Part shown: in pieces, positions 1 to 34,219 of the stretch
How positions within the stretch are numbered: position 1 is the first letter of the stretch
Layout: each line of letters opens with the position of its first letter
IMG/VR virus record: IMGVR_UViG_3300044731_000587
Coordinates: 1-34,219 of that record
DNA from: a virus
Strand: one strand, 5' to 3'
Length of the DNA: 34,219 nt
Position numbers and translations under genes: made by a program
Notes under the pieces: model-generated
Seen by the model: the letters and a program-made list of their open reading frames with translations, nothing else
Database searches by the model: none
Told to the model about the DNA's origin: nothing

Positions 1-127
1 ATAAACCCTAACATTTTTCAAGTTATGCCAGTCAATTAATTCATCCTGCTTGCCGCCGTAACTAGCGGTTAAAACCAGGTTTTCGGGAATGTTGTCTATT
101 CGATTTACCCAATAACTAATTGACTTC
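1..127. repeat. Left copy of the 127-bp terminal direct repeat
   Basis: Bases 1-127 are identical to bases 34093-34219. An exact end repeat of 127 bases is what a circular or circularly permuted genome gives when assembled with a 127-base k-mer, so it is more likely an assembly overlap than a biological terminus. Removing one copy gives a unit of 34,092 bp and restores an open gene across the junction. Confidence 0.95.
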
Positions 128-498
128 GTATAAGCCCACATTTCGACTTCTGGATTGTTTTTTGCGATCTCCAACCACATGTCAAAATATGCCTGGTTAA
201 AGAAATCCCCGGCCGCGTGCAACCGGATCGATTTACAACCTTTTGGAATGGATGGAACGCCGCCGTAACGTACGAAATCGAAATTTTTCCATCGATGTTC
301 ACGAACCCCTGGGAAGCGTTCCGGGCTTGCTGCATAACATTTATATTGCCCCCTGGCAATATCGAATTTACCGGTGGCCCGGTCAACTGTAACTTTGCAT
401 TCTAACGCAAACGGGCAAGTTGATCCCGTTGGTAAATTCCACTCGTAAACGGTCCCGGTGTAATACGTTTTATTTTTTACAAATTTTCCTGCATTCAT
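1..498 (-). CDS. Gp88-like phage protein, N-terminal part (gene crosses the map junction)
   Basis: The start ATG is at 496-498, preceded by an A-rich leader. The frame runs 166 codons to base 1 and, on the closed circle, continues at 34092 down to a TGA at 33964, giving 208 residues. Visible features are Cys28 in TCPFALEC, Cys34, Cys54 in YKCYAASPE, and an RLHAAGDFF motif followed by WAYTKS. This pattern fits the phage Gp88 domain family, whose conserved cysteines may hold a metal or iron-sulfur centre; the function is unknown. A 93-residue frame at 105-386 starting at TTG is a shadow and was not used. The 3' end overlaps the next gene by four bases (ATGA), so the two are probably translationally coupled. 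Confidence 0.75.
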   Translation of the reverse strand, partial: MNAGKFVKNKTYYTGTVYEWNLPTGSTCPFALECKVTVDRATGKFDIARGQYKCYAASPERFPGVREHRWKNFDFVRYGGVPSIPKGCKSIRLHAAGDFFNQAYFDMWLEIAKNNPEVEMWAYTKSISYWVNRIDNIPENLVLTASYGGKQDELIDWHNLKNVRVY

Positions 499-509
499 TT
501 TGTTTTTTT

Positions 510-749
510 TTAATGAGATCCACAATTAATTTCACAAATTATTTTGCCGTGTATTATCTTCGCGTGCTGGCATTTGCCCGCCCGGATTTCGTAATAACTA
601 AAATCGCAATCCAGGGCCCACATTCTACGAAACGTGAAGGATTTATTTAAAAGATCCTTAAATTGCTCGTAATCCAGGTCCATTTCTTCCAGCATTATAA
701 ACGGTTCTGTTTTATGCTTTTCTAGGTAATTTCTATATTCTGCATCCAT
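510..749 (-). CDS. Hypothetical protein, 79 residues
   Basis: Not recognised. It is acidic in the first half (LEEMDLDYEQFKDLL) and ends with CEINCGSH; there are four cysteines in the last 35 residues. The start is ATG at 747-749, and the first codons overlap the end of the nuclease gene (733-1062) by 17 bases, which suggests coupled translation. It lies between the recombination nucleases and the Gp88-like gene, so a role in DNA metabolism is possible but only by position. Confidence 0.7.
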   Translation of the reverse strand: MDAEYRNYLEKHKTEPFIMLEEMDLDYEQFKDLLNKSFTFRRMWALDCDFSYYEIRAGKCQHAKIIHGKIICEINCGSH

Positions 750-1062
750 TTTTTAAAATAGTTAAATCCCTAATTACGTCGCCTGCATTTTTAACCGTGT
801 ACCTGAGTAATTTAAAACCCATTACGGAAGCCCGGTTATACTTTTCGCAATTTGCCGTGTAACCTACTAACGTTTGGTGCCCGCCAACCCCGCTAAAATG
901 GTTGCCGCCAATACCTTCGAACTCAATTAAAGTATTAAATTCCAGAATGTAATAATCGGATCGCCAACGGCGTGTAACATCGAACCGAAATTCTTCCGCT
1001 AATGTTAGGTTGTAGGCCCGGCAAAACATGTGAACATTTACGTCAAACGTCTTTTTACTCAT
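733..1062 (-). CDS. PD-(D/E)XK-type phage endonuclease (VRR-NUC-like)
   Basis: The 109-residue protein has the core of a small phage endonuclease. RFDVTRRWRSDYYI is followed by LIEFEG, so Asp36 and the Glu47-x-Glu49 pair are candidate metal ligands. A GGHQT-GY-N-KYN-A-GF-LLRYT stretch follows, typical of phage proteins annotated as VRR-NUC or Holliday-junction-type nucleases. It probably cuts branched or recombination DNA. It overlaps the YqaJ-type exonuclease gene by four bases (ATGA at 1059-1062) and belongs to the RecT-exonuclease unit. The class is well supported by motif; the substrate is inferred. Confidence 0.8.
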   Translation of the reverse strand: MSKKTFDVNVHMFCRAYNLTLAEEFRFDVTRRWRSDYYILEFNTLIEFEGIGGNHFSGVGGHQTLVGYTANCEKYNRASVMGFKLLRYTVKNAGDVIRDLTILKNGCRI

Positions 1063-1760
1063 TGTGCCGGGTTAAATAGGTTCGTATTCATCCATTCGCG
1101 GCACTCTAGCGCCCTTTTATTAATCGCCTGGATAATTTCTTCGTCCCGTTCTATTTCGATCTCAAAAACGCGCTCGTTTACGGGTATATCTTCATAAATG
1201 GAAAGGCGGTCGATTTCTTCGCACCCTTTTAGATAGTCGTAAGCTTCCAGGTCCGGACAATTTAGCTTATACCACAACGATTTTTTTTCCTGTTCAATTA
1301 AATTAAGCGGCGTATTGACTAAACAATAAGCAAGGGTTGCTGACTTCGCCCCGGTTAAGCTCATGTAACCTTGCAGCTGGAAAAAATAATCTTTATTAAG
1401 CGGCTCATTTTTGGCCTTAAAAAATGAAAAAATATCCCAGGAAGTTTTTATATCGGTAACGATCTCATTTTTTAATATATCCCACTCGCCCGTTATAAAA
1501 TCATTGCTCATTCGAGCTTTGTTGTTTACGTAGTAGTTTTTTTTAAACTTCGAATACAGGGTTATCGATTCTTCTTCCTGGGTTATACCTTTCTCTAAAT
1601 ACTTATTTTGAATGTTTTTAGATCTTCCGTACTTCTCATTAATAAATACTTTAATTAATTCAGATTTACAGGTTTCAGAAAGTTGCCCGGACTTTGTCCG
1701 GGCTTCAGTCATTATTGCGCCCAATGAGCTACAACGAAATTTTATATTATCGGCGTTCAT
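1059..1760 (-). CDS. YqaJ-like / lambda-exonuclease-type recombination nuclease
   Basis: The 233-residue protein carries the nuclease core GEWDI (Asp94) followed by VTDIKTS (Asp103 and Lys105), the D...DxK arrangement of the YqaJ/lambda-exonuclease family, with Glu62 in KGITQEEES as a further conserved acid. It should resect double-stranded ends 5' to 3', giving single strands for the RecT protein encoded immediately upstream (1757-2617, four-base overlap). The pair forms a standard phage two-component annealing recombination system. The length is a little short but within the family range. Confidence 0.88.
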   Translation of the reverse strand: MNADNIKFRCSSLGAIMTEARTKSGQLSETCKSELIKVFINEKYGRSKNIQNKYLEKGITQEEESITLYSKFKKNYYVNNKARMSNDFITGEWDILKNEIVTDIKTSWDIFSFFKAKNEPLNKDYFFQLQGYMSLTGAKSATLAYCLVNTPLNLIEQEKKSLWYKLNCPDLEAYDYLKGCEEIDRLSIYEDIPVNERVFEIEIERDEEIIQAINKRALECREWMNTNLFNPAQ

Positions 1761-2617
1761 TTTTCAGCGGGTGTTAATTCCATGTATTTTTCTTGAAACA
1801 TCTGGTTTAATTCCTCTGGAATTGAGCTCGAATAAACTTCCAATTCGTCGATAGTTTCGGCGGCGTCGATCAGTTCTTTTAGGCGCTCGACTTCCGGATT
1901 AACTTTTATTTCCTCATGGTCAACGTAAGTTACATTTTCGCCGGTTTCGTCGTTAATAACGGCCTGGTCAACCTTCACAGCGGTTTGCATTTCAATAGAT
2001 AGTATTCCCCACTTTGATAAGGTTGATTTTAAAACCGTCTTTTTTGCCATCGCGTCGAAATCGGTTTTCCAGGGCCCGTTATTATAACTTTTCGAATATC
2101 TTTTGCCGTGCTGCATTACCTTTTCAACGGTCCAATAACATGTCTTTTCGAACCCGTTTATCAGCTTAAAATAGGCGGCATAACCAACTATTTTTCCATC
2201 CCCGGGAAGATCGAAATTTGCGCTCAGTTTTTCAGTTAATGTATTAAATGATTCGAATTGATTTTCGTAAACTTCTATAACATTTATGTTCAAATATTGG
2301 CCGGATCTCTGGGCAAGCTGCACAAGGCCCTTTACGCCTAATTGAAACTGGGCCGCCTTTCCGTAAGGAACGATCCATGCGAAACCCAGATTTTGATTAA
2401 TCGGTAAATCCAGGGTTGCGGCCAACATTGCGGAGTTATAAACGCTAATTGGATCAGCATTTTTAAGCATCGAGTTATTCGCGGTAATTTGCAAAATTGA
2501 GCTTATGAACTGGGTTGATCGCTTCCCTAAAATATCGTTAAATCGGTTTTTAACGGCGGGTTTCTCGAAAAATGTTTTAATAGTATTTTCGATTTTTACA
2601 GGTGTTTTGTTTTCCAT
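1757..2617 (-). CDS. recT: RecT-family single-strand DNA annealing protein
   Basis: The 286-residue protein matches the RecT pattern: ILQITANNSMLKNADPISVYNSAMLAATLDLPINQNLGFAWIVPYG, then AAQFQLGVKGLVQLAQRSGQY, and later AMAKKTVLKSTLSKWG. These are the family signatures around residues 40-110 and 190-205. RecT anneals complementary single strands and works with the exonuclease at 1059-1760. The C-terminal third is acidic and probably disordered. The start ATG at 2615-2617 follows an AACCCCT box by five bases, as do many of its upstream neighbours. Confidence 0.93.
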   Translation of the reverse strand: MENKTPVKIENTIKTFFEKPAVKNRFNDILGKRSTQFISSILQITANNSMLKNADPISVYNSAMLAATLDLPINQNLGFAWIVPYGKAAQFQLGVKGLVQLAQRSGQYLNINVIEVYENQFESFNTLTEKLSANFDLPGDGKIVGYAAYFKLINGFEKTCYWTVEKVMQHGKRYSKSYNNGPWKTDFDAMAKKTVLKSTLSKWGILSIEMQTAVKVDQAVINDETGENVTYVDHEEIKVNPEVERLKELIDAAETIDELEVYSSSIPEELNQMFQEKYMELTPAEK

Positions 2618-2636
2618 TTTACAGGGGTTTTAAAAG

Positions 2637-2999
2637 TTAAAAGTTAAATTTGAATGTAAGGATTTTTGAAGTTATATCGTTGTTTTCGTTTGATTTTTTA
2701 ATGCTTATTAAACCGGTTTTCACATGTACTTTTAGCACCTGGGCAACGTCGGAAACTTCATGCTTAAATCTAAGTTCAGTTACTTTTTTATCCAGTCTAT
2801 TAATTTCCTTGCCAACGCCGTAATGATCCCTTAATTCCTTCAGGAAATCCCGGGTTTTAAATTTAACTTTGTGCATGCAATCGGCAAATTTCATTACGCC
2901 TGTTATTTCATCCAGGGGTAAAACGGTTTGGAAGTTTGAAATTTCTTCCGGGCGAAAATTGATCTGGATTTCGCCGTTTGGGAGTTGTTGAATTTTCAT
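2637..2999 (-). CDS. Hypothetical protein, 120 residues, in the recombination unit
   Basis: Not recognised. The sequence is charged, with a helical middle (TRDFLKELRDHYGVGKEINRLDKKVTELRF) and a C-terminal beta-type stretch. It sits 19 bases upstream of recT in the same transcription unit, so an accessory role in recombination or DNA binding is possible. Its start is preceded at five bases by AACTCCT, a one-base variant of the AACCCCT box. No transmembrane or signal segment is visible. Confidence 0.75.
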   Translation of the reverse strand: MKIQQLPNGEIQINFRPEEISNFQTVLPLDEITGVMKFADCMHKVKFKTRDFLKELRDHYGVGKEINRLDKKVTELRFKHEVSDVAQVLKVHVKTGLISIKKSNENNDITSKILTFKFNF

Positions 3000-3002
3000 G
3001 GT

Positions 3003-3422
3003 TTAGGAGTTAAAATGTTTAGTTAAAATAGATTCGAATGATTTAGTTAACTCGATGTTCACGGAGTTAAACGCGTGCACAAAATTGGCCTCGGTTGTCT
3101 TTTCGTAAATCCTGAACAGGCCCAACCGGGATTCATGGAAGTAATCTTTTATGATCCTATCGGCGTTCATAGACTTGCTAGAACGAACGTTTATCCCGTA
3201 CCGGTCCATTATGTTCAACACTTCGATAAATTGCCCGGATAACGCGTTAAAAGCATAATAATTCAGTTCACTGGAATTCGACTTAAAATAAATCCACTGT
3301 TTAAAGCTGTTAAAATCCTGCTTGCAGGAATCCGGATCCGTTTTTCTGTTTTTTGCGCGGGCCGTCAAAATGCCGCCAAACATTAAAAGCGCTGTTCCTG
3401 TTAGTACGAATAAAGATTTCAT
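3003..3422 (-). CDS. Hypothetical membrane-anchored or secreted protein, 139 residues
   Basis: Residues 1-22 form a hydrophobic segment (SLFVLTGTALLMFGGILTARA) followed by KNRK, so this is either a signal peptide or an N-terminal anchor with a short cytoplasmic tail. The remainder is soluble and mostly helical, with no recognised domain. An AACCCCT box lies five bases before the start. It is surrounded by small early-type genes and might act on the host envelope, but nothing in the sequence proves that. Confidence 0.75.
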   Translation of the reverse strand: MKSLFVLTGTALLMFGGILTARAKNRKTDPDSCKQDFNSFKQWIYFKSNSSELNYYAFNALSGQFIEVLNIMDRYGINVRSSKSMNADRIIKDYFHESRLGLFRIYEKTTEANFVHAFNSVNIELTKSFESILTKHFNS

Positions 3423-3433
3423 ATTTTAGGGGT

Positions 3434-3649
3434 TTAGAAGTTTAGATTATTTTCGCATAACGCCTTCTCGATGGACTGAATTCGCTGCTGGATTAAAAAT
3501 ATTTTGATCTCATGTGGCGCCGAATAATATATTTCGGTTTTTTTGCGCTCGATGTAACTATCGAACAGCTCATTTGCCCGGGCTAAATTCCGGATCTCGC
3601 TTTTCAGCTCGCAAATTAATTCTTCCCGGTGGGCCTTTTCCAGTTTCAT
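3434..3649 (-). CDS. Small helical hypothetical protein, 71 residues
   Basis: Charged, probably coiled-coil protein: EKAHREELICELKSEIRNL at the N-terminus and IKIFLIQQRIQSIEKAL near the end. No family recognised. The start at 3647-3649 is preceded at six bases by the exact AACCCCT box. It lies 11 bases upstream of the 139-residue gene in the same direction. Confidence 0.65.
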   Translation of the reverse strand: MKLEKAHREELICELKSEIRNLARANELFDSYIERKKTEIYYSAPHEIKIFLIQQRIQSIEKALCENNLNF

Positions 3650-3676
3650 TTTTTCAGGGGTTTAGATGGATGGATA

Positions 3677-3844
3677 TTAATAACGCGGAACGCGCTCAAT
3701 GTACCGGATTAAAGCGGCCTTTAATTTTTCGCCCTTAAGGCCCATTTCTACGAATCCGTGAATGATAACGCCGGCGTTACCCTGGTAACGATCCTGCATA
3801 ACGTTTTTAATCTGGTCTAAAGTGCTGGTTTTAAAATTGCTCAT
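3677..3844 (-). CDS. Small hypothetical protein, 55 residues
   Basis: Translation gives MSNFKTSTLDQIKNVMQD at the start, ending LIRYIERVPRY before TAA. It is basic and helical and not recognised. Support comes from position, A/T-rich leader and an exact AACCCCT box 13 bases before the ATG. The box is embedded in TAACCCCTTA (3856-3865), which is perfectly complementary over ten bases to the loop region of the hairpin at 30790-30805. Confidence 0.65.
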   Translation of the reverse strand: MSNFKTSTLDQIKNVMQDRYQGNAGVIIHGFVEMGLKGEKLKAALIRYIERVPRY

Positions 3845-3872
3845 GGTATTTTTTTTAAGGGGTTAAAATATG

Positions 3873-4043
3873 TTAGATTTTTATTCCGAAGTGCTTGCGC
3901 ATGTGCTCTAAATCAATCACAATATCACCTTTGGCAACAAGCATAATGTCTAACATGTTGCAAAGATTCTCAACTCTTGGCCCGGTACCTAAAGCCCTGC
4001 ATTTTTTAATAAATACGCTCAGGTTAATTTTTTCGGATTTCAT
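3873..4043 (-). CDS. Small hypothetical protein, 56 residues
   Basis: Begins MKSEKINLSVFIKKCRAL and ends LEHMRKHFGIKI. The pattern of a helix, a GTGPRVENL turn and a second helix could be a small helix-turn-helix-like fold, but no family is recognised. An exact AACCCCT box lies 15 bases before the start, again in the ten-base form TAACCCCTTA (4057-4066). It sits between the first copy of the duplicated gene (4105-4323) and the 55-residue gene, 28 bases from the latter. Confidence 0.65.
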   Translation of the reverse strand: MKSEKINLSVFIKKCRALGTGPRVENLCNMLDIMLVAKGDIVIDLEHMRKHFGIKI

Positions 4044-4081
4044 GGTTTTAAAATTTTAAGGGGTTAGTTTTTTTAGGTGAA

Positions 4082-4097
4082 GGCGGTTTTACCCGCC
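4082..4097 (-). terminator. GGCGG/CCGCC hairpin after copy 1 of the duplicated gene
   Basis: A five-pair stem with a six-base loop lies about ten bases beyond the stop of the 72-residue gene. On the minus strand it is followed by TTCACCT rather than a T-run, so it would be a weak terminator or an mRNA 3' end protector. On the plus strand six Ts follow. Matching hairpins follow the genes at 6882 and 6647. Confidence 0.45.
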
Positions 4098-4104
4098 CGT
4101 TTTT

Positions 4105-4323
4105 TCAGTTCCAAAGTTCGAAAACAAGATTTTCTATAACCGACATTGGGGCGTTTTCGTCGTAACCATCGTTTATTAATTCCTCAATAACGCTATCGAC
4201 TAAACCGGCGTAACTCGAGTGTGTAAAACCGTCGTAATTATCTTCGTATTGCTCGAGAGCGTATGAAGGTAATGAATCAGCGTAATCATTAATTGCAAAT
4301 CTAATTTTTTGAGTAAGTGTCAT
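4105..4323 (-). CDS. Duplicated small acidic protein, copy 1 (72 residues)
   Basis: Starts MTLTQKIRFAINDYADSL and contains an HSSYAGLVDSVIEELI core. It is clearly paralogous to the 71-residue protein at 6882-7097: both have MTL-Q-I at the start, (H)(S/A)SYAGL-D-VI-ELI in the middle and SVI-E at the end. A longer frame to 4353 exists, but the paralogue's matching extension runs into its promoter block, so the MTL start is preferred. A conserved promoter/palindrome lies upstream (4368-4401) and a GGCGG/CCGCC hairpin follows the stop. The function is unknown. Confidence 0.78.
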   Translation of the reverse strand: MTLTQKIRFAINDYADSLPSYALEQYEDNYDGFTHSSYAGLVDSVIEELINDGYDENAPMSVIENLVFELWN

Positions 4324-4367
4324 ATTGAGTTTTTTAAGGGGTAAGTGAATCAACCGTTTTGATAAAT

Positions 4368-4401
4368 CAAAGATAGTTTATATCTATCATTCAAAATACA
4401 A
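4368..4401 (-). promoter_or_regulatory. Promoter with palindromic operator, copy 1
   Basis: Reading the minus strand, TTGTATTTT is followed by GATAG, seven bases, then CTATCTTTG. TATCTTTG fits the Bacteroidota -7 box TAnnTTTG, and an upstream TTG can serve as the -33 element. GATAG and CTATC (4372-4388) form an inverted repeat lying over the -7 box, as expected for a repressor site. The block matches the one at 7126-7159 at 28 of 34 positions. It probably drives the 72-residue gene and the small genes after it. Confidence 0.7.
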
Positions 4402-4471
4402 CAAAAAAATATATTTTTTTTCCAGCTCGTATTGTGTTGAATGATAATGCAAAAAAATCGTTTTTAGAAGT

Positions 4472-4505
4472 AAAAAAGGCCCCGGAAGGTTAGGTAACCA
4501 GGGCC
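4472..4505 (-). terminator. Rho-independent terminator
   Basis: On the minus strand GGCCCTGG pairs with CCGGGGCC (one G-T pair) around a 12-base loop, followed at once by six Ts. It lies downstream of the DUF7352-like and 28-residue genes and upstream of the promoter at 4368-4401. It therefore separates two transcription units in the small-gene region. Confidence 0.8.
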
Positions 4506-4534
4506 AAACGGCGTCCGAAAACGTCGTTTTTTTA

Positions 4535-4621
4535 TCAATCTTCGTCAAACGTCGTTATCCGGACTGCTATAAAAAACAGGGTTAAGGCCGCCGTGAATGA
4601 TCCAACCAGGAAACCTAACAT
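4535..4621 (-). CDS. Predicted 28-residue single-span membrane peptide
   Basis: The frame reads MLGFLVGSFTAALTLFFI then AVRITTFDED and TGA. It is one hydrophobic helix with a charged tail. Its ATG lies inside the last codons of the preceding gene (overlap 4615-4621), so translation would be coupled, and it ends about 30 bases before the terminator at 4472-4505. Such tiny membrane peptides are common in phage early regions but are usually not annotated. The coding claim rests on composition and placement only. Confidence 0.45.
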   Translation of the reverse strand: MLGFLVGSFTAALTLFFIAVRITTFDED

Positions 4622-4908
4622 ATAACTTCGAAAAGGTGGTGAACGATGTGCCCTTCGTGCTGGCTCAGGGTTGCAACGAACTTATAATGTAAATCCGGAT
4701 CCGAATTATTAAACGGGCGCCCGGTGCCAATATCGGCAATTATCCGTATTTCGGTTTCCTTCTGTTCCTGGTCGCATAAAAAGTAAACGGAAATAGTCTG
4801 GTCCCGGTCGTTTATTATAGCGCTCAGGAATGTAGATCCACGAAGTACGTTCAAATTCCAACGCTGGTCGTTTTGCGGCAAGCTGTGCTTGATGATAACC
4901 TTATTCAT
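4615..4908 (-). CDS. DUF7352-like protein, 97 residues
   Basis: The order VIIKHSLP, LRGSTFLSAII, ISVYFLCD, IRIIADIGTGRPF, YKFVATLSQH and VHHLFEV resembles the phage family DUF7352, in which a small beta-rich fold carries a GTG-P motif and a terminal HxFE. The function of that family is not known. It overlaps the DUF3127 gene by four bases (ATGA) and is co-transcribed with the repressor and membrane coiled-coil genes. The family assignment is from memory of the pattern. Confidence 0.65.
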   Translation of the reverse strand: MNKVIIKHSLPQNDQRWNLNVLRGSTFLSAIINDRDQTISVYFLCDQEQKETEIRIIADIGTGRPFNNSDPDLHYKFVATLSQHEGHIVHHLFEVIC

Positions 4909-5174
4909 ATTTTAGATATTTGCCAGGCGTTCGCCTTCGTGAAATATTTATCGTTATACTCCCTGGATTCCAGATTGATCGAAACCCGCAATTTGTCGTT
5001 TAACTGAATCCCGTTAAGCAGGTTTATTTTATCCCCGAAAAGATTCACGGCAACCGGCTTCGGATATTGGCCCGCCTGTTCTAATATTATTGTTTGGCTG
5101 GTCCACTCCCCGCCGCCGTTTTTTTGCCCGGATTCCATCGGCAAAATTTTGATTAATGTTCCTTCGATTTCCAT
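4905..5174 (-). CDS. DUF3127-like OB-fold protein, probable single-strand DNA binding
   Basis: The 89-residue sequence starts MEIEGTLIKILPMESGQK and continues GEWTSQTIILEQAGQYPKPVAVNLFGDK, which is the DUF3127 pattern found in many Bacteroidota and their phages. That family has an OB-type beta barrel and is thought to bind single-stranded DNA. No other single-strand binding protein was recognised in this phage, so this may serve that purpose during replication and RecT recombination. It is the first half of a coupled pair with the DUF7352-like gene. Confidence 0.75.
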   Translation of the reverse strand: MEIEGTLIKILPMESGQKNGGGEWTSQTIILEQAGQYPKPVAVNLFGDKINLLNGIQLNDKLRVSINLESREYNDKYFTKANAWQISKI

Positions 5175-5175
5175 T

Positions 5176-5568
5176 TTATTTATTTGTTTTTGGTTTATAC
5201 TCGTAAACAGGTTTTTCGCCTTTGCCCTTATTTTTTCCGTTATACTTCCGTTTATCGATCAGCGAATCCACTTTATCTAACAGCTCATTATTTAACTTTT
5301 GATACTTTGCCAGGATCATTTTCAGATAATCGACGTTTAAAAACTGGTTTTCCATCTGGGCCCGTAAATCCGAAATCGTTTCGGCCTGTTCGCTAATTAC
5401 GTTATTAAGGTGGGCCCGGTGCCGTTTCAATTCGGCGTTCTCCAGGAATAGGGTTGATTCCATGTTTTTTAGTTTTGAATTTTTGTTTTTTAAATACCTG
5501 TTTTGGATCGACTGAACGCCAACCGTAATCGCGGCCCCTGAGTAAATTAAAATATTAATTGCATCCAT
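5176..5568 (-). CDS. Membrane-anchored coiled-coil protein, 130 residues
   Basis: A frame is open up to 5688, but the first 40 codons overlap the repressor gene. The ATG at 5566-5568, one base after the repressor stop at 5570, is the likely start. Residues 4-18 (INILIYSGAAITVGV) are a probable membrane helix. They are followed by a long coiled coil rich in E, N, L and Q (about residues 28-100) and a lysine-rich tail ending YEYKPKTNK. No family is recognised. The layout is consistent with a small structural or envelope-facing protein. Confidence 0.72.
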   Translation of the reverse strand: MDAINILIYSGAAITVGVQSIQNRYLKNKNSKLKNMESTLFLENAELKRHRAHLNNVISEQAETISDLRAQMENQFLNVDYLKMILAKYQKLNNELLDKVDSLIDKRKYNGKNKGKGEKPVYEYKPKTNK

Positions 5569-5569
5569 A

Positions 5570-5767
5570 TTACCGGCGGTTGTTTTTGAGTTTATGCAGC
5601 GCTTCAATAATGATCTCAGCGTAATCATTCGAACAGTTACGGAAACCACTTTCGACGTGCGAAATATATTTTCCGCTTTGCAGGCCAACGGCCTTTCCTA
5701 ATTCATCCTGGGTTATATCTAACTCCCGGCGTAACTTCCTAATTCGCATCCCGTTTTCATTTTTCAT
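5570..5767 (-). CDS. XRE/Cro-type helix-turn-helix regulator, 65 residues
   Basis: Residues 7-60 match a Cro/C1 HTH: MRIRKLRRELDITQDELG, then LQSGKYISHVESGFRN and an amphipathic last helix. It is a stand-alone DNA-binding domain of the usual size. The ATG at 5765-5767 overlaps the previous stop (ATGA). It is the only XRE-type regulator found and lies between the two GATAG...CTATC promoter palindromes, so it is the natural candidate to bind them; that link is inferred. Confidence 0.85.
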   Translation of the reverse strand: MKNENGMRIRKLRRELDITQDELGKAVGLQSGKYISHVESGFRNCSNDYAEIIIEALHKLKNNRR

Positions 5768-6201
5768 ATATCGTTATTTTTTCTCATGTCGTAATAGTAA
5801 TCCGAATCCGGGCCGCCTTCATCTTCGCTGAAATCTTCGAGTTCTATAATTTTTTCCTCGATTTCATTTAAACTTTCGGTCGAAAGTAAATAGGTAATAT
5901 TACGGCCCTTGTAAATAACTGAACCGAACTCGAATTCTATGGAATCCGGGTGTTCCATCAACCCAGGATAAAATTCACAGCTATAATTAACCGTAATCAT
6001 TCGGCCCAAAAAAATAATGCTTCTGTTTTTCATTTTTAGAGTTTGTTTTCGTTTTAATTCTCGAGTTATATTTACGTTTAGCGTGCCAACTGGAACGCTG
6101 TATTTTTTTGAAATGGATTCCACGGTTTCGGATCCCAGACGCCTAAAATAATAATCAACCGCCTGTTTTAGCTTTTTAAGGTCGTATCTAATAGGATTCA
6201 T
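5764..6201 (-). CDS. Putative HTH-containing hypothetical protein, 145 residues
   Basis: The first 45 residues (LKQAVDYYFRRLGSETVESI followed by KYSVPVGTLNVNI) look like a short helix-turn-helix. The middle is a beta-rich part (GRMITVNYSCEFYPGL to GRNITYLLSTE), and the last 25 residues are strongly acidic. It is not recognised as a named family. It overlaps its upstream neighbour by 14 bases and the XRE gene by four, so these genes are coupled. An internal ATG at residue 57 could give a second shorter product. Confidence 0.65.
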   Translation of the reverse strand: MNPIRYDLKKLKQAVDYYFRRLGSETVESISKKYSVPVGTLNVNITRELKRKQTLKMKNRSIIFLGRMITVNYSCEFYPGLMEHPDSIEFEFGSVIYKGRNITYLLSTESLNEIEEKIIELEDFSEDEGGPDSDYYYDMRKNNDI

Positions 6202-6370
6202 AAAAACGGTCGTAAATTACCCGGGCGTCGATTAAATCGGTTAGGGCCGTTATTAGATGGTCCATTTCGGATTTCTGTTCGCCTGTTAAATAATCGAGCT
6301 GCATAAGCTCTAATAACTGGTCCTTATAGTTCTGTATAATCAGAACCAACGTGGTATTTTTATTTTTCAT
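6188..6370 (-). CDS. Small helical hypothetical protein, 60 residues
   Basis: Begins MKNKNTTLVLIIQNYKDQ and is predicted to be two helices separated by a TGEQKSEM turn. Not recognised. The start ATG at 6368-6370 follows the stop of the 71-residue gene (6377) by six bases and it overlaps the next gene by 14, so it is part of a tightly packed operon. Confidence 0.6.
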   Translation of the reverse strand: MKNKNTTLVLIIQNYKDQLLELMQLDYLTGEQKSEMDHLITALTDLIDARVIYDRFYESY

Positions 6371-6376
6371 AGGTGC

Positions 6377-6592
6377 TCAGTTCAATTTATCTTCCGGGGT
6401 TGCCTCGATTATCATAAGTATAAAATCCAGGTCCAACGCAAGCATGGATGAAAGTTTATTACAAATTGCAAATATCGTTTCGGGATCCGAAATTCCGTTC
6501 CTGAGCATTGATATTTTCGCTTCCGTAACCAGGTCGCAAGCAAATTGCGCCGCCTGGGTGCTTGTCATTTTAGGAGAAATTAATTCCGTCAT
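6377..6592 (-). CDS. Small hypothetical protein, 71 residues
   Basis: Helical and acidic protein (MTSTQAAQFACDLVTEAK in the N-terminal half, LALDLDFILMIIEATPEDK at the end). Not recognised. An exact AACCCCT box lies six bases before the ATG at 6590-6592. It is the first gene after the terminator at 6606-6628, so either a promoter in the gap or read-through must supply transcript. Confidence 0.62.
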   Translation of the reverse strand: MTELISPKMTSTQAAQFACDLVTEAKISMLRNGISDPETIFAICNKLSSMLALDLDFILMIIEATPEDKLN

Positions 6593-6605
6593 AAAAAAAG
6601 GGGTT

Positions 6606-6628
6606 AAAAAGGCGGTTATTAGCCGCCT
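6606..6628 (-). terminator. Rho-independent terminator with GGCGG/CCGCC stem
   Basis: On the minus strand AGGCGG, seven bases, then CCGCCT are followed by a short T-run. It lies about 20 bases after the stop of the 59-residue gene and 14 bases before the start of the 71-residue gene, overlapping neither. Confidence 0.7.
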
Positions 6629-6646
6629 GGATTAATGAATAAAAAA

Positions 6647-6826
6647 TTATTTTACAGGTCGGTTTAGCTGCTTCGCGGCGTAATTAATATGCTTAGACGT
6701 CGTTACGCTCCAATAACCTAGCTTAATAACGGCGTCCGGGGTAATCTCAGCAACCCGGGTGTTATAGCTGTAAATAAACTGGTAATCATGTTTTAGATTT
6801 TGCGTGTACTTTGCGAATGTTCTCAT
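6647..6826 (-). CDS. Small hypothetical protein, 59 residues
   Basis: Reads MRTFAKYTQNLKHDYQFI at the start and ends HINYAAKQLNRPVK before TAA. It is basic and not recognised. Support is from the clean start, an exact AACCCCT box 14 bases upstream and a terminator hairpin immediately downstream. It forms a self-contained unit between two hairpins. Confidence 0.65.
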   Translation of the reverse strand: MRTFAKYTQNLKHDYQFIYSYNTRVAEITPDAVIKLGYWSVTTSKHINYAAKQLNRPVK

Positions 6827-6848
6827 GTGGTTTTGAATATAGGGGTTT

Positions 6849-6870
6849 AAAAAAAAGGCGGTTTCCCGCC
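6849..6870 (-). terminator. Strong rho-independent terminator after copy 2 of the duplicated gene
   Basis: GGCGG, a four-base loop GAAA, then CCGCC is followed on the minus strand by eight Ts. It sits 11 bases after the stop of the 71-residue paralogue and before the 59-residue gene, so much of the transcript from the 7126-7159 promoter should stop here. Confidence 0.8.
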
Positions 6871-6881
6871 GGGATTAAAAA

Positions 6882-7097
6882 TTAGTGGTAATAATCGGCA
6901 ACGATCTCTTTAATAACTGAATCAGGTATAACGCCCCAATATTTGCGGTCAATCAGTTCGGCAATAACATCGTCCTTAAGGCCGGCGTAACTGGCATGAA
7001 TGTAATCGTAATCGTTTCCGTAAGCTTCGCGCATGCTTGGCGCAATTTTTTTCGTGTAATCTTCGATAATTTTGTCAATCCGTTGTGCTAGTGTCAT
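6882..7097 (-). CDS. Duplicated small acidic protein, copy 2 (71 residues)
   Basis: Starts MTLAQRIDKIIEDYTKKI and contains HASYAGLKDDVIAELI. It aligns along its whole length with the 72-residue protein at 4105-4323. The frame is open to 7148, but that extension would translate the promoter palindrome, so the ATG at 7095-7097 is the start. It is flanked upstream by the same promoter block and downstream by the strong GGCGG hairpin, so a whole expression cassette was duplicated. The role is unknown; the size, acidity and dedicated control would suit an early host-takeover or anti-defence factor. Confidence 0.8.
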   Translation of the reverse strand: MTLAQRIDKIIEDYTKKIAPSMREAYGNDYDYIHASYAGLKDDVIAELIDRKYWGVIPDSVIKEIVADYYH

Positions 7098-7125
7098 AAT
7101 CTGGGGTTTTTCGTTTTTCGTTAGG

Positions 7126-7159
7126 CAAAGATAGTATAATACTATCATATAAAATACAA
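7126..7159 (-). promoter_or_regulatory. Promoter with perfect 17-bp palindromic operator, copy 2
   Basis: On the minus strand TTGTATTTT is followed by GATAGTAT-T-ATACTATC and then TTTG. The -7 box TATCTTTG overlaps the right arm. The palindrome at 7130-7146 has eight perfect pairs around one central base. Identity with the copy at 4368-4401 is 28 of 34. It drives the 71-residue paralogue. Confidence 0.75.
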
Positions 7160-7215
7160 AACACTAAAAATATTTTTTCATTTTGTGCTGCAACCCCCGT
7201 AAATATTAGAAAAAA

Positions 7216-7887
7216 TTATTTTGCCGAAGCAAGGCCGAAACCCAGGAAAGCACCTAAAGCAACCTTAAACCCGGTTGTCTGGAACCATTTTTTGCGATCC
7301 TTAATATATATATTGCTCATTCCCTGCAACTGGACGTTTGGGTTATCTATATGTAACCTAACAACCTGGTCCCGTTTTCCAAACAACCGGTTAAACGGGC
7401 CCGTCCTGAGCGTATCACCCAGGGCGTAAGTAAACGCGCCGGTGCTAACTAATGAATCGATTAAAATGTTGCCGTTGGACAAAATTTGTCCATTTATAGT
7501 GAACCAGCGTTCACCCTTCGAGAAGGCAACCGGCACCCGAAGGTAATTTACCGAATCGATAAGCTCAGTTTCTGCAACCGGTATTTCGGTTTTTAAAATA
7601 TACCTGGTTTTAAACTGGATTATTTCTTTAGGCGTCCGGATCTTCATAACCCTAAGCGCAAATATTTCCTGCTCGTTTTTTTTAATTTCGGCGTCGTTAA
7701 TTTTGATCGTTACGGCCTGGGTATAAATTAAGCTGGAATCCTGCAACCTGGTAACCCGGTAACCCTGAATTTCTGAATCCTGTTTTCTGAGCTCTAAAAT
7801 ATAATCCCGGTTTAAGCTGCATGTTCTAATTAAAATTAGTATTAAAATAATACATGCTATTAAAACAAAATTAATCCCCTTATACAT
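7216..7887 (-). CDS. Membrane protein next to the lysis genes, spanin-like candidate (223 residues)
   Basis: Residues 5-22 (INFVLIACIILILILI) are a membrane helix, followed by a charged coiled-coil-like region, a beta-rich middle (about 95-185) and a short hydrophobic C-terminal stretch (KVALGAFLGFGLASAK). It resembles uncharacterised proteins encoded near lysis genes in Bacteroidota phages. An envelope-spanning, spanin-like job is conceivable, but there is no clear lipobox, so this remains a guess. It overlaps the 65-residue gene by eight bases and is the last gene of the late unit. Confidence 0.6.
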   Translation of the reverse strand: MYKGINFVLIACIILILILIRTCSLNRDYILELRKQDSEIQGYRVTRLQDSSLIYTQAVTIKINDAEIKKNEQEIFALRVMKIRTPKEIIQFKTRYILKTEIPVAETELIDSVNYLRVPVAFSKGERWFTINGQILSNGNILIDSLVSTGAFTYALGDTLRTGPFNRLFGKRDQVVRLHIDNPNVQLQGMSNIYIKDRKKWFQTTGFKVALGAFLGFGLASAK

Positions 7888-8077
7888 TAGTTCCAGTTAT
7901 TATTAATAGTTGAATCCAAAATTTAGCGAAATCATTTTTATTGCGAAGGTTATTTTCTAAAACTTTTTTCGCAAAGTTTAAGGGCATTTCCTTTTCCATC
8001 ACGTAATTAGAAACAACCATTATTAAGCGTTCATCCGCTTCCGCATCTGTTTTCGGTAAAAATGTTTCTACATTCAT
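7880..8077 (-). CDS. Small hypothetical protein, 65 residues
   Basis: Begins MNVETFLPKTDAEADERL and is helical, with a hydrophobic C-terminal part (FAKFWIQLLIITGTNV). Not recognised. It follows the PAS-HisKA gene by six bases and overlaps the 223-residue membrane protein gene, so the three are co-translated. It shows no similarity to a histidine-kinase ATPase domain. Confidence 0.6.
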   Translation of the reverse strand: MNVETFLPKTDAEADERLIMVVSNYVMEKEMPLNFAKKVLENNLRNKNDFAKFWIQLLIITGTNV

Positions 8078-8083
8078 TTTTAA

Positions 8084-8653
8084 TCAAATTTGCCGTGTTG
8101 CTTTTTTAACTAAGTCGTGAATACTTTTATCGAGCTGTTCAACGGATAAATTAACCATTTCGAGCAATTTAATATTTTCTTCATCAGTATTAGTAAAATC
8201 CTTCTCAATTAGCATTTTTACTAACCCTGCAATACTGGTTAAAGGTTGCCGTAATTCGTGCGAAAGCATGAAGCGAAAATCTTCCAAAAGTTGTTTTTGT
8301 TTTTCGTATTCGTGGCTCGTAATGCTGGTTACATCGGTTATAGGTAACCCAACAAAATGTAATGAATTTAGAATGAAATAAATATTCCAAAGATTCCAAC
8401 GTAAAGATCCGTTTTTTTGCTTCGTTTTAGCATAAAATCTAATCGGTAACGGCGCCCGGCTTTTAGCTAGATTAACCGAATCAACAAATTCACTCAGGTC
8501 GTAATTATCTGAAATGATTTCTGAAATGTTTTTCGGCTTTATGTGGCTGGAATACTCCTTAAACAAATCATTACTTCCAATAATAACCCCGGATTCGTCG
8601 GTTACTATGTAAAATAAATCAATCGAGTTAGTTAGAATATATCTTGCGCTCAT
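8084..8653 (-). CDS. PAS-HisKA protein lacking an ATPase domain
   Basis: The 189-residue protein has a PAS-like sensor region (about 10-110; FYIVTDESGVIIGSN and LHFVGLPITDVTSI) followed by a full HisKA dimerisation/phosphotransfer domain (about 119-186). The H-box SHELRQPLTSIAGL has the conserved phospho-acceptor His132. The chain stops just after the second DHp helix, and no HATPase_c motif (N, G1, G2 boxes) occurs here or in the next genes. It could dimerise with a host kinase or take and hold phosphate from a host relay; it cannot autophosphorylate alone. It has no membrane segment. Confidence 0.8.
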   Translation of the reverse strand: MSARYILTNSIDLFYIVTDESGVIIGSNDLFKEYSSHIKPKNISEIISDNYDLSEFVDSVNLAKSRAPLPIRFYAKTKQKNGSLRWNLWNIYFILNSLHFVGLPITDVTSITSHEYEKQKQLLEDFRFMLSHELRQPLTSIAGLVKMLIEKDFTNTDEENIKLLEMVNLSVEQLDKSIHDLVKKATRQI

Positions 8654-8700
8654 TTACCTGAAAATAAAGGCGCAAAATAATCTATTAAAAGTTTAATTGT

Positions 8701-9219
8701 TTATGGTTTTAATGCAAACTTAATTTTGCAAATCATTTCAAACCAGTCGTTAAACGATCTAACCAGGTAAACAGAAGTGCAAGCAAGCATTATCGTTAGC
8801 TCAAATCCCAATACAACCCCGTTTAAGCCGTTTTGCGGCGTTATATAATCTTTTTTAGGGTGCATTACTATAAATTCGCCGGCGGTTCGTGTATCGCCTT
8901 GTTTTAGATATTTCAATTCATTCAGTTTTAATGTATCGGAAAACCGGATTATATTACCAGGTAATTCGACGTTTAATTTAAGCTCATTCACTTTTTTTTC
9001 TACGTAAACCATTTGCCCGGCATCCGAAATATAATATTTATAATTAACATTAAAAACGGGGTTCGTGTAATCCGGATTAAATTCAGTGAATTTGCCCTGG
9101 TTGATCGCATTATTATTTTCTTTTACGTGCCTATGTTTATGGATTTTGCATATTTCACCTATTACGCAAACCGGGTCAAGCGTATAAGTTACCAGCGTAT
9201 CTAAATTATTATTGATCAT
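8701..9219 (-). CDS. Hypothetical protein with C-terminal membrane helix, 172 residues
   Basis: A soluble N-terminal part has four cysteines/histidines near the start (CVIGEICKIHKHRH), and a middle beta-rich region is followed by one hydrophobic helix at about 131-153 (GVVLGFELTIMLACTSVYLV). No family is recognised. It overlaps the holin candidate by 11 bases and lies in the lysis block, so a role in host lysis timing or envelope disruption is possible. Confidence 0.6.
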   Translation of the reverse strand: MINNNLDTLVTYTLDPVCVIGEICKIHKHRHVKENNNAINQGKFTEFNPDYTNPVFNVNYKYYISDAGQMVYVEKKVNELKLNVELPGNIIRFSDTLKLNELKYLKQGDTRTAGEFIVMHPKKDYITPQNGLNGVVLGFELTIMLACTSVYLVRSFNDWFEMICKIKFALKP

Positions 9220-9418
9220 TTTTAACCCCCCTTTCTTTAGGTTTCCAAACCCACTTTAGCGTAATTACAGCGCCAATAATATAGGCGAATGTTTCTTTGT
9301 CTATTTGCTTCAAAAAGAACAGCCAAAACCCCGCAATTATTGCCATCGATCCGACGCAATAATTCCAGTATTCAAATATAATATTCAAAACATTTCGGAG
9401 TTTCTTCGGATCAATCAT
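9209..9418 (-). CDS. Holin candidate, 69 residues, two membrane helices
   Basis: Two hydrophobic helices are visible: about 16-36 (YWNYCVGSMAIIAGFWLFFL) and about 44-58 (FAYIIGAVITLKWVW). A charged, basic C-terminus (KPKERGVKNDQ) follows. Size, topology and location in the block containing the GH24 lysozyme fit a class II-type holin. Start and stop overlap the neighbouring genes (eight and 11 bases), typical of a lysis cassette. No sequence family was recognised. Confidence 0.6.
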   Translation of the reverse strand: MIDPKKLRNVLNIIFEYWNYCVGSMAIIAGFWLFFLKQIDKETFAYIIGAVITLKWVWKPKERGVKNDQ

Positions 9419-10187
9419 TTCGAACTATTTTAAAAGGTGCATTGCTATTAACATTGCGGCCCAAAAGATCAAAATAGGTTTTATTACTTTTTTTTTTATC
9501 CCTGCATTCAAAATAAGCAATATCCGAAACCGTCTGGTTGCCGTTTAAGTCGATTTCCCGAATTGCTAAATAATTAATACCGGCGTCGAAATTATCTGTT
9601 TGCACCTGGTAAACGCTCATTGCCGAATTATTTTCAATTTGTGGCTCGATGGTTTCCGCAACGTTCCAGCTAATTAAATCTTTAGAAATAATTAATTCAA
9701 ATCGATCAGTATTAGCATTAGAACACGTTTTAAATTCGACGTTTAAAAGTTCTTCACTCATAACCGCCGAAAGCCCGCAAAACTCAACCGCTAAAGGCGA
9801 AATTATTAACGCGTAAGGACAAAAGTTATCGATCAATTCGGACGAAATCGAGTAACAAATTACAATGCTATCAATCCCGGCGTCGATTAAATTACCGTAA
9901 CCAATAAAAATACATTCGGAGTTATATTGCCGGATCTCATTAACTACTAAAGGGCTCCCAAACGGGCTGGAATAGCTGAACCGGGCTTGCTGGGTTGCCA
10001 GTATTTTTTTAACTTTTACGCAAATAGTGGTATCAGTTATATTAGCTGAAATACATTGCCCGGAATTATTTAATGAATTAAACGATGGAAAGCCCCAAAA
10101 GGATTTTACGGCCCTGGTTGAATCGCATTGGGCGTTTACGAAAGTTACTAATATTACTAATATTTTGGAAATGATAAATTTTTTCAT
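9411..10187 (-). CDS. Secreted protein with type IX sorting-like C-terminus, 258 residues
   Basis: Residues 1-19 form a signal peptide ending VNA before QC, the NAQ cleavage context common in Flavobacteriia. The mature part has many cysteines and beta-rich segments, including NVEFKTCSNANTDRFEL and INYLAIREIDLNGNQTVSD. The end (TYFDLLGRNVNSNAPFKIV) matches the core pattern of type IX secretion C-terminal domains (Y-D-L-x-G-R-x-V). Such C-termini direct proteins to the cell surface in Bacteroidota. Finding one in a phage lysis block suggests release or display on the host surface; the role is not known. Confidence 0.68.
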   Translation of the reverse strand: MKKFIISKILVILVTFVNAQCDSTRAVKSFWGFPSFNSLNNSGQCISANITDTTICVKVKKILATQQARFSYSSPFGSPLVVNEIRQYNSECIFIGYGNLIDAGIDSIVICYSISSELIDNFCPYALIISPLAVEFCGLSAVMSEELLNVEFKTCSNANTDRFELIISKDLISWNVAETIEPQIENNSAMSVYQVQTDNFDAGINYLAIREIDLNGNQTVSDIAYFECRDKKKSNKTYFDLLGRNVNSNAPFKIVRND

Positions 10188-10240
10188 ATAGCTGTTTACG
10201 GGTTTAGCGCATCCAGGTTTATGAAATTTTATCTTTTTAA

Positions 10241-10690
10241 TTACATGAAGTAAAGTTTCGATTCAGCTTTGCGGCGGCGTGTCAACCCGGTTGATCTTTT
10301 ACCCCCGGAAAGGTTCCATTTAGCGAATTCTAGCGCAATAGATTCATCTTTAGTGTTAATCTTTGCTTTACGAAACAAAGTCGAACCAGCAAGCGCGCCC
10401 GGGCCCACATTATAAGCGAAGGAAACCAGGGCGTCAAATTGATTTTGGTTTAGTATAACATTAAAAAATAACCCGTTTACCGAATCTTCATATTTTTTTA
10501 GGGTTAATTTAAAAAGTTCTTCGGCGTGCTGCTTATCTTTTAATTTATCCCCTAATTTAACGGCTGTTTTGTCTGGGTAATAAGTTGATCCGTAACCTAT
10601 CGTTGGAACTCCTGAGCTGCATAAATACGCTTCCAGTCGTAAGCCCTCAAAACTTTTAATTAAATCGATTCCCGTTTGACTAATTTTCAT
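10241..10690 (-). CDS. Endolysin: GH24 (T4-lysozyme-like) muramidase
   Basis: The 149-residue protein is a single GH24 domain: LIKSFEGLRLEAYLCSSGVP then TIGYGST at the N-terminus, and NQFDALVSFAYNVGPGAL with GLTRRRKAESKLY at the end. The E-8aa-C-5aa-T triad is Glu15, Cys24 and Thr30, as in many phage endolysins that use Cys in place of the Asp of T4. It cuts the MurNAc-GlcNAc bond of peptidoglycan. There is no signal peptide, so it needs the holin. It overlaps the 70-residue gene by 11 bases. Confidence 0.93.
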   Translation of the reverse strand: MKISQTGIDLIKSFEGLRLEAYLCSSGVPTIGYGSTYYPDKTAVKLGDKLKDKQHAEELFKLTLKKYEDSVNGLFFNVILNQNQFDALVSFAYNVGPGALAGSTLFRKAKINTKDESIALEFAKWNLSGGKRSTGLTRRRKAESKLYFM

Positions 10691-10892
10691 TTAAGTAAAA
10701 GTTTAATTCGTTAAAATTATTAAAAGTTATTCCGTTAAAAGTAAATTCATTTAATTGAATTAAATAAGTTCCTGAAACGGTGTTAACGTGTACCGAAATT
10801 TCGTCAACATTTTCAACATTAATTAATTCGGAAATAATTAATTCATCTGAATAAATCCGAATTGTTTTATTTTCAATTTCAATATTTCTCAT
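10680..10892 (-). CDS. Small hypothetical protein between fibre and endolysin, 70 residues
   Basis: Beta-rich sequence (MRNIEIENKTIRIYSDELII, then VNTVSGTYLIQLNEFTFNGI), not recognised. Its ATGA overlaps the stop of the fibre gene and its end overlaps the endolysin, so it is translated together with both. A small fibre-associated or chaperone-type protein would fit the position. Confidence 0.65.
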   Translation of the reverse strand: MRNIEIENKTIRIYSDELIISELINVENVDEISVHVNTVSGTYLIQLNEFTFNGITFNNFNELNFYLNEN

Positions 10893-12736
10893 AAACGTTC
10901 AATTAAATACATTGAGCCGTAATTCACGTCCGTTGCACTATTGCTTTGAATTGCAAAAACAAAATAGCGGTCTAAAGTCCAATCAATTACCGCATTTGTT
11001 AATGAATTATATAAACCGAAATCAGAAGCAACCGCCGCCCCCGCAGATAAAAACATTTCGGTATTATTTGTATTGCTTTTAATTACTAAATGCCTTTGAA
11101 TTTGATTTGTTAAAAATGAAATTGCGCCTGCATTTGTATAAGTTGCAATTAAAACAGGAGAGCCGCTTAAACTTGCAGCCGAATTAACATAAATTCTTAA
11201 TGTTTGTGTACCATTTCCCCCCGTTTTTTTTGTTCTATAAAGTAATCTAATTATATCCCCTGAAGCGAATTTATTTGCCGGTATTAATTGTGTATAAACG
11301 GCTGTATTTGTAAGACCTGAATAACCCGCGGTGTCTGCTGTATTTTTATAATTTAATGCCTTATTATTAAATATATTAAAATCTGTTGAACTTAAATAAC
11401 CGCTTTGCGAATAAGTTGCTGCAGAAATTGACAAACTTAAATTCCCGCTTAAAGCCCCGCCGCCGCTTAAAGGCGCATTTGTTGTAATAGTTCTTGCATC
11501 TGTTACCGGGGTAAAACCTAAAGCCGTGGAAATTGTTTTATTTTTCCATAATTGCGTCGAACTTTCATAGGTTAAAACTTCATTATTTGCAGGCGAATTT
11601 ATTAAAACATTATGAAGCTCGTTTAATTCAAACCCGTTTTGAATTTTAAAAACTATTCGCCCTTGATTTGGATGCGATCTTGCGCAATATCCAATAAAAA
11701 CGGCATGGTCCGGTTGCACTGGAACCGTTGCCGTAATGCCGCCTGCAACCGTTGGTGAAAGCCAAAGCGCGTCCCCGGCCGTGAATGCCGTAGTATTTAA
11801 ATCGTGCGCGCTGCCAGAAACCCCAACAAAACCATCTGAATTATTAGAAATGTTTGCCGTAATCCAACCAATAGTTTTTGAGCTGGTTGCCTCGGAATTC
11901 GCTTGCGCTAAAACCGCGTTTGGCCTGTTCCCGGTCGCCCCGGATAAATAAACAATTTGCCCTTTAGTTAATGTGGCGCCGGTCGAATTACGAACGATAA
12001 TTTGCACCGTTTCGGCCTTATCAACGCTCCCGTCGTTATCGGTATCGTAAACGCTTTTATACATGTCGCCCCCGCCCAAAGTTTCCAGGGCCCAAACCGC
12101 GTTATCGGCCGTCGAATCGCTGCATACATAAACATTTCCATTGTCTAAAACCCAACGTGAACCCGCAACAAATCCCTTAGTAGAATCATCGAATTCGTTT
12201 GGAATAGTTGTAAAAGTATATCTAACTTCCCGGATCGTAAAGCCGTCTTGCTGCATGATATAAAGCCGGCCCGCTTCCCATTTTAATTCGTAATCGATTG
12301 AGCAAATTTGCGCAACCCCTTTTGCGCCGCCTAATCCCGAATCCGTTGTACCTTTTTTTAACTTTGCTCCGTTATCAAAAGTTAATCCGGCGTCCGTAAA
12401 AGCTATATTATTTGTTGTGGAATTACCTTCATCGGTAACTTGCTGCAACGTCCCTACGGTACCGGTTCCACCCGTTCCGTAATCCCCCAAAATAACATTT
12501 AATGCTTCAAGGAATTCAGTTCCATTTCTCGGCTCAGTCGATGTTGCGCCGTTTATTAATTCGACTTGATCGTAAACGATTTCGAGACTTGTTTGGTTCT
12601 CGAAAATTATTTGAACCGTATCGTCTAAATACAATAGTTTTAAATTGTTTTTTAAAACATCGTAATTATTAGTAAATCCGTTCCGCAAATCGACTATTTC
12701 AATTCGACCGCCGGCGTTAGTTATCGTAACGTCCAT
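10889..12736 (-). CDS. Tail fibre / receptor-binding-type structural protein, 615 residues
   Basis: Low-complexity, G/T/S/N/A-rich protein with a large beta content. The N-terminal 85 residues form a small separate domain. They are followed by a GTGGTGTVGTLQQVTDEGN linker, a repeat-like middle and an SISAATYSQSGYLSSTDFN segment of the kind seen in phage fibres and stalks. The C-terminal 150 residues look like a jelly-roll-type binding module (LIYRTKK and LRIYVNSAASL). It is followed by the endolysin. It probably binds the host surface; the receptor cannot be predicted. Confidence 0.75.
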   Translation of the reverse strand: MDVTITNAGGRIEIVDLRNGFTNNYDVLKNNLKLLYLDDTVQIIFENQTSLEIVYDQVELINGATSTEPRNGTEFLEALNVILGDYGTGGTGTVGTLQQVTDEGNSTTNNIAFTDAGLTFDNGAKLKKGTTDSGLGGAKGVAQICSIDYELKWEAGRLYIMQQDGFTIREVRYTFTTIPNEFDDSTKGFVAGSRWVLDNGNVYVCSDSTADNAVWALETLGGGDMYKSVYDTDNDGSVDKAETVQIIVRNSTGATLTKGQIVYLSGATGNRPNAVLAQANSEATSSKTIGWITANISNNSDGFVGVSGSAHDLNTTAFTAGDALWLSPTVAGGITATVPVQPDHAVFIGYCARSHPNQGRIVFKIQNGFELNELHNVLINSPANNEVLTYESSTQLWKNKTISTALGFTPVTDARTITTNAPLSGGGALSGNLSLSISAATYSQSGYLSSTDFNIFNNKALNYKNTADTAGYSGLTNTAVYTQLIPANKFASGDIIRLLYRTKKTGGNGTQTLRIYVNSAASLSGSPVLIATYTNAGAISFLTNQIQRHLVIKSNTNNTEMFLSAGAAVASDFGLYNSLTNAVIDWTLDRYFVFAIQSNSATDVNYGSMYLIERL

Positions 12737-13276
12737 TTAAAAGTTATTTCGATTAAAAATACTTTTATTTCCACGAACAGCGCCTAAATAAGCCGTCCCC
12801 GTATGGTTTATTCTGCCTTTATAATTACAGCTATTTAACCATTCAGGATATAATTCGGAATTATCATTTAAAAAAGTAATTAATCTTTTGGCATATTCTT
12901 GCGCCGAACCGCGTGCCGCCTGGATGGTTCTTTGTAATGTAGGTTCCGGAACCAGGTCCGAAAAATCGGTTTTTTTAGATACAACCCCGTAAGCGGTTAT
13001 TGTGGTTTGATTTTGTGAAAGTAATCTAGCATAGGCCGAATAACATAGAAACCCGGCGTAATGTTCTTTCAGCTCAGGGTAAAAAAATGTTGCGGGGAAA
13101 GTTGGCGGCGTTACTTCGGTAAAAAGTTTCAAATATAAATCTTTTCCCAAAAGTTCGTATAAATCCAATTCCTGAGCTTCGATAATATACGGATCAAGGC
13201 GGGAATCCGGTACATTATCAGAAATCGCCCTAAATAATTGAATGTCCGAAATCGTAATTAATTTAACCGTTTGCAT
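12737..13276 (-). CDS. Head-tail connector-like protein (DUF6712-like), 179 residues
   Basis: The sequence has the helical layout of phage head completion proteins: SDIQLFRAISDNVPDSRLDP, IIEAQELDLYELLGKDLYL, then a Tyr-rich region (EHYAGFLCYSAYARLL) and SAQEYAKRLITFLNDN. It fits a family common in Bacteroidota phages (DUF6712), thought to be an adaptor at the portal. The gene directly follows the portal with a 14-base overlap, which supports the role. The stop is directly adjacent to the fibre start. Confidence 0.7.
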   Translation of the reverse strand: MQTVKLITISDIQLFRAISDNVPDSRLDPYIIEAQELDLYELLGKDLYLKLFTEVTPPTFPATFFYPELKEHYAGFLCYSAYARLLSQNQTTITAYGVVSKKTDFSDLVPEPTLQRTIQAARGSAQEYAKRLITFLNDNSELYPEWLNSCNYKGRINHTGTAYLGAVRGNKSIFNRNNF

Positions 13277-14612
13277 CTTTTCTAAAAGGATTTAAAATTT
13301 GTTCAATTTGATCGCTCCCCAAAACAGGAAACGAAGCACCAATAATTGCGCGCCCGGTTTCTAACGGGTAAATCCCGCTGGCAACGTTCGTCAATATATC
13401 GGTCAATAAGTTAATCTGAACCCGGTTTAAGGCGTTTTGCGGAACTTTAACTTCCTTTTCGGCGCTCATTGCCGGATTATTATTATCGTTCGGCAAAACG
13501 GCTGTATTAGAGTTTGTGCCCGTGTTTAATTCCAGCGGTAAAATATTAACCGGTTTACCTATTAATCTGGTAAACTGTTCTTCAAAAACGATCCGGTCCG
13601 GTTCGGTTTCTGAGTTATAAATTATATACGCTTCGATTAATTCAGAACTGGTTGCCAAGCTCCCAGGTTGCAGAACGCCCGCTAAAATATTCGGGATTGC
13701 AAAACATTTTACGATTGATTGCTCAACGCTTTTCTCATGGTATTCAAAACGATTATCAACCCCGGAACCGGCGTTAAAAGGCGTAAATGTTGGCGCTGTT
13801 TGTCCCGGCTCAACCTCAACGTACATTATGTTCCCGGCGCCGTCGGCACCCTGGAATTCTGTTAAAACTTTTTGCTTTTCAAATCGAGCGTTTTCAGATT
13901 CAGAAACCCCGTAATCTATATACATTCCTGAGCTGGTAAAAGACGTCCGAATATTTTTATTTTTATATAATTTCGCCTGGTAATCGGTCTCAATATCTTC
14001 CGCAACCGGATCAGCTAAACTAACCGGATAAGCCGAATAACCGGCCTGTGAATACCAAAGCACTTGGCCCGGATATTTAGTAACCTTTTCAGCGTAATTA
14101 GATCCTTCCAGTTCGTTAATTTCTTCGATAACTTTCGAAGGGTTAAAACGATTTAAATAAATAATATCGGCCCTGTTAAACTTGCTAGTTTGGCTGCTTC
14201 CATCCCAGTTATTATAATATGCAATTTGCCCGTTTAGCGCAATCCGGGTATCTTGAAACGGCATGTAATTACGCTCGATAATTTGCCCTAATCCGTTATA
14301 CTTTACGTGCACTGCAAAGCCGTATAACGCCGCGTAATCATTTGCGCAAAGATTCAGTAATTTATCCATCGTAACCCCGTTTTTATTCGTGATGGATTTA
14401 TAAATTAATGGATCCGAAAAGCCGCGCCCAACGATAAACCTTTTAAAACGATTTACGCAACGTGTGGCAACCCCGGAACAGGCAATTAGATCAACCATTC
14501 GTTGCGGGTAACTGTTATCCGAATCCCAACCTAATATTTTTTCCTGTTTTAACGATGTTATTATTAACCGCTTATTTGTTCGCGGGATCGTAATTCGGCT
14601 TCCGTGTTCCAT
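13263..14612 (-). CDS. Portal protein, 449 residues
   Basis: Portal-like features include QRMVDLIACSGVATRCVNRFKRFIVG near the start, the KLLNLCANDYAALYGFAVHV helix, and in the second half the characteristic QSIVKCFAIPNILAGV followed by GSLATSSELIEAYIIYN and FEEQFTRLIG. It would form the dodecameric ring through which DNA enters the capsid. It lies downstream of the major capsid gene rather than beside the terminase, which is unusual. The first 14 bases beyond its stop overlap the connector gene. Confidence 0.82.
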   Translation of the reverse strand: MEHGSRITIPRTNKRLIITSLKQEKILGWDSDNSYPQRMVDLIACSGVATRCVNRFKRFIVGRGFSDPLIYKSITNKNGVTMDKLLNLCANDYAALYGFAVHVKYNGLGQIIERNYMPFQDTRIALNGQIAYYNNWDGSSQTSKFNRADIIYLNRFNPSKVIEEINELEGSNYAEKVTKYPGQVLWYSQAGYSAYPVSLADPVAEDIETDYQAKLYKNKNIRTSFTSSGMYIDYGVSESENARFEKQKVLTEFQGADGAGNIMYVEVEPGQTAPTFTPFNAGSGVDNRFEYHEKSVEQSIVKCFAIPNILAGVLQPGSLATSSELIEAYIIYNSETEPDRIVFEEQFTRLIGKPVNILPLELNTGTNSNTAVLPNDNNNPAMSAEKEVKVPQNALNRVQINLLTDILTNVASGIYPLETGRAIIGASFPVLGSDQIEQILNPFRKDANG

Positions 14613-14626
14613 TTCGAATTAATATT

Positions 14627-15178
14627 TTAATTAACTGTTTTTTTTGAATAACGCCCGCCCTTTTTTTTAGTAATTTTTGCCAGTTTGGGCGCCTGGAATT
14701 CGATGGAATCTATTTTAGATTCATCGGTAAGCTCAGGTAAAGTTTCTAATACCGGTTCTTTTGTTTTCGGCTTTTCGATCAACTGGAAAAACTTTGAAAA
14801 TTGCGGGTTGATTTTTAAAATCGCATCAATTTTTTCATCCGTTGCGTTTTCCGGCGTTATTGTATCCGGGCTGCCAAACATGCGAAAACGGCTCGTAAGC
14901 ATTTTATATTTCTTTAAATTTCCCATTACTTTTTTATTTAATTGTTTAATTTCAGATTTCAAATTTACTGAATTATCCCAACCTTCGCCCGAAGTCGAAA
15001 TTTTCTTTAGTTCGAAGTAAGCATCAACCGCGCATTGAAAACAACGTGCGCCCCGCGGTTCGCGCCCTGTAACCGCTTTATAAATTACAAAAACCCTTTG
15101 CATTGCACCGGGTTTCCTCGAATGCAGCAAAGGGCTTTTTAATTCATCCAGCTCGTTTTTTAGCTGGCTTAAAATCAT
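14627..15178 (-). CDS. Hypothetical protein between tube-like protein and portal, 183 residues
   Basis: Helical N-terminal region with a CFQC pair (GARCFQCAVDAYFELKKI) and a lysine-rich C-terminus ending KKKGGRYSKKTVN. Not recognised. The four-base overlap with the 194-residue structural gene and the 14-base gap to the portal place it in the head operon, so a minor head or adaptor protein is likely. Confidence 0.65.
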   Translation of the reverse strand: MILSQLKNELDELKSPLLHSRKPGAMQRVFVIYKAVTGREPRGARCFQCAVDAYFELKKISTSGEGWDNSVNLKSEIKQLNKKVMGNLKKYKMLTSRFRMFGSPDTITPENATDEKIDAILKINPQFSKFFQLIEKPKTKEPVLETLPELTDESKIDSIEFQAPKLAKITKKKGGRYSKKTVN

Positions 15179-15759
15179 ACAGTCAATAAACTTTCTACAA
15201 ATGCCTTTGTTGTTGCGTAATCCGTATCGAATAACGTAGCTGGCAAATAAGGTTCTTTTATCTGTTCTGAGCTGCTTAGAGTTATATTATAGGCGCCCTG
15301 GGTTTCCTGGTCGTTTACAATACGCTCTAAAACGCTAATAGTTAAACCGGATCTCAACCCGTAAATCTCGAAAGGCACTTCGCCCGTTGATCCTTTATAA
15401 TTGTTTTCTACAATCGCAACAACTTTTACGTTTGTCATGTACTCTAATTGCTGCTTAATATCGCTTGCGTTATCGAATACCTTAAACATACATTCGTGAT
15501 TAAATGTATTAGAATAACGCGCTTTTACCAATGTTGATTTTGGATCAATCGAGTTATTTTTACCTTCAAATCTGTAAAGAAAAGCACCCGCCGTAAGCGT
15601 AAAACTTTCGATCAAGTTTGGGTTCGCTAAATCTTCTACAATCGTTGCTATATCAGAAAAATTTACAAGATATAACATATCTTTTACGCCCGCCGAAATT
15701 GGCTTGGTGCAATCAAGAAAAACATCGGCATTAATACCGGGACAAGTTACCGTTGGCAT
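15175..15759 (-). CDS. Major tail protein-like or head-decorating structural protein, 194 residues
   Basis: Starts MPTVTCPGINADVFLDCTK and has a beta-rich fold with SFTLTAGAFLYRFEG, SNTFNHECMFKVFDN, VKVVAIVENNYKG and VPFEIYGLRSGL. These features resemble tail tube subunits of Bacteroidota phages. It is the first gene after the terminator that follows the major capsid gene. A tail tube is more usual beside the tape measure, so a capsid-associated protein cannot be excluded. Confidence 0.6.
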   Translation of the reverse strand: MPTVTCPGINADVFLDCTKPISAGVKDMLYLVNFSDIATIVEDLANPNLIESFTLTAGAFLYRFEGKNNSIDPKSTLVKARYSNTFNHECMFKVFDNASDIKQQLEYMTNVKVVAIVENNYKGSTGEVPFEIYGLRSGLTISVLERIVNDQETQGAYNITLSSSEQIKEPYLPATLFDTDYATTKAFVESLLTV

Positions 15760-15787
15760 AATATTTTTTTTTATTTAATTAGTGAAT

Positions 15788-15816
15788 AAAAAGCGGGGAA
15801 AAGTTAATTTCCCCGC
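15788..15816 (-). terminator. Strong terminator directly after the major capsid gene
   Basis: On the minus strand GCGGGGAAA pairs with TTTCCCCGC over nine pairs with a six-base loop, followed by five Ts. It sits seven bases after the capsid stop and 28 bases before the next start, so it should reduce read-through into the tube and portal genes and leave the capsid mRNA most abundant. Confidence 0.88.
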
Positions 15817-15823
15817 GAATTAA

Positions 15824-16876
15824 TTAATAAGCTACCTGGATTAAATAATCTTGCAGCAACTTCGCGTCAACACGGTATTTGCCCTTAAAATTATTTAATT
15901 CGGTATCTTCGGAATAATAAACTTTAAAACTTTCCGCATCCGCAAGTTTATCGCTTCCAACCGCTAAATTCATTTTAGTAGTTAATAACGCTCTGTGCGG
16001 TAAATCGTAAGTAGTTCCGTTATCGAAATCCGCCTGAATTGTACGGTCCCAAAAATCCATCCCGTAAACTGTAACATTTCTGTAACGTAATGTCGAATAA
16101 CCGTTTTCAATGCGAATAAAAGAAGCATCAACCCCTTGCGTTTCCAGGTATGCAGCGTAATTTTCTAGCAACGTAGTTGTGCAAATGATAATTTTATCCG
16201 GTGCACTTTTTAAACGTGAATCCGCTTTTGCCATTAACCCTTGAAAAGTTAAAAACGCTTTGTTTGCAGCTAAATTTAATTGAGCCGTTTTATTCGCGCC
16301 CGCGTTTTCTGAAATTGCAACTTTGCGGGAAGCATCGCCAGCAACAACCGCAAAAATTTGTTTCCACAAACCATCGATAATTGTATAATCAGTCAAAGAA
16401 ACGCCGTTCTTAATTACGCCGCCGTCAACAACATTTTCCGCGTCCTTATCATTAAACCAAATGATACGTAATAGATCTTCCTGGGCCGCGGCCGTCATGC
16501 GTTCAACAACAAAACTCGCAATAGTTGTTCCGGTTACGTCTGAACGATCCATTCCAAGTTTCTGAGCATAAACCCAGAAGGAATTTAATAAATCTTCAGC
16601 GCATAACTGCAACCAGATTTTTAAATTTTCTGGTTCCCAGAACTTTTCAGTCATTGGAATATTATTCGCGCTAACGCCCGAACCGCAACCAGCATCTTTT
16701 TTAGTAATTTTTGATAATGTTCCTAAAAATGGAATTTGTTTTTTAGTAACAATCCCGTCGTAAACGGTCATTAAATCAGCAACCGCCGGATTTTCGAAAA
16801 TACTTTCGATAACTGCTTCGCCAATATCTTTTGCCTCTTGCCCGTTGAAGGTCAAATCTGAAGGATCTAAAATCAT
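15824..16876 (-). CDS. Major capsid protein (HK97-fold type), 350 residues
   Basis: The gene follows the ClpP-type protease gene by 33 bases and precedes a strong terminator, the standard place for a major head protein. The protein has a helical N-terminal region (AKDIGEAVIESIFENPAVADL), a long spine-helix-like stretch (RMTAAAQEDLLRII), and a C-terminal beta-rich domain with FIRIENGYSTLRYRNVTVYG. There is no separate delta domain beyond the first 30 residues; the scaffolding function appears to reside in the protease's C-terminal half. Confidence 0.82.
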   Translation of the reverse strand: MILDPSDLTFNGQEAKDIGEAVIESIFENPAVADLMTVYDGIVTKKQIPFLGTLSKITKKDAGCGSGVSANNIPMTEKFWEPENLKIWLQLCAEDLLNSFWVYAQKLGMDRSDVTGTTIASFVVERMTAAAQEDLLRIIWFNDKDAENVVDGGVIKNGVSLTDYTIIDGLWKQIFAVVAGDASRKVAISENAGANKTAQLNLAANKAFLTFQGLMAKADSRLKSAPDKIIICTTTLLENYAAYLETQGVDASFIRIENGYSTLRYRNVTVYGMDFWDRTIQADFDNGTTYDLPHRALLTTKMNLAVGSDKLADAESFKVYYSEDTELNNFKGKYRVDAKLLQDYLIQVAY

Positions 16877-16909
16877 TTTTTTATTTATTAAAAGTTAATT
16901 AAAATTGAA

Positions 16910-17977
16910 TTAGTTTTTTGCTCGTTGGTTCGGCTTAATCTGTGATTTATCGAACGAAGAAACCGCCTTTGTTTTTGCAGCACCTTCCGCGCGGCCTGGA
17001 CCGGTTTGAACCGTTCTTTGTGCCTTTGCGCTTGGCGTAAATTCGCCTGTGATGGAAGATAAATTTGCAATAATCGGTTGTACTTCTGCAAGTGCATTTT
17101 CAAGCTCAGTAATTCGGGCTTGCATTTCCTCAATCGATTGCGCTGCAACCGGATTAATTTCAGTAACAACGCCCCCAACAGTAACGATAACCGTTCCGTT
17201 TTCAAGCGTGTGCGTGCCGTCCGGAGCTGGTTCCCCTGTTTCGGTAATATAAACTTCATCCCCAACAGCCGGTTCGGCCGCTTCGGTTGAAATAAATATT
17301 GCGGTTCCATCTTCTAAAACTGCATCAAGATTTTTAACCGGTTCGCCGGATAACGCTTTTAACGCTCTTTTTGCGATCGCTTTAAAGTTTTGTAAATTAA
17401 AGTTTGGCTTGTTCATTTTTGGATTAATTAAATTATTATTTAAATTGTTTTCTTTATACAGGGCAACCGCCTTCATTGTATCAATAACCTCGGTCGCAAA
17501 ACCCATTTTAACCGCTTCACCGGCCGTATAATAGGTTTCTACTTTCATCCAGTTTAAAATTTCAGCAATTTCGATCCCAATTTTTTTGGAATAAAATTTC
17601 GCTAACATTTTTTCTTCTTCTTTCAGCATGCTAGCATATTTTTGCATGCTTGCCGCGTCCCCTTCATTAGCGCCCCAAGGGTTATGAATCATAAATTCGG
17701 AGTTACTGGTAATTTTACGTACCGGTGCCGCTAAAAAAATAACCGTTGCGATCGATTTACATTCACCTTCCGCAATAGTTTCCAGATTAAAACCAATTTG
17801 TTTCGCCTGGGAAACCAGGTAATCGTAAATCGCATAACCTTCGGAAACAAAACCGCCGGGCGAATGTATGTGGGCCGTAACCGTTTCGCCTGAATGTACT
17901 TGGCCCAACTGCTCGATAACGCTTTTCAGGAAAACGTCCTGGCCAATAACGCCGTAAAGGTAAATGTGGTGGTTCAT
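16910..17977 (-). CDS. ClpP-type prohead protease with scaffold-like C-terminus, 355 residues
   Basis: Residues 1-165 form a ClpP/S14 fold: HIHSPGGFVSEGYAIYDYL, the nucleophile Ser75 in GECKSIATVIFLAA, and His98 in FMIHNPWG. The C-terminal half has a small beta domain (AVLEDGTAIFISTE to GTVIVTVGGVV) and a coiled coil (QSIEEMQARITELENALAEV) with a basic tail, as expected of a scaffold. The protein probably guides capsid assembly and is then cleaved. The start is ATG at 17975-17977, four bases after a TACATTTG -7-like box. Confidence 0.88.
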   Translation of the reverse strand: MNHHIYLYGVIGQDVFLKSVIEQLGQVHSGETVTAHIHSPGGFVSEGYAIYDYLVSQAKQIGFNLETIAEGECKSIATVIFLAAPVRKITSNSEFMIHNPWGANEGDAASMQKYASMLKEEEKMLAKFYSKKIGIEIAEILNWMKVETYYTAGEAVKMGFATEVIDTMKAVALYKENNLNNNLINPKMNKPNFNLQNFKAIAKRALKALSGEPVKNLDAVLEDGTAIFISTEAAEPAVGDEVYITETGEPAPDGTHTLENGTVIVTVGGVVTEINPVAAQSIEEMQARITELENALAEVQPIIANLSSITGEFTPSAKAQRTVQTGPGRAEGAAKTKAVSSFDKSQIKPNQRAKN

Positions 17978-17981
17978 TCGT

Positions 17982-17989
17982 CAAATGTA
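17982..17989 (-). promoter_or_regulatory. -7-like box TACATTTG before the prohead protease
   Basis: TACATTTG fits TAnnTTTG and is followed by ACGA and then the ATG of the protease gene. No TTG is present at the usual -33 distance, so it is a weak candidate. If used, the transcript would start at or next to the ATG (leaderless). Confidence 0.35.
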
Positions 17990-18030
17990 TTTAGATAGTT
18001 AAATTAAAAGTTTATCATTTTAGTTGTAAA

Positions 18031-18282
18031 TCATTTTTCTTCGATCCATTTAAGCGCCCGGTAAATTGTCTGGATTCCGCAATTATACTTTGCCGCCGCG
18101 TTATAAATCGCATCCATCCGGGTTTGGCCTATCTTCTGGAATGTATGGACGTCGAAATAAATGTTTCGATATTTTATTGCAAAAGGTTCTATTAATCCAG
18201 CTTTATATAGCGAAATTATTTCGCCCGTTTCACTCAGTCGTTTAATGATCTCTAAGCGGGTTTCTTTTTTAAATGGTTCCAT
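18031..18282 (-). CDS. Small helix-turn-helix protein in the structural operon, 83 residues
   Basis: The C-terminal part (TRMDAIYNAAAKYNCGIQTI and YRALKWIEEK) has the spacing of a resolvase/Mor-like helix-turn-helix. The N-terminal half is helical (KKETRLEIIKRLSETGEIIS). No named family. It overlaps the end of the tape measure gene by 14 bases, an odd place for a DNA-binding protein. It might time the switch to head gene expression at the box just downstream, 17982-17989. Confidence 0.68.
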   Translation of the reverse strand: MEPFKKETRLEIIKRLSETGEIISLYKAGLIEPFAIKYRNIYFDVHTFQKIGQTRMDAIYNAAAKYNCGIQTIYRALKWIEEK

Positions 18283-21193
18283 TAACTCTAACTTCGGTAT
18301 AATCGGATTGTTTTTTATTTATATCGGTTACGGTTACGATAGGAGAAATGCCCGTGATTGCCGAAATAAGGCGCTCAGTCGAATCATTGGCCGCCGTTGG
18401 AACATTTGCCCCGCCGAAATTAATAACGCCCGTAGCGAAGCGGTTTCGCGTGTTTAGATATTCGAGTAAACCAGGATAATTTGTTTGTGCGAAGGCGGTG
18501 CCCCCGGCCGTAATTACACTTTCGCCCCTGGAAAGGCGTGCCGGGATGGAATCGCTCGTTTCGGTTCCAGGTCCATTTAGGCCCACAACCCCCCGGGCGA
18601 ATCCAGGTGCCGCCGGCGGTTTCTGAGATTGTATTGCCGCAATTTGTGCCGCCGTTGCAATACCGGTCGTAACGGCCGCGATCGCGCCCCCTATTGGCCC
18701 AAGTTGAGCGAAACCCTGAACGATCGCTTGCGCGGCACCTATTAGCGCCTGAACGATCGAAAACGCCTTTTGAGTTTCAAACTCTTTTTTCTGAATTTCG
18801 TACTTTTCTTTCGCGGCTTTTTTCTCAACGTCTTTTATCCTTTGGGCCTTCTGTTCCTCGCTTAACGATGAATTATTTATCGCTTCTATTTCAGCTTGCG
18901 AAGCTTTATCGATGTTGTTTAACTGGGTTTCGAACCTCAGGGCCGCAATTTCTTGAACGCCTGAGATCGCATTACCTATTTCGGTTAGCGCCTTATCGGC
19001 GTCGGCAACCTGTTCATCCGAAAGGCCTAAACTCTGCCCGAATGTTTGTTGATCCGGTTTTATTTCGGTCCCCTCTTTACGGGCCTTGGCAAGCGCCTGT
19101 TCTATTGCGGTTATACCCTGTAATTCTTCGGCGGTTATAATTCCATCGGCCCCTAAAAATTGTTTTGTTAACGCTAACTGTTTTTCTAAACTGGCAATCT
19201 GAATATCTAATTTCGCTTGCTGTTTTTCCGATTCGGTTTTACCGGTTAAATCAACGGCGTCTTGATCTAATTTTAATTGCGCATTTATAGCAGCAATTTG
19301 TTTGTTAAATTCTTCGGCCGTGTAACCGTCTTTTATTTTTTGAATTTCGGCCTGTTTTATTTTTTCAATTTGCACCTCGGTTGCACCCTGTTTTATTAAT
19401 GCAGCTTCCCGGGCCGCAAATGAATTTTCAAACAGCGCTAACCGGTTATTTAATGAATCCTGCTCGATGGATAATAACGCCGCCTGGACGTTAAGCTCGT
19501 TATCTTTTCGTGTCTGTTCCTTTTCATCTTCTGTTTTCTTAAAATCGGCATCGAATTTAGCTAATGCCGTTTTTTTACTTTCCTCGATTGCTTCACGTAA
19601 TTTAATTTCTTTTGCGCCGTCCCCTTTTAATACGGCGGCCTTATCGTCAAAACTTTTAGCTAACTTTTCACGGGCGCTTAAATTGAATTCGGTATCCAGG
19701 TTTTTTAGATCTTCATTATATTTTTTTCGAGCTGCAACGGCATCGGCCGCGGCTTTTTTATTATCTTCTCTAATTTTATCATTTTTTTCGGTTTCTTTTG
19801 CGATCTCTTTAGCAGCGGTTTCGGTTTTAGAATCTAATACTTTTCCTTGCAAATCCTGGATTTCCCGGCTCAATGCAATCTGGTCCTTGGCGCTTGCCTT
19901 TGCCGCAACCGCTAATTTTAACTGGGCTTCTAATTGCAGGATCAATTTATTAGTCGATTCCTCGAAACTTTTCGCCTTCGCCTTTTCGAGTTCTACGGTT
20001 GATTTACCGGCCGCTGCTACTAATTTTATTTCGCGGTCGTAAGTAGCTCCAACGATGGTCGAATAACGGTCGTATGCGTCCCGGGCGAAGTTGATCGCAT
20101 CGGCTTGCTTTTTATACTGTTCCGCGGCCGCGCTTGCCGCGCGTTCCTGTTCCGTAGTTAATCCAAGAAAATCGGTTATCGAATTTTTAATATCGTCGAA
20201 ATAAACAATTAATGCAATTATTCCCGCAATTAATGCCGAAACCCCTAATGTTGCAATCGCCCAAGCAGCACCGGACGCAACCCCGAACGCGGTTGTTATC
20301 CCGGTTAATACAGTCGTTCCAAAAGCTAATATTGCGTTTCCTGCAATTAAGCTCTTTTGCGAGATCATTGCGAAGGTATCTATAATTGCGCCCTTTTCTT
20401 TTACGATGTTCGCTATTTGCTGCCCTATTGCTAACGATTTAACGCTTGCCGCCATCGCTTCCGTAACGTTTTTGTTTTCCCCGAATGCCAGGGTAACTAA
20501 CTGGGAAGCCGAAGCCGCGGCACCGGCCGTTGCGATCGTATCTTCGAACGTCCTTTTAGCTGGATTTTTAGGTTCTTTATTACCAAATTCATCTAACTTT
20601 CCTTCGAGCTGGCCAATGGATAACCCTAAATTATCGGCCTGGTCCTTAGCTTCCTTGAATTCCAGGGAATTTACATCGGTTGTTTGAATGATCTTTTGAA
20701 GGTCCGAAAGCCGGGTTCGCATCCCCTCTAAAGTATTCCCGTAATTACCTACATTTTGCGTCCCAACACTAATGCCGGCGTTAAAATCCAAGATACCTTT
20801 TTTGGCGTTATCTACCTGTTTACGGGCTTCAAAATACGCGTCGGTTACCTGGAATGTTCCATCGGCATTTTTTTGCATTGTGCCGGTTAGGTTTTTCAAC
20901 TCAACTTCCGCTAATTGAAAGTTACGTAAAAGTTGTTCATAACTCCCCTCGTTAGCTTTTAGCGCTTGCGCATTAACTAAAAGTTGCCGTTCGTTATTAG
21001 CTATTTCTTTTGTCAGGAATTTTATTTCCGTAGCTGTTTTTACGTATTGCTCAGTAACCTGTTTTTCTTCGGCTAAAAGTTCTGAATTTTGCTGTTTTAA
21101 TCCGGCAACCTGGTTCTTTAAATCGGCCGTTTTTTTAATTACGTCCTCAGCTTTAAATTGAATATCTAATATTAAAGTTTGCGTTTCAGCCAT
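18269..21193 (-). CDS. Tape measure protein, 974 residues
   Basis: Long coiled-coil protein with the classic tape-measure layout. Residues 15-205 are helical heptads. Residues 283-331 form a hydrophobic segment (FGTTVLTGITTAFGVASGAA, then LIAGIIALIVYF). Residues about 390-750 are a very long charged coiled coil. The C-terminal part has the phage signature GTETSDSIPARLSRGESVI. Nearly 1000 residues at about 1.5 angstrom each suggests a tail of roughly 150 nm (a rule of thumb, not measured). This length identifies a siphovirus. Confidence 0.95.
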   Translation of the reverse strand: MAETQTLILDIQFKAEDVIKKTADLKNQVAGLKQQNSELLAEEKQVTEQYVKTATEIKFLTKEIANNERQLLVNAQALKANEGSYEQLLRNFQLAEVELKNLTGTMQKNADGTFQVTDAYFEARKQVDNAKKGILDFNAGISVGTQNVGNYGNTLEGMRTRLSDLQKIIQTTDVNSLEFKEAKDQADNLGLSIGQLEGKLDEFGNKEPKNPAKRTFEDTIATAGAAASASQLVTLAFGENKNVTEAMAASVKSLAIGQQIANIVKEKGAIIDTFAMISQKSLIAGNAILAFGTTVLTGITTAFGVASGAAWAIATLGVSALIAGIIALIVYFDDIKNSITDFLGLTTEQERAASAAAEQYKKQADAINFARDAYDRYSTIVGATYDREIKLVAAAGKSTVELEKAKAKSFEESTNKLILQLEAQLKLAVAAKASAKDQIALSREIQDLQGKVLDSKTETAAKEIAKETEKNDKIREDNKKAAADAVAARKKYNEDLKNLDTEFNLSAREKLAKSFDDKAAVLKGDGAKEIKLREAIEESKKTALAKFDADFKKTEDEKEQTRKDNELNVQAALLSIEQDSLNNRLALFENSFAAREAALIKQGATEVQIEKIKQAEIQKIKDGYTAEEFNKQIAAINAQLKLDQDAVDLTGKTESEKQQAKLDIQIASLEKQLALTKQFLGADGIITAEELQGITAIEQALAKARKEGTEIKPDQQTFGQSLGLSDEQVADADKALTEIGNAISGVQEIAALRFETQLNNIDKASQAEIEAINNSSLSEEQKAQRIKDVEKKAAKEKYEIQKKEFETQKAFSIVQALIGAAQAIVQGFAQLGPIGGAIAAVTTGIATAAQIAAIQSQKPPAAPGFARGVVGLNGPGTETSDSIPARLSRGESVITAGGTAFAQTNYPGLLEYLNTRNRFATGVINFGGANVPTAANDSTERLISAITGISPIVTVTDINKKQSDYTEVRVNGTI

Positions 21194-21211
21194 TTTTTTA
21201 AATGTTTTTAA

Positions 21212-23227
21212 TTATCCAATTCGTAATAGTTCAACCGAAGTCGATTCGCTCGAGCTCGTAAAATCTTTAATTTCCTGGACGTAATAATAACCAGATGGAT
21301 TTTCTAAATATACCGGGATCGAAAAATCGAATTCTTGAATATCGAATTCAGTTAATCGAAAGTTTAATTCTACTTTTAAAATGTTATTAGTTAATCCTTC
21401 GAACAGGTTTTTATAGAATGTTTCATATAAATATTGCCACTCTAAATTAAACGTCTGGAAACTTTGAAATTCAAATCCTAAAAACGGTATATTGCCGTTA
21501 ATAATGGTAATATTTTCATTAAATGAAATGTATTTAATTTGAGTATTTTTTCTAAATAAAAATGCAATCCGGGCCTTACCGCTGAACTTCATCCTATCAG
21601 TATAAACTATGCTGGAACTAATAGAAACCGAAGAATCGTAATTATCTAAAAAAATAGTATTAAAATCTTTTTGCTGTATTTGCTGTAATCTGGAATAATT
21701 AAATTCAGATTTAATATAATCGACGTCTTTCGGTAAACTCTCATTTAATATATTAATTGAATAATCAAATGTCGGATCCGGCAAATATCTGAAATTGTTT
21801 TTTTGGCCGTATCCATCAACCTTAAACGTGTAAATAGGATCGTTAGCTAAATCGATTTTATTTTGCCATTCTTTTGCAATGATTTTGGCAGCATTAATTT
21901 CATTAAATGTTACTAATCTAATCTGTTTGTCGTATTCATTAACGATAGGTATTATGCCGAATAAATTAGATATTTCTTTTACGAATTTAGCGCACGTCCA
22001 AGCAGGTAAATTTTCCTGAATATTAAATAACCGGTTATAATGAGATTTAAACGCGTTCGTGATTTTTGAAGCACTGAGCTTTAAATATATTATTTCAAAA
22101 TTCGTTTGCGTCGTGGCAACATTGCCCTTAAATACTTGAACTTCCGCGTAAACACTATTTATTTCAGATGAACCGCTAATACTCGGGTTCGGGGTATTTT
22201 GCATGAAGGCATCGTAAATAACATTTAACTTTATTTGCCCGTTAAAAGATCCGGCCGTTGTCGATGAAATAACCGTTTCCCCTAGTACCGAAGTTACCTG
22301 GTTTAATGTCTGGTAAACAATTATTTTAAACGCCCCGTAAACTAATAAACCAGGTGCCGCGGGTTGTAAATCGGCTTGAAAATCTAATGTAAATTCGTAT
22401 TGCCCTGGAATCTGTAAAAAATATCCCTCATTTAAACGCGCAACCCCCCATTTATCAGTAAATGCGCTTCCATCTAGCTTTTTTACAGCTAACCAGTCGG
22501 TAAAAAATGTTGTAGGTAACCAGGTTTGGCCGCCTGTTAGATCAACCGGTACATTCATAATTAAAGAACATTGTAGTTCCTCAATATTTCGGGTGCCAGT
22601 TTTACAGCTAATTGCAGGAATTAATAAACTTTCAAAATAACTTTCATTATAAATACTTCCGGTAAAAGTATATCCAAAAGTTTCGCCTATTTTTTCGAAT
22701 ATATATTTAACAAAAACAGATGGAACAATTCCGAAAGTATTTAATCTTGTAGTTATTTGAGATTGAACCCCTGAATCATGCAAGGCGTAAACGTAGCCGT
22801 CCGGGTAAGTATTTGAAATCGAACTAATCATTGTGCTCATGGTCCATTTATGGTCCAATGCGCTCATGTCTAATTCACGCAAAAATGTTTGTTTAATTAA
22901 ATCAAAAAATGTTGCGTTATCTGAATTAATTAATAGTTCAATCCGGTCGCCTAAACTTTCAAAAGTAAATTGCGCGGCATTCATTATCTCAATTCCGTTC
23001 GCTAAAACGGAACCGGTTTGTTTAATATATTTTTTTGTCGAATCGTCGCTCCCTTGAACCATCCCTATTGCAGCTAAGTTATTTGCCGTCGATGGTATAT
23101 TAAGCTTGTTGGTGAAGCTCGATTGACGTTCCAGCGTTCCAATGTTCGCAATGCGCCTTGTTGTAGAAATCACGGTCCCCGAATCTAAATCTAAATTCGT
23201 GTCGCCTATTTTAATATTTTGATTCAT
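21212..23227 (-). CDS. Large distal tail / baseplate structural protein, 671 residues
   Basis: Beta-rich protein starting MNQNIKIGDTNLDLDSGTVI. The N-terminal half carries a QSSFTNKLNIPSTANNLAAI pattern seen in uncharacterised tail proteins of Bacteroidota phages. It shares an overlapping stop/start base (23227) with the 570-residue protein and is followed 18 bases later by the tape measure. A distal tail, hub or baseplate role is inferred from position and size; there is no recognised enzymatic motif. Confidence 0.65.
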   Translation of the reverse strand: MNQNIKIGDTNLDLDSGTVISTTRRIANIGTLERQSSFTNKLNIPSTANNLAAIGMVQGSDDSTKKYIKQTGSVLANGIEIMNAAQFTFESLGDRIELLINSDNATFFDLIKQTFLRELDMSALDHKWTMSTMISSISNTYPDGYVYALHDSGVQSQITTRLNTFGIVPSVFVKYIFEKIGETFGYTFTGSIYNESYFESLLIPAISCKTGTRNIEELQCSLIMNVPVDLTGGQTWLPTTFFTDWLAVKKLDGSAFTDKWGVARLNEGYFLQIPGQYEFTLDFQADLQPAAPGLLVYGAFKIIVYQTLNQVTSVLGETVISSTTAGSFNGQIKLNVIYDAFMQNTPNPSISGSSEINSVYAEVQVFKGNVATTQTNFEIIYLKLSASKITNAFKSHYNRLFNIQENLPAWTCAKFVKEISNLFGIIPIVNEYDKQIRLVTFNEINAAKIIAKEWQNKIDLANDPIYTFKVDGYGQKNNFRYLPDPTFDYSINILNESLPKDVDYIKSEFNYSRLQQIQQKDFNTIFLDNYDSSVSISSSIVYTDRMKFSGKARIAFLFRKNTQIKYISFNENITIINGNIPFLGFEFQSFQTFNLEWQYLYETFYKNLFEGLTNNILKVELNFRLTEFDIQEFDFSIPVYLENPSGYYYVQEIKDFTSSSESTSVELLRIG

Positions 23228-24939
23228 TACGCAAATTGATTAAAATATTTCGGCTTAATAAAAGTTAATTCGACGTTATAATAGTTCTCCTTAGTCGATC
23301 TAATATTGAACGTCCCCGGCTCAACTATAACTCCAATCCATTTTGAAATATTTTCATTATACCAATAAATCTTCGGGCTTGTTGGTAAAACTTTCAATCC
23401 TTCCGCTTCGTCTTTTGTTAGCGTATCGCTGCCAACCTGGACGGCCGGCGTAACATTTTTAAAAGTAACATTTTCATAATCTGAAATCGCCGAAATAGAA
23501 TCGAAATAACTTTCATAATTGTCCCCGTTTTCGACTTTTAGCGCCTCATAAATTTTGTGCTCAAACAGCCAATAATCCCAACCGCCTAATGTATTTATCC
23601 ATCTTACGTAAAAAGTCTCGCAGGATTGCTCTATTAGGCGTTTAACGTTAATTGTGATAGGTGCGAAAGCATCCAAAAACAAACCGGTTTCGCCGCGCCC
23701 AAATCTAATTTCAATTTTCTTTGAAACTTGAAGATAATATGAAATTAACGGATCGCTTAATATCAATGCAATATTTAATTTTGCTAAACCGATAAATGGA
23801 CCTGTAACAAACGGCTGTGTTAAATGAGTAGTAACCGAACCGTCGTACCACGTAAAAGTTAATCTAACAAAATAACCTTCATAGTCATACATCGTTTCAT
23901 TCCCTAAAAAAGAAAGGGTAAAAGGAAATCCGTAAAAGTAAACCGGGTTTTTAAATTGTGTAATCCATTGCGGCATTAATTCAGGATAAACCAACGTGCC
24001 CTCGGTATTTCCGTAATATTTGTCGTAATATCCGTTTAACGGATCTCCAATTTGAAACGCGCCAGCAATGCAAGTATTAACATTTCCGCCCGGCGGAAAA
24101 CTATTTGAACTTCCAATCCATTTTTCTAAAATTGAAAAGTAAAAACCGATTGAAAGATTTTCTTCGTTTGTTAGAATATCCGTATCAAATTCCGGTTCTG
24201 TAAAGTTTAAATTTAAAAAACTCCGTAAAGCTCCTGAAATTTCTGCTCGAATTCTACCGAATTTATCTGGGGTAAATCGTAAATCTCTGTAAACTGAATT
24301 TGTTCGGTTTTCTGTAATCCTTAAAACAGCATAAAAGTTTAGTCTGGATTCCAGATTAAATTTAATATTCGGTGTTGGAAAACCCGGAATATAACTCCAT
24401 TGTAAATGCACAATAGTTCCAACTATGGAATAAATATTTATTCTTGGATACCAATTCGGAATGCCGTCAAAATAAATAACTTGAATGAATGTATTTACTA
24501 CAAATTCCCCTACATTTTCGCCCGCATCAAAAACGTAAGTATCTTGTTCCGTATCTACGCTTAAATTAACACTAAAATCCGTTCGTTGCATTGTAATTAC
24601 AACCGGATTAAATGCAGCCACAACCGTAACATCCATTTCAACATTTAATCCCACATTAGGCGGTAAAACAACAAACCGCGTAAAAGTTGCGGGATACATA
24701 ACAAATAACATTGTATCAATTGTAACGTCATTTCCGTTTATATTAATTATTTCAGTTTCAATATAATTGTTAACCGAAAACAAAACAAAAACTTTATCCC
24801 CTACATTTAATAAACCGGCATCGTCATAATTAAATTGAAAATATGCTAGATTAAATGTTGATCGAATAAAACCAACAGACGTTCTAATTCCTTGTTGGTA
24901 TTTTTTTGATTTAATATTTTGATCAATTATTGTTGCCAT
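23227..24939 (-). CDS. Large tail-associated structural protein, 570 residues
   Basis: Almost entirely beta-rich and aromatic. The segment CETFYVRWINTLGGWDYWLF near residue 440 resembles a motif of tail proteins in Bacteroidota phages and prophages. No catalytic motif is seen. Position between the tail completion gene and the 671-residue protein fits a tail tip or baseplate component. The start overlaps its upstream neighbour by 13 bases. Confidence 0.65.
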   Translation of the reverse strand: MATIIDQNIKSKKYQQGIRTSVGFIRSTFNLAYFQFNYDDAGLLNVGDKVFVLFSVNNYIETEIININGNDVTIDTMLFVMYPATFTRFVVLPPNVGLNVEMDVTVVAAFNPVVITMQRTDFSVNLSVDTEQDTYVFDAGENVGEFVVNTFIQVIYFDGIPNWYPRINIYSIVGTIVHLQWSYIPGFPTPNIKFNLESRLNFYAVLRITENRTNSVYRDLRFTPDKFGRIRAEISGALRSFLNLNFTEPEFDTDILTNEENLSIGFYFSILEKWIGSSNSFPPGGNVNTCIAGAFQIGDPLNGYYDKYYGNTEGTLVYPELMPQWITQFKNPVYFYGFPFTLSFLGNETMYDYEGYFVRLTFTWYDGSVTTHLTQPFVTGPFIGLAKLNIALILSDPLISYYLQVSKKIEIRFGRGETGLFLDAFAPITINVKRLIEQSCETFYVRWINTLGGWDYWLFEHKIYEALKVENGDNYESYFDSISAISDYENVTFKNVTPAVQVGSDTLTKDEAEGLKVLPTSPKIYWYNENISKWIGVIVEPGTFNIRSTKENYYNVELTFIKPKYFNQFA

Positions 24940-25415
24940 ATTTCCGTTTTTACGCTTTTAACATAATCCAAAATTAATCTTTTACTTAATGCCTCAATTC
25001 TCCCGTCGTTGATAACCGAATTAATTATGCCGGTTGGCTTGCTCATTTTTTTATAATTCTGCTCAGTTCTGTGAAGCAAATCCCCTTTTTGATGGATCTT
25101 CCTTGCGATAATAAACGCTAATGATTTTTTCGAAATTTTATCTTTTGGAATGATCCCTTTTAGATCAATCCATTTTAGGATTATTTTTTTTAAACTTCCG
25201 TCCCCGCTTGCGCTGGTTGGTTTACGCCCGTATTCAAGGCCGAAAATAAATTTCCTTCCGTAAAGTTTATAGGAATCAAGCGTTATTTTTGATTCTAAAC
25301 TATCTTTTGTTTTACCGCTTGCCGTTGTCCCGGCCGCATCCAGGGAAGCCCGAAGGTCCTGAATTAACTTTTTATCGAATTCATCTAATGTTTTTTTATC
25401 GATCGACAAGCTCAT
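24927..25415 (-). CDS. HK97 gp10-like tail completion protein, 162 residues
   Basis: Has the basic, helical pattern of this morphogenesis family: EFDKKLIQDLRASLDAAGTT, GRKFIFGLEYGRKPTSASGD, then KKSLAFIIARKIHQKGDLL near residue 105. These proteins join the head and tail or finish the tail tube. It follows the IPT-containing protein by one base. The assignment rests on pattern similarity and synteny rather than on a named catalytic site. Confidence 0.65.
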   Translation of the reverse strand: MSLSIDKKTLDEFDKKLIQDLRASLDAAGTTASGKTKDSLESKITLDSYKLYGRKFIFGLEYGRKPTSASGDGSLKKIILKWIDLKGIIPKDKISKKSLAFIIARKIHQKGDLLHRTEQNYKKMSKPTGIINSVINDGRIEALSKRLILDYVKSVKTEIWQQ

Positions 25416-25416
25416 T

Positions 25417-26145
25417 TTAAGCGGTTCTAATGGTTAAACAGTTGTATAACGTCCATTGCATTGAATCCGGGTTAATGATCGTTACAGAACGGGTACCGGT
25501 CAAGGCGGCATTATCTACGGTTATATTTAATAAAATATCCGTATCCGAATTGAACTGAATTAGATTAATTGTAATTAATTCCCCGTTAATTATAACGTTC
25601 GCGCCGTCAACGAACCCGCTTCCTAAAATATGAAATTCGGTCGTTTCGCCCTGAATGAATGTATCACTACTAACCGAGCTAATTACAGGATCCGAATAAT
25701 AGAACGGTGCTTGCGGGCAATATGCTTCCTCAGGTTTTAATTTTACCTGGAATTGCAAAACGATCCCGGTTAGGTTTTGATCAAGGAAGTTAAACACGTC
25801 GTTTAAGCTAACTTCATCGACGTCTTGAACCTCTGGGTGCGAAATGAGATTAATTATAAACTGGTTAGCTATTTGACGCCTTATTTCGCTTATCTGGTTG
25901 TGCTGTTCCTGGGTGAACTCAGGTTGCGACTTATCGCAAAACAAAATTATAGGCGAATATTTTTCACGAACCTGGGCGAATCTGGAATCCCGGATAAACT
26001 TAAAATCAATCGGTTGGTCCATGAATACACAAGGCAAACTAACGTTATCGGCCTGCACGTTCTGTAACCACTTTGGGCCGCTGTAAAATAATCCGGCGCC
26101 CATTATAGGGTTAGAACAGGATTTTAATATTTCAATTATTCTCAT
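25417..26145 (-). CDS. Tail terminator-like protein with a C-terminal IPT/TIG domain, 242 residues
   Basis: The first 145 residues (RIIEILKSCSNPIMGAGLFY, ILFCDKSQPE, IVLQFQVKLKPEE) look like the small alpha/beta proteins that finish the tail tube. A short linker leads to an Ig-like IPT/TIG domain at about 155-240, with the pattern ISSVSSDTFIQGETTEFHIL, GSGFVDGANVIING and LTGTRSVTIINPD. IPT domains often bind sugars or decorate virions. The fusion is unusual and could expose a binding module near the neck or tail end. Confidence 0.65.
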   Translation of the reverse strand: MRIIEILKSCSNPIMGAGLFYSGPKWLQNVQADNVSLPCVFMDQPIDFKFIRDSRFAQVREKYSPIILFCDKSQPEFTQEQHNQISEIRRQIANQFIINLISHPEVQDVDEVSLNDVFNFLDQNLTGIVLQFQVKLKPEEAYCPQAPFYYSDPVISSVSSDTFIQGETTEFHILGSGFVDGANVIINGELITINLIQFNSDTDILLNITVDNAALTGTRSVTIINPDSMQWTLYNCLTIRTA

Positions 26146-26146
26146 T

Positions 26147-26281
26147 TTATTTTTTGTGTTTACGTTCGTTTTCCTGCATGATTAATTTTTCGTAACGCTG
26201 GTTAAACTTTTTTAATTCGGATCGCATTTTAAAAGTTAAATTAACCTCATACACCGATAAATCTAAAACAGCGCTAAACAT
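26147..26281 (-). CDS. Small basic protein, 44 residues, coupled to the tail chaperone-like gene
   Basis: Reads MFSAVLDLSVYEVNLTFK, then RSELKKFNQRYEKLIMQE and a basic end NERKHKK. The ATG overlaps the upstream stop (TAATG, shared base 26281), so it would be translated by re-initiation. Its position matches the second of a pair of tail-assembly chaperones, which many phages produce by frameshifting. No slippery site was seen at the junction, and the function is inferred only from this layout. Confidence 0.6.
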   Translation of the reverse strand: MFSAVLDLSVYEVNLTFKMRSELKKFNQRYEKLIMQENERKHKK

Positions 26282-26955
26282 TAACGGGTTGCCTTCTGAG
26301 AGCGAATAAACCGTGCTGAATTTACCAAACTTTTCCAGCTGCTGAATTCCAGCTCGGGTTTCGAGCTCGGAATAACCTTCATTGCTTCCCGTTGTTTTTG
26401 TACTGAATGTTGCAATTTGTTCAAAAAAAAAGCTGAAACCGGATAAGCAATGTAAACAGGCATGTTCATAACATCGTTATTTGCAATGTTTTCTATTTCT
26501 TTTCGAGCTTCAATTTCCCGGTCCTTAAACTTGCCTTTGTAGATCAACGCCGCAATCATTAGTGGAATCTTTTCGCAAAAGTTTGTTTGATCATTTGAGA
26601 TTGTTTTCTCGAAAATCTCCATGCAACCGTAACTCATGTTACCCGGATCGATGGAAGTTTTGTAAATATTACCGCCGCAAGTAAATTCAGAAGGCGTTGC
26701 CCAATCTTCCTTATCCAATTTTGTTTCCAGAATAAAATTGTATGCAGGCGCCGCAATTTTCGTAATGATTTCGTAAGGTAAATCCATTAATTCGGACTTC
26801 TCTAACGTCGAAACTATGCTTGCCAGGGTAACTAAATCCTTATCATTATTACCGGTCGCCCACTGCAATAAATCGATCGTTTGCCCAACGGTTAGATCTT
26901 CCCAGGATCCCGCAATTAAAAATGTTTTTCCGTTTAATTCGAATGGTAAATTCAT
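26281..26955 (-). CDS. Tail assembly chaperone-like protein, 224 residues
   Basis: Helical protein beginning MNLPFELNGKTFLIAGSWED with LTVGQTIDLLQWATGNNDKD, a pattern seen in gpG-like tail chaperones. The rest is mixed helix with EIFEKTISN and IALIYKGKFKD-type segments, then a positively charged end. It lies between the large terminase and the small 44-residue gene. A chaperone should be near the tape measure; here about 5 kb of tail genes separate them, so the assignment is provisional. Confidence 0.55.
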   Translation of the reverse strand: MNLPFELNGKTFLIAGSWEDLTVGQTIDLLQWATGNNDKDLVTLASIVSTLEKSELMDLPYEIITKIAAPAYNFILETKLDKEDWATPSEFTCGGNIYKTSIDPGNMSYGCMEIFEKTISNDQTNFCEKIPLMIAALIYKGKFKDREIEARKEIENIANNDVMNMPVYIAYPVSAFFLNKLQHSVQKQREAMKVIPSSKPELEFSSWKSLVNSARFIRSQKATR

Positions 26956-26961
26956 ATTTTT

Positions 26962-28188
26962 TTATCTTTTGCCAGGTGTTGTAATGATTGAATCTTTTGT
27001 TTTTCTGCCAAGCAAACCAGTTACGCCGTAACGTATTGCGTCTAAAGCATGGTTAAAACGATCAACCGGTTTGTTAATACTTTTGCCTAATGAATCTGTT
27101 TGCCAAATGTAATTCTTTATTTCTTTTTGAATGTTAGGACTTCGAATTACATAAACAGGATATTGTTTAACTTTTTGGATCCCCTGAATAATGGAATCCG
27201 GTCCCTTTAAAATTGGCTGGATATTAAACCCGGTAATTAATATTTCCCGGATCGATTTTGGTTCGGCCGAATCGGCAAAAATTGTATCGTTTCTTTTAAT
27301 GCCTGCTTCGCTCATTCGCTTGCAAATTTCCGGATTTGTTAAACCATAATCGTAAATAAGCTCCTGGACGTAAATTGCGCCCTCTGACAACCTAATGTGA
27401 ACTAACGCGGTTGGATCGTTCGTAAAACCGAAATCCAGGGCGTAACATTCCATTTTAAAATTAGCTGGCATTGCCTCGAATGATTTCCAGTTATTATAAA
27501 CTTTACCCCTTTTACCGCCGCCCCAAAATCCGTAAACATCGGAACGGGCCGCTTCCGGATCTTCGATAATCATTCTTTCCAGAACTTTTATGTAATCTGG
27601 GTGCAAATTTTTATAGTTATCTTTATAGGTGGCATGAATTAGCAAAGTATCTTCCGGCCTAACCTTATCATGAAATTCAGATTTTAAAAAACAATCTTCG
27701 TTATCCGTGTTATAGGTGAATATTATTTCCAGTTCGGCGCCCTTCATCGATCGTAAACTTTTATCCAATTTATCGAAATCATCTTTGCCGACTTCATCGG
27801 CTTCCTCAATCCAGACAAACGTTGCTTCGGTTATCGACTTCATTTTAGCGGTCGAATTACCGGACGCGGCCCGAAACCCCTTTGCGAAGATCCGGTTACC
27901 GGTTCCCAGGTGGGTAATTTGCATTGTGTTTTCCAGTATATGAAAATCATTCTGCAATTTTTTTTCCTCGATAATATCAACAATTTGCTGGAATGAGCTT
28001 CCGCGAATATCGGCGTAATGTTGCCGGGCTAAAATGCCGCGAAAATACTCAGGCGAATATAACTTGGTTATAGCGTATTGCGCAACCTCAAACGAACGTC
28101 CGGCACCCCGGCCCCCGAATAAGTGCTTATATCGCTTCTTTTGCTTGTATAAATCGACGTATGCCGAATTAACGCTTAGCTGTTTCAT
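26962..28188 (-). CDS. terL: Terminase large subunit, 408 residues
   Basis: ATPase and nuclease of the DNA packaging motor. The Walker A-like motif is GGRGAGRS at 25-32 and the Walker B is VWIEEAD at 125-131. In the C-terminal RNase H-type nuclease, Asp252 (ALDFGFTND), Asp306 (IFADSAEP) and Asp383 (HALDAIRYG) are the three acidic residues. In the P-loop the usual lysine is arginine. The organisation is that of PBSX-type terminases. The start overlaps the end of the small terminase gene by 20 bases. Confidence 0.95.
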   Translation of the reverse strand: MKQLSVNSAYVDLYKQKKRYKHLFGGRGAGRSFEVAQYAITKLYSPEYFRGILARQHYADIRGSSFQQIVDIIEEKKLQNDFHILENTMQITHLGTGNRIFAKGFRAASGNSTAKMKSITEATFVWIEEADEVGKDDFDKLDKSLRSMKGAELEIIFTYNTDNEDCFLKSEFHDKVRPEDTLLIHATYKDNYKNLHPDYIKVLERMIIEDPEAARSDVYGFWGGGKRGKVYNNWKSFEAMPANFKMECYALDFGFTNDPTALVHIRLSEGAIYVQELIYDYGLTNPEICKRMSEAGIKRNDTIFADSAEPKSIREILITGFNIQPILKGPDSIIQGIQKVKQYPVYVIRSPNIQKEIKNYIWQTDSLGKSINKPVDRFNHALDAIRYGVTGLLGRKTKDSIITTPGKR

Positions 28189-28495
28189 CCATGTTCGTAA
28201 AAATAACGCGCAATGGTTCCCCGTCCTTGCCGGCGTGCTCGAACTTCTGGGTTACAGTTCCCCAACCCCGGTTTAATAAAACTTCCGAAGCGCGAATATC
28301 CCCTTTAGTTGCCTTGGCTCTTAATGCGATCAAAATTGCCTTGGCAGCGCAAACGCCGTCCTTTTCTTCGCTTAAAACTTCTGCTAATAGTGTATCTAAT
28401 TCAGGCAATTTTGGCGGGCGCCCGTTCGGGTTTCCGCTGGTCCCCTTTTCGAAGGGTTTTGCGCCTTCCGGGGTTTCTCCTTTTTTGAACGGCAT
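28169..28495 (-). CDS. Terminase small subunit-like protein (DUF5681-type), 108 residues
   Basis: The N-terminal GTSGNPNGRPPKLPEL is the signature of DUF5681-like proteins, which often precede the large terminase. It is followed by a helical part (AKAILIALRAKATKGDIRAS) with EVLLNRGWGTVTQKFEH. The frame is open up to 28543, but that stretch overlaps the methyltransferase gene. The ATG at 28493-28495 follows an A-rich leader and gives the expected KKGETPEG start. It should recognise the packaging site and recruit TerL. Confidence 0.8.
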   Translation of the reverse strand: MPFKKGETPEGAKPFEKGTSGNPNGRPPKLPELDTLLAEVLSEEKDGVCAAKAILIALRAKATKGDIRASEVLLNRGWGTVTQKFEHAGKDGEPLRVIFTNMDETAKR

Positions 28496-28527
28496 AATCG
28501 ATTTTATTTGTGTTTTATTTCTGTTAA

Positions 28528-29271
28528 TTATTCGTTGCTGCAAAAAATATACGTGTTAGGCGGGTAAAATGGATACGTTTCTAAATGCAGCGGAATCGTT
28601 CTGGAACTTTTAACTAATTTAAACAATGTTTTTAACTTTTCGATAACTGTAACATAGGTGCTAATTTTATTATCCATGTCGAAGGAATATTCGAAAACCA
28701 TTTTTTTAATATTTAAATTGTTTTCCAGCTCATTAATAATTGGGATTTCAGCGCCCTCAATATTCATTTTGATACAATTATAACCGTCCTTAATCAGTGA
28801 ATTAAACCCGGCGGCCGTTACGCTGGTTACGGTTATGTTTTTCTTTTTACTGCTATTTAGATAATTGCCGTAAAGCGTGTGGCGCCTGAACGAAGCCGGG
28901 TTAGTAGATTCATAAAAGTTTAATGTTTTGCCGTCTTGGCTTTGCGGAACAACCGCCGCTTTAATGATCTCGATTTTATCGGTAACATTATTTAATTCGG
29001 CATTTATCCGGATCATTTCACAATTATCAATTTGCGGTTCGTATGCTCTAACCTTGCAACCTTTTACAGCTGCATAACAAGCAAACGCCCCAATGTTAGC
29101 TCCCAGGTCCAACCACTTTTCGCCCTCGTTGATCGTAAACGGTAACATCGGTTTTTGATATGCTTTTCTAACCCAAGTTTCATCAATACTTTTTTGGTCG
29201 CTGGATCCATCACGTAAGGCGAATTTACCGGCTGTTTTCGTGTTCTTTGGAATGTAGATTGTTTTATTCAT
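28528..29271 (-). CDS. FkbM-type SAM-dependent methyltransferase, 247 residues
   Basis: The SAM-binding motif I is WLDLGANIGAFACYAA (53-68), motif II is VRAYEPQ (74-80), and KMNIEGAEIP (168-177) is the FkbM-specific acidic motif. FkbM enzymes usually methylate hydroxyl groups of small molecules or sugars. The gene overlaps the TET/JBP-like dioxygenase by eight bases and precedes the terminase. An O-methyl transfer onto the hydroxyl created by the dioxygenase is a plausible but unproven role. It does not have the PC or ENV motifs of a DNA cytosine-5 methyltransferase. Confidence 0.82.
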   Translation of the reverse strand: MNKTIYIPKNTKTAGKFALRDGSSDQKSIDETWVRKAYQKPMLPFTINEGEKWLDLGANIGAFACYAAVKGCKVRAYEPQIDNCEMIRINAELNNVTDKIEIIKAAVVPQSQDGKTLNFYESTNPASFRRHTLYGNYLNSSKKKNITVTSVTAAGFNSLIKDGYNCIKMNIEGAEIPIINELENNLNIKKMVFEYSFDMDNKISTYVTVIEKLKTLFKLVKSSRTIPLHLETYPFYPPNTYIFCSNE

Positions 29272-30124
29272 TATTTAGGTTTTTAAGGTGCTTTTTATAT
29301 CCGGTTAGCAAGTTTGGATCGCTTCGCCAACGGGATTCGATTTCGTTCCGGATTTCTTTTATTCGTTCTAATTCTAATTCGTACGGGTAACAATTTTTCA
29401 TGGTTGCCAGACTGTAAAAAACGCAAGAACTCCGGAACCCGTTTTCCTCGATTTGTTTTATAGGTGTAACGCCGTGAATGATCGCTTGCCCGTCAAATAA
29501 AATTAGCGCGCCGTCGCCCTGTTCGAATCCAATATTATATTCAGGGCAAATTAAATTACCGCCAATAATACCTTCTTTAATGATCAAAACATTTGAGTAA
29601 ACATTTTTGAAATTACCCGTGTCCCGGTGGTATTTAATAGCATGGTTTACATTAATGTTAATCGTTGTAAAAGGGGTATTTTTAATTAAATATTCCTTTT
29701 CAACATTTTCATCAATGATCTTTAAATTCATTTCGTATTGCTCAGGTAAAAGTTCCTTATAGATTTCATTAATTATTAAGCTGAAATCCATTACGGCGGC
29801 CGAAGATTTTTTTTGATTTTTTGTATCGGCGGTTATCCTGCAATAATTATTTCTATTCGGCACCCTGGGCAACGATCCGAAAATTGCTGCTTGGGAAGCT
29901 ATCCCGTTGCTTCTGGCACTTTTAGTGAATTTGATTTTATTAACTATTTTTTTTAATTTATTAATCTTTTCACTATCTATAATTTTATAAATAATGATCG
30001 CTTTTCCGCCTTCGTAGATAATGCAATCTTTATTTATGATCCTTGCGCAATCGGTTTTTTTCGGGGTTGTTTTTAATAAATGATCGAAATTGATTTCGGA
30101 TTTATTAACGTGTAAAACTTCCAT
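29264..30124 (-). CDS. TET/JBP-like 2-oxoglutarate/Fe(II) dioxygenase, 286 residues
   Basis: The C-terminal half has a double-stranded beta-helix signature. TTININVNHAIKYHRDTGNF supplies His166 and Asp168 (HxD), IIGGNLICPE is the typical strand turn, and FDGQAIIHGVTPI supplies His217, with Arg231 (RSS) binding 2-oxoglutarate. The HRDTGN, GG-L and HGVTP-RSS-VFYSL spacing is that of TET/JBP-type phage enzymes, which hydroxylate 5-methyl groups in DNA. No cytosine-5 methyltransferase is encoded, so the substrate may be thymine or host-made 5-methylcytosine. It is coupled to its neighbours. Confidence 0.8.
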   Translation of the reverse strand: MEVLHVNKSEINFDHLLKTTPKKTDCARIINKDCIIYEGGKAIIIYKIIDSEKINKLKKIVNKIKFTKSARSNGIASQAAIFGSLPRVPNRNNYCRITADTKNQKKSSAAVMDFSLIINEIYKELLPEQYEMNLKIIDENVEKEYLIKNTPFTTININVNHAIKYHRDTGNFKNVYSNVLIIKEGIIGGNLICPEYNIGFEQGDGALILFDGQAIIHGVTPIKQIEENGFRSSCVFYSLATMKNCYPYELELERIKEIRNEIESRWRSDPNLLTGYKKHLKNLNNE

Positions 30125-30125
30125 T

Positions 30126-30734
30126 TTAATGATTTAATATTAACCAGGAAATTGCTTCTGAATTGTTTTTAAATGCCTTATCGACTTTTAATTTATTGAG
30201 TTTAAATAATACTTCGTCGTAATCTTTTTTCTCGATAAATATCTCGAATTTCTTCATGTCTGAATTTAGATAATCCATTGCAAACTCGTCGGTATTTTTA
30301 TAACGATCCGTGTTGCTCATGTTATCGGTTATTTCTTCCGGATCTTCGGCACCGGGGTTATCTGGGATTCTCCAAACGTCCATTCCCCAGGAAGCTAAAT
30401 CGTTCGTTTCCCATTCGTTTGCCAGGTTGTCCCAGTCCCATTCACCGAACCCAACATTATCTTTAATTATAAATTCTTTTTGCTGGGCTTCTGTTAGATC
30501 GCTGGCAACTATAACCGGCACTTCCTTCAATTTTGCTTCTAAGCACGCTTTTAAGCGCATATTGCCGCCTAAAACGATGTTATGTTCGTTTATAACAATC
30601 GGTCGAATCCTGAGCATTTCGGGAAACTCTTTAATCGAGTTAACCAGCTTTAAAAATTTGTCGTCTTTAATGATCCGGGGGTTGTTCGGGTTCGGCTTAA
30701 TATCCGAAATCTTTAGGAGTGTAATTTCTATCAT
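30126..30734 (-). CDS. ParB/sulfiredoxin-fold protein, 202 residues
   Basis: Residues 1-95 form a ParB-like N-domain: LKISDIKPNPNNPR, IVINEHNIVLGGNMRLKACL and IVASDLTEAQQKEFIIKDN. The C-terminal part (100-202) lacks the usual ParB helix-turn-helix and is acidic. Phage proteins of this type are often found with DNA-modifying enzymes and terminases. It starts four bases after a TAACTTTG box and is followed one base later by the dioxygenase gene. It could bring the modifying enzymes to DNA, or be a nuclease; both are inferred. Confidence 0.8.
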   Translation of the reverse strand: MIEITLLKISDIKPNPNNPRIIKDDKFLKLVNSIKEFPEMLRIRPIVINEHNIVLGGNMRLKACLEAKLKEVPVIVASDLTEAQQKEFIIKDNVGFGEWDWDNLANEWETNDLASWGMDVWRIPDNPGAEDPEEITDNMSNTDRYKNTDEFAMDYLNSDMKKFEIFIEKKDYDEVLFKLNKLKVDKAFKNNSEAISWLILNH

Positions 30735-30738
30735 TCGA

Positions 30739-30746
30739 CAAAGTTA
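30739..30746 (-). promoter_or_regulatory. -7-like box TAACTTTG before the ParB-like gene
   Basis: TAACTTTG fits TAnnTTTG and is followed by TCGA and then ATG, the same four-base distance as the box at 17982-17989. No clear -33 TTG is visible, since a terminator stem occupies that region. It is a weak candidate for a leaderless start. Confidence 0.35.
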
Positions 30747-30749
30747 AAT

Positions 30750-30777
30750 AAAAAAAGCCGGACGTATAACGGCCGGC
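30750..30777 (-). terminator. Strong rho-independent terminator
   Basis: On the minus strand GCCGG, C, CGT, a TAT loop, ACG, T and CCGGC form a stem with one mismatch, followed by seven Ts. It lies between the 110-residue gene and the ParB-like gene. It terminates the replication unit, or a small RNA starting near 30822. Confidence 0.88.
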
Positions 30778-30822
30778 CTAAATCAAACAGCGTAACCCCT
30801 TACGCAAATTCAAAACCTCGAG
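30750..30822 (-). ncRNA. Candidate small RNA with a GGGG-loop hairpin
   Basis: A 97-base gap between genes holds, in transcription order, a TATATTTG box (30823-30830), the perfect hairpin GCGTAA-GGGG-TTACGC (30790-30805) and the strong terminator. The hairpin loop and inner stem read TAAGGGGTTA, exactly complementary to TAACCCCTTA in the leaders of the genes starting at 3844 and 4043, and to eight or nine of ten bases in several others. No -33 TTG is obvious and expression is unproven, so this is a hypothesis; the hairpin could also be part of a longer mRNA 3' end. Confidence 0.35.
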
Positions 30823-30831
30823 CAAATATAA

Positions 30832-31164
30832 TTAATTTTGGATTGCCGCGCGTAATAAATAATTTTCATCTGGGAATATTTCGACGTCAACAATACAGTA
30901 TTCAAAATTAATTAATTCGCCTTCTGGCATGTCGTTACAGAAATAATACCTAATAGCTAGTCGAATTCGCTCCCTAATTAAATTAAATTCGAATTCACTG
31001 GAATTAATATAATCTATATTTAACTCATTGAATACGAGCGCCTTAACGCCTATGTCGATGGTTTCTTCATCAAATAAATCAATTAAATTATATTTCATTT
31101 TAGATAGCTGTTCAATTAATTCCACTTTAGTAAAAGTTAATTTATGCCGGCTGTAACTTTCCAT
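30832..31164 (-). CDS. Hypothetical protein, 110 residues
   Basis: Not recognised. Mixed helix and strand with FDEETIDIGVKALVFNELNI in the middle and NFEYCIVDVEIFPDENYLL at the end. It follows the 82-residue membrane protein gene by three bases and is the last gene before the terminator at 30750-30777. No signal peptide or membrane segment is visible. Confidence 0.65.
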   Translation of the reverse strand: MESYSRHKLTFTKVELIEQLSKMKYNLIDLFDEETIDIGVKALVFNELNIDYINSSEFEFNLIRERIRLAIRYYFCNDMPEGELINFEYCIVDVEIFPDENYLLRAAIQN

Positions 31165-31167
31165 ATT

Positions 31168-31416
31168 TTAATTTATTAAAATGCTAACAACTAATGATCC
31201 TGAAGCGTAACCAACTCCCATAAATAAAGCTAGTTTTAAACGCTGTGAATCGCTTTTAGCTTCTATTTGATACTTGATAAAAGGAAGGCCCAAAAAAGGT
31301 CCTATGAACGCCCAAAATACCATCGGCCCGGCATCCTTATTTGCTACGGAACCAATGTAAAATGTTGCTGCTATTTCAATTATTAAACTGGAAAAAAACA
31401 GTATTAAATATTTCAT
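31168..31416 (-). CDS. Small integral membrane protein, 82 residues
   Basis: Three hydrophobic helices are predicted: about 2-21 (YLILFFSSLIIEIAATFYIG), 30-47 (PMVFWAFIGPFLGLPFI) and 62-81 (LALFMGVGYASGSLVVSILI). The charged loop KYQIEAKSDSQRLK joins the last two. Similar small proteins occur in phages and plasmids, with unknown role. Candidates are superinfection exclusion or a second holin; neither is shown by the sequence. It lies 13 bases after the 153-residue gene. Confidence 0.65.
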   Translation of the reverse strand: MKYLILFFSSLIIEIAATFYIGSVANKDAGPMVFWAFIGPFLGLPFIKYQIEAKSDSQRLKLALFMGVGYASGSLVVSILIN

Positions 31417-31429
31417 ATTTCACGAAATT

Positions 31430-31891
31430 TTACTTTCCCAACTTTCCCAATTTTCCCAATTCCGGTATTTCCGGTATTTCCGGGTTTCGCTGCATACCTA
31501 AGTTATCAATCGTTTCCGGGGTATCGTTCCAGCTGCAAATTAACTTTTCATTTGCGGTTCTGAAATCTGAATACAGGAAGTTAATTGGGTTATGGTTTCC
31601 GTACTTAGATATAACGGCTTCGTCCCGTCTTATTTCGCAACGGCTGGTTAAAAAATCAATCATGGAATCATGATCCATAAATTCGAACCCGTTTGCCTTT
31701 AATGCTTCCCGGATCCCGTTTTCTACGAACCGGTTATATTGTTCCTGTGTTGAGTTCAATATTTCGATCGCATCTGAATTATCCTTTAATTTTGTTTTTA
31801 GGAGATCGTTCCCGTAAATTTCAGCTGTAAATTTTAATGCAGCTTTTATTTGTTCCTGTTTATTAAAATTAGGTTTTGCTTTTTTTTTCAT
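31430..31891 (-). CDS. Hypothetical protein with repeat-encoded C-terminus, 153 residues
   Basis: Helical and basic N-terminus (MKKKAKPNFNKQEQIKAALK), then DHDSMIDFLTSRCEIRR and SDFRTANEKLICSWND. The C-terminal PEIPEIPELGKLGKLGK is encoded by nine-base tandem repeats. No family recognised. It is the first gene after the DnaB-type helicase and is preceded by the GTAC-rich inverted repeat at 31895-31932, so it may be controlled separately. Confidence 0.7.
   Translation of the reverse strand: MKKKAKPNFNKQEQIKAALKFTAEIYGNDLLKTKLKDNSDAIEILNSTQEQYNRFVENGIREALKANGFEFMDHDSMIDFLTSRCEIRRDEAVISKYGNHNPINFLYSDFRTANEKLICSWNDTPETIDNLGMQRNPEIPEIPELGKLGKLGK
31436..31485. repeat. Nine-base tandem repeats at the end of the 153-residue gene
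   Basis: On the plus strand ACTTTCCCA-type units are followed by TTTCCGGTA-type units, each three codons long, giving LGK and IPE repeats. Such runs change length easily, so this C-terminus may vary between strains. The repeat ends at or near the stop codon. Confidence 0.7.
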
Positions 31892-31894
31892 GGT

Positions 31895-31932
31895 CTTGTA
31901 CGTTTTTTTGTACGTTCATAAAACCGTACAAA
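31895..31932. promoter_or_regulatory. GTAC-containing inverted repeat, possible operator
   Basis: On the plus strand TTTGTACG (31907-31914) and CGTACAAA (31925-31932) form a perfect eight-base inverted repeat around ten bases. A third half-site CTTGTACG lies at 31895-31902, next to the start of the 153-residue gene. The layout suits a dimeric regulator. A CCTTTG motif on the minus strand in the upstream arm only partly resembles a -7 box. Confidence 0.5.
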
Positions 31933-31938
31933 GGTTGA

Positions 31939-33336
31939 TTAAAAAGGTTTTTCCCGGTCCACTTCATAGAAGTTTACATTCGGCTGCAAATTACTTTTTA
32001 TTTCTGGAAATATATTCGGGGAATCATTCATCCCGTAAAAACTGCTCATGGTGCTGTTATGCCTGAACCCTACGGAACCGGTTGCGCCTTGCCTATGTTT
32101 CTCGAATAATAAAAATATTTCGTTAGTGTACGGTTGCCCGGTTTCCTCGTTTTTTAATTCGTAATACTCAGGTCGCCAAATGAACGCAACCGTGTCGGCA
32201 TCCTGTTCGATGGATCCGGATTCACGTAAATTCGATAACATCGGTTTTTTATCCTGGGTTTGCTCGCATTGCCTGTTTAACTGGGCCAAAACTATGAAGG
32301 GAATGTTTAGTTCTTTCTGAGCTGCTTTTAATGTGCGGGAAATCTGGGAAACTTCTGCCTCCCGGTTGCCCCCTTTAAAGCCCTCTAGCGTCATCAACTG
32401 CAAATAATCGATCACTACCCAAGCGCAGGCATTATTTCGCGCCTGGCGCTTTATTACGCGTATTGCTTCGTTTACCCCGCAACCGGCCTTATCATAAATT
32501 TTAAATGGTTTCGATTCGACGGCGCCAATAGTTTTCTCAAAATGTATTAATTCATCCTGGTTTAGTGTTCCATCCCTTAGGGCCGAAGATCGAATCCCCT
32601 CGTTAGCGTTCTGTAAAATTAATCTTTGGGTTAACTGGGATTGACTCATTTCCAGATTAAAATAAATCCCAGGTTTACCGGTTTGCATCCCGAAAAAAAG
32701 TGCTAACGCCGTTTTTCCCATCGAAGGACGGGCACCCAGGATTATAAATTCATTCTGCCAACCGCCGGTAAATTTATTAATCGCCTCAATCCCGGAGTTC
32801 AACCCGCTGGTTAATCCAGATTTTGCCAGTTCGGCCCGCCTGTAATACGCGTCCCTTTCGTTACCGGTTAACTCAGGCATTTCAACCGTGTTTTGAAGCT
32901 GGGTTCCTTCCTCGGTTAGTTTGGTTAGGCGTCGAATCATTTCTTCGGCAATATCCCTTCCGGGTTTCAATTCGTGCAAACCAATTCCAACCTCGTAATA
33001 TATTTTACTAATAGAACGCGTTATAAAGGCGTTTTGCAGCGTTTCAACGATCTCAGGTAAGTTTTCATTATACGTAACATTATTTGACGTCTGGACGGCT
33101 GCCAGGTAATCCGGCATCGAAAACGATTCAGAACTTTTCCAGGCGGCCAAAAGCGTAATTGGATCCGGGCGTTTTCCTTGATCGTTTATTTTTTTTAAAA
33201 AATGGAAGGTTTTCCGGCAAAGATCGTTTTCAAAATGTTGCGGGCCTAATTGCGGGATTATATCCCGGTGCACGTCGCCCGGTGAAAGTAGTATTCCAAT
33301 TAATATTTTTTCGATCTGTTCGTTGGGGTTATTCAT
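31939..33336 (-). CDS. dnaB: Replicative DNA helicase (DnaB family), 465 residues
   Basis: The N-terminal DnaB domain (residues 1-145) begins NNPNEQIEKILIGILLSPGD. The RecA-like ATPase part has Walker A GARPSMGKTAL (201-211), Walker B WVVIDYLQLM (about 305-315) and the conserved PFIVLAQLNRQCE to SGSIEQDADTVAFIWR segment. It unwinds DNA at the phage replication fork and recruits host primase. The gene overlaps the DUF6291-like gene by eight bases, as expected of a helicase with its loader or initiator. No phage DNA polymerase was seen, so the host enzyme is presumably used. Confidence 0.95.
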   Translation of the reverse strand: MNNPNEQIEKILIGILLSPGDVHRDIIPQLGPQHFENDLCRKTFHFLKKINDQGKRPDPITLLAAWKSSESFSMPDYLAAVQTSNNVTYNENLPEIVETLQNAFITRSISKIYYEVGIGLHELKPGRDIAEEMIRRLTKLTEEGTQLQNTVEMPELTGNERDAYYRRAELAKSGLTSGLNSGIEAINKFTGGWQNEFIILGARPSMGKTALALFFGMQTGKPGIYFNLEMSQSQLTQRLILQNANEGIRSSALRDGTLNQDELIHFEKTIGAVESKPFKIYDKAGCGVNEAIRVIKRQARNNACAWVVIDYLQLMTLEGFKGGNREAEVSQISRTLKAAQKELNIPFIVLAQLNRQCEQTQDKKPMLSNLRESGSIEQDADTVAFIWRPEYYELKNEETGQPYTNEIFLLFEKHRQGATGSVGFRHNSTMSSFYGMNDSPNIFPEIKSNLQPNVNFYEVDREKPF

Positions 33337-33967
33337 AGTGTAATTTTAGTTTTGAAGCTGGTTTAATTTCGTACTTGCCGGCGTTTTTAAGATCGTGTTT
33401 CCACTCATACAGCTTATTTTTTATGCCAAAGCTGGAAAACTGGTTTACCCGGATCCCGCCGTTCTCATTCGGGGTTGTGTAATGGTTTATAAAATCTTTA
33501 AAAAGGATTTCCGGGTAACCGTGCCCGGGGTTCTCAGTTCTAAATTTATCAACCTCGGTTATGAATTCTGGTTCGGTGCATTTTTTGAACCATTTTCCGG
33601 TAACCAGGTGCTTAATTTTATCATTACCATTTACATTAACATTATCATTTACATTATCATTATCATTATCATTAAGCATTGCGAATTTAGCGGTCGCATG
33701 CGGTCGCATATTTTCGCTAAGCGGTTTATCCCAGCGCTTTTTTGCGTTATCTGAGTTTTTACGGGCCTTATCTGAGTATTTTTTATTATTCTCGATAACT
33801 TTACTAAATACGAAATCGGTAACCGCCTGCAAATGTTTATTGCTGAATACCGGTATTACGTCCCCGTCAAAATTAAAAAGCGTATCGTAAAAAATCAGGC
33901 GTTCGCGGTCCTCTAAAGACTGGATTAAAACGTTCCATTCCAGGTAAATTATAAATGATTCTTTCAT
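33329..33967 (-). CDS. DUF6291-like replication-associated protein, 212 residues
   Basis: The N-terminal 80 residues (MKESFIIYLEWNVLIQSLED to FSKVIENNKKYSDKARKN) fit DUF6291-like proteins that precede phage replication genes. A low-complexity linker of N, D, V and G residues at about 98-115 leads to a C-terminal domain (WFKKCTEPEFITEVDKFRT and NQFSSFGIKNKLYEW), of the sort seen in replication initiators or helicase loaders. The coupled DnaB gene supports that role. The ATGA overlap with the Gp88-like gene is at 33964-33967. Confidence 0.72.
   Translation of the reverse strand: MKESFIIYLEWNVLIQSLEDRERLIFYDTLFNFDGDVIPVFSNKHLQAVTDFVFSKVIENNKKYSDKARKNSDNAKKRWDKPLSENMRPHATAKFAMLNDNDNDNVNDNVNVNGNDKIKHLVTGKWFKKCTEPEFITEVDKFRTENPGHGYPEILFKDFINHYTTPNENGGIRVNQFSSFGIKNKLYEWKHDLKNAGKYEIKPASKLKLHYE
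33620..33676. repeat. Six-base CATTAT-type repeats in the DUF6291-like gene
   Basis: A stretch of CATTAT and CATTTA units encodes the N/D/V linker. The units are two codons long, so additions or losses keep the frame. Short repeats like this are prone to change by slippage and may tune the linker length. Confidence 0.75.
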
Positions 33968-34219
33968 ATTACAACCGGTGCTTTTTTCTTGTGCTTAAAA
34001 TTATCTAACAGCGCGAAATTTACGCCTGGCACCCGGGCCCAATCGTCGTTATTATCAATCGGTCGGTCCTCGGGCACCTGGTCCGGATCCGAATAAACCC
34101 TAACATTTTTCAAGTTATGCCAGTCAATTAATTCATCCTGCTTGCCGCCGTAACTAGCGGTTAAAACCAGGTTTTCGGGAATGTTGTCTATTCGATTTAC
34201 CCAATAACTAATTGACTTC
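33964..34219 (-). CDS. Gp88-like phage protein, C-terminal part (gene crosses the map junction)
   Basis: This is the 3' end of the gene whose start is at 498. From 34092 the frame reads SDPDQVPEDRPIDNNDDWAR and ends FKHKKKAPVVI with TGA at 33964-33966; bases 34093-34219 repeat bases 1-127 and keep the same frame. The C-terminus is basic. It overlaps the replication gene by four bases. Joined, the protein is 208 residues. Confidence 0.75.
   Translation of the reverse strand, partial: KSISYWVNRIDNIPENLVLTASYGGKQDELIDWHNLKNVRVYSDPDQVPEDRPIDNNDDWARVPGVNFALLDNFKHKKKAPVVI
34093..34219. repeat. Right copy of the 127-bp terminal direct repeat
   Basis: This is the exact copy of bases 1-127. A reading frame runs through it from either side without a stop, supporting circular closure. 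Phages with real short direct terminal repeats exist, so packaging ends cannot be decided from this sequence alone. Confidence 0.95.

Follow-up and report, generated by a model that had tools for sequence, protein, structure and literature searches.

The IMG/VR virus record IMGVR_UViG_3300044731_000587, analysed here over a window of 34,219 nucleotides (the whole stretch of DNA under study, positions 1 to 34,219 of the record), encodes a soluble protein of 189 aa in which a PAS domain is followed by a complete DHp hairpin with an invariant set of phospho-acceptor residues, and in which no catalytic domain is present. This PAS-DHp protein is under purifying selection as judged from substitution rates, is encoded on more than 400 IMG/VR stretches, and belongs to an obligate block of genes that includes the phage lysozyme. 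The reading put forward here, held tentatively as quite possible though short of probable, is that the protein is a kinase-less phospho-acceptor that would act in trans on host two-component signalling, together with the downstream gene product g65, and would serve late infection or lysis.

The PAS-DHp gene (8084-8653, minus strand) was defined by its open reading frame, Pfam matching and an AlphaFold2 model. The HisKA family (PF00512) was matched at residues 129-181 with 40.9 bits against a gathering cut-off of 26.9 (E 2e-10), and it was also matched by 37 of 37 aligned relatives (E <= 0.01). No PAS family of Pfam was matched (E <= 1) and TIGR00229 (PAS) scored 12.8 bits, below its cut-off of 22.9; because the PAS family models all fell below cut-off, the PAS assignment is structural. 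The AlphaFold2 model, built with 37 sequences (mean pLDDT 80.5, pTM 0.60), consists of a mixed alpha-beta domain at residues 5-107 (8333-8641, minus strand), followed by helices at residues 113-150 (8204-8317, minus strand) and 158-188 (8090-8182, minus strand). The first domain is, by this model, a PAS fold: PAS-B structures were matched with Z scores of 13.6-14.6, the highest being ARNT PAS-B, which was superposed on residues 10-105 at 1.9 A over 95 residues. The top whole-length Foldseek matches were LOV-histidine kinases, in which the placement of the domains differs (rmsd about 27 A), and a structure search of BFVD returned mostly kinases from giant viruses, along with short PAS proteins, none of them near the PAS-DHp protein. 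DHp helix 1, seen in both the Pfam match and the model, carries the H-box S131-H132-E-L-R-Q-P137 (8243-8263, minus strand; His132 codon at 8258-8260), which was placed by an alignment of 151 distinct proteins, and helix 2 of the model ends in the invariant residues L181, K184, A185 and R187. The original prediction, made from the letters of the DNA, had described a PAS region and a complete DHp domain with SHELRQPLTS and His132, ending where an ATPase domain would begin. Strand, length and H-box are as it claimed, the PAS region was borne out by structure alone, and the modelled DHp hairpin is complete, with the stop codon directly after helix 2.

Relatives were collected from IMG/VR by searches of increasing breadth. 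The window protein retrieved 13 loci and its alignment 57, and with three wider profiles 343 of 377, 418 of 469 and at least 403 of 599 candidate stretches were confirmed. The first two profile sets (343/377 and 418/469) are biased towards the H-box, FRFMLSH having been one of their two patterns; the window-protein search, the alignment search, the third wider profile and a scan anchored on the neighbouring gene g223 are independent of it. A total of 151 distinct relatives, the FRFMLSH-biased sets included, were pooled from the matches listed (at most 80 loci per IMG/VR search). Their lowest pairwise identity was 0.43 and the median 0.58, and the columns invariant in all 151 include F126, R127, F128, S131, H132, E133, P137, L181, K184, A185 and R187. 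Residue 136, at H+4, was Gln in 148 proteins and Ser in three, and was never Thr or Asn. An intact H-box in related phages had been proposed as a check on the original prediction, and the S131-H132-E133 triad, present in 151/151 pooled proteins, was likewise found in every set fetched without an H-box pattern (13/13, 56/56 and 80/80 loci, the 56 coming from 57 loci of which one was cut off) and in 78/78 loci anchored on g223, so that no relative was seen to have lost the histidine. The position of the stop was the same in 55/55, 77/77 and 78/78 proteins with the stop on the contig. Among the 13 members of the clade that contains the window, dN/dS was about 0.05 (mean dN 0.061, mean dS 1.21; 68 of 78 pairs finite). 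A small branch (L029, L059 and L119) has H-E-L-L-S-P in place of H-E-L-R-Q-P, a shorter DHp loop and a length of 183 aa, and still has the His, the Glu and the C-terminal tail.

Among cultured phages, tblastn of the window protein against INPHARED gave no match at 0.01, and the same search with two relatives returned weak records (two with L029 and six with L058). No match was obtained by megablast of window positions 1-25000, nor by PADLOC.

HATPase_c was found in none of 29 phage records (the window and 28 relatives), in a scan that was positive in 14 of 14 control genomes, and a receiver domain in none of 16; the phage records scanned for either domain may be fragments. A complete histidine kinase has HATPase_c in the same protein, and here the stop follows helix 2 wherever it lies on the contig. 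Spo0B and ChpT, in which a DHp dimer serves as a phosphotransfer protein devoid of kinase activity, retain a degenerate ATPase-like domain after the DHp, whereas the PAS-DHp protein has nothing after its DHp and a PAS domain before it. A separate catalytic partner protein, of the kind that a split kinase would use, was found in none of the 29 records. It had been stated that nothing downstream restores an ATPase domain, and this agrees with the HATPase_c result and with the next gene, which encodes a three-helix protein of 65 aa. The uniform stop, taken with the absence of HATPase_c from the 29 records, rules out a frameshift or truncation of a former ATPase-bearing kinase, the event that had been named as counting against the prediction, and a phage-encoded receiver as the partner of the PAS-DHp protein is ruled out for the 16 records that were scanned.

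The gene order around the PAS-DHp gene is strict and runs from a phage lysozyme (endolysin; 10241-10690, minus strand; PF00959 E 5e-39; phrog_7) through a 69-aa hydrophobic protein (9209-9418, minus strand), a possible holin by its place and hydropathy, to the PAS-DHp gene, g65 (7880-8077, minus strand) and g223 (7216-7887, minus strand). The immediate upstream neighbour, g172 (8701-9219, minus strand), has one transmembrane-like segment near its C-terminus. Neighbours were counted in the window and 56 loci, 57 sequences in all. The lysozyme lay upstream in 46/46 sequences in which at least 1900 bases were available, g65 lay directly after the PAS-DHp gene in 54/54 sequences with room, and g223 followed in 49/51 with room, the two misses being sequences with no g223 match at the blastp threshold. 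These counts bear out the earlier placement of the gene in a lysis block. In the converse scan, anchored on g223, 80 loci were listed and the PAS-DHp gene and g65 were found upstream in 78/78 with enough upstream DNA; the two left out (L283 and L304) begin too near the contig start. The PAS-DHp stop overlaps the g65 start as ATGA in 104 of 126 distinct genes, whereas the clade of the window has a short intergenic gap instead, which is 6 bases long in the window. The terminase of the window gave no alignment in 16 more distant block-bearing records, a blank that carries no weight by itself, but the query did match 20 close relatives; because the block stays where terminases are unalignable, it is more conserved than packaging.

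The g65 protein, an obligate neighbour and candidate partner, was modelled with confidence as three helices (pLDDT 89) with a best Foldseek match of only E 1.9 to any known fold, and Leu18, Met31 and Pro32 were invariant in its 57 aligned members. No transmembrane-like window was detected in either the PAS-DHp protein or g65, and neither g65 nor g172 had a convincing family match in Pfam or NCBIfam. The g223 protein has an N-terminal transmembrane segment and is a weakly spanin-like or DUF6549-like membrane protein (DUF6549 in 6/9 members, best E 3e-4; Rz-like spanins in 2/9 members, best E 0.004). The lysis block also encodes a 258-aa protein (9411-10187, minus strand) whose start is signal-peptide-like and whose C-terminal tail we take to resemble type IX secretion sorting tails; it had no Pfam match (E <= 1) and no NCBIfam match.

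Elsewhere in the window, RecT (1757-2617, minus strand; E 1e-47) marks the far end of the genes on the lysis side, and the frame after it (1059-1760, minus strand), which had no exonuclease match, is likely to be its partner exonuclease. Two short open reading frames (4105-4353 and 6882-7148, both minus strand) without a Pfam match at E <= 0.01 have translations that look like paralogues. Just upstream of the terminase genes, a TET/JBP-type oxygenase (29264-30124, minus strand; PF12851 E 4e-21) is flanked by an FkbM-type methyltransferase and a ParB_N protein (28528-29271 and 30126-30734), and the three possibly form a DNA base modification set.

One PAS-DHp copy was located outside the virus records, as an open frame of 206 aa on a contig of 3.7 kb in a Bacteroidota MAG, by a genome-contig search that used an H-box pattern. 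The remaining matches in the same MAG were in open frames of at least 414 aa, the best non-phage match reaching 42 bits; in 42 genomes of the order of this MAG, all other matches listed were in frames of at least 374 aa. Apart from the MAG copy, no match was found in 247 Bacteroidota genomes at E 1e-12, and plasmids gave four weak matches only, in sensor proteins of the PAS or CHASE kind. These two results rule out that a sampled host was the source of a recent capture. An integrase of family PF00589 was found in 0 of 22 records, which may be incomplete, and as far as this one integrase family can tell, a temperate lifestyle was rejected. The simplest reading is that the carriers are virulent phages of Bacteroidota.

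The nearest host matches, at about 42 bits, are cytoplasmic PAS kinases of Bacteroidota of the F-V-Y-S-x-S-H-D-L-R-S-P type, which likewise have a PAS domain before the HisKA hairpin; they differ from the PAS-DHp protein in the length of their frames, which is 374-1257 aa among the host matches listed, and at H+1, where 20 of 28 host kinase segments have D in place of E. Residues R127, K184, A185 and R187 are fixed in the phages, and the 28 host segments have mostly V, Y, S and N there; these phage-specific constants suggest that the PAS-proximal end of the bundle bears a specific surface. Mean entropy of the phage DHp was 0.42 and 0.85 in the PAS-proximal half and 1.17 and 1.82 in the receiver-facing half, the half of the bundle at which receivers are known to dock from structures of histidine kinases with response regulators. 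The host segments had a gentler slope in the same direction (1.55 and 1.74 against 1.90 and 2.55 in the receiver-facing half); host values for the PAS core are meaningless, as few host segments reach it. The variability of the receiver-facing half is evidence against one fixed receiver partner, and the pattern of conservation is a better fit to contact with a kinase catalytic domain or with a phage partner such as g65.

In the proposed mechanism, the PAS domain would sense some signal and the protein would dimerise through its DHp hairpin. His132 would accept phosphate in trans from host two-component proteins, either from a histidine kinase of the host by way of its catalytic domain or from a host receiver that already carries phosphate. 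With Glu at H+1 and neither Thr nor Asn at H+4, the protein would accept phosphate, then hold it or pass it on, and would not dephosphorylate a response regulator; host phospho-signalling would be diverted late in infection, and the signalling state would be read out with the coupled g65 in the lysis block. We infer the phosphorylation, the partner, the direction of phosphate flow and the effect on lysis from the features of the protein and its genes. Phosphorylation in trans is chemically plausible, because EnvZ is described as retaining activity with its HisKA and HATPase on separate chains and because HisKA proteins without HATPase occur, at 1556 of 42417 (about 3.7%) in SMART (PMC3591291). 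According to PMC3510030, the acid at H+1 of HisKA proteins is needed for kinase and not for phosphatase activity, N or T at H+4 is needed for phosphatase activity, and CrdS with Gln at H+4 had no measurable phosphatase and kept roughly 60% of its kinase activity. The invariance of Glu133 together with Gln or Ser at H+4 therefore suggests that the protein has been selected to accept phosphate and not to strip it from regulators. Caution is needed with the second residue, since its loss of Thr and Asn is not specific to the phages: the 28 host segments have S in 10, G in 7, A in 6 and T in 5, so that 23/28 share the loss. It may also be that the His motif is conserved for packing, which would count against an acceptor role.

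The earlier interpretation is supported in part: a kinase-less PAS-DHp protein with an intact phospho-acceptor and a place among the lysis genes is borne out, and mixed dimers with a host kinase or the draining of phosphate from a host relay, which had also been suggested, are candidate roles. Several other explanations were weighed against the acceptor reading. Glu133 and the phosphatase-dead signature at H+4 make phospho-acceptor chemistry more likely than a decoy that does nothing but dimerise, which would need no Glu133, and the invariance of this residue counts for the acceptor role. Such a decoy would be a dominant-negative heterodimer, a protein-level antikinase that inactivates a dimeric host kinase by exchanging its own DHp hairpin into the dimer, with the histidine unused. 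The complete hairpin of the model would suit it, as would conservation that peaks where the bundle would join a catalytic domain, and RetS-GacS kinase crosstalk, which works by heterodimer, is a cellular precedent. A further precedent is PIT4, a phage protein described as binding to domains of histidine kinases (PMC10714779). The heterodimer does not require the invariant His and Glu, however, and a close host kinase template was not found, either in the copy-bearing MAG or elsewhere in the 247 genomes at the scores given above; we consider it unlikely. Transfer of phosphate between two host proteins, in the manner of an HPt shuttle that rewires the flow and does not drain it, would use the same residues as the acceptor reading, and a phosphatase-poor motif suits a transfer protein; set against the variable receiver-facing half and the lack of phage receivers, it is distinctly improbable.

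The strictest genetic link of the PAS-DHp gene is to phage genes, namely g65 and the spanin-like gene, and a partner in the lysis block is therefore as likely as a host kinase alone. One explanation leaves host phospho-signalling uninvolved, and in it a phage-only complex of the PAS-DHp protein and g65 is a scaffold that controls the holin or spanin and times lysis, the PAS domain sensing energy or redox. The strict order from lysozyme to spanin-like gene, the 4-base coupling to g65 and the retention of the block beyond the reach of terminase alignment all speak for it, but the unvarying exact phospho-acceptor motif is left unexplained and both proteins lack a transmembrane segment; it is a minor possibility, though a real one. 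An ordinary captured fragment, a broken host kinase with no selected function, could draw on the share of HisKA proteins in SMART that lack HATPase (PMC3591291) but is hardly credible, and as stated it was refuted by the low dN/dS, the invariant motif and stop, and the presence of the gene in all 78 testable loci.

Bacterial HisKA proteins without HATPase are already known, as is one phage protein, PIT4, for which binding to host kinase domains is described. Split histidine kinases, as described in PMC3591291 (CheA3/CheA4 of Rhodobacter sphaeroides; split EnvZ), share with the PAS-DHp protein a phospho-accepting domain that lacks an ATPase and needs phosphorylation in trans; the PAS-DHp protein differs in being phage-encoded, in lying in a lysis block and in that the search of phage records gave no catalytic partner; it also lacks the HE/DxxN/T phosphatase motif that the same source gives for the bifunctional ones. 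PIT4 of Pseudomonas phage LSL4 is likewise aimed at host two-component signalling through kinase domains; compared by its description in PMC10714779, it is an early gene product from a motility screen, whereas the PAS-DHp protein is itself a DHp with the acceptor His and is encoded in the lysis block. In a survey of jumbo phages, the receiver domain described is a divergent one that has no relation to two-component kinases, and it is not a PAS-DHp protein (PMC7824862). The statement that no characterised phage protein of this form was known held in the open-licence PMC literature, where neither a phage PAS-DHp protein nor a DHp in a lysis block was found.

The literature searched gave no case of a phospho-acceptor domain that lacks its kinase and is a constant part of the lysis block on hundreds of phage contigs. 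Should the protein prove to be phosphorylated, it would be a case of a phage tapping host two-component signalling without a kinase of its own, and it would open a direct route to learning whether lysis is adjusted to the signalling of the host. On the broadest reading, which we regard as rather doubtful, virulent phages of Bacteroidota, as a widespread clan, would carry in the PAS-DHp protein and g65 a dedicated signalling module that couples when or how lysis occurs to the flow of phosphoryl groups through host two-component systems. The sensor, lacking an engine, would borrow host kinases and report the state of the host to the phage.

Follow-up and report, generated by a model that had tools for sequence, protein, structure and literature searches.

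Phage TET clusters that carry glycosyltransferases and other tailoring enzymes are said to have been described by Iyer et al. in 2013 and Burke et al. in 2021, the latter reportedly dealing with phage TETs that act on 5-methylcytosine (5mC), with phage C5 methyltransferases alongside. In these hypermodification clusters, the TET/JBP gene lies near ParB and terminase genes and has a tailoring enzyme beside it, an arrangement shared by the locus analysed here. The known or predicted tailoring enzyme of the Iyer and Burke clusters is a glycosyltransferase or part of a kinase/transferase pathway, often accompanied by a phage C5 methyltransferase, whereas the present locus contains an FkbM-type partner and no C5 methyltransferase. 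The kinetoplastid base J pathway (JBP dioxygenase and glucosyltransferase) similarly combines hydroxylation of a base by a TET/JBP-family enzyme with later capping of the hydroxyl group. Its cap is glucose added by a glycosyltransferase, whereas a methyl cap added by a methyltransferase is predicted here. Phage cassettes containing the TET-associated glycosyltransferase TAGT (PF20691) have closely related TETs and the same ParB-X-TET slot, in which X is TAGT and not FkbM.

The window, i.e., the whole stretch of DNA that was analysed, is a 34,219-bp IMG/VR virus record. Its cassette (30734-28528) consists of three genes arranged head-to-tail on the minus strand, in the order ParB, TET and FkbM. 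These genes encode a ParB-like protein of 202 aa (30126..30734; Pfam ParB_N, 5.7e-8; PHROG ParB-like families), a TET/JBP-type 2OG-Fe(II) dioxygenase of 286 aa (29264..30124; Pfam Tet_JBP, 4.2e-21; H166xD168, H217 and R231) and an FkbM-type SAM methyltransferase of 247 aa (28528..29271; Pfam Methyltransf_21, 2.4e-10; WLDLGANIGAF and KMNIEGAE motifs), respectively. The ParB and TET genes are separated by 1 bp, the TET and FkbM genes overlap by 8 bp, and FkbM overlaps the next gene by 16 bp. That gene encodes a DUF5681 protein, probably the small terminase subunit (28169..28543, minus strand; PF18932, 2.7e-12; weak PHROG match to terminase small subunit), and is followed by the large terminase gene (26962..28188, minus strand; Pfam Terminase_3, 2e-29), both directly downstream of the cassette. 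The three open reading frames and their families had been named in a preliminary description of the sequence, and the Pfam matches confirmed the families at exactly those coordinates. As part of the whole explanation developed below, it is fairly probable that the trio constitutes a cassette for tailoring DNA bases, in which the ParB-like protein is possibly the DNA-binding or targeting partner.

The record carries a terminal direct repeat, the left copy of which (1..127, plus strand) matched the right copy (34093..34219, plus strand) at 127/127 positions in a blastn comparison of the two ends. A GP88 gene is split over both record ends and spans the join. Given this exact repeat and the divided gene, the record appears to hold an entire genome of ~34.1 kb, either circular or terminally redundant, and gene absences therefore carry weight. 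Six-frame searches of the window revealed no C5-cytosine methyltransferase (PF00145), as the preliminary description had stated, and no member of the thymidylate synthase/hydroxymethylase family (PF00303); TAGT (PF20691) was also absent from the record. Without PF00145 the window differs from a Burke-type cytosine system of TET and C5 methyltransferase, and without PF20691 it differs from a TET and TAGT glycosylation cassette. The remaining genes are ordinary for a tailed phage (RecT, exonuclease, portal, head protease, tape measure and DnaB). The host is likely a member of the Bacteroidota, since RecT is closest to that of phages of Leeuwenhoekiella and Riemerella (54–55%).

The dioxygenase scores 75.3 bits against Pfam Tet_JBP (cut-off 34.9). 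The Fe/2OG ligands, namely the HxD motif at 166/168, His217 and Arg231, the TET/JBP spacing of which had been noted from the window sequence, are invariant across 48 diverse viral TET relatives, as are N158, N171, R71 and the H217-GVTP motif. By profile alignment, N171 corresponds to the HRDxHN asparagine of TET2. The AlphaFold (AF2) model of the dioxygenase has a pLDDT of 93.2, and the best 26 matches in a Foldseek search against the PDB are CcTet, TET2, CMD1 and NgTET1, with FTO and AlkB ranking after them. The structural comparison, which the preliminary description had named as a way to refute its reading, therefore agrees with TET/JBP DNA oxygenases, and identity as a protein or small-molecule hydroxylase was rejected on the fold (top 26 PDB matches TET/JBP).

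The FkbM protein scores 41.2 bits against Methyltransf_21 (cut-off 22.7), and its AF2 model (pLDDT 91.3) has a Rossmann methyltransferase fold. The SAM motif and a K-x-(D/N)-IEG-x-E motif are kept in the FkbM sequences, and K168, E172, G173, E175 and E194 are invariant among 44 of them. A fold search against the PDB returned generic Rossmann methyltransferases, and the acceptor is not visible from the fold. Known FkbM-family members methylate hydroxyl groups of natural products and sugars.

IMG/VR was scanned with the FkbM alignment alone, which yielded 80 viral loci. TET directly adjoins FkbM in 77 of these loci, is 2.5 kb away in one and is absent from two. The two exceptions (L088:8001-8696 and L132:8001-8627) are the sole viral FkbM relatives in this set for which no TET was detectable within the locus retrieved. 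When the FkbM proteins were reduced to 43 representatives at 80% identity, all but two were linked to TET. Of the 78 FkbM-first loci with a TET, 75 also contain a ParB gene. The gene order is FkbM–TET in 70 loci and TET–FkbM in seven, and one virus contains a natural fusion (L090:728–2335), a single 535-aa open reading frame with an N-terminal Tet_JBP domain and a C-terminal FkbM domain. A negative control was provided by an FkbM scan of genome contigs, in which only cellular homologues were found, with no prophage or host recovered, and none of the 73 loci has a TET beside FkbM. The arrangement of TET and FkbM thus exceeds chance (77/80 viral versus 0/73 cellular loci), and a chance neighbourhood was rejected on this linkage and on the fusion.

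The pair is not unique to the window phage, as it is found in isolates as well as in many metagenomic viruses. Pelagibacter phage HTVC112P (gp17-gp19) and the Prochlorococcus phages MED4-117 and MED4-184/P-HS2 contain the same three genes as the window, with TET identities of 26-30%; the order in the Prochlorococcus phages is ParB-FkbM-TET. The pair in these isolates is mostly unrecognised and in part misannotated, with TET either unannotated or misannotated. The Tet_JBP protein of HTVC112P, gp18 (L001:5599-6507), is annotated as DnaJ/SNF2, and the ParB-like protein of MED4-117, CPWG_00024 (L008:6366-7007), as a DNA methylase. A further record, that of a huge phage (327 kb), contains two TET/JBP genes and three ParB-model matches within a single neighbourhood (L021:7135-11373).

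Many TETs without FkbM have TAGT. TAGT is found in none of 37 FkbM-linked records, as against 11 of 24 TET records without an adjacent FkbM (Fisher 6e-6). A second sampling by TET alone within the FkbM-rich (sister) clade gave 54 non-redundant loci, comprising 18 with FkbM, 18 with TAGT, 18 with neither and none with both (Fisher p 1.3e-4). The count for TAGT is 18 or more; some loci of the class with neither contain divergent TAGTs (L240, Pfam 1.4e-8). Where present, FkbM and TAGT are always immediately upstream of TET in these 54 loci. The two labels interleave on the TET tree. Phylogenetically independent pairs for TAGT and FkbM numbered 0 varying the same way and about 4 the opposite way, so that every informative pair agrees with exclusivity, but too few are supported to reach significance (median p 0.125); the 54-row TET tree contains one supported pair, and exclusivity was not confirmed at the 5% level. 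A single distant locus (L026) has FkbM as well as TAGT in its neighbourhood, and as this is the only such case across the tree set, FkbM probably does not methylate a sugar added by TAGT. Other slot contents are GT-like proteins, or ADDT (amino acid:DNA transferase, PF18724) with P-loop and accessory genes. Multi-gene contents of the ParB–TET slot (L275:2720-4538, L248:330-2328 and L264:707-2253) include ADDT-, GATase-, GNAT- and DAO-like proteins and P-loop proteins. Five slot proteins of about 320 aa form a family; one of these (L251:2611-3585) has no Pfam match, resembles GT-B glycosyltransferases by eye, and is possibly another tailoring module.

The other occupants of the ParB–TET slot come from families known to tailor 5-hydroxymethyl pyrimidines in DNA. 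Because FkbM shares this slot with the TAGT and ADDT tailoring modules, it most likely O-methylates the hydroxymethyl group made by TET, which would give a 5-methoxymethyl pyrimidine. The same capping role had been put forward in the preliminary description, and the conserved linkage, the natural fusion and the exchange of FkbM and TAGT in one slot all support it. In the first step of the proposed pathway, the TET/JBP enzyme would act on phage DNA and hydroxylate a pyrimidine at its 5-methyl group, converting thymine to 5-hydroxymethyluracil or 5mC to 5-hydroxymethylcytosine (5hmC), as expected from the function of its family. In the second step, the FkbM-type enzyme, in the place held by TAGT in sister cassettes, would transfer a methyl group from SAM onto that hydroxyl to form 5-methoxymethyl-uracil or -cytosine. 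More speculatively, the ParB-like protein might bind DNA and direct the TET/FkbM pair, and the methyl cap might shield the DNA from restriction and/or mark it for packaging. This full explanation, comprising hydroxylation by TET, O-methyl capping by FkbM and targeting by ParB, is considered fairly probable.

Known FkbM substrates leave room for an enzyme that acts on a glycan, a capsid or a small molecule and is a mere neighbour of TET, since family members are known for methylating natural-product and sugar hydroxyls and the cellular homologues sit elsewhere, not beside TET. This is improbable, as the near-constant viral linkage to TET, the occurrence of both gene orders and the TET-FkbM fusion oppose it. 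Scarcely more probable is a reversed sequence of events, in which TET oxidises a methyl group previously added by FkbM. The predominance of loci with FkbM encoded upstream of TET would fit methylation before oxidation, as would a remote similarity of FkbM, by profile and fold, to uracil-C5 RNA methyltransferases, but that likeness covers the SAM-binding fold. A C5-methylating mechanism would need an invariant cysteine, and none exists among the 44 FkbM sequences (the best-kept cysteines, at positions 84 and 244, occur in 36 of the 44); FkbM was rejected as a C5 methyltransferase for this reason. The exchange of FkbM with TAGT, a tailoring enzyme, and its coexistence with a C5 methyltransferase in seven records also speak against methylation as the first step. 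The name of PHROG_6059, the family matched by the TET/JBP proteins, is queuine tRNA-ribosyltransferase, which might point to an RNA or a non-base substrate, e.g., in a queuosine-related pathway. Such a target is highly improbable, and the name looks like a misannotation, because Tet_JBP alone exceeds its cut-off in Pfam and the dioxygenase fold is that of TET/JBP.

Capping of a TET-made hydroxymethyl group is compatible with either pyrimidine, and the version acting on cytosine sits inside the preferred explanation as the same mechanism on a different base, without being exclusive of it. TET would oxidise 5mC placed by a C5 methyltransferase of the host or, for some phages, of the phage itself, and FkbM would cap the resulting 5hmC to give 5-methoxymethylcytosine. 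The characterised phage TETs, those of Burke et al. from 2021, reportedly have 5mC as their substrate and occur alongside C5 methyltransferases of the phage. PF00145 is encoded in 7 of the 37 FkbM-linked records, so cytosine may be the modified base in some of these viruses; one of the records (L098) has the gene just upstream of the cassette. The alignment of the invariant N171 with the TET2 asparagine also fits cytosine. Against this, PF00145 is lacking in the apparently complete window genome as well as in HTVC112P and MED4-117, and C5 methyltransferases are not enriched with FkbM (7/37 versus 2/24, p 0.46). The cytosine version is accordingly a reasonable but minority possibility. For the window phage, the lack of a C5-cytosine methyltransferase in an apparently complete genome mildly favours thymine over host 5mC as the substrate, provided that DNA is modified by the cassette in the first place.

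The adjacency of TET and FkbM genes in dozens of viruses suggests that a hydroxylated base in their DNA receives a methyl cap, a modification that, to our knowledge, has not been described to date. No report of a phage TET joined with FkbM, or of a methoxymethyl base in phage DNA, was found in the literature searched, although Iyer 2013 may mention a methyltransferase neighbour. There is a somewhat better than even chance that a widespread class of phages makes the undescribed base 5-methoxymethyluracil (or -cytosine) through hydroxylation by TET/JBP and then SAM-dependent O-methylation by FkbM, with FkbM as one of several interchangeable tailoring modules of a ParB-X-TET platform. Since isolates bearing the cassette exist, it is directly testable. 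If the proposal is true, O-methylation would join the caps already known for hydroxymethylated DNA bases, and a compact enzyme pair, fused in one virus, would be available for introducing a new base into DNA. The small uncharged ether cap would then be a new way of hiding DNA from restriction systems that recognise 5-hydroxymethylated or glucosylated bases.
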